From positions 1 to 64,000 of the forward strand of contig NZ_JAAGWK010000034.1 of the NCBI RefSeq assembly GCF_010685995.1: DNA of 64,000 nt, read 5' to 3'. Positions 1 to 64,000 of this stretch are shown here, in pieces. Origin of the DNA: Goekera deserti. GTDB taxonomy: Bacteria > Actinomycetota > Actinomycetes > Mycobacteriales > Geodermatophilaceae. Position numbers and translations under genes: made by a program. Position 1 is the stretch's first letter. Each line of letters begins with the position of its first letter. A model generated the notes under the pieces. It ran no database searches, had not been told where the DNA came from, and saw only the letters and a list, made by a program, of their open reading frames with translations.

Positions 1-2
1 GG

Positions 3-635
3 GTGGCCGCCGTCCCGGTGCGGGAGGGCGGCGACCCGCTGGTCGACCTGCGCGGCACCGCGATCGCGCTCGACCCGCGCAAGGCCGCCGCCGACGGCTC
101 CTACGCACACCTGCGCCGCGACGTGGTGCGCCGGCTGGAACGGGCGCAGACCCTGCTGCCCGGCGGGCTGCGGCTGCTGGTGGTCGAGGGCCACCGGCCA
201 CCGGCCCTGCAGCAGCACTACTTCGCCGAGTACCGCGCCGGGCTCGCCGTGCTGCACCCCGACTGGGACGACGACCGGCTGGACCGCGCCGCCAGCCGCT
301 ACGTGTCCCCGCCGGCGGTGGCGCCGCACCCGGCCGGCGCCGCCGTCGACCTGACCCTCACCACCGCCGACGGCGTCGAGCTGGACATGGGCACCCGGGT
401 GAACGCCGACCCGGAGGAGAGCCACGGCGCCTGCTACACCGACGCGCCCGGCCTGCCGGCCCGCGCCCGGGCCCACCGGCGGACGCTGGCCGACGCGCTG
501 ACCGCGGTCGGGCTGGTGAACTACCCGACCGAGTGGTGGCACTGGTCGCACGGCGACCGGTACTGGGCTTTGGCCACCGGCGCCCCGGCGGCGGTGCACG
601 GCCCGGTGGAGCTGCCCACCCGTCCGGGCGGGTGA
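3..635 (+). CDS. D-Ala-D-Ala dipeptidase (VanX/M15D-like)
   Basis: Zinc dipeptidase of the peptidase M15D family, which hydrolyses D-alanyl-D-alanine. The family layout is complete: GHRPPA with the substrate-binding Arg near residue 65, the zinc motif HPAGAAVD (His109, Asp116), and the C-terminal EWWHW (Glu177, His180). About 210 residues is the usual length. The first in-frame GTG lies two bases inside the window edge, and the N-terminus already aligns with the usual start of the family, so the gene is near complete, though a start further upstream cannot be excluded. No signal peptide is visible, which suggests a cytoplasmic, turnover-type enzyme. No vanH or vanA ligase genes are nearby, so nothing here indicates glycopeptide resistance. 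Confidence 0.85.
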   Translation: MAAVPVREGGDPLVDLRGTAIALDPRKAAADGSYAHLRRDVVRRLERAQTLLPGGLRLLVVEGHRPPALQQHYFAEYRAGLAVLHPDWDDDRLDRAASRYVSPPAVAPHPAGAAVDLTLTTADGVELDMGTRVNADPEESHGACYTDAPGLPARARAHRRTLADALTAVGLVNYPTEWWHWSHGDRYWALATGAPAAVHGPVELPTRPGG

Positions 636-725
636 GCCTCAAGCCCGGACGGCCGCGTGCCGATGCGGGGCGTGGTGGCGCCGCGAACCGGTGACCGCGA
701 GCCGTCCCCCCTCCTGGAGCCCCTC

Positions 726-1301
726 GTGACGAAGAACCTCGGCCTCGGCCACGCCGTGCGGCGCCTGACCGTCGGCGCCGGTGAGATGAAGCGGCGCAGC
801 GACCGTGCCGAGATGTGGCTGCGCGTCCTGCTCGCGCTGGCCTTCTCGCTCGTGGTGCCGATCGGTTCCTCGGTGGCCGGCGCGGCCGCGACCCAGCTCG
901 GCGCGGTCGCCGAGGCTCAGCACGCGGAGCTCACCCGGGTCGACGCCGTGCTCACCGAGGACGCCAGCACCTACGCCGACACCTCCTCCGGCGCCCAGGT
1001 GGCGGTGGCGGCGACCTGGCCCGGCGGCTCCGGCGAGGTGCGGGCCGACCTCGACGCGCGGCGCGGGGACGTCGTCCCGGTGTGGCTGGACACCGACGGG
1101 CAGCGGCAGGTCGCCCCGCTGGACGCCGCCCAGGTGCGCACCCAGGCGGTGTCGGTCGGCGTCGTGGTCGGTGGCTTCGCCGCGCTCGGCGCCGTGCTGC
1201 TGTACGCGCTGGCGGTGGCCGCGCTGAACGCCCGCCGGGTCGCGCAGTGGGAGGCGGGCTGGGCGCGCGTCGAGCCGGTCTGGGCCCAGCAGCTGCGCTG
1301 A
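726..1301 (+). CDS. Rv1733c-like two-TM membrane protein
   Basis: Membrane protein of about 191 residues with two hydrophobic segments bracketing an extracytoplasmic loop of roughly 90 residues. It opens with the conserved GLGHAVRRLTVGAG and a basic stretch, the architecture of mycobacterial Rv1733c, whose biochemical role is unknown. The GTG at 726 is preferred because homology starts there; an in-frame start at 657 would add an unconserved tail. A paralogue with the same layout lies at 5845-6468, on the other side of the polyol transporter cluster. It is convergent with the dehydrogenase gene that follows. Confidence 0.65.
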   Translation: MTKNLGLGHAVRRLTVGAGEMKRRSDRAEMWLRVLLALAFSLVVPIGSSVAGAAATQLGAVAEAQHAELTRVDAVLTEDASTYADTSSGAQVAVAATWPGGSGEVRADLDARRGDVVPVWLDTDGQRQVAPLDAAQVRTQAVSVGVVVGGFAALGAVLLYALAVAALNARRVAQWEAGWARVEPVWAQQLR

Positions 1302-1333
1302 GCCGCCGGCTGGGACCACGGCGGGGCCGGCTC
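1300..1333. terminator. Possible bidirectional terminator
   Basis: GAGCCG at 1300-1305 pairs with CGGCTC at 1328-1333, with further GC pairing possible inside. It sits between two convergent genes and overlaps the ends of both. There is no T-run, as is normal at this GC content. Weak evidence. Confidence 0.35.
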
Positions 1334-2345
1334 AGGTCTGGGGGCGCACCACGACCTTGACCGAGTGCTGGTCCCGCCGCCCGGCGGTGAGGGCGTCCGC
1401 GGCGCGCTCGAGCGGGTAGCTGCCGGTGACCAGCCGGTCCAGGTCGACCCGACCGGCGGCCACCAGGGCGATCGCGGTCGGCCAGGTGCCGGCGTAGCGG
1501 AACGTGCCGGTGACCTCCAGCTCGCGTTCCTGCACCACCGACAGCGGCAGCGGCACCTCGTCCCCGCCCATGCCGACGAGCACCGCCCGCCCGGCCGGGG
1601 CCAGCGCCCGGATGCCCTCGGAGATCGCCGGCGGGTACCCGGAGCACTCCAGCAGCACCCCCGGTGCCCGCGGCAGGTCCAGCACGCTGGCCGAGCGGGC
1701 GTCGACCAGCTCGGTGGCGCCCATGTCGCCGGCCAGGGCCAGCCGGGCCGGGTTGACGTCGGACACCGCCACCTCGGTGGCCCCGAACGCGATCGCGGTC
1801 TGCACGGCCAGCAGCCCGATCGGCCCGGCGCCGGTGACCAGCACCCGGGACCCGGCGCTCACCCGGCCCTTGCGGCACGCCCAGACCGCCACCGACAGCG
1901 GCTCCAGCAACGCGGCGGCGTCGTCGCTGATGCCGTCCGGCACCGGGTGCGCGAACGCGGCGTGGGTCAGCACGTACTCGGCGAAGGCGCCGTCGATCGG
2001 CGGGGTGGCGTAGAAGCGCATCTGCGGGCACAGGTTGTACCGCCCGGCCAGGCACTGCTCGCAGGTCAGGTCGGGCACGCCGGGCTCGACCGACACCCGC
2101 TGCCCGGGCACCAGACCGGTGACCCCCTCGCCGAGCTCGACGACCTCGCCGGCCGCCTCGTGGCCGAGGACCAGCGGGGACTCGACGATGAACCGGCCGA
2201 TCCGGCCGTGCTCGTAGTAGTGCGTGTCCGAGCCGCACACCCCGACCGACCGCACCCGGACCAGCACCTGGCCCGGGCCGGGGCTCGGGGTGGGCCGCTC
2301 CTCGACGACGACGTCGCCGGCGGCCCGCAGCACCGCGGCCCTCAC
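1332..2345 (-). CDS. Zinc-dependent polyol dehydrogenase (sorbitol/xylitol type)
   Basis: Medium-chain dehydrogenase, 337 residues, NAD(P)-dependent, probably oxidising a polyol such as sorbitol or xylitol to the ketose. GVCGSDTHYYEHG (catalytic Cys37) and GHEAAGE (His62-Glu63) give the catalytic zinc site; VTGAGPIGLL is the nucleotide-binding turn. The structural-zinc region reads TCEQCLAGRYNLC, with only three of the four usual cysteines, a loss also seen in sorbitol dehydrogenases. The GTG start overlaps the stop of the upstream permease gene in a GTGA junction, so it is translationally coupled to the importer. The operon context supports a polyol substrate; the exact sugar alcohol cannot be read from sequence. 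Confidence 0.85.
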   Translation of the reverse strand: MRAAVLRAAGDVVVEERPTPSPGPGQVLVRVRSVGVCGSDTHYYEHGRIGRFIVESPLVLGHEAAGEVVELGEGVTGLVPGQRVSVEPGVPDLTCEQCLAGRYNLCPQMRFYATPPIDGAFAEYVLTHAAFAHPVPDGISDDAAALLEPLSVAVWACRKGRVSAGSRVLVTGAGPIGLLAVQTAIAFGATEVAVSDVNPARLALAGDMGATELVDARSASVLDLPRAPGVLLECSGYPPAISEGIRALAPAGRAVLVGMGGDEVPLPLSVVQERELEVTGTFRYAGTWPTAIALVAAGRVDLDRLVTGSYPLERAADALTAGRRDQHSVKVVVRPQT

Positions 2346-3235
2346 TTGACCGCACCCAGCGACAGGCCCTGGACCAGCTTGTCCTGGGCGGCGAACCCGG
2401 CGATGATCACCGGCAGCGAGACCACGAACGCCGCGGCGCAGACCTGGGCGAGGAAGAGGCCCTGGCTGGTGACGAACCCGGTCAGGTACACCGGCGACGT
2501 CCCGGCCACGGTGCCGGTGAGCACCCGGGCCATCAGCAGCTCGTTCCAGCTGAAGATGAAGCAGATCAGCGACGTCGCCGCGACCCCGGGCAGGATGATC
2601 GGCCCGACGACGGTGCGCAGCGTCTTCAGCAGGCCGGCGCCGTCCATCGCCGCCGCTTCCAGGATCTCCCCGGGCACCTCGGCGAGGAACGAGCGCATCA
2701 TCCACACCGCGATCGGCAGGTTCATCGACGTGTACAGCACGATCAGCAGCCAGATGTTGTCCAGCAGGCCGGTGTACTGGGCGAACAGGTAGATCGGCAG
2801 CAGCCCGGCCACCGCCGGGAGCATGCGGGTGGACAGGAAGAAGAACAGCACGTCGGTCCACTTCCGCACCGGCCGGATGCTCAGCGCGTAGGCCGCCGGG
2901 ATCGCCAGCAGCAGCACGATGACCGTGGAGAGGACGCTGGCGGTCAGCGAGTTCAGCAACGCGGGCCAGGGGCTGAGGCCGGTGCCCACCCCGAAGAACT
3001 CGCGGTAGCCGTCCAGGGTCAGCGGCGCGGCCAGCGACGGCGGGTTGGTGGCCGCGGCCTCCTCGCTGTGGAACGAGGTGAGCACCATCCAGACCACCGG
3101 CAGCACGAACACGATGCCCATGAGCCAGGCCGCCACGGCGAGCAGCGGGTTGCCCCATTCCCGGCGTGGCTTCCGCGGGGCGCCGTCCGGGGTGCGGGTG
3201 GCCGCGACCGGCGCGACGTCGGTGCTGGCGCTCAT
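2342..3235 (-). CDS. ABC transporter permease, MalG/SmoG type
   Basis: Inner-membrane permease of a carbohydrate ABC importer (CUT1), 297 residues with six predicted membrane segments. The EAA loop, EAAAMDGAGLLKTLRTVVGPII, is in the C-terminal half and contacts the ATPase. Its ATG overlaps the stop of the other permease gene by four bases, and its own stop overlaps the dehydrogenase start, so the genes are one transcription unit. Family resemblance to the SmoG/MtlG polyol permeases fits the neighbouring dehydrogenase. Confidence 0.88.
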   Translation of the reverse strand: MSASTDVAPVAATRTPDGAPRKPRREWGNPLLAVAAWLMGIVFVLPVVWMVLTSFHSEEAAATNPPSLAAPLTLDGYREFFGVGTGLSPWPALLNSLTASVLSTVIVLLLAIPAAYALSIRPVRKWTDVLFFFLSTRMLPAVAGLLPIYLFAQYTGLLDNIWLLIVLYTSMNLPIAVWMMRSFLAEVPGEILEAAAMDGAGLLKTLRTVVGPIILPGVAATSLICFIFSWNELLMARVLTGTVAGTSPVYLTGFVTSQGLFLAQVCAAAFVVSLPVIIAGFAAQDKLVQGLSLGAVK

Positions 3236-4200
3236 CGTGCGTTCTCCTCACGGAACAGCGACGACACCGTGCGCAGGGCCAGGGTCGCGATGATGATGGT
3301 GCCGATGACCACGACCACGCCGGCGGCGGACGCCCGGCCGTAGTCGTGCGCCTGGTAGAAGGTCTGGTAGATCGTGTAGGGCAGGTTCGCGGTGCCCAGA
3401 CCGCCGGACGTGATCGTGAAGACCGCGTCGAAGTTCTGCACGATGTAGATCGCGCCGAGCAGGCCGCCGAGCTCCAGGTACTGCCGCAGGTGCGGGAACG
3501 TCATGTACCGGAAGATCTGCCACGAGCTGGCGCCGTCGATCCGGGCGGCCTCGATCACGTCCAGCGGCCGGCTCTGCAGCCCGGCCAGCAGGATCAGCAT
3601 CATGAACGGCGTCCACTGCCAGATGAGCGCCACCTCGACCGACACCAGCGGGGCGGTGCTGATCCAGTCCGGCTGCGGGGCGTCGTCCGACCCGAACAGC
3701 CGCCAGATCGCGGTCAGCGTGCCGTTGAGCAGGCCGTACTCGGGGTTGAACAGCGCGTGCTTCCACAGCAGCGCCGCCGCCACCGGGACGACGAGGAACG
3801 GCGTGATCATCATCGTCCGGACGATCCCGCGGCCGCGGAACTGCCGGTCCAGCAGCAGCGCCGCGACCAGCCCGAGCAGCAGGCTGACCAGCACCACGAC
3901 GACGGTGAGCAGGATGGTCACCCAGATCGCGTTGCGCATGTTGACGTCGGTGAGCACCCGGGCGTAGTTGTCGAAGCCGGTGAACCGCACCTCGTCGGGG
4001 TAGTAGGCGTTCCAGTTCATGAAGCTGATCACCAGCGTCACCACGAACGGCAGCTGGGTGACGACGATCAGGAAGACCAGCGCGGGCAGCAGCGGCGCCC
4101 GCCGGGCCCAGTCGGCCGAGCGCCGCAGCGCCGTCCCCGACCGTTCCGGTGGGGGCGACGCCGTGGTGCCGGCGGTGGTCCGCTCCAGGGTGGTGCTCAT
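3232..4200 (-). CDS. ABC transporter permease, MalF/SmoF type
   Basis: Second permease of the CUT1 importer, 322 residues, six or so membrane segments after a short Thr/Ser/Pro-rich cytoplasmic tail. The EAA loop reads EAARIDGASSWQIFRYMTFP. An ATGA overlap couples it to the following permease. The ATG is preceded by a clear GGAGGA ribosome site. It pairs with the MalG-type permease to form the membrane channel; no ATPase gene is linked. Confidence 0.88.
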   Translation of the reverse strand: MSTTLERTTAGTTASPPPERSGTALRRSADWARRAPLLPALVFLIVVTQLPFVVTLVISFMNWNAYYPDEVRFTGFDNYARVLTDVNMRNAIWVTILLTVVVVLVSLLLGLVAALLLDRQFRGRGIVRTMMITPFLVVPVAAALLWKHALFNPEYGLLNGTLTAIWRLFGSDDAPQPDWISTAPLVSVEVALIWQWTPFMMLILLAGLQSRPLDVIEAARIDGASSWQIFRYMTFPHLRQYLELGGLLGAIYIVQNFDAVFTITSGGLGTANLPYTIYQTFYQAHDYGRASAAGVVVVIGTIIIATLALRTVSSLFREENAR

Positions 4201-4246
4201 GCCGGGTCCTCCTGCGGTGGGCGGGACGTCGTGACGGCGGCGCCGG

Positions 4247-5635
4247 TCACCCCGCTGCCCCCTCGCGGTAGCGGGACGCGACGTCGTCGGCGAGCTCCTG
4301 CCCGCGTTCCAGGGCCTCGTCCACGGTCATCCGGCCGGCGATCGCCGAGCTGACGTCCTGGGACACCTGGGTGCCGAGGTCGGGGAACTCCGGGATGCCG
4401 ATGAACTGGATGCCCGGCGCCGGGCGCGGCTGCGCCCCCGGGTCGTTCGGGTCGGCGCTCTGGATCGCGGCCAGGGTGGGCTCGGCGAAAGCCGCGGACT
4501 CGGCCAGGTAGTCGGGGTTGGCGTACGTGGACGCGCGCTTGCCCGAGGGCACCTGGGCCCAGCCCAGCTCCTCACCGACCAGCTCCTCGTACTCCTTGCT
4601 CGACGCCCAGGAGATGAACTCCCACGCGGCGTCCTTCTTCTCACTGGCCTGCTCGATGCCCCACGACCAGGTCCACAGCCAGCCCGAACGCTCGGTCCTC
4701 ACGACCGGGGCGGGCGCGTAGCCGATCAGGCCCTTGACCGGGGAGTCGGCCGCCTCCAGCGACCCGGCGGCCGACGTCGCGTCGTACCACATCGCCGCGC
4801 CGCCCTGCACCATGTTGTTCAGGCACTCGGTGAAGCCGGCCTGGGGCGCGCCGGCCTCGCCGTGGGCCCGGACCAGGTCGACGTAGAACTGGACGGCCTC
4901 GCGGAACTCGGGGCTGTCCACCCCGGCCTGCCAGTCCTCGGTGAACCAGGTGCCGCCGAAGGTGTTCACCACGGTGGTCAGCGGGCCGAAGACCTGGCCC
5001 CACCCGGGCTGACCGCGCAGGCAGATCCCGGCCATGCCCGGCTCGGCGCCGTCCACCCGGGCGGCGATGTCGGCGACCTCCTGCCACGTGGGGTTCGCGG
5101 GCATCTCGATGCCCGCGGCCGCCAGCACGTCCTTGCGGTACATGAGGAAGGAGGACTCGCCGTAGAACGGCTCGCCGTACAGCTTCCCGTCCACGGTCAG
5201 CGACGTGGTCATCGGCGGGAGGATGTCGCCCTGGTCGAAGTCGGGGTCGGCGGCCACGTACTCGTCGACCGGCGCCACCCACCCGCTCTTGGCGTAGATC
5301 GGGATCTCGAAGTTGCTCAGCGTCGCGACGTCGTACTGGCCGGCCTGGCTGGAGAACTCCTGGCTGATCTTGTCCCGGGCGTCGTTCTCCGGCAGCGTCG
5401 TGAAGTTGACGGTGATGCCCGACTCGGCGGTGAAGTGCTCCGCGGTGAGCTTCTGCAGGTCGACCATCTGCGGGTTGTTGACCATGAGCACGTTGATCGA
5501 GTCCGGGCCGCCGGAGCCGCCCCCACCTCCCCAGCCGGCGCAGCCGCTGAGGGTGAGCGTGACGGCCGCCGCGGCGGCGACAGCAGGCCCTGCGCGCCAC
5601 GGCGCGCGGGTGACAGGCAGATGACGTCGGCGCAC
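4247..5635 (-). CDS. Polyol/sugar-binding lipoprotein of ABC importer
   Basis: Extracytoplasmic solute-binding protein (family 1), about 462 residues. A basic N-terminus, a hydrophobic Ala/Val stretch and the lipobox LSGC show a lipoprotein signal. A low-complexity Gly/Ser linker follows, then a mature domain typical of SmoE/MtlE-like polyol binders (INVLMVNNPQM, aromatic-rich C-terminus). The GTG at 5635 is chosen because it places the basic n-region directly before the hydrophobic core; the longer in-frame extension to 5785 contains no signal features. First gene of the importer operon, 46 bases upstream of the first permease. Ligand identity is inferred from the coupled dehydrogenase. Confidence 0.82.
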   Translation of the reverse strand: MRRRHLPVTRAPWRAGPAVAAAAAVTLTLSGCAGWGGGGGSGGPDSINVLMVNNPQMVDLQKLTAEHFTAESGITVNFTTLPENDARDKISQEFSSQAGQYDVATLSNFEIPIYAKSGWVAPVDEYVAADPDFDQGDILPPMTTSLTVDGKLYGEPFYGESSFLMYRKDVLAAAGIEMPANPTWQEVADIAARVDGAEPGMAGICLRGQPGWGQVFGPLTTVVNTFGGTWFTEDWQAGVDSPEFREAVQFYVDLVRAHGEAGAPQAGFTECLNNMVQGGAAMWYDATSAAGSLEAADSPVKGLIGYAPAPVVRTERSGWLWTWSWGIEQASEKKDAAWEFISWASSKEYEELVGEELGWAQVPSGKRASTYANPDYLAESAAFAEPTLAAIQSADPNDPGAQPRPAPGIQFIGIPEFPDLGTQVSQDVSSAIAGRMTVDEALERGQELADDVASRYREGAAG

Positions 5636-5670
5636 GGGAGTCCCATCTCGTCGTCGAGCGGGCACCGGCT

Positions 5671-5706
5671 TCTCAGGCGCACAGCAGAGTCTCAGGCTCG
5701 CTGCTG
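5671..5706. promoter_or_regulatory. Candidate operator upstream of polyol operon
   Basis: In the 200-bp divergent gap, TCTCAGGC occurs twice (5671 and 5690), and CAGCAG (5682) faces CTGCTG (5701) as an inverted repeat around the second copy. The position, 36-70 bases upstream of the binding-protein start, would suit a regulator site. No regulator gene is linked, so this is only a candidate. Confidence 0.25.
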
Positions 5707-5844
5707 CCGCCGTCAAACCGACCCAGCAGCCCCACCCGGCGCACCCGGCCCCGTGCGCACCAGGGCCGTGCGCCGGATGCCCCACCGGGCGTCGCCCGGG
5801 CTCCAGACTGGGCGCCGACGGTCCCCGGCCCGGAGGTGTGCAGC

Positions 5845-6468
5845 GTGACGGCGATGTCGCAGGACGACCCGACCTGGGGGCGCACCTGGGGCCTGGGCCA
5901 CGCGGTGCGCCGGTTCACGCTGGGCTCGGGCCCGCTGCGACGGGGCACCGACCGCGTCGAGGTCGCGCTGCGGGTGCTGACCCTGTGCGTGCTGCTGCTC
6001 GCGGTGCCGGTCGGCCTGGGCACCGGCGGCTCGGTGCACGCCGGGCTCACCGACGAGGCGGCCCGACAGCGCGCCCAGCTCAGCGCCGTCGAGGCCACCG
6101 TGGTCGGCCGGCCGCGGGACGGCACCGGCCGGTCGCCGTCCGAGCTCGTGCCGGTGGACGCGACCTGGACCGCGCCGGCGGGCGGCCGGGTCACCGGCAG
6201 GCTCCAGGTCGAGCAGGACGTGCAGCCCGGGGACGCCGTCACGGTGTGGGTCGAGCGGGACGGCGCGCGCCGCCCCGCGCCTCTGGACGACGCCCAGGTG
6301 CGGCTGCAGGCGGGCGTGCTCGGTGGCGCGGCCAGCGTGGCCATCGTGGTCGTGCAGTTCCTGCTGCACGCCGCGGGCGTCTGGGTGCTGGACCGCCGCC
6401 GGCACCGGCAGTGGGCGGCCGGCTGGGCCGCGGTCGGCCCGGACTGGCGTCGGCACCAGCTGAGCTGA
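5845..6468 (+). CDS. Rv1733c-like two-TM membrane protein, second copy
   Basis: About 207 residues with the same plan as the gene at 726-1301: WGLGHAVRRFTLGSG, a basic patch, a first membrane segment (RVLTLCVLLLAVPVGLG), a soluble middle containing an Asp-Ala-Thr-Trp motif, a second membrane segment, and a basic tail with a Trp-Ala-Ala-Gly-Trp sequence. The GTG at 5845 follows a GGAGG eight bases upstream; other in-frame starts are 5836 and 5854. Divergent from the polyol operon. Function unknown; the family was named from mycobacteria. Confidence 0.65.
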   Translation: MTAMSQDDPTWGRTWGLGHAVRRFTLGSGPLRRGTDRVEVALRVLTLCVLLLAVPVGLGTGGSVHAGLTDEAARQRAQLSAVEATVVGRPRDGTGRSPSELVPVDATWTAPAGGRVTGRLQVEQDVQPGDAVTVWVERDGARRPAPLDDAQVRLQAGVLGGAASVAIVVVQFLLHAAGVWVLDRRRHRQWAAGWAAVGPDWRRHQLS

Positions 6469-6532
6469 GGCCCGCGCTCGCCGGGTACGCGACCGGCCCG
6501 GCTCCCGCGGGGCCCTCGGTGTCCGGACGTGC

Positions 6533-7354
6533 TCAGCCGACCGGCTGCCCGGCCGGCGATTGCACCGGTACCGGCCCGGGCACGTGGTACAGCCGGCCCT
6601 CCTGGGACTTGACCGTGGCCACCAGCACGAAGCTCATCGTGACCAGCAGCGCCCACGCGCCGAGCTTGTCGGCGTGCACGGCCTCCCACACGTCCTCCTG
6701 TCCGGGGTACTGCCAGGCACCCAGGAAGGTCGCCGCGTTCTCCGCCACCCAGAGGAACGTGCCGATCAGCACGAAGCTCAGCGCCAGCGGCATCCGGTAG
6801 CGGGCGTCGCCCACGGTGAAGTGCACCCAGCAGCGGCGCAGCACCAGCAGGCCCGCCACCGCCAGCGGCACGCGCAGGTCGACCCACCAGTGGTGGGTGA
6901 AGAAGTTCGCGTAGACGCCGACGGCCACCACCGTCGTCGCCGGTGCCGGGTAGTGCGACACCCGCAGGTCGAAGCGGCGCCAGGCCTGGCAGATGTAGGA
7001 GCCGACCGCGGCGTACATGAACCCGGAGAACAGCGGGACGCCGGCGACCACGGTGACCGCGTCGCCCACCGGGTAGCTCCATGAGCCCTGGTGCACCTTG
7101 AACAGCTCCAGGCCCAGGCCGAGGCCGTGGAAGCCGGCGATCACCAGGACCTCCCGCCAGGTCTCCAGGCCGGCCACCCAGAACCCCAGCGTGACCAGCA
7201 CGCACCACGCCAGCAGCGCGTCGAACCGGGCGATCGGCAGCGGCACCACCTGTGCCAGGGCCAGCCCGGCGAACAGCGCCGCGGCGAAGGCGCAGGACTG
7301 CAGCTCCAGCCAGGCGAAGCGGAGCAGCTGCGCAGCGGCGCGTCGGACGGGCAC
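6533..7354 (-). CDS. DUF817 integral membrane protein
   Basis: A 273-residue protein with about eight hydrophobic segments. The conserved motifs of DUF817 are present: LELFKVHQGSWSYP, the FFTHHWWVDLR segment and ADKLGAWALLVTMSFVLVATVK. The motifs, rich in His and Trp within membrane borders, are diagnostic of the family, but no activity is known for it. The GTG start is the first available. It is a single gene, with the acyltransferase-like genes beginning on the same strand further upstream. Confidence 0.75.
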   Translation of the reverse strand: MPVRRAAAQLLRFAWLELQSCAFAAALFAGLALAQVVPLPIARFDALLAWCVLVTLGFWVAGLETWREVLVIAGFHGLGLGLELFKVHQGSWSYPVGDAVTVVAGVPLFSGFMYAAVGSYICQAWRRFDLRVSHYPAPATTVVAVGVYANFFTHHWWVDLRVPLAVAGLLVLRRCWVHFTVGDARYRMPLALSFVLIGTFLWVAENAATFLGAWQYPGQEDVWEAVHADKLGAWALLVTMSFVLVATVKSQEGRLYHVPGPVPVQSPAGQPVG

Positions 7355-7408
7355 GGCCGCAGGCTAATGGGCGGTGCGCCCCGGCCGGGTGGACCCGGCC
7401 GGGACGCC

Positions 7409-8770
7409 TCACCAGACGGTGGCGGTCAGGCCCCAGGCGGCGATCTCCGCCGAGACCAGGGTCTGCAGGGTGCCGCTGGGCCCGAGCCGGCCCGCGTCGG
7501 CCATCACGCCCAGGGTGATGTCCTCGCCCCAGCGGCCCAGGCCGATGGTCAGGTCGGTCATCATCGGGCCGCCCATCAGGTAGGCAGCGCTCGCCTGGTG
7601 CCGGCCCAGCCGACCGATCAGGTCCGGCAGCGGCCCGACGTTCGAGGCCACCCCGTCGGCGCCCTGCGCGAGGACGGCGAGCCGGTTGCTCAGCGCGCTG
7701 GGCAGCAGCCGCATCGCGTCCACCACGCCGGTCGGCCCGGCCGGGCGGCCGTCGCGGCGCGAGGCACCGACCGGTGCGGCCGCCTCGATGGCCCGCTTGG
7801 TGGCCACGCGCACGTCGGCGATCGAGCCGTGCTGCGGGGTGCCACCGGGCAGCACCACCAGGGCGCCGACGACGGCGTTGGCGGTGACGTCGTGCTGGCC
7901 CTGCGGGCGCTGGTGGCGCAGGTCGACCGGCAGCAGGATGCGCAGCGGGCCGTCGACGGTGTCGCCCCGGGAGAGCCGCGCGGTGCGCAGCAGGTTGGCC
8001 AGCACCGACAGCAGCAGGGTGTTGCCCGACCCGCCGCGCGCCTGCGCGACGCCGTCCCAGTCCGCGGCGCGCACCCGGGTCAGGGCCATCAGCCGGCGGC
8101 CGGACCGGGCACCGACCCCCTGGTTGCGGCTGCGCACCGCCGCGATGGTCGGGCTCAGCCGCTGCAGGTCACCGGTGGCCGACGGCCGGGCCAGCGCCAC
8201 GGCGACCTCCCGGCCCAGGCGCACCGTGCCACCCAGACCGTGTCGCACCCGGGTGACCACGTCACCGAGCTCCTCCACGGTGTCGGCCCGCCAGCCGCGC
8301 ACCGGGGCCTGCTGCGGCACGGTGCTCGACCCGCCGCCGAACCCGTGCGTCAGCAGGGCGCGCGCGTCGCCGTAGGCGTGGTTCACCCACAGCGACACCA
8401 TGCTGCCGCCGTCGGCGGTGCGGGCGGCGGCCATCCGCCACCCGGCGGTGGCCGCCGGGTCGATCTGCTGGCTGGCCTCCTCCTCCATCAGCGCCATGAG
8501 CTCCGGGACGGAGAGCTCGTCGGGCTCGAAGCGGATCGGCGGCAGGTCGGCGGCCGGCGCCCAGCGCAACCGGGCCCCGGGCACCCGCGGGCGCACCACG
8601 CGGCGGCCCAGGCCCTGCGGGTCCTGGGCCAGCTCGTTGGCCCAGCGCAGCAGCGCGTCCCCGGTGACCGGCTCGTCGTAGTGCCGCAGCAGCCCGATGC
8701 ACGGCCGGTGCAGACCGGTGCGGGTGGCGGCGACGTACATCGCCGCGTGGTCGTCCAGGGGGATCTTCAC
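7409..8770 (-). CDS. WS/DGAT-like acyltransferase-fold protein, paralogue 1 (HxxxD intact)
   Basis: A 453-residue protein with the two-lobe plan of the wax ester synthase/diacylglycerol acyltransferase and condensation superfamily. The catalytic-type motif is at residues 131-135 (NHAYGD). The central region LRILLPVDLR and the C-terminal SNVGPLPDL match the WS/DGAT landmarks (a PVSxR-like and an SNVPGP-like segment). It retains both His and Asp but lacks the following Gly and the preceding second His of canonical HHxxxDG. The GTG start has a GGAGAAG ribosome site. It is the last of three tandem paralogues. Acyltransferase activity is plausible; substrates cannot be inferred. Confidence 0.6.
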   Translation of the reverse strand: MKIPLDDHAAMYVAATRTGLHRPCIGLLRHYDEPVTGDALLRWANELAQDPQGLGRRVVRPRVPGARLRWAPAADLPPIRFEPDELSVPELMALMEEEASQQIDPAATAGWRMAAARTADGGSMVSLWVNHAYGDARALLTHGFGGGSSTVPQQAPVRGWRADTVEELGDVVTRVRHGLGGTVRLGREVAVALARPSATGDLQRLSPTIAAVRSRNQGVGARSGRRLMALTRVRAADWDGVAQARGGSGNTLLLSVLANLLRTARLSRGDTVDGPLRILLPVDLRHQRPQGQHDVTANAVVGALVVLPGGTPQHGSIADVRVATKRAIEAAAPVGASRRDGRPAGPTGVVDAMRLLPSALSNRLAVLAQGADGVASNVGPLPDLIGRLGRHQASAAYLMGGPMMTDLTIGLGRWGEDITLGVMADAGRLGPSGTLQTLVSAEIAAWGLTATVW

Positions 8771-8824
8771 GCTTCTCCTCGGGCAGGGGTGCGGTGGGTG
8801 GGACGGGTGTTCACGGGGTCCGGC

Positions 8825-10237
8825 TCACCAGCGGCCGCCGCGCAGGCCCCAGCCGCGCAGCTCGTCGCCCAGCCAGCCCCGGACGTCGGCGCCGGGCCCC
8901 AGCCGTGACGGGTCGCCCACGACCGTGATCCCCACCGAGTCGGGCCCGCGGCTGAGCGCGGCGATGAGGTCCAGCGCGATCGGCCAGCCCATGGTGGCGG
9001 CGGAGGTGGCGGTGTGCCGGCCCAGCCGGCGGACGCCGGCCGGCATCGCCCCGGGGTTGCTGGCGCAGGCGTCGAAGGACAGCGCCGCGCGCTCGGCGAA
9101 GCGGATCGCCAGCGCCTCGGGCAGCAGCCGGGCCGCGTCGTTGAAGCCCCGCACGGGCGGTGCGGTCGCGGCGTCGGCGACGAAGGCGGCCTTCATCCAC
9201 CGGCGGGTCACGGTCAGGTCGCCGTACTGGGGCGGGCCGCCGGGCAGCACCAGGGAGGCCGTGACCATGTTGGGCCGCACCCCCAGTGCACCGTCGCGGC
9301 GTTCGCCCACGGCGTCGGCGCCGAGGTCGATGGGCAGCACCAGCCGCACCGGCCGGTCGACGTCGCCGCCCCGGCCGACCCGGCCCCGGCGCACCATGTT
9401 GGCGGCGATCGCGGCGAGCAGCGTGTTCCCCGTGCCGCCGAGCTCGGCGGCACGGGTGTCCCACTCCTCGGCGGAGAACTCGGCGATCACACCCGACCGG
9501 GCCGGGCCGGGAGAGCGCCGGGTGCGGTCCCGGCCCCGCGGGTTCGGGATCGGCGGCGGGTCGGTGACCGGGGCCTTGGCCGCGCTGTCCCGGCTGGCCG
9601 CGGCGCGCAGCGCGTCACCGGTCATCCGGCCGGCACCCCGTACCCCCAGCACCAGCCGCTCCACGACGCTGCGCAGCTCCTGCCGCAGCTCGTAGCGCTC
9701 GTGGGCCTGGAAGGTGAGCCCCACGGTGCCGTCCCGCGGGTCCACCGAGCCGTCCCCGTACGCGGCCTCCAGCACCCCGGGCGCGATGCCGTAGAGGTGG
9801 TGCACGATCACCAGCACGACCGTGCCGCCGTCGGTGGTGTGCGCGGCGGTGACCAGCCAGCCGTGCCCGTGCTCGGGGTCCAGCGGGGTGGGCAGCTCGC
9901 CGTCGAGCCACCCGGCGAGCGCGTCGGAGTCCACCGGCCGCGGGGCGAGCCGCACCGGCGGCGGCACCGGCGTGGCCACCCAGCGCCGCCGCCCGCCCGG
10001 TACCCGGCGCGGCTGCACCCGGCGGCCCAGCGCGTAGGGCGAGGCGGCCAGCCGTTCGGCCTCGGCGGTGAGCTCCTCCACGCTGATCCGGGTGGGGAAG
10101 CGCAGCACCCAGCCCATGTGCGGCAGCACGGTGCCCATCCGGCCGGCGCGCAGCACGAGGCTCGCCTGGTCGGCCAGCGGGACCTCACCGCCGGCGGTGT
10201 GCGGGGTGATCGGGGGCAGGTCGGTCAGCGGGAGCAC
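8825..10237 (-). CDS. WS/DGAT-like acyltransferase-fold protein, paralogue 2 (Asp lost)
   Basis: About 470 residues, homologous along its length to its two neighbours. At the catalytic position it has HHLYGI (His146-His147, then Ile151 where Asp is expected), so the HxxxD acid is missing. It keeps the central LVLPIDLG and a C-terminal Ala-Ser-Asn-Pro-Gly in place of Ser-Asn-Val-Gly. The GTG at 10237 has a strong AGGAGGG site five bases upstream; the 34-residue in-frame extension is Pro-rich and unsupported. Either a pseudo-enzyme or a structural partner of paralogue 1. Confidence 0.55.
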   Translation of the reverse strand: MLPLTDLPPITPHTAGGEVPLADQASLVLRAGRMGTVLPHMGWVLRFPTRISVEELTAEAERLAASPYALGRRVQPRRVPGGRRRWVATPVPPPVRLAPRPVDSDALAGWLDGELPTPLDPEHGHGWLVTAAHTTDGGTVVLVIVHHLYGIAPGVLEAAYGDGSVDPRDGTVGLTFQAHERYELRQELRSVVERLVLGVRGAGRMTGDALRAAASRDSAAKAPVTDPPPIPNPRGRDRTRRSPGPARSGVIAEFSAEEWDTRAAELGGTGNTLLAAIAANMVRRGRVGRGGDVDRPVRLVLPIDLGADAVGERRDGALGVRPNMVTASLVLPGGPPQYGDLTVTRRWMKAAFVADAATAPPVRGFNDAARLLPEALAIRFAERAALSFDACASNPGAMPAGVRRLGRHTATSAATMGWPIALDLIAALSRGPDSVGITVVGDPSRLGPGADVRGWLGDELRGWGLRGGRW

Positions 10238-10360
10238 GGGGACCCTCCTGGGTTCGGCGCAGGCGGTGGGGGCTGGACCGGCGGACGGTGGCGGTCGGGG
10301 CCCGCCCGGTGGGGCCGCGTCCCGGCCGTCGCCGGGCACGGCCGGGCGTCGTCCGGTGGC

Positions 10361-11725
10361 TCACCAGACGCGGGCGGGGATCCCCCAGGCGGCGAGCTCG
10401 GTGGCCAGGCGCTGCGGCAGGGACGGGCCACCGCCGAGGCGACTGGGGTCGGCCACGATGCTCATCTGCACCCGGCCGTCGTGCCGGGCCACCGCGATGG
10501 AGACGTCGCTGCCCATCGGGCAGGCCATCAGCACGGCGTCGGTGGCGGTGTTGTCGCCCAGGCGCAGGATGCCCGGCGGCATGTCGCCGACGTTGGAGGC
10601 GGCGGCGTCGTAGTGACCGTGCACGCTGGTCACCACCCGGCGGGTGAGCTCGTCGGGCAGCAGCTTCATCGCGTCGACGAGCCCAGGGGCGATGGGGACC
10701 CGGCCGGTCCGGGCCACCTGTGCCGACGCCTCGCCGAAGGCCCTGCGGGTCTCGGCGCGCACGCCGGCCAGGCTGCCGTAGGAGGCGCGCCCGCCTGGCA
10801 GGACCACCGTGGCGCTGGTGAGCTGGATCGGGCCGACGGTCGCGGCGGCGTCGGGCAGCTCGGTCCGGTCGGCCAGGTCGACCGGGACGATCATGCGGAT
10901 CGGCCGGCCGGCCGGCCCGCCGCGGGCGGCGCGCGCCTCGCGGGCCAGGTTGGCGATCAGCGCGACCTGCATGCTGGTGGCGGAGCCGCCCAGCTCGGCC
11001 GCGCGCCCGTCCCAGTCGGCCGCGGCGACGGTCGCGATGGCGGCCACCCGACGCGGGGACCGCCGTCCCCGGCTGGGGTCACGGTCGCGGACGGCGCGCA
11101 GCGGTGCGCGCAGGGTGTCCAGCTCGCCGTCGGGGCGCAGGCCCCAGGGCAGCATGGCGATCTCGCCGCCGAGCCGGGCCAGGCCCACCACGCCGCTGCG
11201 CAGCCGCTCGAGGGTGTCCTTGGCCTCGGCGAGCAGTTCGGGCTTGCCCAGCTGCAGCGCCTCGAGGTCGAGCTCGGGCGCCGGCACGTCGCCGTACAGG
11301 GTGGTGATCACGTCCCGGCCGTGGCCGAACAGGTGGGCCATGCCCAGCGTGACGACGGTGCCGCCGCGCACGTCGTGCGCCGCGGCGAGCTGCCAGCCGG
11401 GACCGCGCTCGGGGTCGTGCCGAACGCTCACCTGCTCGTCCATCCAGCGGGCGAGGCCGGCCTCGTCCAGCGGCTCGTCGGGGCCGACGACCGGGGGCGG
11501 GGTGGTCGCCATCGCCCAGCGGGGCCGCGCGCCGAGGACCTTCGGGGCGCGCAGCTTGCGCCCCAGGCCGAAGGGACTGGCCGACACGCGAGCGGCCTCG
11601 TCCTGCAGGTCGGAGAGCGGGATCTTCTCCGCGAAACGGGTGACGATCGCCATGTTGGGCAGCTCGGCGCTGCGCTGGGCAGCGAGGAGCATCAACGAAC
11701 CGTGCTCGACCAGCGGTACGTCCAT
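10361..11725 (-). CDS. WS/DGAT-like acyltransferase-fold protein, paralogue 3 (Asp replaced by His)
   Basis: First gene of the tandem trio, 454 residues. The start is the ATG at 11725: the first residues, MDVPLVEHGSLMLL, align with the start of paralogue 1, and AGGAGGA lies just upstream. The catalytic-position motif is HLFGH (His131 to His135), so Asp is replaced by His. The central MIVPVDLADR and the C-terminal SNVGDMPPG remain close to the WS/DGAT consensus. The 246-bp upstream region, divergent to an aldo/keto reductase, holds an AT-rich inverted repeat. Activity uncertain. Confidence 0.55.
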   Translation of the reverse strand: MDVPLVEHGSLMLLAAQRSAELPNMAIVTRFAEKIPLSDLQDEAARVSASPFGLGRKLRAPKVLGARPRWAMATTPPPVVGPDEPLDEAGLARWMDEQVSVRHDPERGPGWQLAAAHDVRGGTVVTLGMAHLFGHGRDVITTLYGDVPAPELDLEALQLGKPELLAEAKDTLERLRSGVVGLARLGGEIAMLPWGLRPDGELDTLRAPLRAVRDRDPSRGRRSPRRVAAIATVAAADWDGRAAELGGSATSMQVALIANLAREARAARGGPAGRPIRMIVPVDLADRTELPDAAATVGPIQLTSATVVLPGGRASYGSLAGVRAETRRAFGEASAQVARTGRVPIAPGLVDAMKLLPDELTRRVVTSVHGHYDAAASNVGDMPPGILRLGDNTATDAVLMACPMGSDVSIAVARHDGRVQMSIVADPSRLGGGPSLPQRLATELAAWGIPARVW

Positions 11726-11769
11726 GACGCGGTTCCTCCTGAGCTGAGACGACGTGGTCCAGGACACTA

Positions 11770-11792
11770 TGTGTGTATCCAGCGATCACACA
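11770..11792. promoter_or_regulatory. Inverted repeat in divergent promoter region
   Basis: TGTGTG (11770-11775) and CACACA (11787-11792) form a perfect inverted repeat; extending inward gives ATC/GAT with one extra base. It lies 45 bases upstream of the first acyltransferase-like gene in the most AT-rich stretch locally, where a minus-strand promoter (TTTGTG near 11794) is likely. A repressor or activator site is plausible. Confidence 0.35.
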
Positions 11793-11971
11793 AAGACCTG
11801 GGAGTGAATTCCGTCATCCCCTCGGGTGAGGTCGTCAGCACGAGGGACCCGGAGCGCACCGGCCGGGGCGCGAGGCGACGGTCCGGGTGTCGCCCGCAGG
11901 GGTGGAGCGGGCGTCCCGCGCAGCGGGCGGCCGGGTGGACACCGGCGCGGAGCCCGCGCGACGATCACCGG

Positions 11972-13003
11972 GTGGCCCACCTCGCACAGGACTCCCGCTA
12001 CGACTCCATGACCTACCGCCGTACCGGCCGCAGCGGCCTCGACCTGCCGGCCATCAGCCTGGGGCTGTGGCACAACTTCGGGGACGACGTGCCCTTCGAG
12101 CGGCAGCGGGCCATCCTGCGCCGCGCCTTCGACCTCGGGATCACCCACTTCGACCTGGCCAACAACTACGGGCCGCCCTACGGGTCGGCGGAGACCAACT
12201 TCGGCCGGCACCTGGCCGACGACTTCCGCCCCTACCGGGACGAGCTGGTCATCTCCTCCAAGGCCGGCTGGGACATGTGGCCCGGCCCCTACGGCCAGGG
12301 CGGTGGTGGTCGCAAGTACGTGCTGGCCAGCCTGGACCAGTCGCTGGCCCGGATGGGCCTGGACTACGTCGACGTCTTCTACTCCCACCGGCCGGACCCG
12401 ACCACGCCGCTGGAGGAGACGATGGGCGCGCTGCACAGCGCCGTCCAGGCAGGCAAGGCGCTGTACGTGGGGATCTCCTCGTACTCGCCGCAGGCCACCG
12501 CCGAGGCCGCTGCCCTGCTCGCCGACCTGGGCACGCCGCTGCTCATCCACCAGCCGTCGTACTCGATGCTCAACCGCTGGATCGAGACCGAGGGGCTGCT
12601 GGACACCCTGGAGCAGGTGGGCAGCGGCTGCATCGCGTTCTCCCCGCTGGCCCAGGGCATGCTCACCGACAAGTACCTGCACGGCGTGCCCGAGGGCTCC
12701 CGCGCCAGCCAGGGCAAGTCGCTGTCCACCGACCTGCTCAGCGACGAGGCCCTGACCCGGATCCGGGCGCTGGCCGGCATCGCCGAGGCGCGCGGGCAGA
12801 GCCTGGCGCAGATGGCGCTGGCCTGGGGCCTGCGCGACCCCCGGGTGACCTCGGTGCTGATCGGCGCCAGCAGCGTGGCCCAGCTGGAGCAGAACGTGGC
12901 CGCGCTGGACCACCTGGACTTCTCCGCCGAGGAGCTGGCCGCGATCGACGAGCACGCCGCGGACAGCGGCATCGACCTCTGGGCCGGCGCCCGCACGGCG
13001 TGA
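11972..13003 (+). CDS. Aldo/keto reductase, YghZ (L-glyceraldehyde 3-phosphate reductase) type
   Basis: A 343-residue NADPH-dependent (beta/alpha)8 reductase. The sequence tracks E. coli YghZ/Gpr closely: SLGLWHNFG, DLANNYGPPYGSAE, KAGWDMWPGPYG, ALYVGISSYSP and LIHQPSYSMLNRW. The catalytic tetrad is Asp61, Tyr66, Lys97 and His139. The start at GTG 11972 is chosen because VAHLAQDSRYDSMTYRRTG aligns with the YghZ N-terminus; the ATG at 12008 would cut that segment. YghZ reduces L-glyceraldehyde 3-phosphate and other aldehydes, so detoxification is the likely role. Stands alone, followed by a strong hairpin. Confidence 0.88.
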   Translation: MAHLAQDSRYDSMTYRRTGRSGLDLPAISLGLWHNFGDDVPFERQRAILRRAFDLGITHFDLANNYGPPYGSAETNFGRHLADDFRPYRDELVISSKAGWDMWPGPYGQGGGGRKYVLASLDQSLARMGLDYVDVFYSHRPDPTTPLEETMGALHSAVQAGKALYVGISSYSPQATAEAAALLADLGTPLLIHQPSYSMLNRWIETEGLLDTLEQVGSGCIAFSPLAQGMLTDKYLHGVPEGSRASQGKSLSTDLLSDEALTRIRALAGIAEARGQSLAQMALAWGLRDPRVTSVLIGASSVAQLEQNVAALDHLDFSAEELAAIDEHAADSGIDLWAGARTA

Positions 13004-13011
13004 GCGGCCTG

Positions 13012-13042
13012 CCCCCCACCCGGTGACCGGCGGGGTGGGGGG
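13012..13042 (+). terminator. Intrinsic terminator-like hairpin
   Basis: CCCCCCACCC (13012-13021) pairs perfectly with GGGTGGGGGG (13033-13042) around an 11-base loop, nine bases after the aldo/keto reductase stop codon. No T-tract. Confidence 0.6.
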
Positions 13043-13090
13043 AACACCGGGGGGCGCGTCGACGATCCAGAGAGGGTGGGCGTCGGACCG

Positions 13091-14725
13091 ATGGAGGACA
13101 GGGAGGCGACCGGGGTGCCCGGGCGTGCCCTGCGCGACCTCCGGCGTGCCGACGCGGTGGACGACGCCGTCGTGCACCGGCTGGTCGCCGAGCTCGACGA
13201 GATCGAGGGCCTGCCGCGCGCCGACCCGACGGGTGCGGCCCTGCGGGCCGTCGACGTCGCCCTGCAGGCCCATGACCTGGGGCTGCCGGAGCTGGAACGG
13301 CGCGCGCAGCTGGTACGGGCCGACGTGCTGGACCGGCAGGGCCGGGTGGCCGAGGCGGGACGGATCGCCCAGGACGTGCACGCCTGGGCCGCCCAGCACG
13401 GCGCGCGCTACCTGCAGGCCCGCAGCCACCACGTGCTCGAGCTGGTGTTCTCCGACCTCGGCGACACCGCCGTGGCGCTGGAGCACGCCCTGCACGCCGT
13501 CGACCTGCTGGACGACCGGGGCAGCCCGGCCGTGCGGATCGACCACCTGCTGCGGCTGGCCGACTGCCTGAGCAAGAACGGCGACCACGCGGCGGCCCGC
13601 CGGCGCTTCCCGGACGTGCTGCGGCTGGCCGGCGAGGTCGGCGACGTGTCCCGGGTCCTGCTGGTGCTCAACAACTGGGCCTACGCCGAGACGGTGGCCG
13701 GGCACCACGAGCGTGCCCTGCGGCTCAGCGAGCAGCTGCAGGCCTCCGCCGACCGGCACGGCGTCCCGCTGGGGCTCGGCGAGCGGGACACGGTGGCCCG
13801 GGCGCTGATGGGCCTGGGCCGGTGGGAGGAGGCCGAGGAGCTGCTGGCGGCCGCTCTGGTGCCCGAGCCGCCGGACCGGGCACCCGAGCCGGACATGCTC
13901 GGCGAGACGCTGCTGACCCTGGCCCAGGTGCGCCGGGCCCGCGGCCGCTCCGCCGAGGCCCAGCAGACCCTGGACGAGTGCGTGCGCACGTGCGAGGAGA
14001 ACGGGCTGTCCGGGGTGCGGGTGCGGGCCCGCGAGGAGCAGGCCCAGCTGCACGCCGCCGGCGGGCGCTACCGGGAGGCCTACGAGGAGCACCGGCGCTT
14101 CCACGCCGAGACCACCGAGCTGCGCTCGCTCGAGCGGGACGCCCGGGCCCGCACGCTGCAGGCGGTGTACGAGACCAGCGAGGCCCAGCGGGAGAGCCGG
14201 GCCTACCGGGAGCTGTCGCTGCGGGACTCGCTGACCGGGCTGTACAACCGCCGGCACGTGGAGCAGGAGGTGCAGCCGACGCTGCACCGCAGTGCCGACC
14301 GCGGCCGGGCGGTGACCGTGGCGCTGCTCGACCTCGACCACTTCAAGCAGGTCAACGACCGCTGCTCGCACGGTGTCGGCGACCAGGTGCTGCAGGTCGT
14401 CGCCGAGCACCTCGCCCGCGCCGCGGAGCAGACCGGGCGGGCCGGCTCGTTCGCGGCCCGGATGGGCGGTGAGGAGTTCCTGCTGGTGCTCGTGGGGCCG
14501 GCGCACGAGTCGGCGGCGCAGCTGGAACGGGTACGGCGCACCGTCAGCGGCCACCCGTGGGGCCCGCTGACCGGGGAGGTGCCCGTGACGGTCAGCATCG
14601 GCGCCGTCGTCGTGGTGCCCGGCGGGCCGCTGCCCGACCTGCCCACCCTGCTGCGGCTGGCCGACCAGCGGCTGTACCGGGCCAAGAGCCTGGGCCGGGA
14701 CCGGGTGGTCGTCGACGCCGGCTGA
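13091..14725 (+). CDS. TPR-GGDEF diguanylate cyclase
   Basis: About 544 residues with no membrane segment. The N-terminal two-thirds is helical, with repeated Leu/Ala-rich pairs typical of TPR units (for example AVALEHALHAVDLLDD, RALRLSEQLQASADRHG). After a short coiled linker (RELSLRDSLTGLYNRR) comes a GGDEF domain with LLDLDHFKQVND and an intact MGGEEF active-site loop, so it should make c-di-GMP from GTP. No RxxD inhibitory site is obvious. The ATG at 13091 is used; a GTG at 13076 is also possible. Likely a cytoplasmic sensor cyclase in which the TPR part receives a signal. Confidence 0.8.
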   Translation: MEDREATGVPGRALRDLRRADAVDDAVVHRLVAELDEIEGLPRADPTGAALRAVDVALQAHDLGLPELERRAQLVRADVLDRQGRVAEAGRIAQDVHAWAAQHGARYLQARSHHVLELVFSDLGDTAVALEHALHAVDLLDDRGSPAVRIDHLLRLADCLSKNGDHAAARRRFPDVLRLAGEVGDVSRVLLVLNNWAYAETVAGHHERALRLSEQLQASADRHGVPLGLGERDTVARALMGLGRWEEAEELLAAALVPEPPDRAPEPDMLGETLLTLAQVRRARGRSAEAQQTLDECVRTCEENGLSGVRVRAREEQAQLHAAGGRYREAYEEHRRFHAETTELRSLERDARARTLQAVYETSEAQRESRAYRELSLRDSLTGLYNRRHVEQEVQPTLHRSADRGRAVTVALLDLDHFKQVNDRCSHGVGDQVLQVVAEHLARAAEQTGRAGSFAARMGGEEFLLVLVGPAHESAAQLERVRRTVSGHPWGPLTGEVPVTVSIGAVVVVPGGPLPDLPTLLRLADQRLYRAKSLGRDRVVVDAG

Positions 14726-14843
14726 GCGGCCGGCCCGAGCGCGGGGTCACCGCTCCCCCGACCGGCGAGCACCGGTGCGGGCACCCGGGACCACCTCGGC
14801 GCAAGATGGGGGCCGTCCGCCGTCTCGACGCAGAGGGGTCACC

Positions 14844-16157
14844 ATGGCCGCGCCCACGTCCGACCCGCCCACCCGGCACTCCCCCGCCCAGCCGGAGAGC
14901 GTCTTCACCTACGGCGCGCCGCAGCTGAAGTTCGGCCCCGGTGCCGCCGACGAGATCGGCTACGACCTGAGCCAGACCGGCGCGCGCCGGGTGCTGGTGG
15001 TCACCGACCCCGGGGTGGCCGCGACCGGCATCCCGCAGCGGGTGGCCGACCAGATGGGCGGCTTCGGCATCGAGGCACACGTGTTCGACGGCGCGCACGT
15101 CGAACCCACCGACCAGAGCCTGCAGCACGCCGTCGACTGGGCCCGGGAGCACGGCCCGTGGGACGCGATCGTCGCCGTCGGCGGCGGGTCGAGCATCGAC
15201 ACCGCCAAGGCGGTCAACCTGCTCACCACCAACGACGGCGAGCTGATGGACTACGTCAACGCACCCGTCGGCGGCGGGCGGGCACCGTTGAAGCCGCTGC
15301 ACCCGCTGGTGGCCGTGCCGACGACGACGGGCACCGGCTCGGAGAGCACCACGATCTGCGTGCTGGACGTGCTGGCGCAGAAGGTGAAGACCGGGATCAG
15401 CCACGCCCGGCTGCGCCCGACCCTCGCCGTCATCGACCCGTCGCTGACCCTCACCCAGCCGGCCGGGGTGACCGCGGCGTCGGGCATGGACATCCTCTGC
15501 CACGCCCTGGAGAGCTACACCGCGCGCCCGTACACCACCTACGAGCGCAAGGCGCCGGACGCGCGGGTGCCCTACTGCGGCGCGAACCCCATCTCGGACA
15601 TGTGGTCGGAGAAGGCGATGACGCTGCTGTCCACGAGCTTCCGGCAGGCGGTGCGGCACGGGGAGGACGAGGAGGCCCGCGGCCACATGGCCATGGCCGC
15701 CACCTTCGCGGGCATGGGCTTCGGCAACGCCGGGGTGCACATCCCGCACGCCAACGCCTACCCGATCGCCGGCCGGGTGCGGGACTTCCACCCCGCGGAC
15801 TACCCGGACGACCACGCCATGGTGCCGCACGGCATGTCGGTGGCGCTGACCGCGCCGGAGGCCTTCCGGTTCACCTACGACGCCTGCCCCGAGCGGCACC
15901 GGCGCGCGGCACAGCTGCTGGACCCGCGCGCCGACGAGCCGGCCACCGCATCGGAGTTCCTGCCCGGCGTGCTGATCGCGCTGATGCGCGACATCGGCAT
16001 CCCGGACGGCATCGGCGCGGTCGGCTACACCGACGGCGACGTCCCCGACCTGGTCGCGGGCACCATGCAGCAGCAGCGCCTGCTCGCCACCGCCCCCAAG
16101 GACGTCACCGAGGACGACATGGCCGGCATCTACCGCCGCTCGATGCAGCTGTGGTGA
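14844..16157 (+). CDS. Hydroxyacid-oxoacid transhydrogenase-like iron alcohol dehydrogenase
   Basis: A 437-residue group III (iron) alcohol dehydrogenase of the ADHFE1/HOT branch. GGGSSIDTAK binds NAD(P); SGMDILCHALESYTARP and GNAGVHIPHANAYP carry the metal-binding His residues. The insert PYTTYERKAPDARVPYCG before NPISDMWSEKA is characteristic of HOT rather than of ordinary alcohol dehydrogenases. HOT moves a hydride from 4-hydroxybutyrate to 2-oxoglutarate, giving succinate semialdehyde and D-2-hydroxyglutarate without net NAD turnover. The ATG follows an AGAGGGG site. The next gene starts within its stop codon, linking it to a 2-hydroxyacid dehydrogenase. A role as a lactaldehyde- or butanol-type dehydrogenase is less likely. 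Confidence 0.8.
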   Translation: MAAPTSDPPTRHSPAQPESVFTYGAPQLKFGPGAADEIGYDLSQTGARRVLVVTDPGVAATGIPQRVADQMGGFGIEAHVFDGAHVEPTDQSLQHAVDWAREHGPWDAIVAVGGGSSIDTAKAVNLLTTNDGELMDYVNAPVGGGRAPLKPLHPLVAVPTTTGTGSESTTICVLDVLAQKVKTGISHARLRPTLAVIDPSLTLTQPAGVTAASGMDILCHALESYTARPYTTYERKAPDARVPYCGANPISDMWSEKAMTLLSTSFRQAVRHGEDEEARGHMAMAATFAGMGFGNAGVHIPHANAYPIAGRVRDFHPADYPDDHAMVPHGMSVALTAPEAFRFTYDACPERHRRAAQLLDPRADEPATASEFLPGVLIALMRDIGIPDGIGAVGYTDGDVPDLVAGTMQQQRLLATAPKDVTEDDMAGIYRRSMQLW

Positions 16158-18997
16158 CCGTCGAGGCGACCGCACCCGCCCACACCGGCCCCGACCCCGG
16201 GCTGGCCGACGCGCTGCGCCGGGCCGGGGTCACCGACGTCGACGACTCCGGGCTGGCCCGGGCGCTGTACTCCACCGACGCCTCGCTGTACCGGGTGCTG
16301 CCGCTGGCCGTGGTGCGCCCGCGGCACCCCGACGAGATCATGGCCACGCTGGAGGTGTGCCGCGCCCTCGGGGTGCCGCTGACCGCCCGCGGGGCAGGCA
16401 CCTCGATCGCCGGCAACGCGGTGGGCCCCGGGGTGGTCTTCGACACCAGCCGGCACCTGCACCGGGTGCACGCGGTCGACGCCGAGGCGCGCACCGCGGT
16501 GGTCGACCCGGGCGTCGTCCAGGCGTCGCTGCAGGCCGCCGCCCGGCCGTACGGGCTGCGCTTCGGGCCCGATCCGAGCACGCACAACCGCTGCACGATC
16601 GGCGGGATGATCGGCAACAACGCCTGCGGTTCCCGGGCGCTGGGCTACGGCCGGACGTCGGACAACGTCGTCGCCCTGGACGTGGTCACCGGCGCCGGAG
16701 CCCGGCTGCGTCTGGACGACGGTCCGGTGGGCGGGGACGGGGTGCCCGCGCCGCTGCAGGCGCTGGTCGACGCGCACCTGGCCACGATCCGCACGGAGCT
16801 GGGCCGCTTCGGCCGGCAGGTGTCCGGCTACTCCCTGGAGCACCTGCTGCCCGAGCGCGGCCGCAGCCTGGCCCGCACCCTGGTGGGCAGCGAGGGCACG
16901 CTCGCGCTGACGCTGGGGGCCACCGTGCGGCTGGTGCCGGAGCCGTCGGCGCGGGCGCTGGTGGTGCTGGGCTACCCGTCGATGGCCGACGCCGCCGACG
17001 CCACCCCCGGGCTGCTGCCGTACCGGCCGACCGCGGTGGAGGGGCTGGACTCCCGGATCATCCAGCGGCTGCGCGACGTGCCGGCCGCCACCGTGCCGGA
17101 GCTGCCGCGCGGGGAGGGCTGGCTGATCGTCGAGGTCACCGGCGACGACCCGGCCGAGATCGCCGACCGGGTCGGGAAGATGGTCGCCGGGGCCGGCGCG
17201 GTGGACGCCCTGGTGGTCAGCGACGCCGCGCAGGCCGGCGCGATCTGGCGGATCCGGGAGGACGGCGCCGGGCTGGCCGCGCGCACCAGCGACGGCCGGG
17301 CCGCGCACGCCGGCTGGGAGGACGCCGCCGTCCCGGTGGAGCAGCTGGGCTCCTACCTGCGGAGCTTCGAGGCGCTGCTCACCGGGCACGGGTTGCAGGG
17401 GCTGCCCTACGGGCACTTCGGTGACGGCTGCGTGCACGTGCGGATCGACTTCCCGTTCGCCGGCGGCGGCACCGCGACCTACCGCAGCTTCATCACCGAC
17501 GCCGCCCGCCTGGTGGCCTCCTACGGCGGCTCGATGTCCGGGGAGCACGGCGACGGCCGGGCGCGCAGCGAGCTGCTGCCGCACATGTACTCCCCCGCAG
17601 CGATCACGCTGTTCGAGCAGGTCAAGGGCGTGCTGGACCCCGACGACCTGCTCAACCCGGGCGTGCTGGTGCGCCCGGCGCCGTTCGACGCCGACGTGCG
17701 GGTGGCCGCGGTGGCCCCGCACCGCACCCAGCTGGCGCTGGCCTACCGGCACGACGGCGGCGACCTGTCCGCGGCCGTGCACCGCTGCACCGGGGTGGGC
17801 AAGTGCCGGGCGGACACGACGTCCACCGGCGGGGTCATGTGCCCCTCCTACCTGGCCACCCGGGAGGAGAAGGACTCCACCCGGGGCCGGGCCCGGGTGC
17901 TGCAGGAGATGCTCGCCCCCGGGGGGCCGGTGCAGGACTGGCGCTCACCGGAGGTGCACGAGGCGCTGGACCTGTGCCTGTCCTGCAAGGGCTGCTCCCG
18001 GGACTGCCCGACCGGGGTGGACATGGCCGCCTACAAGGCCGAGGTGCTCCACCAGTCCTACCGCCGCCGGCTGCGCCCCCGCTCGCACTACGCGCTGGGC
18101 CGGCTGCCGTTCTGGAGCGACCTGGTCGCGCGGGCCCCGCGGCTGGTCAACGGGCTGACCCGCTCCCGGCTGGGCGGCACGCTGGCGCGCTGGGGCGCCG
18201 GGGTCGACCAGCGGCGGTCGCTGCCGGCGTTCGCCACCCGCACCTTCCGCCAGGACTGGACCCCGCGCGTGCCGGACACGCGTCCCCCCGTCGCGCTGTG
18301 GGTGGACTCGTTCACCGACCACTTCGCGCCCGCCGCCGCCGAGGCCACCGTCGCGGTGCTGGAGGCGGCCGGCTACCGGGTGGAGGTGCCCGACGACGAC
18401 ACCTGCTGCGGGCTGACCTGGATCACCACCGGCCAGCTGGACGCCGCCCGGCGGATCCTCGGGCACACGGTCACCACGCTGGCGGCCTACGCGGACGCCG
18501 GCACCCCGATCGTGGGCGTGGAGCCCTCCTGCACCGCGGTGCTGCGCGGGGAGTCCCAGGAGCTGCTGGACGACGGGGGCACGGGCGGGGCTGCGGCCCG
18601 GGTCGCCGCGGCCACCCGCACCCTGGCCGAGCTGCTCACCGGCACCGAGGGCTGGGAGCCGCCGTCGCTGGCCGGGGTGGAGGTGGTGGCCCAGCCGCAC
18701 TGCCATCACCACTCGGTGATGGGCTGGAGCACCGACGAGGAGCTGCTGCGCCGGGCCGGTGCGACGGTCACCCGGGTCGGCGGCTGCTGCGGGCTGGCCG
18801 GCAACTGGGGTGTGGAGAAGGGGCACCACGACGTGTCGGTGGCCATCGCCGAGCAGTCGCTGCTGCCCGCGGTGCGGGCCGCCGGCGCGGGCGCGGTCGT
18901 GCTCGCCGACGGCTTCTCCTGCCGCACCCAGCTCGACCAGTTGGCCGGCGCACCGAGCGAGCACCTGGCCCAGCTGCTGGCCCGGCACACGAGGTGA
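16154..18997 (+). CDS. FAD/Fe-S D-2-hydroxyacid dehydrogenase (YdiJ-like)
   Basis: A 947-residue fusion. Residues 1 to about 520 are a FAD_binding_4/FAD-oxidase unit: AGTSIAGNAVGPG, PSTHNRCTIGGMIGNN, LVGSEGTLALT, GHFGDGCVHVRIDFP, SGEHGDGRARSELL. The second half carries 4Fe-4S cysteines (CTGVGKC; CLSCKGCSRDCP) and two CCG-type motifs (TCCGLTW, GGCCGLAGNWG), like the GlpC/LutA electron-transfer modules. E. coli YdiJ has the same plan and is reported to oxidise D-2-hydroxyglutarate (from memory). The GTGA overlap with the HOT-like gene makes D-2-hydroxyglutarate the favoured substrate; D-lactate is the main alternative. Electrons probably go to the quinone pool. Confidence 0.82.
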   Translation: MTVEATAPAHTGPDPGLADALRRAGVTDVDDSGLARALYSTDASLYRVLPLAVVRPRHPDEIMATLEVCRALGVPLTARGAGTSIAGNAVGPGVVFDTSRHLHRVHAVDAEARTAVVDPGVVQASLQAAARPYGLRFGPDPSTHNRCTIGGMIGNNACGSRALGYGRTSDNVVALDVVTGAGARLRLDDGPVGGDGVPAPLQALVDAHLATIRTELGRFGRQVSGYSLEHLLPERGRSLARTLVGSEGTLALTLGATVRLVPEPSARALVVLGYPSMADAADATPGLLPYRPTAVEGLDSRIIQRLRDVPAATVPELPRGEGWLIVEVTGDDPAEIADRVGKMVAGAGAVDALVVSDAAQAGAIWRIREDGAGLAARTSDGRAAHAGWEDAAVPVEQLGSYLRSFEALLTGHGLQGLPYGHFGDGCVHVRIDFPFAGGGTATYRSFITDAARLVASYGGSMSGEHGDGRARSELLPHMYSPAAITLFEQVKGVLDPDDLLNPGVLVRPAPFDADVRVAAVAPHRTQLALAYRHDGGDLSAAVHRCTGVGKCRADTTSTGGVMCPSYLATREEKDSTRGRARVLQEMLAPGGPVQDWRSPEVHEALDLCLSCKGCSRDCPTGVDMAAYKAEVLHQSYRRRLRPRSHYALGRLPFWSDLVARAPRLVNGLTRSRLGGTLARWGAGVDQRRSLPAFATRTFRQDWTPRVPDTRPPVALWVDSFTDHFAPAAAEATVAVLEAAGYRVEVPDDDTCCGLTWITTGQLDAARRILGHTVTTLAAYADAGTPIVGVEPSCTAVLRGESQELLDDGGTGGAAARVAAATRTLAELLTGTEGWEPPSLAGVEVVAQPHCHHHSVMGWSTDEELLRRAGATVTRVGGCCGLAGNWGVEKGHHDVSVAIAEQSLLPAVRAAGAGAVVLADGFSCRTQLDQLAGAPSEHLAQLLARHTR

Positions 18998-19007
18998 GCC
19001 CGGCGCC

Positions 19008-19376
19008 GTGCAGGTGACACCGATCGACGAGCGGGACAGCTCGTGGGAGGACCACCGCCCCCGGTTCCGGGTGTACGTGTTCGGTGGCGGTGGCGAGCCG
19101 GGCGGCAGCTGGGCGGTCGACACGTTCGACGTCGAGGACGCCGACGTGCTGGAGGTGACCGACTGGGCAGAGGGGCAGGCCGGCCCGGACGACCTGGTGG
19201 CCGTGGCCCTGATCGGCGAGCTCGACCCGCAGGCCGACACGGAGACCGCGCGGCGGGGCCTGGTCTGGCTGCTCGGGACCGACCCGAACGGCACGCCCTC
19301 GGACGCCACGGTGCAGCGCCTGCTCGACGGCATGCTCGCCCGCCGCGAGTCCCGCCGTGCCGCTGGAGATCGCTGA
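19008..19376 (+). CDS. Conserved acidic protein of unknown function
   Basis: A 122-residue acidic soluble protein. It opens with a charged segment (DERDSSWEDHRPRFRVYVFGGGGEPGG) and continues with WAVDTFDVEDADVLEVTDWA. GAGGTGAG nine bases upstream fits the GTG start. It follows the FAD/Fe-S dehydrogenase by 10 bases in the same direction, so co-transcription is possible. No domain recognised. Confidence 0.55.
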   Translation: MQVTPIDERDSSWEDHRPRFRVYVFGGGGEPGGSWAVDTFDVEDADVLEVTDWAEGQAGPDDLVAVALIGELDPQADTETARRGLVWLLGTDPNGTPSDATVQRLLDGMLARRESRRAAGDR

Positions 19377-19422
19377 CACGGTCCCTGCCGTAGCGGCCGG
19401 GCCGGGGCAGCCCGGTGCCTGT

Positions 19423-19830
19423 TCAGCCCACCAAGGTAAGCCGCACCTGCTCCTCGACCGGCCGGGGCGACGGGGCCGGCCGGCGGGGGGCACGGCGCGC
19501 GGTGACCCGGGCCAGCGCGCGGCGCCAGCCGGGGGTGCGGGACTGCTCCTCCAGCTCGGTGAGCCGCCGCTCCAGCGCCTCGACCCGGGCAGCACCGGCC
19601 CGCGTGCTCAGCTCGTCGGGCACGAGGTCGGCCAGCTGTTCGCTCAGCGCGGCGACCAGGCCGGCGACGTCGCCGGGGGCCAGGTGCGTGCTGCCCACGC
19701 ACACGTCCTGCCGCCACAGCGTCAGGTTCACCAGCGGGCGCTCGGGGTGCCGGCTGACCCGCACGCCCCGCCCCTCCCCGCGGACGTCCAGGAACCACGA
19801 GCCGACGCGGGGCAGAGGACGGGCTGTCAT
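19423..19830 (-). CDS. Hypothetical protein with C-terminal coiled coil
   Basis: About 135 residues (154 if the GTG at 19887 is used). The first half is a small mixed fold (GSWFLDVRGEGRGVRVSRHP, VNLTLWRQDVCVGSTHLAP); the second half is a charged helix with heptad character (RVEALERRLTELEEQSR) and a basic tail. Convergent with the preceding small gene. The ATG at 19830 is a guess: neither start has a strong ribosome site. No family recognised. Confidence 0.45.
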   Translation of the reverse strand: MTARPLPRVGSWFLDVRGEGRGVRVSRHPERPLVNLTLWRQDVCVGSTHLAPGDVAGLVAALSEQLADLVPDELSTRAGAARVEALERRLTELEEQSRTPGWRRALARVTARRAPRRPAPSPRPVEEQVRLTLVG

Positions 19831-20008
19831 GTACAGACGGTCGGGCCTCAGCGGCAGCGCGTCAAGACGTGCGCGCACCGTCTCCACCGGTCGGGGTCCG
19901 TGGTGCGCGGGTACGGATCGCGGACGGACTCAACCTGGCGGGTTCGGACAGGCGTGTTGATGGGTGGACCCTGCAGCTGGCACGGTCGTCAGCGAGAGGG
20001 AGGTCGCG

Positions 20009-20263
20009 GTGCCGAGCGAGTTCGACGAGGAGTTCGTGCGCTTCGTCGAGCAGTGGTCGCCCGCACTGCTGCGGGTGGCGTTCCTGCTGACCCTGGACGC
20101 CGACGGCGCCGTGTTGTCATCGGTGGCGCTGGTCGCCGGCAGTGCCACCACACCGGACGACCCTCGGGTGCACGGTGTTCGCCTGGTCGACGGGGACGGC
20201 GTGGTCGTGGGCGCGACGACGATCACCCCGCCCGGACAGTCGGACGACTACGACCACGGCTGA
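20009..20263 (+). CDS. Short protein resembling N-terminus of SigE-family sigma factor
   Basis: An 84-residue product with a good AGAGGGAGGT site before its GTG. Residues 1-30 (FDEEFVRFVEQWSPALLRVAFLLTLDAD) resemble the sigma-70 region 2 start of actinobacterial SigE-type ECF factors (FTEFVRxRxxALLRTAYLLTGD). The rest (SSVALVAGSATTPDDPRVHGVRLVDGDG) has no sigma region 2.2 or region 4. It is either a truncated, re-purposed remnant or a chance likeness. Confidence 0.4.
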   Translation: MPSEFDEEFVRFVEQWSPALLRVAFLLTLDADGAVLSSVALVAGSATTPDDPRVHGVRLVDGDGVVVGATTITPPGQSDDYDHG

Positions 20264-20387
20264 GGGGCGAGCCGACCGGGACCGACCGGGACCCCGAGGA
20301 GGCGAAGGACGACCGAGCCGCGGCGCACTCGGACGACCGGCCTGCCATCGCGTCCACGACCAGCGTGCCCTGGGGCGGCCGGTGCTG

Positions 20388-20503
20388 CTCCCGTGGGAAG
20401 CGTCACCGGGAGCTGGCACGTCCGCTGCACCTCCTCCCGGCACCCCGTCGACTCCTCGGACTCCCCTCCCGCGGAAAGCGTCACCTGGAGGTGACGCTTC
20501 CGC
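20388..20503. repeat. GGAAGCGTCACC repeats with hairpin
   Basis: GGAAGCGTCACC occurs at 20396-20407 within the stem CTCCCG...CGGGAG (20388-20412). A related arm, GCGGAAAGCGTCACCT (20471-20486), pairs with AGGTGACGCTTCCGC (20489-20503) across a GG loop with one bulged A. This three-fold use of one motif, in a 427-bp gap with no gene, looks like an extragenic palindromic element or strong terminator. Confidence 0.5.
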
Positions 20504-20591
20504 AGCACCCTGTCCCCCGCCCCCGACCCCTGGGAGACCTCGCGCTCTGCTCCCTCAGGCCAGGTCCCGCGGGTCGGGTCGTCCCGCCTCG

Positions 20592-20630
<39 letters not shown>

Positions 20631-20689
20631 CGCCGGCCAGGACGCGGCCGGTCACCGAGAGGGCCACCGGCTGTTCACCTGGCGGCCGC

Positions 20690-22513
20690 GTGTGCGCCGT
20701 GTCGGCTCGGCACGGTGTGCCGGTGACCCTCGACGCCCCGATCTCCCGCCGCACCCTCCTCCAGGGCACCGCCGTCGCCGCCGCCGCCGTCACGGTCGGC
20801 GGGCTCACGCCCACGGCCGCCCGCGCCACCGTCGACGACGCCGCCCGCTCCGGCATCTTCGGCTTCGGTGTCGCCAGCGGCGACCCGACCGCCACCGAAC
20901 TGCTGCTCTGGACCCGGGTGACGCCCACGCCGAAGTCCACGCCGGGCAGCGGGGTGGGCCCGGTCACCAAGGTCGACTGGGAGCTGGCCGCCGACGAGCG
21001 GTTCACCCGCGTCGTCCGGCACGGCACCGTGCGCACCGACGCCGACCGTGACCACACCGTGAAGGTCGTCGTCTCCGGGCTCACCCCGTACACCCGCTAC
21101 TTCTTCCGCTTCCGCTGCAAGGGCGCGACGTCCCCGGTCGGTCGTACCCAGACCGCCCCCGACGAGGCCGGTGTCACCCACGCGCTGCGGCTGGCCTTCG
21201 TGTCCTGCAGCAACTACACCGGCGGCTACTTCACCGCCTACCGCGGCCTGGCCGCCCGGGACGACCTGGACGCCGTCCTGCACCTGGGCGACTACCTGTA
21301 CGAGTACGGCAACGACCCGGCCGAGCCCGGCGTCGCGGGCTCCGGTGACCGCTACGGCCCGGCCGCGCTGATCGGCGTCCGGGACCACGACCCGGCCACC
21401 GAGATCGTGTCGCTGCAGGACTACCGGCTGCGGCACGCGCTGTACAAGACCGACCCGGACCTGCAGGAGGCCCACCGCCGGCACCCGTGGATCGTGATCT
21501 TCGACGACCACGAGGTCACCAACGACGCCTACGCCACGGGCGCGGAGAACCACGAGCAGCAGGACGACCCGGACACCTCCTACACCGGCCCGGGTGAGCC
21601 GGCCGGCATCCGCGCCGAGGGCGAGTTCGTCGCGCGCCGGGCACTGGCCTACCGCGCGTACCTGGAGTGGATGCCGATCCGGGAGCCCGCGAGCTGGCAG
21701 CCGCGGCCGCACCAGGGCACCCAGTTCTTCCGCCGGTTCGTCTTCGGTGACCTGGCCGAGCTGTCGGTGATTGAGACCCGGCAGAACCGCAGCCAGCAGG
21801 TGCCCACCACGGTGGGCACCACGCTGAACCCGGCGCTGGCCGACCCGGGCCGGCACCTGCCCGAGCCGCAGCAGATGACCTGGCTGACCACCGGGCTCAC
21901 CGGCAGCCACAAGGCCTGGCACCTGATCGGCAACCAGACCGTCTTCGCCCGGGTGTTCTCCCCGCAGCCCACGGCCCTGCCGGGTCAGGTGTTCAACGCC
22001 GACCAGTGGGACGGCTACCAGGCCGACCAGCGCACCCTGCTGGCGGCGATGGCGGCCTCGGGCGACACCGACCCGGTGGTGCTCACCGGCGACATCCACA
22101 GCTCCTGGGCGATCGAGCTGCCCTCGGAGCCCACCTCGGGCGACTCGGTCGGCGTCGAGTTCGTCTGCCCGTCGATCACCAGCGACGGCTTCAAGGAGGT
22201 GACGGGCAGCGCCGCCGCGGCCCAGGCCGCCACCGCCGCGTTCCAGCTGCGCAACCCGTGGGTGCGCTACCTGGAGGGGGTCGGCCACGGCTTCGCCGTC
22301 ATCGACGTCACGCCCGAGCGGGTGCAGACAGACTTCTGGTTCGTCCGCAGCAACGGCGACAAGGGCCTGGCCGTCGAGGTGCGCACCGACCCGGATGCCA
22401 CCGTCGGCTTCGAGTCGTCCTGGACGTCGGCCAAGGGCTCGCGACGGGTCACCCCGGGCACCGGCCCACTGGGCGCCCGCGGCGACCAGCCGCGGACCGC
22501 GCGCCACCACTGA
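20690..22513 (+). CDS. phoD: Alkaline phosphatase PhoD
   Basis: Secreted phosphatase/phosphodiesterase of the PhoD family, about 600 residues. A twin-arginine signal (ISRRTLLQG followed by an Ala/Val stretch) shows Tat export. The N-terminal PhoD_N domain leads to the metallophosphatase core: HLGDYLYEYG, FDDHEVTND and LTGDIHSSW supply the Fe/Ca ligands. It releases phosphate from phosphomonoesters and diesters outside the cell. Start uncertain: GTG at 20690, 20699, 20717 or 20723, with no clear ribosome site before any. No Pho box was found by eye. A strong hairpin follows the stop. Confidence 0.88.
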   Translation: MCAVSARHGVPVTLDAPISRRTLLQGTAVAAAAVTVGGLTPTAARATVDDAARSGIFGFGVASGDPTATELLLWTRVTPTPKSTPGSGVGPVTKVDWELAADERFTRVVRHGTVRTDADRDHTVKVVVSGLTPYTRYFFRFRCKGATSPVGRTQTAPDEAGVTHALRLAFVSCSNYTGGYFTAYRGLAARDDLDAVLHLGDYLYEYGNDPAEPGVAGSGDRYGPAALIGVRDHDPATEIVSLQDYRLRHALYKTDPDLQEAHRRHPWIVIFDDHEVTNDAYATGAENHEQQDDPDTSYTGPGEPAGIRAEGEFVARRALAYRAYLEWMPIREPASWQPRPHQGTQFFRRFVFGDLAELSVIETRQNRSQQVPTTVGTTLNPALADPGRHLPEPQQMTWLTTGLTGSHKAWHLIGNQTVFARVFSPQPTALPGQVFNADQWDGYQADQRTLLAAMAASGDTDPVVLTGDIHSSWAIELPSEPTSGDSVGVEFVCPSITSDGFKEVTGSAAAAQAATAAFQLRNPWVRYLEGVGHGFAVIDVTPERVQTDFWFVRSNGDKGLAVEVRTDPDATVGFESSWTSAKGSRRVTPGTGPLGARGDQPRTARHH

Positions 22514-22523
22514 CCCGCGGCGC

Positions 22524-22555
22524 CCGGCCGGGGCCCCCTCGGGGTCCCCGGCCGG
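22524..22555 (+). terminator. Terminator hairpin after phoD
   Basis: CCGGCCGGGG (22524-22533) pairs with CCCCGGCCGG (22546-22555), with an inner CCCC/GGGG extension after one mismatch. Located 11 bases after the stop codon. Confidence 0.6.
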
Positions 22556-22584
22556 CGCACCGGGCGATCAGCGGCACGCCTCGC

Positions 22585-22590
22585 TACGGT
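22585..22590 (+). promoter_or_regulatory. -10 box TACGGT for leaderless pdxY
   Basis: A TANNNT hexamer ends seven bases before the GTG of pdxY, the spacing expected when transcription starts at the initiation codon. No ribosome site is present, consistent with a leaderless message. Confidence 0.45.
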
Positions 22591-22597
22591 CTGCTGC

Positions 22598-23449
22598 GTG
22601 GTGAACGTCCTCTCCATCCAGTCCCACGTCGCCTACGGCCACGCCGGGAACTCCTCGGCGGTGTTCCCGCTGCAGCGCCTGGGCATCGAGGTGTGGCCGG
22701 TGCACACCGTGCAGTTCTCCAACCACACCGGCTACGGCGCCTGGCAGGGCCGGGTCTTCGACGGCCAGGCGGTCGACGAGGTGGTCGCCGGCATCGCCGA
22801 CCGCGGGGTGCTCGGCGGCTGCGACGCGGTGCTGTCGGGCTACCTCGGGTCGGCCGACATCGGCCACGCGGTCGTCGGGTCGGTGGCCCGGGTCAAGGCG
22901 GCCAACCCCGTGGCCGTCTACTGCTGCGACCCGGTCGTCGGCGACGTCGGCCGCGGGGTGTTCGTGCGGCCCGGCGTCCCGGAGTTCATCCGCGACGTCG
23001 CGGTGCCGGTGGCCGACCTGGTCACGCCCAACCACTACGAGCTCGACCTGCTGTCCGGGCGGACCACCCGCACCCTCGCCGAGGTGCAGGACGCCGTCGC
23101 CGCGGTGCAGGCCTTGGGCCCGCGGGTGGTGCTGACCACGTCGCTGGTCGCCGAGGACACCCCGGACGACGCGGTGGACCTGCTGGCGTCGGAGGGCGGC
23201 CGGCACTTCCGGGTGCGCACCCCGCGGCTGGACCTGTCGGTCAACGGCGCCGGCGACGCGATCGCCGCGCTGTTCCTGGCCCACTGGCTGTCCACCGGCA
23301 GCGCGGGCACGGCGCTGGGCCGGGCCGCGTCCTCGGTGTACGGGCTGCTGCGGCAGACCGCCGAGGCCGGCTCCCGGGAGATCCTGCTGGTCGCCGCCCA
23401 GGACGAGTTCGTGGCCCCCCGGCGGACGTTCGAGGTCACCGAGGTCTGA
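22598..23449 (+). CDS. pdxY: Pyridoxal kinase PdxY
   Basis: A 283-residue ribokinase-fold kinase that phosphorylates pyridoxal in the vitamin B6 salvage pathway. [51 protein letters not shown] and the anion-hole/catalytic segment [17 protein letters not shown] are classic PdxY motifs, with the catalytic Asp in GAGD. Two adjacent GTG codons (22598, 22601) could start it; the first fits the leaderless -10 box. Monocistronic. Confidence 0.93.
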
Positions 23450-23581
23450 GTCGTGTGACGTCCGTGTTGCCACGCAGCGTGGCGGTCACAGCGGGCAACC
23501 AGGCACCCCTGGGCAGGGCCATGGCGGACGCTTAGCCTGGCGAACGACTCGCCGCCCCACCCCAGCCACGGAGGCCCCTGC

Positions 23582-25234
23582 ATGCGCGCGACCCCGTCCC
23601 GATCCCGCCGCCGGACGACGTCCGTCGTCACCGCCGTCGCCGTCTCCGTCCTCGCCCTCTCCGCCTGCTCGGCCGGCGGCACCACCGACGTGGCCGAGGC
23701 CGGCTCGGAGGACACCGTCGAGCTGAACGGCCTGGACCTCGACGCCCTGACCATCCCGGTGCTGCAGGACCGGATGGACGCCGGAGCCCTCACCTCGGTG
23801 GAGCTGACCCAGGCCTACCTGGACCGGATCGACGACCTGGACGGCGACCTCGGCGCGGTGCTGGCGGTGAACCCGGACGCGATCGCCGAGGCCGAGGCCA
23901 GCGACCGGGTGCGGGAGGGCGACGGGGCGCGCAGCGCCCTGGAGGGCATCCCGGTGCTGCTCAAGGACAACGTGGACACCGCCGACCTGCCCACCACCGC
24001 CGGTTCCCGGGCCCTGCTCGGCAACCGGCCCGACGACGCCACGATCACCACGGAGCTGCGCGAGGCCGGCGCCATCGTGATCGGCAAGGCGAACCTCTCC
24101 GAGTGGGCCAACTTCCGCGGCGACGACTCCACCAGCGGCTGGAGCGGGGTGGGCGGGCAGACCGCGAACCCCTACGTGCTGGACCGCAACCCGTGCGGCT
24201 CCTCCTCCGGCTCGGCGGTGGGCGTGGCCGCCTCGCTGGCCCAGGTGGCCATCGGCACCGAGACCGACGGCTCGATCGTCTGCCCGGCCGGCGCCAACGG
24301 CATCGTCGGGGTCAAGCCGACCCTGGGCATGGTCAGCCGCACCGGCATCGTGCCGATCTCGGCCGAGCAGGACACCGCCGGCCCGATGGCCCGGCACGCG
24401 ATCGACGCCGCCATCCTGCTGGAGGTCGTCTCCGGCGCCGACCCCGCCGACGCCGCCACCGGGACCGCCCCGGCCGACCTGGACTCGGCCTTCACCGACC
24501 TGGACACCGACGCCCTCGCCGGCTCCCGGATCGGCGTCTGGGCGCTGAGCCCGGAGCAGTCCACGGCCGTCGACGACGCCACCGAGGCGGTGTTCGCCGC
24601 AGCCGTGCAGCAGATCGAGGCCGCAGGTGCCACCGCGGTGCCGCTCACCCTGGCCTACGGCGAGCAGATCGGCGCCGGTGAGACCCCGTCGCTGCTGGCC
24701 GAGTTCGACCGCGACCTGGGCGCCTACCTGGCCGGCACCGACGGCGACGTGCCCGCGGACCTCGCCGGCGTGGTCGCCGCCGACGCCACCGACCCGGTGG
24801 AGCTCGCCTACTTCGGCGACGAGCTGTTCCGGCGGGCCCAGACCGCCCCGGACGCCACCGCCCAGCGCGAGGAGATCCGCCGGCTCGCCCGGGCCTCGAT
24901 CGACGAGGCGCTGGCCCAGGGCCCCGGCACCGAGGACGACCTGGACGCCGTGGTCGGGCTGACCAACACCCCGGCGTGGGTGACGAGGTACCAGTCGGTG
25001 GACGGCGAGGCCGACGCGTTCGTCTACAGCACCTCCACCCCGGCCGCCGTCGCCGGCTACCCCAGCGTCGCGGTCCCGGCCGGGTTCTCCGGGCCGCGCA
25101 ACGCCCTGCCGGTGGGCATCTCGTTCATCGGCGGCCAGTGGGCCGACGCCGACCTGCTCGACCTGGCGGCGTCCTTCGAGTCGGCGACCCAGGCCCGCCG
25201 GGCCCCGGGCTTCCTGCCCACCGTCGGCGACTGA
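23582..25234 (+). CDS. Amidase-signature lipoprotein
   Basis: A 550-residue extracytoplasmic amidase. An Arg-rich n-region, a hydrophobic core and LSAC give a lipoprotein signal (Cys29). The amidase signature Ser-cisSer-Lys triad is visible: Lys128 in LLKDNVD, the Ser cluster 207-209 in CGSSSGS, and Ser231 in TETDGSIVCPA. Homologues include secreted peptide amidases and GatA-like hydrolases; the substrate is an amide but is not predictable. The ATG has GGAGG upstream. Monocistronic, with no GatB or GatC partner, which argues against a tRNA role. Confidence 0.82.
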   Translation: MRATPSRSRRRTTSVVTAVAVSVLALSACSAGGTTDVAEAGSEDTVELNGLDLDALTIPVLQDRMDAGALTSVELTQAYLDRIDDLDGDLGAVLAVNPDAIAEAEASDRVREGDGARSALEGIPVLLKDNVDTADLPTTAGSRALLGNRPDDATITTELREAGAIVIGKANLSEWANFRGDDSTSGWSGVGGQTANPYVLDRNPCGSSSGSAVGVAASLAQVAIGTETDGSIVCPAGANGIVGVKPTLGMVSRTGIVPISAEQDTAGPMARHAIDAAILLEVVSGADPADAATGTAPADLDSAFTDLDTDALAGSRIGVWALSPEQSTAVDDATEAVFAAAVQQIEAAGATAVPLTLAYGEQIGAGETPSLLAEFDRDLGAYLAGTDGDVPADLAGVVAADATDPVELAYFGDELFRRAQTAPDATAQREEIRRLARASIDEALAQGPGTEDDLDAVVGLTNTPAWVTRYQSVDGEADAFVYSTSTPAAVAGYPSVAVPAGFSGPRNALPVGISFIGGQWADADLLDLAASFESATQARRAPGFLPTVGD

Positions 25235-25334
25235 CGCCCGCCCGGTGCTGCATCTCACGGGGTGCGGCACCGGGCCTGCTCCGGCGCATGGTGTTGGCTC
25301 AGCTCGACCCACCCGCCCCACAGAGGGAGCTCCC

Positions 25335-25835
25335 ATGACGGTCACCGTCGTCGCCGGCAACCCCAAGCCCGACTCGCGCACCCTGGACGCCGCCCGGCTG
25401 CTCGCCGAGGCGCTCTGCGGGCGCCCGGCCGACGCGAGCGTCGACGTGATCACCCTCGGCCCGGGCCTGCTCGGCTGGGGGGACGCGGGCGTGGAGGCGG
25501 CGGTGGCGACGGTGTCGGCGTCCTCGCTGGTCGTGGTGGCCAGCCCCACGTACAAGGCCAGCTACACCGGGGTGCTCAAGCTGTTCCTGGACCAGTTCGC
25601 CACCGCCGAGGGGCTGGCCGGCGTGGTGGCGGTGCCGCTGATGCTGGGCGCGGGCCCGGCGCACGCGATGGCGCCGGACCTGCTGCTCAAGCCGGTGCTG
25701 GTGGAGCTGGGCGCCACCTGCCCCACGCCCGGGCTGTACCTGCGCGACAAGGCCTACGCGGAGGGCCCGGAGCTGGCGGCGTTCGCCGAGCGCTGGGCGC
25801 CGACGGTCACCGCGGTCACCGGGGTGGCCCGGTGA
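25335..25835 (+). CDS. NADPH-dependent FMN reductase (SsuE/MsuE-like)
   Basis: A 166-residue flavodoxin-fold reductase. TVVAGNPKPDSRTLDAARLLAE binds the FMN phosphate and SPTYKASYTGVLKLFLD is the family's second motif (like the SPVYKASYTG of SsuE). It would supply reduced FMN to a two-component monooxygenase. The ATG at 25335 follows AGAGGGAG. A GTGA overlap couples it to a second flavin reductase, and a luciferase-like monooxygenase lies at 27907-28935. Confidence 0.82.
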   Translation: MTVTVVAGNPKPDSRTLDAARLLAEALCGRPADASVDVITLGPGLLGWGDAGVEAAVATVSASSLVVVASPTYKASYTGVLKLFLDQFATAEGLAGVVAVPLMLGAGPAHAMAPDLLLKPVLVELGATCPTPGLYLRDKAYAEGPELAAFAERWAPTVTAVTGVAR

Positions 25836-26326
25836 TCGACGTGCTGGACCAGAAGGTGCTGCGGGAGGCCTACGCGGCGTTCCCCAGCGGCGTCGTCGCG
25901 CTCTGCGCGCTGGTCGACGGCGAGCCGGTGGGCATGGCGGCCAGCTCCTTCGTGGCGGTGTCGATCGAGCCGCCGCTGGTGGCGTTCTGCGTGCAGCACA
26001 CCTCCACCACGTGGCCCCGACTGGCCGGGCTGGCCCGGATCGGGGTGAGCGTGCTCGGTGAGTCGCACGACCGGGCCGCGCGCACGCTCGCCGCCAGGAC
26101 GGGCAACCGCTTCGAGGGCGTCACCACCGAGGTGACCGAGGCGGGCTCGGTGTTCGTGGGCGACTCCTCGGCCTGGCTGGACTGCTCGGTGCAGGACCAG
26201 GTCACCGCCGGGGACCACGACATCGTCGTGCTGCGGGTGCACGCCCTGCACGCCGTGCCGGGGGTGGAGCCGCTGGTGTTCCACGGCAGCGCGTTCCGCA
26301 AGCTGCGCCAGCTCACGAGCGACTGA
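25832..26326 (+). CDS. Flavin reductase (HpaC/DIM6-NTAB family)
   Basis: A 164-residue flavin reductase-like protein: AYAAFPSGVVALCAL, GMAASSFVAVSIEPPLVAFCVQHTSTTWPRL and the GDHDIVVLRVHAL end segment are the FMN-binding split-barrel landmarks. Translation is coupled to the preceding SsuE-like gene. Two different flavin reductases in one operon is uncommon; they may serve different oxygenases. Convergent with the MFS gene. Confidence 0.8.
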   Translation: MIDVLDQKVLREAYAAFPSGVVALCALVDGEPVGMAASSFVAVSIEPPLVAFCVQHTSTTWPRLAGLARIGVSVLGESHDRAARTLAARTGNRFEGVTTEVTEAGSVFVGDSSAWLDCSVQDQVTAGDHDIVVLRVHALHAVPGVEPLVFHGSAFRKLRQLTSD

Positions 26327-26341
26327 CCCGACCCGGGGGTG

Positions 26342-26363
26342 GAGCCGCCGGGGCCCCCGGCTC
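26342..26363. terminator. Possible bidirectional terminator
   Basis: GAGCCG plus GGGG (with two bulged C) can pair with CCCCCGGCTC, in the gap between two convergent genes. Imperfect stem, moderate support. Confidence 0.4.
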
Positions 26364-27696
26364 AGTCGTCGCGCAGCGGGTGGGCGATCTCGTCCTGCGG
26401 CAGCCTGGCCCACAGCGTGGCGACGACCGCGACGACCGGCGGCACGATGCCGGCGACCAGGAACGTGGTGCGCAGGCCCACCGCCTCGGACACCGGGCCG
26501 GCCAGCGCCATCGACACCGGCATCAGGCTGATCGAGACGAAGAAGTCCAGCGAGGCGACCCGGCCCAGCAGGTGCGGTGGCACGCGGCGCTGCAGCAGCG
26601 TGCCCCAGATGACCATGGGGAAGCTGAACATCGCCCCGAGCACCGCGGCGCACACCGCGACCACCCACAGCTCGGTGGCGGTGCCCATGACCACGAACGG
26701 CAGGCAGCCCAGGCCCCAGCCGAGGTTCATCACGGTGAGGTAGCGGCGGGGCATCCGCATCGAGGCGACCGACAGCGCCCCGAGGGCACCGCCGATGCCG
26801 AAGGCGGCCATGACGAGTGCGTGGTCGCCCGGGCCGCCGCCCAGCCGGTCGGTGATCAGGAAGGGCACGAGCACCTCGAACGGCCCCATCATCGCCAGGA
26901 TCATCAGCGCGGCGAACAGCAGCGTGGCCAGCAGCCACGGGGTGCGCACCATGTAGACGACGCCCTCGCGCACGTCGGACAGCGCCGAGGCCACCGACCG
27001 CTCGCCGGCCGCGCCGGGCTCGCGGCGCACCGGGGTGCGCGGCATGGTGGTGAGCACCAGCAGACCGGCGGCCATGGACGCCGCGGCCACCGTGAGCGCG
27101 CCGCCGGCGGACACCGCGCCCACCACGGCACCGGCGACGCCCGGGCCGACGGCCTGCCCGATGGTGGGCCGCACCATGCCCTCGAAGCCGTTGACCGCCA
27201 GCAGGTCGGACTCGTCGACCAGCGCGGGCAGCCACGCCGAGTACGCCGGGTAGTAGAACGCCATCGACACGCCGACGACGAAGGTGATCACCGGGAGGTG
27301 GGCGATCGTGCCCACCCCGGCCAGCGACAGCACCGCGGCCAGGGCCATCGCGGCGGACTGCACGCCGGCGACGGCCAGCAGGATGAGCTTCTGCGGCACC
27401 CGGTCGGCCACCACGCCACCCAGCAGCGCGGGGACCAGCACGCCGACCGCACCCGCGGTGGTGACCAGGGACAGCTGGGCCGGACCGCCGCCGGTGCGGA
27501 TGACCTCCCAGACCAGCCCGACCACCCACACCCCGGAGCTGAACGTGGTGAGCACCAGCGCGACCGCCAGCCGCCGGTAGGGGCCGCTGGCGAAGGGGGC
27601 GAGCGCCCGCGCGCGGGCACCGGTGCGTGCCGGCGGCTGGTCGGTGGGCGGCAGGACGGGCGCGTCGAGCCGGCTGGCCTGCGGGGGCTCGGTCAT
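26362..27696 (-). CDS. MFS exporter (EntS-like, MFS_3)
   Basis: A 444-residue major-facilitator protein with about 12 membrane segments after a Pro-rich tail. The opening (FASGPYRRLAVALVLTTFSSGVWVVGLVWEV) and the loop GVVADRVPQKLILLAV match the EntS/MFS_3 drug- and siderophore-export group. The ATG at 27696 has AGGAGA upstream; the longer in-frame start at 27771 is unsupported. The neighbours are flavin oxidoreductases, so it might export their product; the iron-uptake gene is 2.5 kb away. The 210 bases upstream, to 27906, contain no gene or clear element. Confidence 0.83.
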   Translation of the reverse strand: MTEPPQASRLDAPVLPPTDQPPARTGARARALAPFASGPYRRLAVALVLTTFSSGVWVVGLVWEVIRTGGGPAQLSLVTTAGAVGVLVPALLGGVVADRVPQKLILLAVAGVQSAAMALAAVLSLAGVGTIAHLPVITFVVGVSMAFYYPAYSAWLPALVDESDLLAVNGFEGMVRPTIGQAVGPGVAGAVVGAVSAGGALTVAAASMAAGLLVLTTMPRTPVRREPGAAGERSVASALSDVREGVVYMVRTPWLLATLLFAALMILAMMGPFEVLVPFLITDRLGGGPGDHALVMAAFGIGGALGALSVASMRMPRRYLTVMNLGWGLGCLPFVVMGTATELWVVAVCAAVLGAMFSFPMVIWGTLLQRRVPPHLLGRVASLDFFVSISLMPVSMALAGPVSEAVGLRTTFLVAGIVPPVVAVVATLWARLPQDEIAHPLRDD

Positions 27697-27906
27697 CGCG
27701 TCTCCTGCGGTGGACGGGGGGTGGGTGGGGTGAGGGTCGCCGGGGTCAGGGACCACCCTCACGATCGGCACCCTGCCCCCGGGGTACGACAGTCCCGCCG
27801 CGACCGACCATCCGTCCAGCCGTTTCCCGCAGCTGTCGGCCGGCGCCGACCGGCGGAACGACCTCGGCGCCCGGCAGCCCGTCCGTGCCGCCGTCCCTCG
27901 CGGCGG

Positions 27907-28935
27907 TCAGCCGGCGGCGACCCGCGGGACCACCTCGGTGCCCAGCAGCTCGATGCTGTGCAGCAGCTCGGCGTGACCGAGCCGCGGGTTGGTCATCTGC
28001 AGGGCGATCCGGTCCACCCCGCCGAGGTCGGCGGACACCCGCAGCGCCTTGGCGGCCACCGTCTCCGGGTCGCCGATGAAGAAGGCGCCGTGGGTGCCGC
28101 TGGTGGCGTCGAACTGCCGGCGGTCCGGGGCGGCGAAGCCCCGCTCCCGAGAGATCTTGGTGAACATCTCGGCCCACCCGGGGTACATCGCGTCGGCCGC
28201 CTGCTGGGTGCTGTCGGCGACGAACCCGAACACGTGCAGCCCGACCTGCAGCTGCTCGGCCGGGTGCCCGGCCTCGGCGCCGGCCCGGCGGTACAGGTCG
28301 ATCAGGGGCGCGAACCGGCGCGGCTCACCGCCGATGATCGCCACCATCAGGGGCAGCCCGAGCAGCCCGGCGCGGACGAAGGACTGCGGGGTGCCGCCGA
28401 CGCCGACCCAGATCGGCAGCCGCTCCTGCAGCGGCCGGGGGTAGACGCCCTGGCCGGTGAGCGCCGGGCGGTGCCGCCCGGACCAGGTCACGTGCGGCTC
28501 GTCGCGGATCTTCAGCAGCAGCTCGAGCTTCTCGGCGAACAGCTCGTCGTAGTCGGCGAGCTCCAGGCCGAACAGCGGGAAGGACTCGGTGAACGACCCG
28601 CGCCCGACGACGAGGTCGATGCGGCCCTGGGAGATGAGGTCCAGGGTGGCGAACTCCTGGAACACCCGGACCGGGTCGGCGGCGCTGAGCACGGTGACCG
28701 CGCTGCCCAGCCGGATGCGCGAGGTGCGGGCCGCGGCGGCGGCGAGGATCACCGCGGGCGCGGAGTCGTAGTACTCGCTGCGGTGGTGCTCCCCGATGCC
28801 GAAGGAGTACACGCCGGCCCGGTCGGCCACGGCGATCTCCTCCAGCAGGTGCTCCATCCGCTCCTCGGGCCCGATGAGGCGTCCCGACCCGGGGTCGGTC
28901 ACCGCCGAGACGAAGCTGTCGACGCCGAGGTGCAT
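27907..28935 (-). CDS. LLM-class (luciferase-like) flavin-dependent oxidoreductase
   Basis: A 342-residue TIM-barrel protein of the luciferase-like monooxygenase superfamily. MHLGVDSFVSA, YSFGIGEHHRSEYYDSAPAV, RIRLGSAVTVLSAADPVRVFQEFATLDLISQGRIDLVVGRGSF and GVGGTPQSFVRAG are the family hallmarks. It may use FMNH2 or F420; sequence does not settle which. The two flavin reductases at 25335-26326 make an FMNH2-dependent two-component monooxygenase plausible. The ATG is preceded by CTGGAGGAAC. Confidence 0.82.
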   Translation of the reverse strand: MHLGVDSFVSAVTDPGSGRLIGPEERMEHLLEEIAVADRAGVYSFGIGEHHRSEYYDSAPAVILAAAAARTSRIRLGSAVTVLSAADPVRVFQEFATLDLISQGRIDLVVGRGSFTESFPLFGLELADYDELFAEKLELLLKIRDEPHVTWSGRHRPALTGQGVYPRPLQERLPIWVGVGGTPQSFVRAGLLGLPLMVAIIGGEPRRFAPLIDLYRRAGAEAGHPAEQLQVGLHVFGFVADSTQQAADAMYPGWAEMFTKISRERGFAAPDRRQFDATSGTHGAFFIGDPETVAAKALRVSADLGGVDRIALQMTNPRLGHAELLHSIELLGTEVVPRVAAG

Positions 28936-29030
28936 GGTTCCTCCAGGTGCTGACCGGGCGGGCGGGGTGCGCCGTCCGGAAGTAGGTGTCGAGTCAACCA
29001 CTTTGCCGGCCCCGGGCATTCCTGCGCCTC

Positions 29031-29738
29031 TCAGCCCCCGGTGCGGCGCAGCGCCGTGAAGGTGCCGGCGCCGCGTCGCTGGAAGCCCAGGTGCTCGTAG
29101 AGCCGCACCGCCGGGGTGTTGGCGGCGCTGACGTGCAACAGCGGCCGCTCGCCCCGCGCCCGGATGCCGGCGGCGACGCTCCCCACCAGCCGCGCGGCCA
29201 GACCGCGGCCGCGGGCCGCGGGGTCGGTGCAGACCGCGCTGATCTCGGTCCACCCGGGCGGGTGCATGCGCTCCCCGGCCATCGCCACCAGCCGGCCGTC
29301 GATGCGCACGCCCAGGTAGCGGCCCAGCAGGCGCGTCCGGGGCAGGAACGGCCCGGGCTCGGTGCGGGCGACCAGGTCGAGCATGTCGTCGACGTCGCCC
29401 GACCCCAGCTCGACGGCGTCGGGGTCGGCGCGGTCGGCCTGCTGCGGAGGAGCCGTCATCTGCAGGCCCGGGAGCGCAGCGGCGACCTCCAGCCCGGCCG
29501 GTAGCCGGTCGGCCACCGGGACCCAGCTGAACAGCACGACCGTCTCCGCCGGCTCCAGCAGCGCCACCAGGTCACGCCAGCCGGCGGGCGAGACCCCCTG
29601 CGGGCCGATCTCGTCCGGGCTGACCGCCACGAACGGCGACACGTCGGGGCGGTAGCGGCGGGCTGTGCCCGAGCCGACCGCGAAGCCGGCGTGCGGGCCG
29701 GTGAGCGAGGTCCAGGCGGCGTGGTCCAGTGGGTGCAC
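29031..29738 (-). CDS. GNAT N-acetyltransferase (FR47-like)
   Basis: A 235-residue protein with a C-terminal GNAT domain. The acetyl-CoA loop is VCTDPAARGRGLAARLVGSVA, followed by LHVSAANTPAVRLYEHLGF. The N-terminal 110 residues are a variable domain common in this subfamily. GTG 29738 has GAGGAGG upstream; the long upstream extension is unsupported. Substrate unknown. Confidence 0.82.
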   Translation of the reverse strand: MHPLDHAAWTSLTGPHAGFAVGSGTARRYRPDVSPFVAVSPDEIGPQGVSPAGWRDLVALLEPAETVVLFSWVPVADRLPAGLEVAAALPGLQMTAPPQQADRADPDAVELGSGDVDDMLDLVARTEPGPFLPRTRLLGRYLGVRIDGRLVAMAGERMHPPGWTEISAVCTDPAARGRGLAARLVGSVAAGIRARGERPLLHVSAANTPAVRLYEHLGFQRRGAGTFTALRRTGG

Positions 29739-29826
29739 GGGTCCTCCTCGGCGGTCGGGCCGGACCATCGTCGTGCACCCCAAGATCGACTGGCACGGCG
29801 GTACCGGGTGGATCACCATCTGCGCT

Positions 29827-30093
29827 GTGACCTCGGAGCGGACCCGGCCCGCCACCCCCGTCCGCACGCGCGGCGTCGAGGCCGACCGGGCCCTGCTGGA
29901 GCAGCTGCGGCAGATGGCGGTGCACCAGGAGACGGCGTCGGTGCTGGAGATGCGCGCAGCCCGCGCCCCCAGCGACCCGCTGGCCCGGGTGCTCGGCGAG
30001 CGCGCCCAGGAACACCGGCGCCGGGCCGAGCGGATCCGTGCCGAACTGGCCGGCCGCGGGATCACCCGGACGCCGGCCTCGCGCCCGACCTGA
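29827..30093 (+). CDS. Small helical protein, unknown
   Basis: An 88-residue, highly charged and helical protein (ADRALLEQLRQMAVHQETASVLEMRAAR, RVLGERAQEHRRRAERIRAEL). No ribosome site before the GTG. Divergent from the acetyltransferase gene. No family recognised; codon use at third positions is consistent with coding. Confidence 0.4.
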   Translation: MTSERTRPATPVRTRGVEADRALLEQLRQMAVHQETASVLEMRAARAPSDPLARVLGERAQEHRRRAERIRAELAGRGITRTPASRPT

Positions 30094-30112
30094 GGACGTC
30101 GCTTGCCGATGG

Positions 30113-30132
30113 AGGCAAGCCTGCCCTAACCT
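30113..30132 (+). promoter_or_regulatory. Probable IdeR/DtxR iron box
   Basis: AGGCAAGCCTGCCCTAACCT lies 78 bases before the siderophore-binding protein. Its reverse complement starts AGGTTAGG, matching one arm of the IdeR/DtxR consensus (TTAGGTTAGGCTAACCTAA); the other arm is degenerate. Position and context favour Fe-dependent repression. Confidence 0.55.
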
Positions 30133-30209
30133 CCCGGTGATCATCGGCGGGCCGCTCCGGCCCAGCCGTCCCGACGCGGCCCCAGGCCGCGCCATCCCCC
30201 GGAGGCCCC

Positions 30210-31178
30210 GTGCTGTCCCGCCGCTCGTTCCTGGTCTCGGTCACCGCCGCGACCGCAGCCGCCGCCCTCGCCGCCTGCGGCGACGCGGACCCCGCACCGG
30301 CGGGCAACGCCGCACCGGCCGGCGGCGACGGCTTCCCGCGCGACGTCGACCACGAGCTGGGGACGACGGAGGTCCAGGCGGCGCCGCAGCGGGTGGTGTG
30401 CGCGACCGACGGCGGGGAGCTGTGCTCGCTGCTGGCCCTCGGCGTCACCCCGGTCGGCTTCGGCCAGCGCAACGACCCGCTGCGGCCGTGGGTGCGCGAC
30501 CTGGCCGCCGGCGTGGACACCTACCCGCTGGACGCCGAGACCGACTTCGAGCGGCTCGCCGTGTGGCAGCCGGACCTGCTGCTGGTGCAGGAGGGCTTCG
30601 CCACCGAGGACACCTACCCGGACTACACCGCGCTGGCGCCCACCATCGCCACCAGCTTCATCGACTGGCGGGCCAACCTGCGCCAGGTCGGGGACGCCGT
30701 GGGCCGCCCGGAGGAGGCCGCCGCCCTGGAGCAGCAGAAGGACGACGCGGTGGCCGCCCTGGCCGCGGCCCTGCCCGCCGGGGCCCGGGGGCTGCGGGTC
30801 AACGCGATGGCGACCTTCGGTGACGGGACGGTGTACGTGCTGAACGCCGACTCCCCCGCCGGCAAGATCGCCGAGGCACTCGGGCTGGCGCCGCTGCCGC
30901 CGGCGGACACCGCGGGCGAGGCGGTGAACCTGGTCTCCACCGAGCTGCTGTCGGTGGTCGACGGCGACCTGCTGCTGCGCCTGCACTTCGGCGCCGACGA
31001 CGACGGCACCGACCAGCTGGCCACCACCGGCGTCTACCAGGCCCTGGGCGTGGTGCAGGCGGGCGCCGTCGTCGACCTGACCGAGGACGAGTCGCAGCAG
31101 CTGTACTTCGACTCGGTGCTGACCGTGGAGCCGAACGCCGAGCTGCTGAGCCGGCTGGCCACCGACACGGCCGGCTGA
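30210..31178 (+). CDS. Iron-siderophore-binding lipoprotein (FepB/FhuD-like)
   Basis: A 322-residue periplasmic binding protein of the FecCD-type importers. MLSRRSFLVSVTAATAA shows a twin-arginine motif and LAAC is a lipobox, so it is exported by Tat and lipidated. PQRVVCATDGGELCSLLALGVTPVGFG, the DFERLAVWQPDLLLVQ region and the C-terminal DGDLLLRLHFG match the family. The GTG has GGAGG four bases upstream. No permease or ATPase is linked. The iron box suggests induction under iron limitation. Confidence 0.85.
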   Translation: MLSRRSFLVSVTAATAAAALAACGDADPAPAGNAAPAGGDGFPRDVDHELGTTEVQAAPQRVVCATDGGELCSLLALGVTPVGFGQRNDPLRPWVRDLAAGVDTYPLDAETDFERLAVWQPDLLLVQEGFATEDTYPDYTALAPTIATSFIDWRANLRQVGDAVGRPEEAAALEQQKDDAVAALAAALPAGARGLRVNAMATFGDGTVYVLNADSPAGKIAEALGLAPLPPADTAGEAVNLVSTELLSVVDGDLLLRLHFGADDDGTDQLATTGVYQALGVVQAGAVVDLTEDESQQLYFDSVLTVEPNAELLSRLATDTAG

Positions 31179-31204
31179 GGCTGGCGGGTGCGGGGGCGGT
31201 GCCC

Positions 31205-31210
31205 TACAGT
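31205..31210 (+). promoter_or_regulatory. -10 box TACAGT of trp leader transcript
   Basis: TACAGT ends six bases before the GTG of the leader peptide, so the transcript probably starts at or near that codon. The -35 region is not recognisable, as is common here. Confidence 0.5.
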
Positions 31211-31216
31211 CGCCGC

Positions 31217-31255
31217 GTGCACACAGCCCAGCTGACCTGGTGGCGCGCCGACTGA
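31217..31255 (+). CDS. trpL: Trp leader peptide (trpL-like)
   Basis: A 12-codon open frame, VHTAQLTWWRAD, with two adjacent Trp codons, ends 30 bases before a hairpin and 110 bases before anthranilate synthase. Tandem Trp codons in so short a leader are the hallmark of ribosome-mediated attenuation. It is likely leaderless. When Trp-tRNA is scarce the ribosome would stall at the Trp codons and prevent the terminator from forming. Confidence 0.75.
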   Translation: MHTAQLTWWRAD

Positions 31256-31285
31256 GGCGCCCACCCGCACACCCCACCACCCCTG

Positions 31286-31309
31286 CGGCCGCCTCGTTCG
31301 AGGCGGCCG
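31286..31309 (+). terminator. Attenuator hairpin of trp leader
   Basis: GGCCGCCTCG (31287-31296) pairs perfectly with CGAGGCGGCC (31299-31308); C31286 and G31309 extend the stem to 11 bp with a GUUC-type loop. It is positioned between the Trp leader and the structural gene, as an attenuator should be. No T-run. Confidence 0.7.
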
Positions 31310-31364
31310 TCCGCGTTCTCCCGCGGGTCGACCCGGACGACGGTCGACTCCCCTGGAGGACCTC

Positions 31365-33212
31365 GTGGCCCATCTGCTGCACGACCTGCTGACCGCTCCC
31401 GGCAGCCGTCCGTTCGCCGTCCTGCACCGGGCGGGCGGGCCCGGCGTGGAGGTGCTGACCGGTGACGTCGTCGACGCCGACCGGCTCGCCGACGTCCCGG
31501 AGCCCGGACCGGACGGCCCCGTGCTGGCCGCCGTGCCGCACCGGCAGGTGGCCGAGCGCGGCTTCGCCTGCCACGACGACGGCGCCCCGCTGCGCTGCCT
31601 GGTGGTGCGCGACAGCGAGGTGCTGACCCTGGCCGAGGCGCTGGCGCTGATGCCCGACGAGCCGGTGGGCGTGCACGGCGGCGGCTTCGACGTCGACGAC
31701 GACAGCTACGCCGACCTGGTGGGGCGGGTCGTGGAGGAGGAGATCGGCCGGGGCGCCGGGGCGGACTTCGTGATCCGGCGCGACCACGTCAGCACCGCCA
31801 CCGCTCCCCCGGCGGTGACCGCGCTGCGGGTGCTGCGCCGGCTGCTGACCGGGGAGCCGGGGGCGTACTGGTCGTTCGCGTTCTCCGCCGGGGACCTCAC
31901 GATGGTGGGCGCCACGCCGGAGCGGCACGTGAGCAGCGCGGGCGGTGAGGTGGTGATGAACCCGATCAGCGGCACGTACCGGTTCCCGGCGTCCGGGCCC
32001 ACGGGTGCGGGCCTGCTGGCGTTCCTGGCCGACACGAAGGAGACCGAGGAGCTGTTCATGGTGGTGGACGAGGAGCTCAAGATGATGAGCCGGGTCTGCC
32101 GGCAGGGCGGCCGGGTCGAGGGACCGATGCTCAAGCAGATGGGCGCGCTGGCGCACACCGAGTACCTGCTGCGCGGGCAGACCGAGCTGGACGTGCGCGA
32201 GGTGCTGCGGGAGACGATGTTCGCCCCGACGGTCACCGGTTCGCCGGTGGAGAACGCGATGCGGGTGATCACCCGGTACGAGCCGACCGGGCGCGGCCAC
32301 TACGGCGGGGTCCTGGCGCTGATCGGCCGGGACGACGCCGGCCGGCAGACCCTGGACGCCCCGATCCTCATCCGGACGGCGTACCTGTCGCCGTCCGGTG
32401 AGGTGCGGGTGCCGGTGGGCGCGACGCTGGTGCGGCACTCGGACCCGCGGGCGGAGGCGGCCGAGACGCGGGCGAAGGCGGCCGGGGTGCTGCGGGCCCT
32501 GGGGGTGGTGCCGGCGGCGCCCGCCGGGGACGCGCCGCGGCTGGCCGAGCACCCGGGGGTGGCCGAGGCGCTGGCCCGGCGCAACGAGGCCCTGGCCGAC
32601 TTCTGGTTGCGGCCGCAGCACGACCGCCCGGCCGACGGTCTGGCCGGTCGCAGCGCCCTGGTGGTGGACGCCGAGGACGGGTGGACGGAGATGCTGGCGC
32701 ACCTGCTGCGCCGGCTGGGGATGACCGCGACCGTGCGGCGGTGGGACGAGCCGGGCGGTGCCGCGGGACACGAGCTGGTGGTCGCCGGGCCGGGACCGGG
32801 TGACCCGCGTGACCTGGGTGAGCCGCGGATCGCCGCGCTGCACGAGCTGGTGGCCGGGTGCCTGGCCGCCGGTACGCCGCTGCTCGCGGTGTGCCTGAGC
32901 CACCAGGTGCTCGCTACGCAGCTGGGTCTGCCGGTCGAGCCGCTCGCGGCGCCGCACCAGGGCACGCAGCGGTCGGTGGACCTGTTCGGCGACCGGGTGC
33001 GGATGGGCTTCTACAACACCTTCGCCGCGGTGCTGCCGCCGTCCGGTGGGGTGCGGCCGGGGGTGCGGGTGGCGGCGGAACCGGGCACCGGTGAGGTGCA
33101 CGCGCTGCGCGGGCCGGGGTTCGCCTCGGTGCAGTTCCACCTGGAGTCGCTGCTGTCCCCGGACGGGCTGGGGGTGCTGCGCAGGCTGGCCACCGACCTG
33201 CTGCGCCGGTGA
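31365..33212 (+). CDS. trpE: Fused anthranilate synthase (TrpE-TrpG/PhzE-type)
   Basis: A 615-residue fusion of a chorismate-binding domain (about 1-410) and a class I glutamine amidotransferase (about 425-615). NPISGTYRFP, FLADTKETEELFMVVDEELKMM and GHYGGVLALIG are chorismate-enzyme motifs; LAVCLSHQVLATQLG has the nucleophilic Cys and VQFHLESLLS the His and Glu of the triad. The architecture also fits PhzE of phenazine pathways, but the Trp leader and absence of phz genes favour anthranilate synthase for tryptophan or a derived metabolite. A TGGAGGA site precedes the GTG. A GTGA overlap couples it to an acetyltransferase. Confidence 0.85.
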   Translation: MAHLLHDLLTAPGSRPFAVLHRAGGPGVEVLTGDVVDADRLADVPEPGPDGPVLAAVPHRQVAERGFACHDDGAPLRCLVVRDSEVLTLAEALALMPDEPVGVHGGGFDVDDDSYADLVGRVVEEEIGRGAGADFVIRRDHVSTATAPPAVTALRVLRRLLTGEPGAYWSFAFSAGDLTMVGATPERHVSSAGGEVVMNPISGTYRFPASGPTGAGLLAFLADTKETEELFMVVDEELKMMSRVCRQGGRVEGPMLKQMGALAHTEYLLRGQTELDVREVLRETMFAPTVTGSPVENAMRVITRYEPTGRGHYGGVLALIGRDDAGRQTLDAPILIRTAYLSPSGEVRVPVGATLVRHSDPRAEAAETRAKAAGVLRALGVVPAAPAGDAPRLAEHPGVAEALARRNEALADFWLRPQHDRPADGLAGRSALVVDAEDGWTEMLAHLLRRLGMTATVRRWDEPGGAAGHELVVAGPGPGDPRDLGEPRIAALHELVAGCLAAGTPLLAVCLSHQVLATQLGLPVEPLAAPHQGTQRSVDLFGDRVRMGFYNTFAAVLPPSGGVRPGVRVAAEPGTGEVHALRGPGFASVQFHLESLLSPDGLGVLRRLATDLLRR

Positions 33213-33736
33213 CCCGTCCGGCGACCCCGTCGACGCCTGCGCCGGTGACCCTGTCGCTGACCGGTGACGACGCGGGCGAACTGCTGACCCTGCAGCGGGC
33301 CGCCTACGTCACCGAGGCCCAGCTGTACGACGACGCGCACCTGCCCGCGCTGACCCAGACCCTGCCGGAGCTGCGCGCCGAGGTGGCCGCGTGCGTGTGC
33401 CTGGGGGTCCGCGCGGCCGGCCGGCTGGTGGCCGCGGTGCGGGCGCGGGAGTCCGCCGGGGTGCTGCACGTCGGTCGGTTGGTGGTCGCGCCCGACCAGC
33501 AGGGCAGCGGTCTGGGCACGGTCCTGCTGCAGGCGGCGGAGGCGACGACGACGCTGCCGCGGGCCGCGCTGTTCACCGGCGCGCGGAGCACGGCCAACCT
33601 GAGGCTGTACGAGCGGTGCGGGTACCGGGAGCGGCACCGGGAGCAGCTCCGGCCGGGCGTGGAACTGGTGCACCTGACCAAGGACCTCCCCGCTCGCACC
33701 AGGGGCCCGGCCGGTCAGGACCCGGTCGGACGCTGA
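33209..33736 (+). CDS. GNAT N-acetyltransferase
   Basis: A 175-residue GNAT protein: VGRLVVAPDQQGSGLGTVLLQAAE is the acetyl-CoA loop and TGARSTANLRLYERCGY the C-terminal motif. Translationally coupled (GTGA) to the anthranilate synthase, so it is presumably controlled by the same Trp attenuator. Its 3' end overlaps the convergent next gene by 22 bases. Substrate unknown; small-molecule or protein N-acetylation are both possible. Confidence 0.8.
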   Translation: MTRPATPSTPAPVTLSLTGDDAGELLTLQRAAYVTEAQLYDDAHLPALTQTLPELRAEVAACVCLGVRAAGRLVAAVRARESAGVLHVGRLVVAPDQQGSGLGTVLLQAAEATTTLPRAALFTGARSTANLRLYERCGYRERHREQLRPGVELVHLTKDLPARTRGPAGQDPVGR

Positions 33737-34548
33737 CGCGCGACCCGGTCGACCAGCGGCCGGGCGCGGTCGAGGTCGGCCCGGACGTCGGACTCCCGGC
33801 CGCGTGGCCAGCGGCCGGGGTCCCGGAGCATCAGCTCGCCGATCGTCAGGCGGAACAGCAGTGCCCGGACGACCAGCTGGGCGATCTCGGGCACGTCGGC
33901 GACGTGCCCGACCAGGTCGGCGCGCGCACCGGACCACAGCACGGCGTCCACGACGACGACCGCGGCGCAGTACCCGGCAGGACGGCGGTACGGGCTGAGG
34001 TCGATGACCCCGGGGGGCAGGTGGTCGTGCCAGAGCAGGTTGTGGGCCAGGTCGCCGTGCACCAGCTGGGCGGGCGCGCGCACCGGCGTGCGGAGCTCCT
34101 GCAGCAGCTGGCGGACCGCGTGTCCGGGACCGCCCTGGACCGGGTCCTCCTCGCCCCAGGCCATCCGGTCGGCGACGCTGAACACGCTGTCGGGTGCCGG
34201 TGGCAGTGGCCGGTCGACCCGGGCCAGCGCGGCGGTGAACCGGGCGGCGGTGCGCAGCGCCTCCGGCCACGGCGTGCTGCCCCTGCGGTGCTCGCCGGGG
34301 AGTGCCGACCACGCTGTCCAGCCCTCGACCACCCGGTGCCCGGGGCTGCCCAGGGGCGTCGCGACGCGGAAGCCGTCCGGTTCGAGTGCCGCGGTCACGT
34401 CGGCGGTCCACTCGGCGGCGACCGCGGAGCCCGCCGGCTTCAGCACGGCGCCGTCGACCGCGTACGTCGTGCCCTGCCCGCCGGGGAGGCGGGTCGCCGG
34501 CCCGGTGAGTCCGAAGGCGGTGAGGACGCTGTCCGGTGGTGGCCCCAC
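33715..34548 (-). CDS. Kinase-fold protein, TIGR02569-like (aminoglycoside phosphotransferase fold)
   Basis: A 277-residue protein with the shape of the actinobacterial TIGR02569 family: VLTAFGLTGPATRLPGGQGTTYAVDGAVLKP, then LVHGDLAHNLLWHDHLPPGVIDLSPYRRP. HGDLAHNLL is the kinase-like catalytic loop (Asp then Asn) and IDLSPY the metal-binding Asp. The GTG start is the only good one; no ribosome site. Function unproven, probably phosphotransfer to a small molecule. Confidence 0.75.
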   Translation of the reverse strand: MGPPPDSVLTAFGLTGPATRLPGGQGTTYAVDGAVLKPAGSAVAAEWTADVTAALEPDGFRVATPLGSPGHRVVEGWTAWSALPGEHRRGSTPWPEALRTAARFTAALARVDRPLPPAPDSVFSVADRMAWGEEDPVQGGPGHAVRQLLQELRTPVRAPAQLVHGDLAHNLLWHDHLPPGVIDLSPYRRPAGYCAAVVVVDAVLWSGARADLVGHVADVPEIAQLVVRALLFRLTIGELMLRDPGRWPRGRESDVRADLDRARPLVDRVARQRPTGS

Positions 34549-34650
34549 GCGGCCATGGTGGCCGGCCGGGGTGGTCGCCGCAACGGGCCCGGCCGTGCGC
34601 CGCCGGGAACCCCGTTGCCGGCCGGACGGCCGCCCCGTTGACTGGCCGAC

Positions 34651-35208
34651 GTGGATCCACTCCCGGCCGGCGACCAGCCGACGCTCCGCGGCGCCGGCCT
34701 GAGACTGCGGCCCTGGCGCGACGACGACGCCGACGCGGTGGCGGCGGCCTGCCAGGACCCGGAGATCCAGCGGTGGACGACGGTGCCGGTGCCCTACCGG
34801 CACGAGGACGCCGCCTTCTTCGTCGGACCGCTGGCGCGGCAGACGTGGGCCGAGGGCGGTGCGCTGTTCGCGGTCGAGGGAGCAGGCGGGCTGCTGGGCA
34901 GCATGGGCCTGCACCACCTGGTGGACGGGCTGGGCGCGGTCGGCTACTGGACCGTGCCCGCCGCGCGTGGACGCGGCGTCACCAGCGAGGCGCTGCGGGT
35001 GCTGTCCCGGTGGCTGCTCACCGAGCGCGGCGCGGTGCGGGTGGAGCTGGTGGCGGAGCCGGCGAACACCGGGTCGTGCCGGGTGGCCGAGCGGGCCGGG
35101 TTCCGGCGGGAGGGGGTGCTGCGCTCCCGGATGCTGCTGCGGGGCGAGCGGGTCGACGTCGCGATGTACTCGCTGCTGCCGGCCGACCTGCTGCCGGGAG
35201 TGGGTTGA
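34651..35208 (+). CDS. GNAT acetyltransferase, RimJ/RimL type
   Basis: A 185-residue acetyltransferase_3 protein: LRLRPWRDDDADAVAAACQDPEIQRWTTVP at the N-terminus, YWTVPAARGRGVTSEALRVLSRWLL as the cofactor loop, and VAEPANTGSCRVAERAGFRREGVLR near the end. Ribosomal-protein or small-molecule acetylation. Divergent from the kinase-fold gene. Confidence 0.85.
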   Translation: MDPLPAGDQPTLRGAGLRLRPWRDDDADAVAAACQDPEIQRWTTVPVPYRHEDAAFFVGPLARQTWAEGGALFAVEGAGGLLGSMGLHHLVDGLGAVGYWTVPAARGRGVTSEALRVLSRWLLTERGAVRVELVAEPANTGSCRVAERAGFRREGVLRSRMLLRGERVDVAMYSLLPADLLPGVG

Positions 35209-35281
35209 CCAGGCCGCGGTGCCCCTCCCGGCCAGGGCCAGGACCGCGGCCGCGGACGCGGTCGCCGTCGGACCCCGCACA

Positions 35282-35735
35282 TCAGAACGGGACGGGTCCT
35301 GGGTCGCTGTCCGGAGCTCGCGCGGCGTCCCCGGTCCCGATACCCAGCTGGGACGGTGAGGTCGAGGCGGCGAGGCCGCTGGGCGTGGTCACGACCAGCG
35401 TCCCGTCGTCCAGGAGCTCGTAGGACCAGCCGGGCGCCTGGTGCTCGCCCCGGTGGTGGTGGACGCAGAAGCCCACGAGGTCGCGGTCGGACGTGGTCCC
35501 AGCGGGTACGGCACGTGGTGGCCCAGCGCGTCGAGGAGAGCGATCCGTGGCCGGTCGACCAGACGACCCCCACCGCTGCGCAGCAGGAGGTCGGCGACGT
35601 CGGCCCGCTGGCTCGTGCTCGTGTGGCCCAGTGCGGTGCGCGTGTCGCCTTCGAACGGACGATCGAGCAACGCCTGGACCAGCACGAACGAGGATGTCGG
35701 AGCAGGATGCCACTGTCCCCGGCATGTTGGCGCAG
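35282..35735 (-). pseudogene. Decayed HNH endonuclease-type gene fragment
   Basis: Two frames carry parts of one protein. From the 5' side, RIALLDALGHHVPYPLG reads in one frame; near 35500 the frame changes and continues DLVGFCVHHHRGEHQAPGWSYELLDDGTLVVTTPSG. The CVHHHRGEH segment followed by GWSYELLDDGTL resembles the end of actinobacterial DUF222/HNH proteins, whose HVVPY...CRxHHR..H layout it would restore after a one-base frame correction. No start codon is convincing. Either degenerate or a sequencing slip. Confidence 0.45.
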
Positions 35736-35780
35736 ACCGCTCGAGCCGACCGCCACGCCCGCTCGGGCACGCTCCAGGGC

Positions 35781-36323
35781 TCAGCCGAGCACGGCCAGCA
35801 CGCGGTCGGCGAGCTCGGCCGTCGGCAGCCGCCCGTCGAGCACGAGGGTGCCGGCCGGGACGTGTGCGCGGGCCGCGACGCACCGGTCGACCGCGGCCAG
35901 CCGGAAGGCGCGGGCGGACGCGTCGGCAGCCGCGTCGTGGGCCACGACCACCTGGGCCTGCACCCGCCGGCGCAGCTCCTCGGCGTCGACGTCGAGGAAC
36001 ACGTGCAGCAGGTGCTCCCCCGCCGCCTGCAACCGGCCGAACACGTCCTCGCGCACCACCGGGTCGACCAGCGTCATGGGCACGACCAGCGGGCGGCCGT
36101 ACTCCCGCCGCAGCCCGAGGGCGAACTCGGCCACCAGTGCGCGCCAGAGCGGGAGGTCCTGGAAGTCCCCGCTGGGTGCGCGCGGTACGGAGCGGTGGAG
36201 CACGTACCCGACGAGCTCGGGGTCGAAGGGCATCGCGTCGGGCAGCCGTCGGTGCAGCTCGTCGGCCACCGTGGTCTTCCCGGCACCGAAGGCCCCGTCG
36301 AGCCAGACGATCACGACGGCCAC
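35781..36323 (-). CDS. P-loop ATPase, TmrB-like
   Basis: About 180 residues. The Walker A DGAFGAGKTTVADELHRR follows directly on the N-terminal strand, and FDPELVGYVLHR plus a C-terminal lid region fit the tunicamycin-resistance protein TmrB and related kinase-like ATPases. Start at GTG 36323 or 36314; neither has a clear ribosome site. Whether it confers any resistance is not shown by sequence. Confidence 0.7.
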   Translation of the reverse strand: MAVVIVWLDGAFGAGKTTVADELHRRLPDAMPFDPELVGYVLHRSVPRAPSGDFQDLPLWRALVAEFALGLRREYGRPLVVPMTLVDPVVREDVFGRLQAAGEHLLHVFLDVDAEELRRRVQAQVVVAHDAAADASARAFRLAAVDRCVAARAHVPAGTLVLDGRLPTAELADRVLAVLG

Positions 36324-36485
36324 CCGGACACGGTGAGCCTCCTGACCGGGGTGGCCTGTCGTCGGAGCCACGCTGCGCGCATCCCGCCAGCCTGCCCCAC
36401 CCACCCGGCGGCGGGCGAGGGCCCTCCGCGCCCGAGGTCCACACGGCGTGGCACGCGGAGCTGTCGCCGGAGCGACGAGGCGACA

Positions 36486-36509
36486 TGTCGACACGGGCAT
36501 GTGTCGACA
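36486..36509. promoter_or_regulatory. Inverted repeat in divergent gap
   Basis: TGTCGACAC (36486-36494) and GTGTCGACA (36501-36509) form a perfect 9-bp inverted repeat with a 6-bp spacer. Each arm contains the palindrome TGTCGACA. It lies 116 bases before the MFS gene and 163 bases before the TmrB-like gene, in a 301-bp gap with no other feature. Probably a dimeric regulator site. Confidence 0.45.
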
Positions 36510-36624
36510 GGTCAGGCGCGACCCGGACGGGTCGGGTCACCGGCGCCCTCCCCGTCCCCTCGCCCGCGGCGGTTGCCCGCATCGACCGGCACACTGCCCC
36601 CACACCCGCCGTGGAGGGAGCCGC

Positions 36625-37911
36625 ATGACCGGGACGAGCGCATCGACGGCAGCACCGAGGGGCCAGCTGCCATCGGACTTCTGGCGGCTGTGGTCGGCCG
36701 GTGTGGTGTCCCGGCTGGGCAGTGGCCTCGTCGGCGCCGCGATGCCACTGCTCGCCGCGCAGCTCACCCGGGACCCCCGGCAGGTCGCGCTGGTCAGCGT
36801 CTTCTCCGGGCTGCCGTGGGTGCTGCTGGCCCTGCACAGCGGAGCGCTCGCCGACCGCTGGGACAGGCGCCGCACCATGTGGCTCTGCGACGTCGCCGCC
36901 GCGGTCGTCCAGCTGGTCCTGGCCGTGGTCGTGATCGCCGGCGGCGCACGGATCTGGACGCTGTGCCTGACCGCCTTCGTGGCCACCTCCCTGCTCACCC
37001 TGTTCGACAGCGCCTCGCAGGCGGCGCTGCCCTCGGTCGTCCCGGCACCACTGCTGGGCCGGGCCAACAGCCGGGTGTACGCCGGCACCGTGCTGGCCGG
37101 GATGTTCGTCGGTCCACCCCTGGGCAGCTGGCTGTTCAGCGTGGCCGACGGACTGCCGTTCCTGCTCAACGCCGCGTCCTTCCTGGGCTCGGCGGCGCTG
37201 CTGGCCACCATCGGCACCCGCATCGCCGGCCGCGCCGCGGGCGCGTCCCGCACCCGGCTGACCGCCGACATCGGCGAGGGTCTGCGCTGGCTGTGGTCGC
37301 ACCGGCAGCTGCGCTGGCTGGTCGTCCTGCTGGCCTGCTGGAACCTGATCGAGAACGCCTACCTCGGCATCCTGGTGCTGTACGCCCTGGAGGTGCTCGA
37401 CGTGGGCGCGTCGGCCTACGGGGTGCTGCTCACCGGGGTGGGTGCCGGCGGGCTCCTCGGCGCCGCCGCCGCACCGTGGCTGAGTCGCCGACTCGGGGAC
37501 GGCGTGGTGATCGCCGGCACCGTGGCGCTGACCGTGGTGGGCACGGCGGGCCTGGCGCTGACCCGGCACCTGGCGGCCGCCGTGGGCTTCCTCGCGGTGA
37601 TCGGTGCGGCCGCCTTCGCCTTCAACGTGGTCACCGTGACCTACCGGCAGTCGGTGGTGCCCGGCGCACTGCAGGGCCGGGTGAGCAGCGCCTACCGTTT
37701 CGCCACCTGGGGGATCACCCCGCTGGGTGCCGCGCTCGGCGGGCTGGCCGCGCACACGGTCGGCGTCGTCGGGGTCCTCGCCGGCGCAGCGGTCGCCCTG
37801 GCAGTGGTGGGGCTCGCCGTCCTGCCGCAGCTGAGCAACGCGCGACTGCGGCAGCACGCCGCCCCGGCAGCAACCCCACCGGACCGGGACACCATCCAGA
37901 CCTCACGGTGA
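36625..37911 (+). CDS. MFS transporter (MFS_3/enterobactin-exporter type)
   Basis: A 428-residue transporter with about 12 membrane helices: LPSDFWRLWSAGVVSRLGSGLVGAAMPLLAAQLTRD opens it, ALADRWDRRRTMWLCD is the conserved loop 2-3 motif, and VPGALQGRVSSAYRFATWGITPLGAALGG lies in the C-terminal half. ATG 36625 has TGGAGGG upstream. Substrate unknown; exporters of this type carry drugs or siderophores. Confidence 0.83.
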   Translation: MTGTSASTAAPRGQLPSDFWRLWSAGVVSRLGSGLVGAAMPLLAAQLTRDPRQVALVSVFSGLPWVLLALHSGALADRWDRRRTMWLCDVAAAVVQLVLAVVVIAGGARIWTLCLTAFVATSLLTLFDSASQAALPSVVPAPLLGRANSRVYAGTVLAGMFVGPPLGSWLFSVADGLPFLLNAASFLGSAALLATIGTRIAGRAAGASRTRLTADIGEGLRWLWSHRQLRWLVVLLACWNLIENAYLGILVLYALEVLDVGASAYGVLLTGVGAGGLLGAAAAPWLSRRLGDGVVIAGTVALTVVGTAGLALTRHLAAAVGFLAVIGAAAFAFNVVTVTYRQSVVPGALQGRVSSAYRFATWGITPLGAALGGLAAHTVGVVGVLAGAAVALAVVGLAVLPQLSNARLRQHAAPAATPPDRDTIQTSR

Positions 37912-37918
37912 GCCCGCG

Positions 37919-38493
37919 GTGAGCCCGCGGTGGAGCCACAGTGACCCCCGGGAGGAGCTGCCCGGCCGGTACCTCCTCGACGCCTGTCGCCTGGGTGGCC
38001 CGCACCTGCCGGTGCAGCAGCTCTGCGACGAGCTGCGGGACCGGCTGGCGCCGCCCCTGCACCGACGACGTCGCGCGGCGTGCCCGCCCCGCCCCGGCGG
38101 CCCGGCGGGGCGTGGCGACCGGCCGGGACGACGTCGTCCACGTGCACCACGGCGCGCCGCCATCCGGCAGCGCCTGGACAGCCACCCCCGGACCCGTCGG
38201 CGGACTCCGCCGCCGGCGACGCGCTCCTGCTGGCCGTCGAGGAGCTCACCTCCGACGCGCTGCGCCACGGGGGGCCGCCGGTGCGCACCAGCATCACCGT
38301 CACCGACTGGCTGCTCGACGTCAGCGGCGGGGCCGGCGACCAGCCCCCGGCCCGGGCCGGGGGCCGGGAACCGGCCCTCGGTGGGCTCGGCCTGCAGCTC
38401 ACCGCGGCGCTGGCCACCGCGCACAGCTGGATGACCAGCGGCACCCGCGAGCACGTGTGGGCCCGGGTGCCGTTCCACGGCGACGACGACTGA
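37919..38493 (+). pseudogene. Frame-broken anti-sigma-type HATPase gene
   Basis: Coding character moves through three frames. Frame one: EELPGRYLLDACRLGGPHLPVQQLCDELRDRLAPP. Frame two from about 38065: DDVVHVHHGAPPSGSAWTATPG. Frame three from about 38190: GDALLLAVEELTSDALRHGGPPV, then GLGLQLTAALATAHSW. The last part is a HATPase_c_2 domain (N-box like EELTSDALRHG) of RsbW/SpoIIAB-type proteins. Third-position GC is high in each segment in its own frame. Two +1 shifts would be needed, so it is decayed or mis-sequenced. Confidence 0.45.
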
Positions 38494-38566
38494 GCCACCT
38501 CGCCCGAAGGGGTGCCCTCCCACCCGGCCCGCTCAACTGCGCTGCCCGGGCGCCGACACCACCAGG

Positions 38567-39790
38567 GTGACCCTGCACGACGTGGCGAGGACCGGTGGTG
38601 GCGGCAGTGACCCGCTCCCCCGGGTGCTCGACGTGCCGTCGAGCACCTCGCCACCGGTCCCGGTCCGCCGCCACGGCTGGCGGGACGACCTGGGCAGCGA
38701 GGCCCTCTACGAGCTGGACCGCCGCGGCGCCAGCGGGGTGCTCGTCTACCTGTTCTGCTGGCTCGGCATCGCGGTCAGCTTCGACCTGTTCGACCAGACA
38801 CCGGCGCTGGCCTGGAGTGCGACGGCGGTCATGGTGGCCATCGCCTCCGTGCGGCTGGTCGTGCACCTGTCCTTCCCGGCCATGATCGCCCGCGACCCGG
38901 TGCGGGCCCGCCAGGCACACGCGGTGATGCCGCTGCTCAACGGCCTCACCCTGAGCGTGGTGACCTCCTTCGCACTGCGGTGGGAGCCGGCGGCGGCTGC
39001 GCACGCCGCCCTGGTGCTGGTGGCCGGCATCGTCTGCGCCACCGCCACCATGGTGTTCGCGATCGACCCGGTGATCCGGCTGGGCATGCCGCTGACCGTG
39101 CTGGGGCCGTACACGCTGGTCCTGGTGGTCGGCCTGCACGCCGCGGACCTGCTGATGACGCTGCTCATCCTGGTCTTCGCCGTGTACGTGCTGCGGGCCT
39201 CCGAGCACGTCTACCGGGACTACTGGACCAGCCAGTCCCGCGGGGCCGAGCTCAGCGACCGGGCCGCCCAGCTGCAGCAGCTCAGCGAGACCGACGCGCT
39301 CACCGGCGTCGCCAACCGGCTGCACGTCGACCGGCAGCTGCACGAGGAGTGGGCCCGCACCCGGCGCGACGGCGACCAGCTGTCCCTGCTGCTGGTCGAC
39401 GTCGACCACTTCAAGTCCGTCAACGACCGGTACGGCCACCCCGCCGGCGACCTGTGCCTGCGGGAGATCGCCGCCGCCCTGGTCGGCAGCGCCCAGCGCA
39501 CCTCGGACCTGGTGGCCCGCTGGGGCGGCGAGGAGTTCCTCGTCCTGCTCCCGGACACCGGCCCGGACGACGCCCACGTCGTCGCCGAGCGGATGCGGCA
39601 GGCCGTCGCCGCCCTGCGGCCGCTGGTCGGCAGCACCGAGCTGCGGGTGAACTGCAGCATCGGCGTGGTCAGCGTCAGCGGCAGCTGGATGGCCGCACAC
39701 GGCCCGGCCGCCGCCGTCGCGCTCGCCGACGACGCCCTCTACACCGCCAAGCGGGACGGCCGGGACCGGATCTCGGTCGCCGTCACCTGA
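38567..39790 (+). CDS. Membrane-bound GGDEF diguanylate cyclase
   Basis: A 407-residue protein. An N-terminal cytoplasmic part is followed by five or six hydrophobic segments (about residues 58-200), a short coiled linker, then a GGDEF domain starting TDALTGVANRLH. LLVDVDHFKSVNDRYGH and WGGEEFLVLLPDTG show an intact active site, so it should synthesise c-di-GMP in response to a membrane signal. No canonical RxxD allosteric site was noticed. The GTG has a weak AGGG upstream. Confidence 0.83.
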   Translation: MTLHDVARTGGGGSDPLPRVLDVPSSTSPPVPVRRHGWRDDLGSEALYELDRRGASGVLVYLFCWLGIAVSFDLFDQTPALAWSATAVMVAIASVRLVVHLSFPAMIARDPVRARQAHAVMPLLNGLTLSVVTSFALRWEPAAAAHAALVLVAGIVCATATMVFAIDPVIRLGMPLTVLGPYTLVLVVGLHAADLLMTLLILVFAVYVLRASEHVYRDYWTSQSRGAELSDRAAQLQQLSETDALTGVANRLHVDRQLHEEWARTRRDGDQLSLLLVDVDHFKSVNDRYGHPAGDLCLREIAAALVGSAQRTSDLVARWGGEEFLVLLPDTGPDDAHVVAERMRQAVAALRPLVGSTELRVNCSIGVVSVSGSWMAAHGPAAAVALADDALYTAKRDGRDRISVAVT

Positions 39791-39807
39791 CCGCTGCGAG
39801 CTCCCGA

Positions 39808-39842
39808 CTGCTCACCGGGGCAGGCAGCTCATCCCCTGCTCG
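39808..39842 (-). repeat. Duplicated 3' end of the adjacent aldo/keto reductase gene
   Basis: These 35 bases copy 39863-39897, the last codons of the neighbouring gene, offset by 55 bp. Over the 31 bases from the stop triplet 27 match. Read on the minus strand the copy gives EQGMSCLPR and a stop, against EQGMSSLHR and a stop in the gene. Confidence 0.6.
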
Positions 39843-39866
39843 TGACGGCCGCGGTCAGCTGGCTGC

Positions 39867-40859
39867 TCAGCGGTGCAGGGAGCTCATGCCCTGCTCGTTG
39901 TAGCGGTCGCCGGCCGCGACGCCGACCGGGGCGGCCTCCTCCAGCGCGGCCAGGTCCGCCGGGGTCAGCTCGACGTCCAGGGCCGCCACGTTCTCCTCCA
40001 GGTTGGCCGTCCGCCGGGTGCCCGGGATCGGCACCACGTCCGGCCCCTGGGCCAGCACCCAGGCCAGTGCGAGCTGGCTGGGCGTGACGCCCTTGCCCTC
40101 GGCGATGGCCACCACGCGGTCCAGCACGTCCAGGTTCCGCCCGAAGTCCTCCCCCTGGAAGCGCGGAGAGGAGCGGCGCCAGTCGTCCGGTGCGAAGTCC
40201 TCGACCGAGCGGATCCGCCCGGACAGGAACCCGCGGCCCAGCGGCGAGTACGGCACGAACCCGATGCCGAGCTCGCGCACCGTGGCCAGCACGCCGTTGT
40301 CCTCGACGTCCCGGGTGAACAGCGAGTACTCGGTCTGGACGGCGCTCAGCGGGTGCGCGGAGTGCGCCCGCCGGATCGTCGCCGCCGACGCCTCGCTGAT
40401 CCCGACGTACCGGAGCTTGCCCTCGGCGACCAGCTCCCCCAGCGCCCCGAACGTCTCCTCGGTGGGCACGGCCGGGTCGACCCGGTGCTGGTAGTACAGG
40501 TCGATCACGTCGACGCCGAGCCGCTGCAGCGAGCCGTCCACCGAGCGGCGCACGTACTCCGGGCTGCCGTTCTGCCGGCCGGTGCGGGTGCCGTCCTCGC
40601 CGAGCTCGTTGCCGAACTTGGTGGCCAGCTGCACCTCCCCGCGGCGCGCGGCGACGGCGGCGCCGACCAGCCGCTCGTTGGTGAACGGGCCGTAGACGTC
40701 GGCGGTGTCCAGGAACGTGACACCCAGGTCGAGGGCGCGGTGCAGGGTGGCGGTGGACTCGGCGTCGTCGAAGGCGCCGTAGAACTGGCTCATCCCCATG
40801 CAGCCCAGCCCCTGCGCCGACACGGTGAGTCCCTGGCTGCCCAGTGTGCGTGTGTGCAT
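39867..40859 (-). CDS. Aldo/keto reductase (AKR13-like)
   Basis: A 330-residue NADPH-dependent reductase. [28 protein letters not shown] and [16 protein letters not shown] open it; the tetrad is Asp51, Tyr56, Lys81 and His125 (YYQHRVDP). [19 protein letters not shown] binds the cofactor. These motifs fit the YhdN/AKR13 group that reduces aldehydes and quinones. ATG 40859 is chosen because the family starts there; the 22-residue upstream extension is Arg/Cys-rich and unsupported. Divergent from the deazaflavin-type reductase. Confidence 0.86.
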
Positions 40860-40917
40860 GCCACCCACCCTGCCCTGCCCAGCACACCGGCACGCACGGC
40901 GGGCGCACACTCGGCGG

Positions 40918-41385
40918 GTGGACACCGCAGGCGCCTACCAGCCGAGCCCGGTCGCGTGGGTGCGCGAGGAGGTGGAGCTCATCGAGCGCACCGGCGTCGC
41001 CGTCGGCGGGCGCCGGGTGGTGCTGCTCGGCACGGTGGGCGCCCGCAGCGGCGCGCTGCGCAAGACCCCGCTCATGCGGGTGGAGCTCGGCGGGGTGTAC
41101 GCCGCGGTCGCCTCGATGGCCGGCGCCCAGCGGCACCCGGCCTGGTACGCCAACGTCCTCGCCCACCCGGTGGTGCAGCTGCGCGACGGGGACGAGGTGT
41201 CCGAGCGGGTCGCCCGCGAGGTCACCGGTGCCGAACGGGCCCGCTGGTGGTCGCTGGCCTGCACCGTGTTCCCGTCCTACGTCACCTACCAGAGCCGCAC
41301 CCGCCGCCGCATCCCCGTGCTCCTGCTGGAGCGCCCTGCCGGGGGCCGGGAACGCCCTGCCGGGGGCCCGGGCACGGCGCCGTAG
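40918..41385 (+). CDS. F420-dependent nitroreductase-family (DDN-like) oxidoreductase
   Basis: A 155-residue split-barrel protein of the deazaflavin-dependent nitroreductase family. [58 protein letters not shown] is nearly all of the diagnostic core, with RHPAWYxNL and the Lys-Thr-Pro loop that binds F420 phosphate. It reduces quinones or nitro compounds with F420H2 in mycobacteria. The GTG start is 58 bases from the divergent aldo/keto reductase. Confidence 0.83.
41332..41368 (+). repeat. 16-bp direct repeat at gene end
   Basis: CGCCCTGCCGGGGGCC occurs at 41332-41347 and 41353-41368, spaced 5 bp, and encodes a repeated Pro-Ala-Gly-Gly tail of the DDN-like protein just before the RNase J promoter. 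Confidence 0.6.
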
Positions 41386-41388
41386 ATT
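41383..41388 (+). promoter_or_regulatory. -10 box TAGATT of leaderless rnj
   Basis: TAGATT fits TANNNT and ends seven bases before the rnj ATG, with only GC around it. No ribosome site. This is the spacing for a transcript starting at the initiation codon. The hexamer overlaps the stop of the previous gene. Confidence 0.55.
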
Positions 41389-41395
41389 CGGGGGC

Positions 41396-43081
41396 ATGAG
41401 TCGCGCACACCCCGAACTCCGGACCCCGCCGGCACTGGCCGACGGAGGCCTGCGCGTGACCGCGCTCGGTGGCCTCGGCGAGATCGGCCGCAACATGACC
41501 GTCTTCGAGCACGCCGGCAAGCTGCTGATCGTCGACATCGGCGTGCTGTTCCCCGAGGAGCACCAGCCCGGCGTCGACGTGATCCTCCCCGACTTCACCT
41601 CCATCCGGGACCGCCTGGACGACATCGTGGCGATCGTGCTCACCCACGGCCACGAGGACCACATCGGCGGCGTCCCCTACCTGCTGCGCGAGCGCCGGGA
41701 CATCCCGCTGGTCGGCTCCAAGCTGACGCTGGCGTTCATCGAGGCCAAGCTCAAGGAGCACCGGATCACCCCGAGGACCGTCACGGTCGGCGAGGGCGAC
41801 GACCTGGACTTCGGCCCGTTCGGCTGCGAGTTCCTCGCCGTCAACCACTCCATCCCCGACGCCCTCGCCGTCGCCATCCGGACCGAGGCCGGCCTGGTGC
41901 TGCACACCGGCGACTTCAAGATGGACCAGTTCCCGCTGGACAGGCGGATCACCGACCTGCGCGGCTTCGCCCGGCTGGGCGAGGAGGGCGTGGACCTGTT
42001 CCTCACCGACTCCACCAACGCCGAGGTGCCCGGCTTCACCACCTCCGAGGGCGAGCTCACCCCGGCCATCGAGACGGTGTTCCGCACCTCGCCCAAGCGG
42101 GTCATCGTGTCCAGCTTCGCCAGCCACGTGCACCGCATCCAGCAGGTGCTGGACGCCGCCCACGCGCACGGCCGCAAGGTGGCCTTCGTCGGCCGCTCGA
42201 TGGTGCGCAACATGGGGATCGCCCGCGAGCTGGGCTACCTCGACGTGCCCAAGGGCCTGGTCGTGGACCTCAAGGTGCTGGAGAAGCTGCCGGCCGACAA
42301 GATCTGCCTGGTCTGCACCGGCAGCCAGGGCGAGCCGATGGCGGCGCTGAGCCGGATGGCCAACCGCGACCACGTCATCCGGATCACCGAGGGCGACACC
42401 GTGCTGCTGGCCAGCTCGCTGATCCCCGGCAACGAGAACGCGATCTACCGGATCATCAACGAGTTCACCCGGCTGGGCGCCAACGTGGTGCACAAGGGCA
42501 ACGCCAAGGTGCACGTCTCCGGCCACGCCAGCGCCGGCGAGCTCGTGTACTGCTACAACGTCGTCAAGCCGCGCAACGTCATGCCGGTGCACGGCGAGTG
42601 GCGGCACCTGCAGGCCAACGCCGAGCTGGCCATCCGCACCGGCGTCGACCCGCGCAACGTGGTGATCGCCGAGGACGGCCTGGTCGTCGACCTGGTGGCC
42701 GGGCGTGCCTCGATCACCGGCAAGGTGCCCGCGGGCAACGTCTACGTCGACGGCCAGACCGTCGGCGGGGCCACCGAGGCCTCCCTCAAGGACCGGCGCA
42801 CGCTGGCCGAGGAGGGCGTGATCACCGTGGTGGCGATCGTGGACTCCACCACCGGCCGGCTCGCCGAGACCCCGGACTTCCTGGCCCGCGGCTTCGTGCA
42901 CGACGAGTCCACCTTCGAGGCCGTCGTGCCGCTGATCGAGAAGGCGCTGGCACGGGCCGCCGAGGAGGGCGTGGGCGGGGCCCTGCAGCTGGAGCAGCTG
43001 ATCATGCGCGCGGTCAGCGGCTGGGCGCACCGCACCTACCGGCGCAGCCCGATGATCATCCCGATCGTCATCGACGCCTGA
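41396..43081 (+). CDS. rnj: Ribonuclease J
   Basis: A 561-residue metallo-beta-lactamase/beta-CASP nuclease that acts as 5'-3' exo- and endoribonuclease in mRNA decay and rRNA maturation. ALGGLGEIGRNMTVFEH, LTHGHEDHIGGVPYLL (the zinc-binding HGHEDH), HTGDFKMDQFP, TDSTNAEVPG, and the beta-CASP region with IVSSFASHVHRIQQVLDAA, GRSMVRNM and CTGSQGEP are all present. HVSGHASAGEL and MPVHGEWRHL complete the active site. The C-terminal domain is the short RNase J type (about 100 residues, no catalytic extension). Probably leaderless. Confidence 0.95.
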   Translation: MSRAHPELRTPPALADGGLRVTALGGLGEIGRNMTVFEHAGKLLIVDIGVLFPEEHQPGVDVILPDFTSIRDRLDDIVAIVLTHGHEDHIGGVPYLLRERRDIPLVGSKLTLAFIEAKLKEHRITPRTVTVGEGDDLDFGPFGCEFLAVNHSIPDALAVAIRTEAGLVLHTGDFKMDQFPLDRRITDLRGFARLGEEGVDLFLTDSTNAEVPGFTTSEGELTPAIETVFRTSPKRVIVSSFASHVHRIQQVLDAAHAHGRKVAFVGRSMVRNMGIARELGYLDVPKGLVVDLKVLEKLPADKICLVCTGSQGEPMAALSRMANRDHVIRITEGDTVLLASSLIPGNENAIYRIINEFTRLGANVVHKGNAKVHVSGHASAGELVYCYNVVKPRNVMPVHGEWRHLQANAELAIRTGVDPRNVVIAEDGLVVDLVAGRASITGKVPAGNVYVDGQTVGGATEASLKDRRTLAEEGVITVVAIVDSTTGRLAETPDFLARGFVHDESTFEAVVPLIEKALARAAEEGVGGALQLEQLIMRAVSGWAHRTYRRSPMIIPIVIDA

Positions 43082-43110
43082 GCCCCCGCCGACGACCGGG
43101 GGTTGCCGGC

Positions 43111-43938
43111 TCAGGCCACCGTGGTGCCGAACAGGGCCGCCCGCAGCTCCTCGGTGTCGGCGGCCACGCGCTGCAGCAGGGCCGGGACGGCGTCGTCCCG
43201 CAGGCGCCCGCAGCTGAGCAGCTCCATCGGCACCGCCTGGTGGTCGGTGGCGAGGATCCGGGCGGTCATCTCGATGGCGGTGCGCAGCAGCGCGCCGTCC
43301 AGCGAGGACAGGTCGTCGACCTGCTGCATCGGGGACAGCAGGGTCGGTGGGAAGCCCCACCGCTCCAGCGCGAGGGCCGTCAGCCGGGGGGCGTGCACCC
43401 CGTACCGGCGCAGCTCGGCGGTGCGCCGGCCGGCGGCGGTGGGCTCGGCGTCGACCAGCGCGGCGTAGCCGTCCGGGTCCTCGGCGTACAGCAGCGCGGC
43501 ACCGAGCTGGGTCAGCAGGCCGGTGCACAGCGCGTCCTGGGCGCGGCGGCCGAGGCGCGGGGCCACCGCCGACGCGGCCAGCGCCAGGTGGGTGCTGGTG
43601 CGCGCGACGTCGGCGGGCAGTCCCCCGGGCCGGGCCAGGCCGGTGAGGGCCACGGTCGCCAGGCTGCGCACCGTGGCGAAGCCGACCACCGTCACCGCGC
43701 CGCGCAGCGAGCAGACCCGGCCGCCCATGCCGTAGTAGGCGGAGTTGGCCAGCTTCATCACCCGGCCGGCCAGGGCGACGTCCGCCCCGAGCACCCGCGC
43801 CAGGTCCTCGGCACCGGCCTCGGTGGAGTTGGTCGTGGCCACGACCTGGGCGGCGACGGGGCACTGGGCGGCCATGGTGTCGATCCGGGCGAGAACCCGG
43901 TCGACGTCGACCGCGGCACGGACGCTGTCCCGGGTCAC
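43111..43938 (-). CDS. HDOD-domain signalling protein
   Basis: A 275-residue helical protein with the HDOD motif: VMKLANSAYYGMGGRVCSLRGAVTVVGFATVRSLATVAL. The rest (ALCTGLLTQLGAALLYAEDPDGYAALV and the central tail) matches standalone HDOD proteins linked to c-di-GMP regulation. Its GTG lies in the stop of the PAS-GGDEF-EAL gene (GTGA), so the two are translationally coupled. Probably a scaffold or inhibitor rather than an enzyme. Confidence 0.8.
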   Translation of the reverse strand: MTRDSVRAAVDVDRVLARIDTMAAQCPVAAQVVATTNSTEAGAEDLARVLGADVALAGRVMKLANSAYYGMGGRVCSLRGAVTVVGFATVRSLATVALTGLARPGGLPADVARTSTHLALAASAVAPRLGRRAQDALCTGLLTQLGAALLYAEDPDGYAALVDAEPTAAGRRTAELRRYGVHAPRLTALALERWGFPPTLLSPMQQVDDLSSLDGALLRTAIEMTARILATDHQAVPMELLSCGRLRDDAVPALLQRVAADTEELRAALFGTTVA

Positions 43939-46127
43939 CGGGTGTCACCCCCGCCGGCCGGCAGCGGGGAGCGGCGGGTGACGAACCAGTCGGTGGCCTC
44001 GCGTCCGCCCATCGGCATGGCCAGCCCGAAGCCCTGCAGGTAGGTGGCGCCCAAGCCGTCGAGCAGCGTCGCCTGGGCGTCGGTCTCCACGCCCTCGGCC
44101 ACGGTGTCCAGCCCCAGCGTGCCGGCCAGCGCGATGATCGCCGAGGTGATCGCGGCCTGGCCGTCGCTGAGCTCGGCGACGAAGGAGCGGTCCACCTTCA
44201 GGCAGGTGACCGGCAGGTGCCGCAGGTGCGCCAGCGAGGAGTAGCCGGTGCCGAAGTCGTCGATCGCCAGCTCCACGCCGAGCTCGCGCAGCTCGTGCAG
44301 CACCTGGCGGGCGGCACGCGGGTCGGCCATCAGCGCGGACTCGGTGATCTCCACCGTCAGCCGGGACGGCGACAGCCCGTGCCGGCGCAGCGCCGACTCC
44401 ACCTGGCCGGGCAGCGAGGCGTCCAGCTGCAGCGCCGAGACGTTGACCGCCGCGCGCTGCGGGGCGGCCGCACCGATCGTCCGGGACCACTCGCTCATCT
44501 GCCGGCAGGTCTCGTCCAGCACCAGCAGGCCGAGGCCGCTGATCAGCCCGCTCTCCTCGGCGACCGGGACGAAGACGACCGGGCTGATGTGCCCGCGCTG
44601 CGGGTGCTGCCAGCGGGCCAGCGCCTCCACCGCCACCGGACGGCGGTCGCCGGTGCCGAAGATCGGCTGGTAGACCAGGCTGATCGAGCGCTGCTCGATG
44701 GCCTCCCGCAGCTCGGCGACCAGCCGCAGCTTGTCGTGCGCCTGCGCCCGGGCCGAGGTGTCCACGACGGTGATCCGGCCCTTGCCGCCCGACTTGGCCT
44801 GGTACATGGCGATGTCGCAGTCCTGGATCAGGTCACCGGGGGTGGTGTGCTCGGGCGCCTGCACGGTGACGCCGATGCTGGCCCGCGGGCGCACCTCGAC
44901 CCCGCCCAGGGCCAGCGGGCGGTCCAGCGCGGTGGCGACCCGCTCGGCCAGCGCGAGCGCCCCGGCCTCGTCGACCTGCTCGCACACCACCAGGAACTCG
45001 TCACCGCCGAAGCGGGCCACCAGGTCGGTCGGGCGGACCAGGCGGCGTAGCCGGGTCGCCACCTCGACCAGCAGCTCGTCGCCGGCGGCGTGCCCCAGGG
45101 AGTCGTTGACCACCTTGAAGTCGTCCAGGTCCAGGAACAGGCAGGCCAGCGCCCCCGCGCCCCGGTCGAAGCGCTCGGTCACGTACTCCGACAGGCGGGT
45201 GCGGTTCGGCAGGCCGGTGAGCGGGTCGTGGTGCGCCTGGTGCGCCAGCCGGCTCTCGAAGGCCAGCCGCTCGGTGACGTCCTCGACGGTGCCCACGAAG
45301 CCCGCCTCGCCGCAGGTGGTCAGCAGGCTGGCGAACCGCACGACCGTCGTGCGCACGCTGCCGTCGTGCCGCACCAGCCGTGCCTGCGCCTCCGCCTGCC
45401 CACCCTCCAGGACGGCGGCCGCGGCCTCGATGACCTGGTCCAGGTCGGCCGGGTGCACCACCGTCGTCCAGCCGGTGCCCAGCAGCTGGTCGGCCTGCCG
45501 GCCCACCAGCCGGCAGAACGCGTCGTTCACGTGCCCCAGGCGCATGCCCTGCTCGCTCAGCAGCGTGGGCACCGGGGACCGCTCGGTCAAGGTGGCGAAG
45601 CGCCGCTCGTGCGCGTCGGCGGTGGCCCGCAGGGCGCGCTCGGCGTCCGCGCTGCCGGTGACGACGCGCAGGCTCCACAGGTCCGCGGTCGGTGAGGGGA
45701 TGGCGTACACCAGCGCGTCGGTGACGGTCCCGGCGGCCGTGCGGGCCGGCATCGCCATCCGCACGGCGCGCTCCCGGCGCAGCAGCAGCTGCTGCTCGGC
45801 CGGGCCCAGGAACGGCAGCAGCTCGACCAGCGGTGCGTCCACCAGGTCGGCGGGCCGGCAGCCGACCACGAGGGCGGCGGCGTCGTTGCCCCAGAGCAGA
45901 CGCAACCCGGCCGGGGTCAGCTCCACCACGACCACCGGCATCGCGTCGCTGACCGTCGCGCCGTGGAAGACGGCGGCCACGACCTCGGCCGGCGCCGGCA
46001 GGGCCGCGTCGGCAGTAGGCACCCGCACCGCAGGAGCCGGCGGGGCGGCAGCGATCAGCCCGGGGACGACCGGGGCGGGCGCGAGCGGGGCCCCGCTGCC
46101 GGGACCCAGGTCGGCCGTCGTCGACAT
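43935..46127 (-). CDS. PAS-GGDEF-EAL c-di-GMP turnover protein
   Basis: About 730 residues: a Pro/Ala-rich N-terminus, two PAS-like regions (about 60-300), GGDEF (about 310-465) and EAL (about 480-720). GGDEF is intact (FGGDEFLVV) and EAL is intact (VAVEALARWQHPQRG, DDFGTGYSSLAHLRHLPVTCLKVDRSFV, GVET), so synthesis and hydrolysis are both possible. It is cytoplasmic with no membrane segment. ATG 46127 is chosen as the first Met after the Arg/Pro-rich run. Co-translated with HDOD. A tandem repeat lies upstream. Confidence 0.88.
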   Translation of the reverse strand: MSTTADLGPGSGAPLAPAPVVPGLIAAAPPAPAVRVPTADAALPAPAEVVAAVFHGATVSDAMPVVVVELTPAGLRLLWGNDAAALVVGCRPADLVDAPLVELLPFLGPAEQQLLLRRERAVRMAMPARTAAGTVTDALVYAIPSPTADLWSLRVVTGSADAERALRATADAHERRFATLTERSPVPTLLSEQGMRLGHVNDAFCRLVGRQADQLLGTGWTTVVHPADLDQVIEAAAAVLEGGQAEAQARLVRHDGSVRTTVVRFASLLTTCGEAGFVGTVEDVTERLAFESRLAHQAHHDPLTGLPNRTRLSEYVTERFDRGAGALACLFLDLDDFKVVNDSLGHAAGDELLVEVATRLRRLVRPTDLVARFGGDEFLVVCEQVDEAGALALAERVATALDRPLALGGVEVRPRASIGVTVQAPEHTTPGDLIQDCDIAMYQAKSGGKGRITVVDTSARAQAHDKLRLVAELREAIEQRSISLVYQPIFGTGDRRPVAVEALARWQHPQRGHISPVVFVPVAEESGLISGLGLLVLDETCRQMSEWSRTIGAAAPQRAAVNVSALQLDASLPGQVESALRRHGLSPSRLTVEITESALMADPRAARQVLHELRELGVELAIDDFGTGYSSLAHLRHLPVTCLKVDRSFVAELSDGQAAITSAIIALAGTLGLDTVAEGVETDAQATLLDGLGATYLQGFGLAMPMGGREATDWFVTRRSPLPAGGGDTR

Positions 46128-46250
46128 CGCGCCGTCCCCCCGTGCGTCCACCGGCCCGCGGCCTGGCGGGCGGCGGGTGCCGACCGGAGGCGGGTCTGTG
46201 CTGCCGTCATCGGCGCCCCACCGGGGTCCTGCACCCGAACGCCGCGGACT

Positions 46251-46353
46251 CCCCCGTTCGGGGGTGCCAGATCGGTTCGGGGGTGCCAGATCGGTTCGGG
46301 TACCAGGGTCGTTCGGGTACCAGGGCCGTTCGGGTACCAGGGTCGTTGGGTGG
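46251..46353 (-). repeat. Short tandem repeat array (19-bp x2, 17-bp x3)
   Basis: Two perfect 19-bp units GTTCGGGGGTGCCAGATCG (46256, 46275) are followed by three 17-bp units GTTCGGGTACCAGGGTC (46294, 46311, 46328; the second has one T-to-C change), then a decayed GTTGGGTGG. All start with GTTCGGG. CCCCCGTTCGGGGG (46251-46264) is a palindrome at its edge. It is in the gap before the PAS-GGDEF-EAL start on the minus strand. Confidence 0.8.
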
Positions 46354-46381
46354 CCCGGGCCGGTCAGCGGGGTCGGACCGG

Positions 46382-47245
46382 TCAGCTGCCCGCGCCGCCG
46401 AGCACCGCGACCGTCGCCCGGATCTCTGCGGCGGTCGCCGGCTGCACGGGCAGGTGCGCCAGCACGGCGGGGACCTCCTCCGGCAGCAGGCCCTCGGCCA
46501 GCAGCGCGTCCAGCAGGCGGTCGGCCTGGGCCGGGGGCACCGGCACGGTCAGCCGCGCCTCCCGCAGCGCCACCCCGGCCAGGAACACCGCGCCCTCGAT
46601 CGCCGCCGGGTCCTCGACGGCCGGGGCGGTGGCCGCGGCCACCGGAGCAGCGCCGCGGGTCATCGCCTCGGCTGCCTGCACCAGCGACAGCGGGAGCCCC
46701 TCGGCCTCCACCTCCATCAGCGGCACCGCGGCCAGCGCGGCCAGCACCAGATGCTCGGCCTCGGTGCGCAGCGGCGCCTCCCACTCCCCGGCCCGCACCA
46801 CCTCCACCAGGTCGGCCTCGTCCTCGGACTCCCCCAGCTCGTCCAGCAGCTGCACCCACGCCCCGGGCCGGGTGTCCCGCACCCGCTGCGCCGCGCGCAC
46901 GCACACGTCCAGCACGAAGGGGTCCAGCACCTGGGAGTCGAAGCGGTCGGCGTACAGCGCGCCGTCCGGGGTCAGCGCGTTGAGCGCGTCCTGGAAGCTG
47001 CCGGGGCGGGCCTCGCCCAGCTCCAGCCGGCCGGCCTCGTCACTGCCCAGCGGCTGGTCGGCGGCCGCCCGCTGGCCCAGGGTCAGCCCGCTGGGCGCCT
47101 GCGTGCCGTGCCGCCGCTGCAGGTGCGGCTGGTCGGACAGGCCCACCGCCCACGCGCAGCTGCGGGCGATCAGGTCGGCGGTGCGCTCCCGGAGCAGCTC
47201 CCGGGTCAGCAGGCCCATGGCGTCGACGTCGAACACGGGGTGCAT
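46382..47245 (-). CDS. Conserved protein of unknown function
   Basis: A 287-residue, Ala/Leu-rich acidic protein without membrane segments or recognised motifs. Features are a Leu/Ala-rich C-terminal half (PAQADRLLDALLAEGLLPEEVPAVLAHL) and a helical middle (LLDELGESEDEADLVEVVRAGEWEAPL). The ATG at 47245 is the first internal start with a uniform reading; the frame runs far upstream, antisense to the SDR gene. Divergent from the SDR. Confidence 0.45.
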   Translation of the reverse strand: MHPVFDVDAMGLLTRELLRERTADLIARSCAWAVGLSDQPHLQRRHGTQAPSGLTLGQRAAADQPLGSDEAGRLELGEARPGSFQDALNALTPDGALYADRFDSQVLDPFVLDVCVRAAQRVRDTRPGAWVQLLDELGESEDEADLVEVVRAGEWEAPLRTEAEHLVLAALAAVPLMEVEAEGLPLSLVQAAEAMTRGAAPVAAATAPAVEDPAAIEGAVFLAGVALREARLTVPVPPAQADRLLDALLAEGLLPEEVPAVLAHLPVQPATAAEIRATVAVLGGAGS

Positions 47246-47278
47246 TGTCGTCCTCACCGACCGACCCGTGGAGGACCC

Positions 47279-48076
47279 GTGGACCTGCAGCTCACCGGCA
47301 AGCGCGCCGTCGTCACCGGGGGCAGCCGGGGCATCGGGCTGGCCGTGGCCGACCGGCTGGCCGAGGAGGGCGCGCACGTGGCGCTCGTCGCCCGCGACCG
47401 GGCCGCCCTCGAGACGGCCGCGGCGCGGGTGCGCCGGCACGGCACCACGGTGCTGGTCCTGCCCACCGACACCACCGACGACGCCGCGGTGCGGGCCATG
47501 GTCGGCGCCGTCGTCGGCGGGCTGGGCGGGGTCGACGTGCTGGTCAACGCCGCCGCCCGGCCGGCCGGCTCGGCGCCCGTGCCCGCCCTCGCCGACCTGC
47601 ACGACGACGCGCTGCGCGCGGAGCTGGAGACCAAGGTGCTGGGCTACCTGCGCTGCGCCCGCGCCGTCGCCCCGCACATGACCGCCCAGGGCTGGGGCCG
47701 GATCGTCAACGTCAGCGGGCTCAACGCCCGGCGCACCGGCTCGCTGGCGGGCTCGGTGCGCAACGTCGCCGTCGCCGCGATGACCGCCAACCTCGCCGAC
47801 GAGCTCGGCCCGGCCGGGGTCACCGTCACCGTGGTGCACCCCGGCACCACGGTGACCGAGCGCACGCCCGCCGTGCTCGCCGCGCTGGCCGAGCGGGAGG
47901 GCAGCACCCCCGACGCCGTGGCGGCCCGGCTGGCCGCCGGCACCAGCATCGGCCGGCTGGTCACCGCCGACGAGGTCGCCGACGTGGTCGCCTTCCTGGC
48001 CTCCCCGCGCAGCGCCGCCGTCACCGGCGACGCGATCGCCGTCGGCGGCGGCACCCGCGGCGCGATCCACTACTGA
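47279..48076 (+). CDS. SDR-fold protein lacking the Tyr-Lys catalytic pair
   Basis: A 265-residue Rossmann protein. The NAD(P) motif TGGSRGIG (13-20), VNAAARPAG and IVNVSGLNARRTG are SDR features. Where YxxxK is expected the sequence reads GSVRNV (158-163), so the catalytic Tyr and Lys are absent. Known relatives carry RN at this place and their activity is uncertain. GTG 47279 has TGGAGGA upstream. Just before the acyl-CoA dehydrogenase pair. Confidence 0.72.
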   Translation: MDLQLTGKRAVVTGGSRGIGLAVADRLAEEGAHVALVARDRAALETAAARVRRHGTTVLVLPTDTTDDAAVRAMVGAVVGGLGGVDVLVNAAARPAGSAPVPALADLHDDALRAELETKVLGYLRCARAVAPHMTAQGWGRIVNVSGLNARRTGSLAGSVRNVAVAAMTANLADELGPAGVTVTVVHPGTTVTERTPAVLAALAEREGSTPDAVAARLAAGTSIGRLVTADEVADVVAFLASPRSAAVTGDAIAVGGGTRGAIHY

Positions 48077-48195
48077 CACCGCCTCCCGCCCCCGAGGGGG
48101 GGCGCACCGGTCGGGTCGCTGCCCACGCGTACGGATGTGGGATCGTCGGGTCACGATCGCTGAGACGGTGACGCCGCCGTCGGGAAAGAGGTTCC

Positions 48196-49371
48196 ATGCG
48201 CCTGCAGTTGTCCCCCGAGGACCAGTCCTTCCGGGAGGAGATGCGCACGTTCTTCACTCGTGAGTTCCCCGAGTCGATCCGGGACGCCGTGAAGGCACAC
48301 CGCGAGCTCACCCGCGACCAGATCGTGGAGAGCCAGCGCGTGCTCAACAAGGCGGGGCTCGCCGTCCCGCACTGGCCGGTCGAGTACGGCGGCCACGACT
48401 GGACGCCGCTGCAGCGGCACATCTGGCACGAGGAGATGCAGGCGGCCTACGTGCCCGCCCCGCTGGCGTTCAACACCAGCATGGTGGGCCCGGTCATCGC
48501 CGCCTTCGGCACGCAGGAGCAAAAAGACCGCTTCCTGCCGGCCACCGCCAACCTCGACATCTGGTGGTGCCAGGGCTTCTCCGAGCCCGAGGCCGGCTCC
48601 GACCTGGCCTCGCTGCGCACCAGCGCCGTCCGCGAGGGCGACGAGTTCGTGGTCAACGGCCAGAAGACGTGGACCACGCTCGGGCAGCACGCCGACTGGA
48701 TCTTCTGCCTGGTCCGCACCGACCCCCACGCCGTCAAGAAGCAGCGCGGCATCTCCTTCCTGCTGTTCCCGATGGACTCCCCCGGGGTGACCCTGCGCCC
48801 GATCGAGCTGCTCGACGGCGGGCACGAGGTCAACGAGGTGTTCTTCGAGGACGTGCGCGTGCCGGCCGAGAACCTGGTCGGCGAGGAGAACCGCGGCTGG
48901 GACTACGCCAAGTTCCTGCTCGGCAACGAGCGCGTCGGCGTCGCCCCGGTGGGCCACGTCAAGCGCCTGGTCGCCGAGGCCAAGCGGCACGCCGGTGAGA
49001 TCACCGTCGGCGACAGCACGCTGCTGGCCGACCCGCTGCTGGCCGCCCGCATCGCCGAGCTGGAGAACGACCTGCTGTCCCTGGAGCTGACCGCGCTGCG
49101 CGTGGTCGCCAACTCCGCCGACGGCAAGCCGCACCCGGCGTCCTCGGTGCTCAAGCTGCGCGGCACCGAGCTGCAGCAGGCCGCCACCGAGCTGCTGGTC
49201 GACGTGGCCGGGCCCGACTCGCTGGCCTCGTTCGCCACCGAGGGCTCCGACGTGCCCGAGTGGGCGCGCGTGGTCACCCCGCAGTACCTGAACTTCCGCA
49301 AGGCCTCCATCTACGGCGGGTCCAACGAGGTCCAGCGCACCATCATCGCCGGCACCATCCTGGGGTTGTGA
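48196..49371 (+). CDS. Acyl-CoA dehydrogenase, subunit A
   Basis: A 391-residue FAD enzyme of the mycobacterial FadE type. FSEPEAGSDLASLRT and YGGHDW are standard, NGQKTWTT is near the FAD, and the C-terminus ends YGGSNEVQRTIIAG, with Gly-Gly rather than the Tyr-Glu-Gly of homotetrameric forms. It probably forms a heteromer with the next gene. The ATG has AAGAGG upstream; the second gene follows by seven bases. Confidence 0.87.
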   Translation: MRLQLSPEDQSFREEMRTFFTREFPESIRDAVKAHRELTRDQIVESQRVLNKAGLAVPHWPVEYGGHDWTPLQRHIWHEEMQAAYVPAPLAFNTSMVGPVIAAFGTQEQKDRFLPATANLDIWWCQGFSEPEAGSDLASLRTSAVREGDEFVVNGQKTWTTLGQHADWIFCLVRTDPHAVKKQRGISFLLFPMDSPGVTLRPIELLDGGHEVNEVFFEDVRVPAENLVGEENRGWDYAKFLLGNERVGVAPVGHVKRLVAEAKRHAGEITVGDSTLLADPLLAARIAELENDLLSLELTALRVVANSADGKPHPASSVLKLRGTELQQAATELLVDVAGPDSLASFATEGSDVPEWARVVTPQYLNFRKASIYGGSNEVQRTIIAGTILGL

Positions 49372-49378
49372 GGAGACC

Positions 49379-50507
49379 GTGGACTTCAGCTACGACAACG
49401 AGCAGACCGCGCTGCGCGAGGCGGTCGCCGGCCTGCTGACCAAGGCCTACGGCGGTGACGAGCGGCGCACGGTGACCCGCAGCGAGCCCGGCTTCGACGA
49501 GGCGACCTGGGGCCGGCTGGCCGAGATGGGCGTCCTCGGGCTGCCCTTCGCCGAGGCCGACGGCGGCATGGGCGCCGGCCCGGTCGAGGTGGCGCTGGTG
49601 GCCACCGAGATGGGCAAGGTGCTCGCCCCCGAGCCGTTCGTGGAGACCGTCGTCCTGGCCGGTGGGCTGATCGCCGCCCTGGGCACCGAGACGCAGCGCA
49701 CCGAGCTGCTGACCGCCATCGCCGAGGGCACCTCGATCGTGGTCCTCGCCCACGCCGAGCCCGGCCTGCGCTGGAGCCCGTCGGCCGGCTCGGTCACGGC
49801 CGAGCAGAGCGGCGACAGCTGGACGCTGACCGGGGTCAAGGAGCCGGTGCCGCACGGCGCCCGCGCCGACAGCTTCGTGGTCAGCGCCCGCACCGCCGAC
49901 GGCGCCACGCAGCTGTTCCTCGTCGGCGGCGACGCCGAGGGCCTCACCCGCACCGGCTACCGCACGCACGACGGCGGCCGGGCGGCCAGGGTGGCGTTCG
50001 CCGGCACCCCCGCCGAGCTGCTCGGCGAGGCCGGTGGCGACCGCACCGCCGACGTCGAGCGTGCGCTGGCCATGGCCCGGATCGCCTACGCCAACGAGTC
50101 GGTCGGCGCGATGGACACCGCGCTGGCGATGACGTCGGAGTACCTGACGACGCGCAAGCAGTTCGGCGTCACGCTGAACAAGTTCCAGGCGCTGACGTTC
50201 CGGGCGGCCGACATGTACGTGTCGCTGGAGCTCGCCCGCAGCATCGCGCTGTGGGCGACGATGGTGGCCGACGCCGGGGGCGACGTCGTGCTCGCCGCCG
50301 ACCGCGCCCGGCTGACCACCAGCCGCGCCGGCCGGCACATCGGCAAGGAGGCCATCCAGCTGCACGGTGGCATCGGGGTGACCGCCGAGTACAAGGTCGG
50401 CCACTACACCAGCCGGCTCACCGCCATCGACCACCAGCTCGGTGACGGCGACTGGGCGCTGGGCCGCCTGGCGGCCGGTGTCGCCGGCCACGAGTCGGTC
50501 GACCCGC

Positions 50508-50515
<8 letters not shown>
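49379..50515 (+). CDS. Acyl-CoA dehydrogenase, subunit B
   Basis: A 378-residue acyl-CoA dehydrogenase-like protein. LPFAEADGGMGAGPVE, SVGAMDTALAMTSEYLTTRKQFGVTLNKFQA and IQLHGGIGVTAEYKVGHYTSRL match the partner subunits of alpha2beta2 FadE pairs (for instance the ChsE1/ChsE2 kind). AGGAGA precedes the GTG. Such pairs dehydrogenate bulky CoA esters such as sterol side chains. Chain-length or substrate class cannot be fixed here. Its stop overlaps the convergent usp gene by 8 bases. Confidence 0.83.
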
Positions 50516-52950
<2,435 letters not shown>

Positions 52951-52981
52951 GGCGCCCCAGGCGGGCTGGGCCCCGTGCCGA

Positions 52982-53647
52982 TCAGGACCCGCGGCCCGGG
53001 ACCTTCAGCTCGGTGGCGAGGATGGCCGCCTGGGTGCGCCGCTCCATGCCCAGCTTGGCCAGCAGGTGGGACACGTAGTTCTTCACCGTCTTCTCGGCCA
53101 GGCACATCCGCTCGCCGATCTGCCGGTTCGTCAGGCCCTCGCCGATCAGCTCCAGCACCACCCGCTCCTGGTCGCTGAGCGAGTCCAGCGGCCCCGACGA
53201 CTCGGCCGCTCGGCGCATCCGGGTCATCACCGCCGCGGTCGCGACCGGGTCCAGCAGGGAGCCGCCGGCGGCCACCGTCCGCACCGCGGTGACCAGGTCC
53301 TGACCCAGGATCTGCTTGAGCAGGTAGCCGCTGGCGCCGGCCAGCACCGCCTCGAACAGCGCCTCGTCGTCGCTGTAGCTGGTGAGCATGAGCACCCGCA
53401 GCTCCGGCAGCCGGGCACGCAGCTCGCGGCAGACCGCCACGCCATCGCCGTCAGGGAGCCGCACGTCCAGCACCGCCACGTCCGGGGCGAGCGCGGGCAC
53501 CCGGGCCAGCGCCTCCGCGGCGTTCCTCGCCTCGCCGACGACGGTCACGGCGCCGCTGCTCTCCAGCACCTCGGCCACGCCCCGGCGGACCACCTCGTGG
53601 TCGTCCAGGAGGAAGACGCGGATCGGCGCCGCCCCGTCGCTGCTCAC
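52982..53647 (-). CDS. devR: DevR/DosR-like response regulator
   Basis: A 221-residue NarL/FixJ regulator. The receiver domain has [15 protein letters not shown] with Asp61 as phospho-acceptor, and [24 protein letters not shown]. The C-terminal [40 protein letters not shown], is almost the sequence of mycobacterial DevR, a strong family match. GTG with AGGAG upstream. It is convergent with, rather than co-transcribed with, its likely kinase, so two promoters are needed. Confidence 0.88.
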
Positions 53648-53731
53648 CCGTGCTCCTGTCCCTCGTCGACGCCCGCCCGGTGCAGCGGCAGGCAGCCGCC
53701 CGTCCGGGCAGTGTCGGCGTCGAGAGCCAGG

Positions 53732-55243
53732 TTAGGCGTCCGGCACGCCGTGACCAGGGTCGGAGGTCCCGGGTCGCAGCAGCTGCTCGAGCATCACCCG
53801 GGCCCCCGACGTGTGCAACGCCTGCAGGGCCTCGGTGTAGGGCCCGGTGAACCGCGGGTCGTCGACGAGGTCGCCGAACAGCTCCCGGTCGCGGAGGAAG
53901 GCCAGCGGGTCGGCCCGCTGGCCGGCGGCCCGGACCCGCAGCGCGGCGGCGCGGGAGTCGACCACCTCGATCGGTGTGCCGTCCTCGTCCACGCCCTCGG
54001 CGTAGCGGGCCCAGCCGGCGACGGCGGCGGCGGACAGCCGGACCTCCCCGCCGGCGGCGAGGTTGTCCCGGACGACCGGCAGCAGGAAGGTCGGGATGCG
54101 GTCGGAGCTCTCCGCGCACAGCCGGGCCAGGGTGTCCCGCACGTTGGGGTTGGCGAAGCGGCCGACCAGGTCGGCCTCGTAGCGCGCCAGGTCGATGCCC
54201 GGCACCGGCGGCAGGGTCGGCGCGCCCTCGCGCTCCAGGTAGCCGAGCAGGAAACGGCGGAACAGCGGGTCCTGGCAGGCGTCGTGCACGTAGGTGTACC
54301 CGGCGAGCACCCCGAGGTAGCCCAGCACCTGGTGGCTGGCGTTGAGCAGCCGCAGCTTCATCAGCTCGTACGGCGCGACGTCGTCGACCAGCTGGACGCC
54401 GACGTCCTCCAGCGCCGGGCGGCCGGCCGCGAACCGGTCCTCCAGCACCCACTGGGTGAACGGCTCGCACACCACCGGCCAGCCGTCGGTGACGCCGAAA
54501 CGGTGGCGCAGCGCCGTCCGGTGCACGTCGGTGGTGCCGGGGGTGATCCGGTCGACCATCGAGTTGGGGAACGGCACGTGCTCGCCGACCCAGGCGCCGA
54601 GGTCGGGGTCGCGCAGCGCGGCGAAGGCGGTGAAGCTGGTGCGGGCGACGTCGCCGTTGCCCGGCACGTTGTCGCAGCTCACCACGGTGAACGGGCCGAG
54701 GCCGAGCTCCCGGCGGCGGCGCAGCGCCTCGGTGACCAGCCCGAACGCCGTCCGCGGTGGCACACCGGGTTGCAGGTCGTGCTGCACGCCGGGGTGCGCG
54801 GGGTCGAAGGCGCCGGTGACGGCGGAGACGTTGTAGCCGCCCTCGGTGATGGTGAGCGAGACGATCCGGGTGGTCGCCGCGGCCATCCGCTCGACCACCG
54901 CGTCGGGGTCGTCCGGGGCGAACAGGTACTCCACCAGGGAGCCCACCACGCGGGCGTCCACGAAGCCGTCCGGGTGGGTGACGAGCAGGGTGTAGAGGTT
55001 GTCCTGCTCGGCGAGCACGTCCCGCATCGACGCGTCCCCGGGCAGCAGGCCGACCCCGCACACGCCCCACGCCGGGTCGCCGCCGGCGCCGAGCAGGTCG
55101 TCGTAGTACACGGCCTGGTGGGAGCGGTGGAACCCGCCCACGCCGACGTGCACGATCCCGGGCACGACGGCGGCCCGGTCGTAGCCGGGGCGGGCGACCG
55201 CGGCACTGAGCGAGGGCAGGGCAGCTGCGGTGAGCCGCGGCAT
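53732..55243 (-). CDS. Mannitol dehydrogenase-family oxidoreductase
   Basis: A 503-residue NAD-dependent polyol dehydrogenase of the mannitol 2-dehydrogenase/D-arabinitol/fructuronate reductase family. GIVHVGVGGFHRSHQAVYYDDLL binds the cofactor; HVPFPNSMVDRITPGTT and LMKLRLLNASHQVLGYLG hold the active-site region with Lys. GGAGGA precedes the ATG. It stands alone; it may complement the polyol importer at 1.3-5.6 kb. Mannitol, arabinitol and sorbitol cannot be separated by sequence. Confidence 0.87.
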   Translation of the reverse strand: MPRLTAAALPSLSAAVARPGYDRAAVVPGIVHVGVGGFHRSHQAVYYDDLLGAGGDPAWGVCGVGLLPGDASMRDVLAEQDNLYTLLVTHPDGFVDARVVGSLVEYLFAPDDPDAVVERMAAATTRIVSLTITEGGYNVSAVTGAFDPAHPGVQHDLQPGVPPRTAFGLVTEALRRRRELGLGPFTVVSCDNVPGNGDVARTSFTAFAALRDPDLGAWVGEHVPFPNSMVDRITPGTTDVHRTALRHRFGVTDGWPVVCEPFTQWVLEDRFAAGRPALEDVGVQLVDDVAPYELMKLRLLNASHQVLGYLGVLAGYTYVHDACQDPLFRRFLLGYLEREGAPTLPPVPGIDLARYEADLVGRFANPNVRDTLARLCAESSDRIPTFLLPVVRDNLAAGGEVRLSAAAVAGWARYAEGVDEDGTPIEVVDSRAAALRVRAAGQRADPLAFLRDRELFGDLVDDPRFTGPYTEALQALHTSGARVMLEQLLRPGTSDPGHGVPDA

Positions 55244-55340
55244 GGGTTCCTCCGGGGCGCACGGGAAGGGTTGCCGACACGCTAGTGCCTCCGCCCGCGA
55301 CGCCGCCCTCCGGCGGCCGAGCCGTCAGGCCGCCGGGGGC

Positions 55341-55364
55341 GGTGCGACACCCGGGCGTCGCACC
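55341..55364. repeat. Perfect 8-bp inverted repeat upstream of mannitol-type dehydrogenase
   Basis: GGTGCGAC (55341-55348) and GTCGCACC (55357-55364) around ACCCGGGC. About 100 bases upstream of the dehydrogenase start. An operator, or a second terminator for wrbA. Confidence 0.35.
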
Positions 55365-55377
55365 CGGCGGCCGGAGC

Positions 55378-55408
55378 GGTCCCGGCCGCCGGGTGGGCGG
55401 CCGGGACC
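55378..55408 (-). terminator. wrbA terminator hairpin
   Basis: GGTCCCGGCCGCC (55378-55390) pairs perfectly with GGCGGCCGGGACC (55396-55408), 13 bp with a five-base loop. Starts six bases after the wrbA stop codon (minus strand). Confidence 0.7.
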
Positions 55409-55414
55409 CGGCGC

Positions 55415-56017
55415 TCAGGAGACGAGCTTCGCGGTGATCTCGGCGAGCCGGCGGCCCTGGTAGCGGGCAGCCGCCAGCACCTCGGCGGAGGCGGCGGCGG
55501 AGTCGCCACCGGAGGAGACCGAGGCGCCGTACGGGTTGCCCCCGGCGGCGAAGACGCTGGGGTCGGTGTAGCCGGGCGGCACGATGATCGCGCCGAAGTG
55601 GGTGAAGATGTTGAACAGGGTCAGCAGCGTGGACTCGTTGCCGCCGTGCGTGTTCTGCGCGCTGGTGAAGGCCGTGGCGCCCTTGTCGGCCAGCTTCCCG
55701 GTGAACCAGAGCCCACCCAGGGAGTCGATGAACTGCTTGAGCTGCGCGGCCGGGGTGCCGAAGCGGGTGGGCGTGCCCAGGGCGTAGCCGTCGGCCCACT
55801 CCATGTCGGCGGGCGTGGCGACCTCCACGGTCTCCGCGGTGGCGTCGACGTGGGCGCGCCACAGCGGGTTGGCGTCGATGGCGGCGTCCGGCGCGAGCTC
55901 GGCGACGCGGCGCAGGCGCACCTCGGCACCGGCGTCGGCGGCACCGGCGGCGACGGCCTCGGCGAGCTGGTGGACGTTGCCGGTGGACGAGTAGTAGACG
56001 ACGGCGATCCTGGTCAT
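55415..56017 (-). CDS. wrbA: NAD(P)H:quinone oxidoreductase WrbA
   Basis: A 200-residue flavodoxin-like quinone reductase. RIAVVYYSSTGNVHQLAEAVAAGA binds the FMN phosphate, GYALGTPTRFGTPAAQLKQFIDSLG and AFTSAQNTHGGNESTLLTLFNIFTHFGAIIVPPGY are the WrbA core. It performs two-electron quinone reduction to limit oxidative stress. A GGAGGAG site precedes the ATG. A perfect palindrome lies just upstream, so a MarR-type repressor could control it. Confidence 0.92.
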   Translation of the reverse strand: MTRIAVVYYSSTGNVHQLAEAVAAGAADAGAEVRLRRVAELAPDAAIDANPLWRAHVDATAETVEVATPADMEWADGYALGTPTRFGTPAAQLKQFIDSLGGLWFTGKLADKGATAFTSAQNTHGGNESTLLTLFNIFTHFGAIIVPPGYTDPSVFAAGGNPYGASVSSGGDSAAASAEVLAAARYQGRRLAEITAKLVS

Positions 56018-56049
56018 GCGGGTGCTCCTCCGGGACGACGGACGCGCCT

Positions 56050-56065
56050 TGTTGACGCGTCAACA
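56050..56065. promoter_or_regulatory. Perfect palindrome TGTTGACGCGTCAACA
   Basis: A 16-bp perfect palindrome, 33 bases upstream of the wrbA start and 82 bases before the mycothiol-type gene. Half-sites TTGACG resemble a -35 box and the sequence has the form of a MarR-family operator. AT-rich flanks (CATACTT) support a promoter. No regulator is encoded next to it. Confidence 0.6.
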
Positions 56066-56146
56066 TACTTGACCGAGGGTACCCCCGGGACGGGCCGGCC
56101 GGCACCACGGCGGGTGACCGGCGGGCGGCCGGGTAGGGCCGGGGGC

Positions 56147-57040
56147 ATGACGACCCGGACGCACGGCATGGCCGACGCCGGCCGGGACGAGGTCGGCCGG
56201 CGGGTGCTCGCCGCGTGGGACGCCTTCCTGGCGCAGGCGACCGCCGCCGACCTGTCCCGGCCCACCCGGCTGCCCGGTTGGCGGGTGCACGACGTGTGCG
56301 TGCACCTCGGCGTCTGGCACGACCACGCCGCGCTGGCCGACCTGGTGGCCGGCGCGCACGCCGGCGGCAGCGGTGCGCCCCCCGACGTCGACGCGGTGAA
56401 CGCCCGGGTGGTCGGCGCGCACCGCGACGCCGCCCGCGCGGAGGTGCTCGCCGCCCTGCAGCGCGCCCGGCAGGCCACCGCGGACCTGCTGGCCCGCGAG
56501 CCGGCCTGGCTGGACACCGCCCCGACGATGTCCACGGTGGGCCGGCTGCCGCTGCTCGGCGTGGTCTTCGCCCAGTGCTACGAGCTGGCGGTGCACGGGC
56601 TGGACCTGCAGGCAGCCGGCGCGCCCGCGGTCGCGGCGGAGGTGCTGCACAGCGGGCTCGGTGCGCTGGCCGACGTGACCGGGGCGCTGGCGGCGGCCTG
56701 CTCGATCACCACCCGGACCACCCTGGCCACACCGGACGGCGGTTGGTCGTCCGCCGCCGGGCCCGACGGGTGGACCCTGCGCGCGGTGCCCGCCGGGCCG
56801 GTGACCGGGACCGGGGTCGAAGCCGCGGCGCCGCTGCTGCTGGAGGCGGCCGCGGGGAGGACCAACCCGGTGGCGGCACTGGCCCGGCGCAGGCTGGTGC
56901 TGCACGACCTGCCGGGGCTGCTGGCACTCGCCCCGATCGTGCATGCCGCCCCCGGCATCCCCGGCGGACCTGTGCTGCAGCTCGCCGCCCGCACCCTCGG
57001 CGGGGCCGGCGGCCTGCTCGGCCGGCTACGGGGCCGGTGA
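56147..57040 (+). CDS. Mycothiol-dependent maleylpyruvate isomerase-family protein
   Basis: A 297-residue DinB-fold protein with the maleylpyruvate-isomerase family N-terminus: ADLSRPTRLPGWRVHDVCVHLGVWHDH, holding two His of the metal site. A C-terminal MDMPI_C-like part follows. Members use mycothiol; individual substrates vary and are usually unknown. The ATG has no ribosome site. The gene shares its upstream region with wrbA. Its end overlaps the convergent ABC gene by 15 bases. Confidence 0.72.
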   Translation: MTTRTHGMADAGRDEVGRRVLAAWDAFLAQATAADLSRPTRLPGWRVHDVCVHLGVWHDHAALADLVAGAHAGGSGAPPDVDAVNARVVGAHRDAARAEVLAALQRARQATADLLAREPAWLDTAPTMSTVGRLPLLGVVFAQCYELAVHGLDLQAAGAPAVAAEVLHSGLGALADVTGALAAACSITTRTTLATPDGGWSSAAGPDGWTLRAVPAGPVTGTGVEAAAPLLLEAAAGRTNPVAALARRRLVLHDLPGLLALAPIVHAAPGIPGGPVLQLAARTLGGAGGLLGRLRGR

Positions 57041-58795
57041 CCCGTCCGGCCGGCCGTGCCAGGACGCCCAGAGCGCGGCGTACGCCCCGCCCCGGTCCAC
57101 CAGCTCCTCGTGGGTGCCCACCTCGGTGAGCCGGCCCTGCTGCATCACCGCGACCCGGGTGGCGGCACTGGCGGTGTGCAGCCGGTGCGCGATGGCGATG
57201 ACGGTGCGCCCGGTGAGCACCGCGGCCAGCGCCGCCTCGGTGCGCCGGGCCGACGCCGGGTCCAGCAGCGCCGTCGCCTCGTCCAGCACCACGGTGTGCG
57301 GGTCGGCCAGGACCACCCTGGCCAGCGCCAGCTGCTGCAGGGCCGCGGCGTCGGGCCGGTGCCCGTCCGGGCCGAGCACGGTGTCCAGCCCGCCGGGCAG
57401 GTCCAGCACCCAGCCGGCACCCACGGCGACCAGAGCGGCGGCCAGCTCGTCGTCGGCGGCCCCCGGCCGGGCCAGGTCCAGGTTGTCCCGCACGGTGCCC
57501 AGGAACAGGTGCTGCTCCTGGGTGACCAGCACGACCTGCCGGCGCAGCTGCTCGGGTGCCAGGTCGGCCACCGGCACGCCGCCGACGGTGACGCTGCCGG
57601 TGCGCGGCCGGTGCACGCCGGCCAGCAGCAGCCCGAGCGTCGTCTTGCCCGCCCCGGACGGCCCGACCAGCGCCAGCCGCTCCCCCGGCTGCACCGTCAG
57701 CCGGACGCCGGCCACGGCGTCCCGGTCGCTGCCGCCGTGGGCGAAGTGCACGTCGTGCAGCTCGATCCGGTCCCCGTCCGGGACGGCGGACGGGCGGTGC
57801 GGCGGCGGCCCGGTCAGGGAGGCCACCCCCTCCACCCGGGCGAAGGCGGCGGCGCTGCTCTGCAGCTGGTCCATGGCCTGCAGCACCACGTCCAGCGGCT
57901 GGGCGAGCTGGCGCAGGTACAGCGCGCAGGTGACGACGGCGCCCACCGCCAGCCGGTCGGCGTCGACCAGCGCACCGCCCACCACGAGCACCAGCACCAC
58001 CGGCAGCACGGCGGAGACGTCGACGGCGGGGAACAGCACGCTGCGCAGGTGCAGCGTGTGCAGCTGGGCCCGCCGGTTGGCCGCGACGGCGTCCCCGCAC
58101 GCCTCGGTGCGCCGCTGCTGCAGGCCCAGTGCCTCGATCGTGCGGGCACCGGCGGTGTCGGCGGTGAGCTGCTCGGCGAGCACCGAGGAGGTGGCGCCCT
58201 CGGCCAGGTAGCCGGCCCGGGCCCGCCGCAGGTACCACCGCGCGGCGACCGCGACGCCCAGCAGGCCGACCGTGCCGGTCAGGCCGAGCAGAGGGTCGAC
58301 GACCAGCACCGCGACGACGAGGGCCAGCGCCTGCACCGTGGCCACCGCCACCGCCGGGACGACGTCGCGCAGCGCGCCGCCCACCACCGCGACGTCGCTG
58401 GTGCCGCGGGTGGCCAGGTCCCCGGTGTCGACCCGCTCGACGGCCGCCGCGGGCAGGGCCAGCGACCGGTCGAGGAAGGTCTCCCGGATCCGCGCCTGGA
58501 CGCGCTCGCCGAGGCGCTGCCCGCCCCGGCGGGCGAGCCGGGTGAGCACCAGCTGGGCTGCGGCGGCGGCCAGCACGCCGGCCGCCAGCCGGTCCACCGC
58601 GGCCGTGCCCCCGCCGGCCAGCACCGTGTCCACGATCCGGCCGATCAGCCACGGCCCGGCCAGCCCGGCGACGGCGGCAGCCCCGGTCAGCAGCAGCACG
58701 CCCGCCCCGGCGCGGCGCTCGGGGGCGAGCAGGCCGAGCGCGGCCCGGCGCACGTGCCCGCGCCCGGCCACCGGCAGCCCGGCACCGCTGGTCAC
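57026..58795 (-). CDS. ABC exporter half (Walker A/B intact, signature lost)
   Basis: A 589-residue ABC exporter half with six membrane segments and a C-terminal ATPase. Walker A GPSGAGKTT, Q-loop VTQEQHLF and Walker B VVLDEATALLD are present. In place of LSGGQ it has HRPDAAALQQLALAR, so its ABC signature is degenerate. It starts in the stop of the partner (GTGA). Together they form a heterodimer in which only one nucleotide site can be catalytic. Confidence 0.85.
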   Translation of the reverse strand: MTSGAGLPVAGRGHVRRAALGLLAPERRAGAGVLLLTGAAAVAGLAGPWLIGRIVDTVLAGGGTAAVDRLAAGVLAAAAAQLVLTRLARRGGQRLGERVQARIRETFLDRSLALPAAAVERVDTGDLATRGTSDVAVVGGALRDVVPAVAVATVQALALVVAVLVVDPLLGLTGTVGLLGVAVAARWYLRRARAGYLAEGATSSVLAEQLTADTAGARTIEALGLQQRRTEACGDAVAANRRAQLHTLHLRSVLFPAVDVSAVLPVVLVLVVGGALVDADRLAVGAVVTCALYLRQLAQPLDVVLQAMDQLQSSAAAFARVEGVASLTGPPPHRPSAVPDGDRIELHDVHFAHGGSDRDAVAGVRLTVQPGERLALVGPSGAGKTTLGLLLAGVHRPRTGSVTVGGVPVADLAPEQLRRQVVLVTQEQHLFLGTVRDNLDLARPGAADDELAAALVAVGAGWVLDLPGGLDTVLGPDGHRPDAAALQQLALARVVLADPHTVVLDEATALLDPASARRTEAALAAVLTGRTVIAIAHRLHTASAATRVAVMQQGRLTEVGTHEELVDRGGAYAALWASWHGRPDGSPAP

Positions 58796-60432
58796 GGCGT
58801 GCCCGCCGGGTCGTCCCGGGCCACGATCGAGCGGTACCACCCGTCGGCGGCCAGCAGCTCCCGGTGCGACCCGGTCGCCACCACCCGGCCCTCCCGGAGC
58901 ACGTGCACGGTGTCCACCCGGTCCAGCACCAGCGGTGAGGTGCTGGTGAGCATGGTCGTGCGCCCGGCGCGGGCGGCCCGCAGCCCACCGGCGACCGCGG
59001 CCTCGGTGTGCGCGTCCAGCGCCGAGGTGGGCTCGACGGCGAGCAGCACCGCCGGGTCGGCGACCAGCGCCCGGGCCAGCCGGACCCGCTGCCGCTGCCC
59101 GCCGGACAGGGAGCGGCCGTGCGACTGCACCGGGGCGTCCAGCCCCCCGGGCAGCCCGCGGACGACGTCCTCGGCGGCGGCGGCGTGCAGGGCCCGGGTC
59201 AGCGCGCCGTCGGCTGCGTCGGTGCGGCCGCGGAGCACCTCGCGCAGCGTGCCGGCGAACAGCTCGGCGTCGCCGTCGGCGAGCAGCACCTGCCGGCGCA
59301 GCCCGTCCAGCGGCACGTCGTCCAGGCGGACGTCGCCCCAGCGGGCGTCGGAGTCGACGAACCGGCCCAGCCGCTCCAGCACGGCCGCGGACTCCGCGGG
59401 CACCCGCGCGACCAGCGCGGTGAGCCGGCCCGGCTCCACCCGCACCCCGGACGCCGGGTCGACCAGCGCGGCCGGCGCCGCGGGCACGGCCGCGCCGCCG
59501 CCCGGGGACAGCACCGGCTCCTGGTCCAGGAAGCGGGCGATCCGCCGGCCGGCGACCACCGCCCGGGCCAGCTGTTGGCTGCCCTCCACCAGGAAGTACA
59601 CCGGCACGGACAGCACCGCCGCGTACCCGTAGACGGCGACGAGCTCCCCGGCGCTGATCGTGCCGGCGGCGGCCATCCGGGCGGCCAGCCAGGTCACCGC
59701 ACCCAGGAACACGGCGGGCAGGCCGACCGCCAGGGCGTCGACCCAGCTGGTCACCGCGCCCACCCGGTGGCCCTCCTCGCGCAGCCGGGCCGATGCGGCG
59801 TGGTAGCGGGCGCCGTGGGCCTGCTTGCCGCCGAAGGCGTTGAGCACCCGTAGGCCGTCGACCACGTCGACCAGCCGCGCGGTCAGCTCCGACTGCGCCT
59901 GCCGGTAGCCGGACTGCACGACCTGCAGCCGGCCGAGCAGCGGGCCGAGCAGCACCGCGAGCACCGGGACGCCGACCAGCGACACCACCGCCAGCAGCGG
60001 GGACACCGAGAACAGCAGCACCGCCACCACGGCGTAGCCGGCCACCGAGGCCAGCCCGGGCCCGGTCACGGTCATCGCCAGCGCCACGTCGGCGACGTCG
60101 GCCAGCCCGATGGTGGTGACCTCGCCGGCAGCCACCCGGCGGGAGAGCCCGGAGCCGAGCCGGTGCACCTGCTGCACCACGACCTGGACGACGGCGTACC
60201 GGGTCTCCATCCGCAGCCGGCTGAGGGTGCGGTGCCGGGCGGTGGCGGCTGCGGCGGTGAGCACCCCCACCCCGAGCAGCACGCCGGCCCAGCCCAGCAG
60301 TGCGGCGGTGTCCCGCGGGGCGAGGCCGTCGTCGACGGCCCGGGAGAGCAGCAGGGGCTGCACGGCCAGGCCGGCCATCCAGAGCAGCGAGAGGACGGCA
60401 CCGGTGGCGACCCGCCGACGCTGCCGGCGCAC
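58792..60432 (-). CDS. ABC exporter half (signature intact, Walker A lost)
   Basis: A 546-residue partner. The N-terminal membrane domain begins RRRVATGAVLSLLWMAGLAVQPLLLSRAVDDG. Its ATPase lacks a Walker A (ARVPAESAAVLERL where GxxGxGK is expected) and the Walker B Asp is changed (AVEPTSALD), but SLSGGQRQRVRLARALV is perfect. It therefore supplies the signature for the partner's Walker A site, while its own site should be dead. Substrate unknown. Confidence 0.85.
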   Translation of the reverse strand: MRRQRRRVATGAVLSLLWMAGLAVQPLLLSRAVDDGLAPRDTAALLGWAGVLLGVGVLTAAAATARHRTLSRLRMETRYAVVQVVVQQVHRLGSGLSRRVAAGEVTTIGLADVADVALAMTVTGPGLASVAGYAVVAVLLFSVSPLLAVVSLVGVPVLAVLLGPLLGRLQVVQSGYRQAQSELTARLVDVVDGLRVLNAFGGKQAHGARYHAASARLREEGHRVGAVTSWVDALAVGLPAVFLGAVTWLAARMAAAGTISAGELVAVYGYAAVLSVPVYFLVEGSQQLARAVVAGRRIARFLDQEPVLSPGGGAAVPAAPAALVDPASGVRVEPGRLTALVARVPAESAAVLERLGRFVDSDARWGDVRLDDVPLDGLRRQVLLADGDAELFAGTLREVLRGRTDAADGALTRALHAAAAEDVVRGLPGGLDAPVQSHGRSLSGGQRQRVRLARALVADPAVLLAVEPTSALDAHTEAAVAGGLRAARAGRTTMLTSTSPLVLDRVDTVHVLREGRVVATGSHRELLAADGWYRSIVARDDPAGTP

Positions 60433-60508
60433 CGCCCAGCCGAGGAACCGGATCGGTCCGGACCGGTCGGCCGGCCCCGGGCGCGGGGGCGGCCCAGGGC
60501 TGGTCAGG

Positions 60509-61108
60509 TCAGCCGTTCTTGATCGCCGAGACGTCGAACTCGATCTGGATCTTGTCGCTCACCAGGACCCCGCCGGTCTCCAGCGCCGCGTTCCAGGTCA
60601 CGCCCCACTCGCTGCGCCGGATGACCAGGGCGCCCTCGAAACCGACCCGGAGGTTGCCGAACGGGTCCTGCGCGGAGCCGGTGAGGGTGAAGTCGACGGC
60701 CACGGACCGGGTGACGCCCTTGATCGTCAGGTCGCCGGTGACCCGGTAGACGTCCTCGTCGACCTGCTCCACGCCGGTGGAGGCGAAGGTGATCCGCGGG
60801 TGGCCGGCGACGTCCAGGAAGTCGGCGGAGACCAGGTGCGCGTCCCGGTCGGGCTGGCCGGTGTCCACGCTGGCGGCGTCGATGCTCAGTGACACCGTGC
60901 TGGCCTGCGGCTCGGCCGTGTCCAGGTGCGCCGCGCCCTCGAACCGGGTGAAGGCGCCGCGGACCGTGGTGACCATCGCGTGCCGCGCGCGGACCCCGAT
61001 CCGGGAGTGCGCGGCGTCGACGGTGTAGTCCCCGGTGACGTCGGCCAGGGCGCTCGTGGCGACGTCGAAGTCGGTGGCGCCCGCCTCGGTCGCTCGGTGC
61101 TTGGCCAC
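60509..61108 (-). CDS. YceI-family protein
   Basis: About 199 residues. GDYTVDAAHSRIGVRARHAMVTTVRGAFTRFEG and the VSADFLDVAGHPRITFAS region are the YceI lipocalin-like core, which binds isoprenoid or lipid chains. GTG 61108 has GGAGGAGG upstream; the ATG at 61144 adds a tail. No signal peptide, so cytoplasmic. Same strand as the ABC exporter upstream/downstream but separated by gaps. Confidence 0.83.
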   Translation of the reverse strand: MAKHRATEAGATDFDVATSALADVTGDYTVDAAHSRIGVRARHAMVTTVRGAFTRFEGAAHLDTAEPQASTVSLSIDAASVDTGQPDRDAHLVSADFLDVAGHPRITFASTGVEQVDEDVYRVTGDLTIKGVTRSVAVDFTLTGSAQDPFGNLRVGFEGALVIRRSEWGVTWNAALETGGVLVSDKIQIEFDVSAIKNG

Positions 61109-61188
61109 GTCAGCCGTCCTCCTCCAGGTGGTGTACGCCACCATCCTGCCGGACGACGGGCCACCGGGACGCGCCCGGGGGCGACCGA

Positions 61189-62040
61189 TCAGCCCGGGTG
61201 CTCGTCCCAGAACGCCTGCACCAGCTCGGCGAACTCGTCGGCGCGCTCGATCTGCGGCATGTGCCCGGTGCCCGGGAACAGGTGGGTGCGGGCGTGGGCG
61301 AGGTCGCGGCGGGCGCCGTCCAGGTGCGTGGCCGGCAGGACCCGGTCGGCGTCGCCCCAGGTGACCAGGGTCGGGATGCCGTGTGCCCGGACCTGGTCCA
61401 GCAGCTCGCGGCGCCAGTGCGGGTGCACCCCGCGCAGGCCACCCAGGCTGCTGGCGGTCTCCAGCAGCACCCGGGTGCCGTGCGGTCGCCCGGCGAACCG
61501 GTACCCGCGCCGCACCCGCTCGTCGGTGGCCAGCGCCGGGTCGGCGAACAGCGACTGCTCGGTGTGCCGGGCCGCGGCCAGCGTGGGCCGGCGCAGCAGC
61601 AGCCGGGCCAGCGGCCGGATGGCCAGCAGCCGCAGCGTCGCCGTCACCTCGCGGCCGAAACCGGCGCTGTTGACCAGGGTGAGGGTGCGCACCCGCGGCG
61701 GGGCCTGCACCGACAGCTGCATGGCCACCGCGCCACCCAGCGAGTTGCCGGCCACGTGCACCGGCCCGTCGATGCCGAGGGCGTCCAGCAGGTCCTCGAC
61801 CGACCGGGCCAGCGTGGGCAGCGAGTACGGCTCGCGCAGCGGCTCGGACTCGCCGTAGCCGGCCAGGTCGGGGGCGAGCACCCGGTACCGGCCGGCCAGC
61901 AGCGGCACCTGCGGGTCCCAGTCCTCCAGGCTGCGGGCGATGCCGTGCAGCAGCAGGACGACCGGGCCGCTGCCCTCGTCCCGGTACCGCACCCGACGCC
62001 CGCGGACGTCGACCAGGCGGATGCCCGTGGTGGCGGTCAC
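61189..62040 (-). CDS. Alpha/beta hydrolase
   Basis: A 283-residue serine hydrolase. VVLLLHGIARSLEDWDPQVPLLAGRYRVLAPDLAGYG is the oxyanion and first-lobe region; VAGNSLGGAVAMQLS has the nucleophilic Ser; TWGDADRVLP supplies Asp and GTGHMPQIE the His. Overlaps the SDR gene (GTGA), so it is the last gene of the monooxygenase operon. It likely cleaves the ester made by the Baeyer-Villiger enzyme. Confidence 0.86.
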   Translation of the reverse strand: MTATTGIRLVDVRGRRVRYRDEGSGPVVLLLHGIARSLEDWDPQVPLLAGRYRVLAPDLAGYGESEPLREPYSLPTLARSVEDLLDALGIDGPVHVAGNSLGGAVAMQLSVQAPPRVRTLTLVNSAGFGREVTATLRLLAIRPLARLLLRRPTLAAARHTEQSLFADPALATDERVRRGYRFAGRPHGTRVLLETASSLGGLRGVHPHWRRELLDQVRAHGIPTLVTWGDADRVLPATHLDGARRDLAHARTHLFPGTGHMPQIERADEFAELVQAFWDEHPG

Positions 62041-62885
62041 CGGCGCTTCCGCAGCCGGGCCGTGACGGTGGTCAGGCCGGCCAGCAGCCGGCCGTAGGAG
62101 CCGGGTGCGACCCGGGCCAGCAGGTCGGGCACCACGGCGCTCATGCCGATGAGCAGCCGGGGCCGGCGCTTCTCGACCGCTGCCACGATGAGCTCCGCGG
62201 CCTGCTCCGGCGGGAAGGTGAGCAGCTTCTCGAACTGCTTCTTGCCGGCCTCGGCCTCGGCCTGCGGCACCCCGGAGGCCACCCGCGCGGCCGCGGCGAT
62301 GCCGGTCCTGATCCCGCCGGGGTGCACCGACGTCACGCCGATGCCGTCGTCGACGAGCTCGTGCCGCAGCGCCTCGGTGAAGCCGCGGATGGCGAACTTG
62401 CTGGCCGAGTAGGCGGTCTGGCCGGCCGGGGCGATGAGGCCGAACAAGCTGGACACGTTGACCACGTGCGCACCGGGGTGGGTCTTCAGCACCGGCAGCA
62501 GAGCGTGGGTGAGCCGTACGGCGGCGGTGAAGTTGATCGTGATGACCCACTCGAACTCCTCGAGCGTGGTCTGGTCGAAGCGCCCGCCGAGCGCCACCCC
62601 GGCGTTGTTGACCAGCAGGGTGGTCTCCGGGTGCCCGGCGGCCAGCGTCTCGCCCAGCCGGCGGGTCTGCTCGGCGTCGGAGAGGTCGGCGACGTGGGTG
62701 GTCAGGGTGACCGCCGGGTGCGCGGCGCGCACGGTCTTGGCCACGAGTTCCAGCCGCTCGGCGTCCCGGTCGACGAGCACGAGGTGGCTGCCGCGGGCGG
62801 CGAGGGAGTGGGCCAGGGCGGAGCCGATGCCACCGGCGGCACCGGTGACGACGGCGGTGCCGCCGGCGACGACGTAGGGCTGCAT
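62037..62885 (-). CDS. Short-chain dehydrogenase/reductase
   Basis: A 282-residue classical SDR: VTGAAGGIGSALAHSLAARG binds NAD(P), LLVNNAGVALGG, and VVNVSSLFGLIAPAGQTAYSASKFAIRGFTEAL with the catalytic Ser, Tyr and Lys. It resembles the SadH/SDR of mymA-type operons. Probably interconverts an alcohol and the ketone used by the adjacent monooxygenase. Stop and start overlap by one base with the preceding gene. Confidence 0.87.
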   Translation of the reverse strand: MQPYVVAGGTAVVTGAAGGIGSALAHSLAARGSHLVLVDRDAERLELVAKTVRAAHPAVTLTTHVADLSDAEQTRRLGETLAAGHPETTLLVNNAGVALGGRFDQTTLEEFEWVITINFTAAVRLTHALLPVLKTHPGAHVVNVSSLFGLIAPAGQTAYSASKFAIRGFTEALRHELVDDGIGVTSVHPGGIRTGIAAAARVASGVPQAEAEAGKKQFEKLLTFPPEQAAELIVAAVEKRRPRLLIGMSAVVPDLLARVAPGSYGRLLAGLTTVTARLRKRR

Positions 62886-64000
62886 CAGGCGACTGCTTCC
62901 TTCTCGGGGACGGTGCCGACGGGCGTCGGGACCGGGGTGCCGGACCACGATGGCGTGCGGGGCTGGAAGGTCATGCCCTCGTCCGCCAGGGGACCGCGCT
63001 TCATGAGCCACAGGTCGCGGAAGTAGTTCTGGTGCAGCTTCCAGGGCGCGCGGGAGCCCTGCCGGGGCAGCGCGTCCAGGCTGCGCTGCACGTAGCCGGA
63101 GGACAGGTCCAGGAACGGCGCGTCGGCGCCCTCGGGCGGGGCCACCGGCGTGGCCGAGGCCAGGTCGTGGGTGTCCAGGTACCGGATCAGCCGGCAGACG
63201 TAGCGGCTGATCAGGTCGGCCTTGAGCGTCCACGAGTTGTTGGTGTAGCCGATGACCAGCGCGAGGTTCGGCACACCGGAGACCATCATCCCCTTGTAGG
63301 AGACGGTCTCGGACGGCTCGACCGGCCGCCCGTCCACCTCCACGGTCATGCCGCCCATCGTGAGCAGGTTCAGCCCGGTGGCCGTCACGACCACGTCGGC
63401 GGGCAGTTCCTCCCCGGACCGCAGCCGGATGCCGTGCTCGGTGAAGGTCTCGATCTGCCCCGTGGCGATCGACGCCCTCCCCGACCTCAGGGCGCGGAAC
63501 AGGTCGCCGTCGGGCACCAGGCACAGCCGCTGGTCCCAGGGCTGGTACGGCGGGGAGAAGTGGGTGTCCACGTCGTAGCCCACCGGCAGCTGTCGCAGCA
63601 TGCCGGTGCGGATCAGCTTCTTCATCAGCTCCGGCCGGCGGCGGCTGACCTGGTAGGACGTCGTGGTCATGACCACGTTCTTCCAGCGCACGACCCGGTG
63701 GGCGACCCGCTCCGGCAGCCGCTGCTGCAGCCAGGACGCCAGGGGGTCGGTGCCCGGCAGCGCCACCACGTAGCTGGGGGTGCGCTGCAGCATCGTGACG
63801 TGCTCGGCGTCCGGGGCCAGGTTCGGCACCAGGGTGACGGCGGTGGCGCCGCTGCCGATGACCACGACCCGCTTGCCCGTGACGTCGAGGTCGGCCGGCC
63901 AGTGCTGCGGGTGCACGACCTGCCCGGTGAACTGCTCGGTGCCGGGGAGGACCGGGGTGTACCCCTCGTCGTAGCGGTAGTAGCCCGAGCAGACCGACAG
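62885..64000 (-). CDS. Flavin-containing (Baeyer-Villiger) monooxygenase, EthA-like, 5' end missing
   Basis: The window ends inside the gene, so only the C-terminal 370 or so residues of about 490 are visible. FTGQVVHPQHWP is the Baeyer-Villiger fingerprint (FxGxxxHxxxW), GKRVVVIGSGATAVTLVPNLA the second NADPH-binding Rossmann motif, and TATGLNLL a conserved strand. SGYYRYDEGYTPVLPGTEQF and the rest resemble EthA (Rv3854c). It converts ketones to esters with NADPH and O2. The SDR and hydrolase behind it complete a ketone degradation route. Confidence 0.86.
   Translation of the reverse strand: MSVCSGYYRYDEGYTPVLPGTEQFTGQVVHPQHWPADLDVTGKRVVVIGSGATAVTLVPNLAPDAEHVTMLQRTPSYVVALPGTDPLASWLQQRLPERVAHRVVRWKNVVMTTTSYQVSRRRPELMKKLIRTGMLRQLPVGYDVDTHFSPPYQPWDQRLCLVPDGDLFRALRSGRASIATGQIETFTEHGIRLRSGEELPADVVVTATGLNLLTMGGMTVEVDGRPVEPSETVSYKGMMVSGVPNLALVIGYTNNSWTLKADLISRYVCRLIRYLDTHDLASATPVAPPEGADAPFLDLSSGYVQRSLDALPRQGSRAPWKLHQNYFRDLWLMKRGPLADEGMTFQPRTPSWSGTPVPTPVGTVPEKEAVA

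Follow-up and report, generated by a model that had tools for sequence, protein, structure and literature searches.

A conserved set of three tandem WS/DGAT-like paralogues in Goekera deserti, two of which lack the aspartate of the HxxxD motif

Results

Three intact paralogous genes lie in tandem

We analysed a stretch of 64,000 nucleotides (the window) at the start of contig NZ_JAAGWK010000034.1 of Goekera deserti, hereafter the host. Three paralogous genes follow one another on its minus strand and are transcribed in the order 3-2-1, with gaps of 123 and 54 bases. Copy 3 (10361–11725, minus strand; 454 residues) is preceded by the Shine-Dalgarno sequence AGGAGG (11735–11740, minus strand), which supports the ATG at 11725. 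For copy 2 (8825–10237, minus strand; 470 residues), the start at 10237 is favoured over that of a longer reading frame at 10339 because AGGAGG (10244–10249, minus strand) precedes the former. Copy 1 (7409–8770, minus strand; 453 residues) has GAGGAGA upstream of its start (8774–8780, minus strand). The preliminary description had placed here three intact genes for proteins of about 450–470 residues, each with its own ribosome site; both points, and the gene coordinates, proved right. Copy 1 shares 36% identity with copy 2 and likewise 36% with copy 3, and the three proteins are the sole matches in the host genome to a profile built from the trio itself (E up to 1).

A gene for a DUF817 protein (6533–7354, minus strand) begins 54 bases downstream of copy 1 and is possibly co-transcribed with the trio. 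We considered it as a part of the system and rejected it, given its absence beside the trio at the six other loci described below. On the opposite side lies a divergent aldo/keto reductase gene (11972–13003, plus strand), a flank typical of the host's family that we place outside the system.

Copy 1 has a predicted WS/DGAT-like fold

The trio had been proposed to share the WS/DGAT-condensation fold, with a search against the WES_acyltransf and condensation Pfam models as the suggested check. That search gave no match for any of the three proteins up to E 10, nor did any other Pfam family at this threshold, the HMMER filters removing most weak matches. Among the NCBIfam models, copy 1 matches TIGR02946 (WS/DGAT; E 5.1e-9) with 35.5 bits, where the cut-off is 309.95. 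Copies 2 and 3, which we recognize as paralogues by sequence comparison, have no match among these models. The same distribution is seen in Patulibacter americanus, which carries a second such set: its copy 1 scores 44.8 bits with TIGR02946, and its copies 2 and 3 are not matched. Given the distance between 35.5 bits and 309.95 and the lack of a match for copies 2 and 3, the trio proteins are not WS/DGAT members by the curated cut-off.

The sequence of copy 1 retrieved nothing among PDB chains at E up to 10. Its structure was modelled (pLDDT 68.9, pTM 0.73, six sequences), and the model best fits WS/DGAT crystal structures: Foldseek returned 6chj_B (E 1.4e-16), and VIA-align gave 7nxg (Z 23.9, rmsd 3.7, 327 aligned residues) and 6chj_B (Z 23.7, rmsd 3.6, 320 aligned residues). 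Also among the best structural matches is 8s6l, titled AzeD dehydratase (Z 22.2), and the maize CER6-GL2 complex, 9uu3, is found at Z 17.1, like many proteins of the same fold. The model of copy 3 was poor (pLDDT 49.6) and was not used for structure searches, so that the fold evidence concerns copy 1. As modelled, copy 1 has the two-domain architecture of the condensation/CAT type, and its predicted fold is WS/DGAT-like. For this copy the proposed assignment is thus upheld by the TIGR02946 match, Foldseek and VIA-align, and the unrelated fold that the preliminary description held against it turned up in neither profile nor structure searches.

The full HHxxxDG motif is absent from six of the seven known copy 1 proteins, which have N or S before the His and A after the Asp; the seventh, from the genome G1250, reads HHAYGDG.

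The motif aspartate is present in copy 1 and replaced in copies 2 and 3

In the host, alignment places the HxxxD motif at H131-x-x-x-D135 in copy 1 (8366–8380, minus strand; NHAYGD), at H147-x-x-x-I151 in copy 2 (9785–9799, minus strand; HHLYGI) and at H131-x-x-x-H135 in copy 3 (11321–11335, minus strand; AHLFGH), in agreement with the initial observation that the first His is kept and the Asp reads D, I and H. The pattern extends to the other sets. The motif His is kept in 20/20 trio proteins from seven genomes. Four residues further on, copy 1 has D in 7/7 genomes, copy 2 has T or I (D in 0/7) and copy 3 has H, S or T (D in 0/6; the contig of the seventh genome, G779, stops within copy 3). 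That the Asp might be conserved in copies 2 and 3 after all had been raised as an objection: none of these proteins has an Asp at H+4, and copy 3 has an invariant one at H+7, within HLxGxGRD (6/6).

Outside the trio, D occupies H+4 in 45/45 aligned rows, taken from the host's order among matches above 60 bits, two of the rows being one gene from overlapping loci; weaker matches were excluded, as was the host's own WS/DGAT, which has the Asp and is out of register in the alignment. Because the presence or absence of D is consistent for each copy over seven genomes and all 45 outside rows have D, the D/I/H pattern, as judged from the alignments, is beyond chance.

Further positions tell the copies apart. 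Residue 24 is C, H and N, and residue 369 is Q, A and H, in copies 1, 2 and 3, without exception. An Asn at residue 250 of copy 1, which we take to correspond to the N of the WS/DGAT "ND motif", is found in copies 1 and 2 (14/14) and in no copy 3 (0/6). His131, Gly134 and Arg56 are invariant in 20/20 trio proteins; Arg56 was looked at as a candidate Arg partner of D135.

The set recurs in a distant class

A contig scan yielded 183 pattern matches, of which one was confirmed: the locus of P. americanus (G397), 71% identical to copy 1, where all three copies stand in the same order as in the host. When 399 genomes of the class of Patulibacter, presumably Thermoleophilia, were searched with the profile, 45 matched (E up to 0.001). 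Five of them, P. americanus, G579, G524, G527 and G779, are strong and trio-bearing, and the remaining 40 stay below 35 bits. Within the family of G579 the trio is found in 3/146 genomes (G397, G579 and G1250), and within that of G527 in 3/5 (G524, G527 and G779).

Around the host the set is rare. In its order (397 genomes) the trio was found in the host only, with some match in 116 genomes and a best non-host score of 152 bits; in a sample of its phylum (396 genomes) it was again found in the host only, two others having one weaker match each (E up to 1e-30). In Geodermatophilaceae, where a check of synteny was first suggested, a search of 112 genomes gave no second case, the trio being absent from the 111 others searched; the set recurs in Patulibacter's class instead.

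Seven trios are thus known. All six complete sets (the host's and five more) have the order 3-2-1 on one strand, and the contig of G779 covers copies 1 and 2 but only the end of copy 3. Apart from G779, no searched genome listed one strong copy (above 400 bits) without the others, with the proviso that the order, class and phylum searches scored 3–4 candidates per genome and scattered single copies could escape. Copy 3 of G527 and copy 2 of G779 have one TGA inside the matched range, and their gene calls start after it; the gene caller was trained on the host window, and starts in other genomes may be misplaced.

A probable single loss of the aspartate and a probable horizontal transfer

A tree of 62 rows, one duplicate row being left out, included the 17 trio proteins known before G1250. 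They form one clade (100/100), within which each copy is a clade of its own (100/98, 100/100 and 100/99); copy 2 pairs with copy 3 as its sister (100/98). In this tree the host WS/DGAT row sits on a long branch, and support is weak (80/62) where the trio joins its nearest relatives. In a 27-row tree with G1250, every G1250 gene joins the clade of the corresponding copy, and the sister relation of copies 2 and 3 returns with less support (94.4/93). Given this relation, a single loss of the Asp before the duplication that separated them is the simplest account. The history suggested by the sequences would comprise a duplication, loss of the Asp in one product and a second duplication, of that product, giving copies 2 and 3; these steps would predate the split of the seven lineages. 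The "stepwise" loss first proposed is not borne out by these trees.

G1250 belongs to the same family as P. americanus and G579. In the joined alignment the host, P. americanus and G579 are separated from G1250 (100/100), and the host set nests inside that family. It is closest to the P. americanus set in the joined tree (99.7/99), in those of the single copies (92.7/88, 79/73 and 93/87) and in the 27-row tree (90.6/94, 97.5/96 and 98.2/99); the 62-row tree disagrees, its copy 1 and copy 3 clades pairing P. americanus with G579 at low support (85/51 and 95/69). Since the set nests in a family containing Patulibacter and the contig looks otherwise typical of the host's family, horizontal acquisition from a donor close to Patulibacter is probable.

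Contamination of the contig was considered as well and is unlikely given the conservation of both flanking genes in the host's family. The aldo/keto reductase is 81–87% identical in 14/24 other genomes of that family and 66–72% in three more, the best match in other families being 77%; the DUF817 protein is 64–65% identical in 3/24. A comparison of four relatives for an empty insertion site gave no clean junction, because the surroundings of the aldo/keto reductase gene differ among them.

All three copies are similarly constrained

Between the host and P. americanus, dN/dS (NG86) is 0.21/0.61, 0.24/0.59 and 0.21/0.58 for copies 1, 2 and 3, that is, ratios of about 0.35, 0.41 and 0.37; between G524 and G779 it is 0.17/0.76 for copy 1 and 0.066/0.60 for copy 2. 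In all these comparisons the NG86 dS is probably too low, because almost every third codon position is G or C. Invariant columns number 108, 113 and 128 in copies 1, 2 and 3 over the same six genomes, and 105, 112 and 128 over all sequences. These values indicate purifying selection that is similar on all three copies.

Neighbouring genes include glycosyltransferases and exporter-type genes

In P. americanus, an EryCIII-like glycosyltransferase gene directly follows the trio. In G1250 a glycosyltransferase gene, its product 54% identical to that of P. americanus, stands divergently beside the set, and in G579 the trio is followed by the start of a similar protein, cut at 161 residues by the gene caller and recognized by sequence rather than by profile. 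The trio of G524 is followed by an ABC ATPase and a MacB/FtsX permease, both assigned by profile; the best NCBIfam match of the ATPase is LolD, below the cut-off of that model. An ATPase and a permease are likewise found after the trio in G527 (ATPase by profile, permease by sequence start) and in G779 (both by sequence start only). The host has DUF817 in place of these neighbours, and a search of its genome with the P. americanus glycosyltransferase, run without a positive control, gave no match.

The nearest sequence relatives that we found outside the trio are WS/DGAT-like proteins of the host's order and class. Their genes often stand in tandem, with condensation-type (PapA-like) proteins, glycosyltransferases and ABC-2 transporters; of these clusters, L080 and L117 were tested by profile and L084 in part. 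Tandem arrangement together with glycosyltransferases, as in L080, and adjoining exporters recall the trio loci, whereas all examined rows from these clusters keep H...D and fall outside the trio clade. No parallel loss of the Asp was found in ten condensation-type neighbours of the relatives, three of them confirmed by Pfam (10/10 H...D).

Discussion

Distant bacteria carry these three genes with their order unchanged, which suggests a working team rather than a row of decaying copies. We favour, at a probability that falls a little short of even, the reading that it is one functional unit in which an acyltransferase, copy 1, acts with two Asp-less partners on one lipid or glycolipid. Copy 1 would be a WS/DGAT-fold O-acyltransferase that uses H131 for the transfer of an acyl group. 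Copies 2 and 3 would most likely be non-acyltransferase partners in the same complex, where they may hold or orient the acceptor, the acyl chain or the product. That the three form a physical complex, and that copies 2 and 3 do not transfer acyl groups, is inferred from sequence. The set would probably acylate or assemble a lipid or glycolipid that is later glycosylated and/or exported. With more reserve, we regard as possible an obligate three-subunit pseudoenzyme complex of the WS/DGAT type, arisen by duplication and a single loss of the Asp, its two Asp-less subunits having fixed residues of their own, and kept through deep divergence and transfer between bacterial classes. We found no description of such a trio in the literature on WS/DGATs and pseudoenzymes, in a search that left most subscription journals outside.

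The His is never lost in copies 2 and 3, which makes activity of all three proteins the main alternative to a partner role. The three would then act in turn, on differing acceptors or on differing positions of one molecule, the His sufficing for catalysis and Thr, Ile, Ser or His replacing the Asp structurally. Invariance of His131, Gly134 and Arg56 agrees with this, as does the occurrence in the host's order of tandem WS/DGAT-like genes that all have D, for instance in G396. Modelling of one BAHD enzyme, cited in the accessible part of PMC5489795, likewise deems the Asp structural rather than strictly catalytic. The same part of that paper reports, however, that some HXXXD substitutions in OsCER2, including D176A and D176H, impair its function, elongation activity and partner binding among them, and loss of the Asp is seen nowhere among the 45 rows outside the trio; we consider activity of all three unlikely. 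For a pure scaffold an invariant His is odd, and it counts against a partner role of copies 2 and 3. These copies might also use the retained His for another chemistry on the same fold, such as dehydration, hydrolysis or epimerisation. Epimerisation and heterocyclisation domains do have this fold, according to the portion of PMC11546977 that was available, the AzeD structure is close to copy 1, and the invariant HLxGxGRD sets copy 3 apart. Yet we found no pathway context for such a step, and 8s6l matches copy 1, not copies 2 or 3, which makes a change of chemistry improbable.

Ordinary storage machinery for TAG or wax esters is suggested by the nearest solved structures, which are WS/DGATs; against it stand the low TIGR02946 score, the lack of a Pfam match, the rarity of the set, its glycosyltransferase or exporter-type neighbours outside the host, and a full-length TIGR02946 protein (488.5 bits) elsewhere in the host genome, so that we think this very improbable. 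In the latter protein, Pro replaces the second His of HHxxxDG. Decay of copies 2 and 3, for which the loss of one motif residue might speak, is scarcely credible: their frames are intact in the host window, they have Shine-Dalgarno sites of their own and dN/dS values similar to that of copy 1, their invariant columns are at least as many, and they are maintained down to 41–45% identity to the host proteins. The judgement made at the outset that the copies are not decaying is thereby supported, by similar constraint on all copies and by recurrence of the set as a whole.

Copy 1 resembles bacterial WS/DGATs (TIGR02946; 6chj, 7nxg) in fold, length and HxxxD and, by eye, in an N-terminal PLD and a C-terminal SNxG stretch, which we take to be WS/DGAT motifs. 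The trio differs from them in its very low profile scores, in the missing Asp of copies 2 and 3, in the missing first His of HH in six of seven copy 1 proteins and in an ND motif reduced to the Asn. In three Rhodococcus WS/DGATs, as far as the accessible text of PMC2667194 goes, it is the second His that is changed, not the Asp.

Members of this fold that serve as partners rather than as transferases are described elsewhere. One is the X-domain of glycopeptide synthetases (PMC5238595 and PMC11546977, in part), a condensation-type domain that is reported to lack catalytic activity and to bind Oxy P450s (PMC5238595). The X-domain resembles the reading of the trio as one unit in that an inactive condensation fold acts as partner or recruiter; the likeness is at fold level, the X-domain being an NRPS domain that binds P450s and has the motif HRxxxDD. 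The plant BAHD proteins CER2 and GLOSSY2 are HxxxD-fold partners of a lipid enzyme as well. Excerpts of two papers indicate that wax elongation does not depend on the predicted catalytic His of CER2 (PMC5489795) and that full complementation by maize GL2-LIKE, unlike that by GL2, requires an intact HXXXDX motif (PMC11269236). Their partner is a ketoacyl-CoA synthase and not a paralogue, and their function was tested in plants, whereas the trio is known from sequence. The motif requirement of GL2-LIKE, the DUF817 neighbour in the host, the lack of a match there for the P. americanus glycosyltransferase in a search without a positive control, and the small number of known trios speak against the trio being one unit.

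If copies 2 and 3 are indeed partners of copy 1, the trio would be a bacterial case, next to CER2/GL2 and the X-domain, in which HxxxD-fold proteins assist a paralogous lipid enzyme without catalysis of their own. It would also be a natural test of the role of the Asp in HxxxD: two paralogues keep the His without the Asp, and the Asp-bearing copy of the same operon could serve as control. For Patulibacter and its relatives, the trio marks what may be an uncharacterised lipid or glycolipid locus.

Motif of the full-length enzyme and genomic settings of its relatives

The full-length WS/DGAT of the host (locus L005, G000:C16:121484-122848), which matches the NCBIfam WS/DGAT model TIGR02946 with 488 bits, carries HPALVDG, with the second His of the HHxxxDG motif replaced by Pro. 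The same replacement is present in seven further loci of the host family (L069-L075), giving 8/8 with a search pattern that restricted the second-His position to His or Pro; with that pattern, HHxxxDG was found in 25/25 loci of the P. americanus class (L044-L068). Both histidines are reportedly essential, going by the title of a 2009 study by Stoveken. One Rhodococcus gene is described as having Pro at the second-His position (PMC2667194).

Two Rv1733c-family proteins (NF050032 matches) are encoded on the forward strand of the window, at 663-1301 and 5854-6468, and one of the two genes lies directly past the DUF817 gene, on the downstream side of the trio. At two other trio-bearing loci, the trio is followed by a gene for an ABC ATPase (L077, 5961-7061; L078, 11919-13106), the N-terminal stretch of which matches Thiamine_BP (PF01910), below the cut-off in L077 and above it in L078.

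WS/DGAT-like relatives outside the trio are also clustered. In another family of the class (L117, genome G1040, 7951-16988), a single WS/DGAT-like gene and an apparent fragment of a second are grouped with three genes of the condensation type, and ABC transporter genes lie there too. Locus L080 (genome G396) contains four WS/DGAT-like genes in tandem by profile match (approximately 8018-13671) beside GT1, GT2, ABC-2 transporter and condensation-type genes, and has the appearance of a glycolipid cluster.
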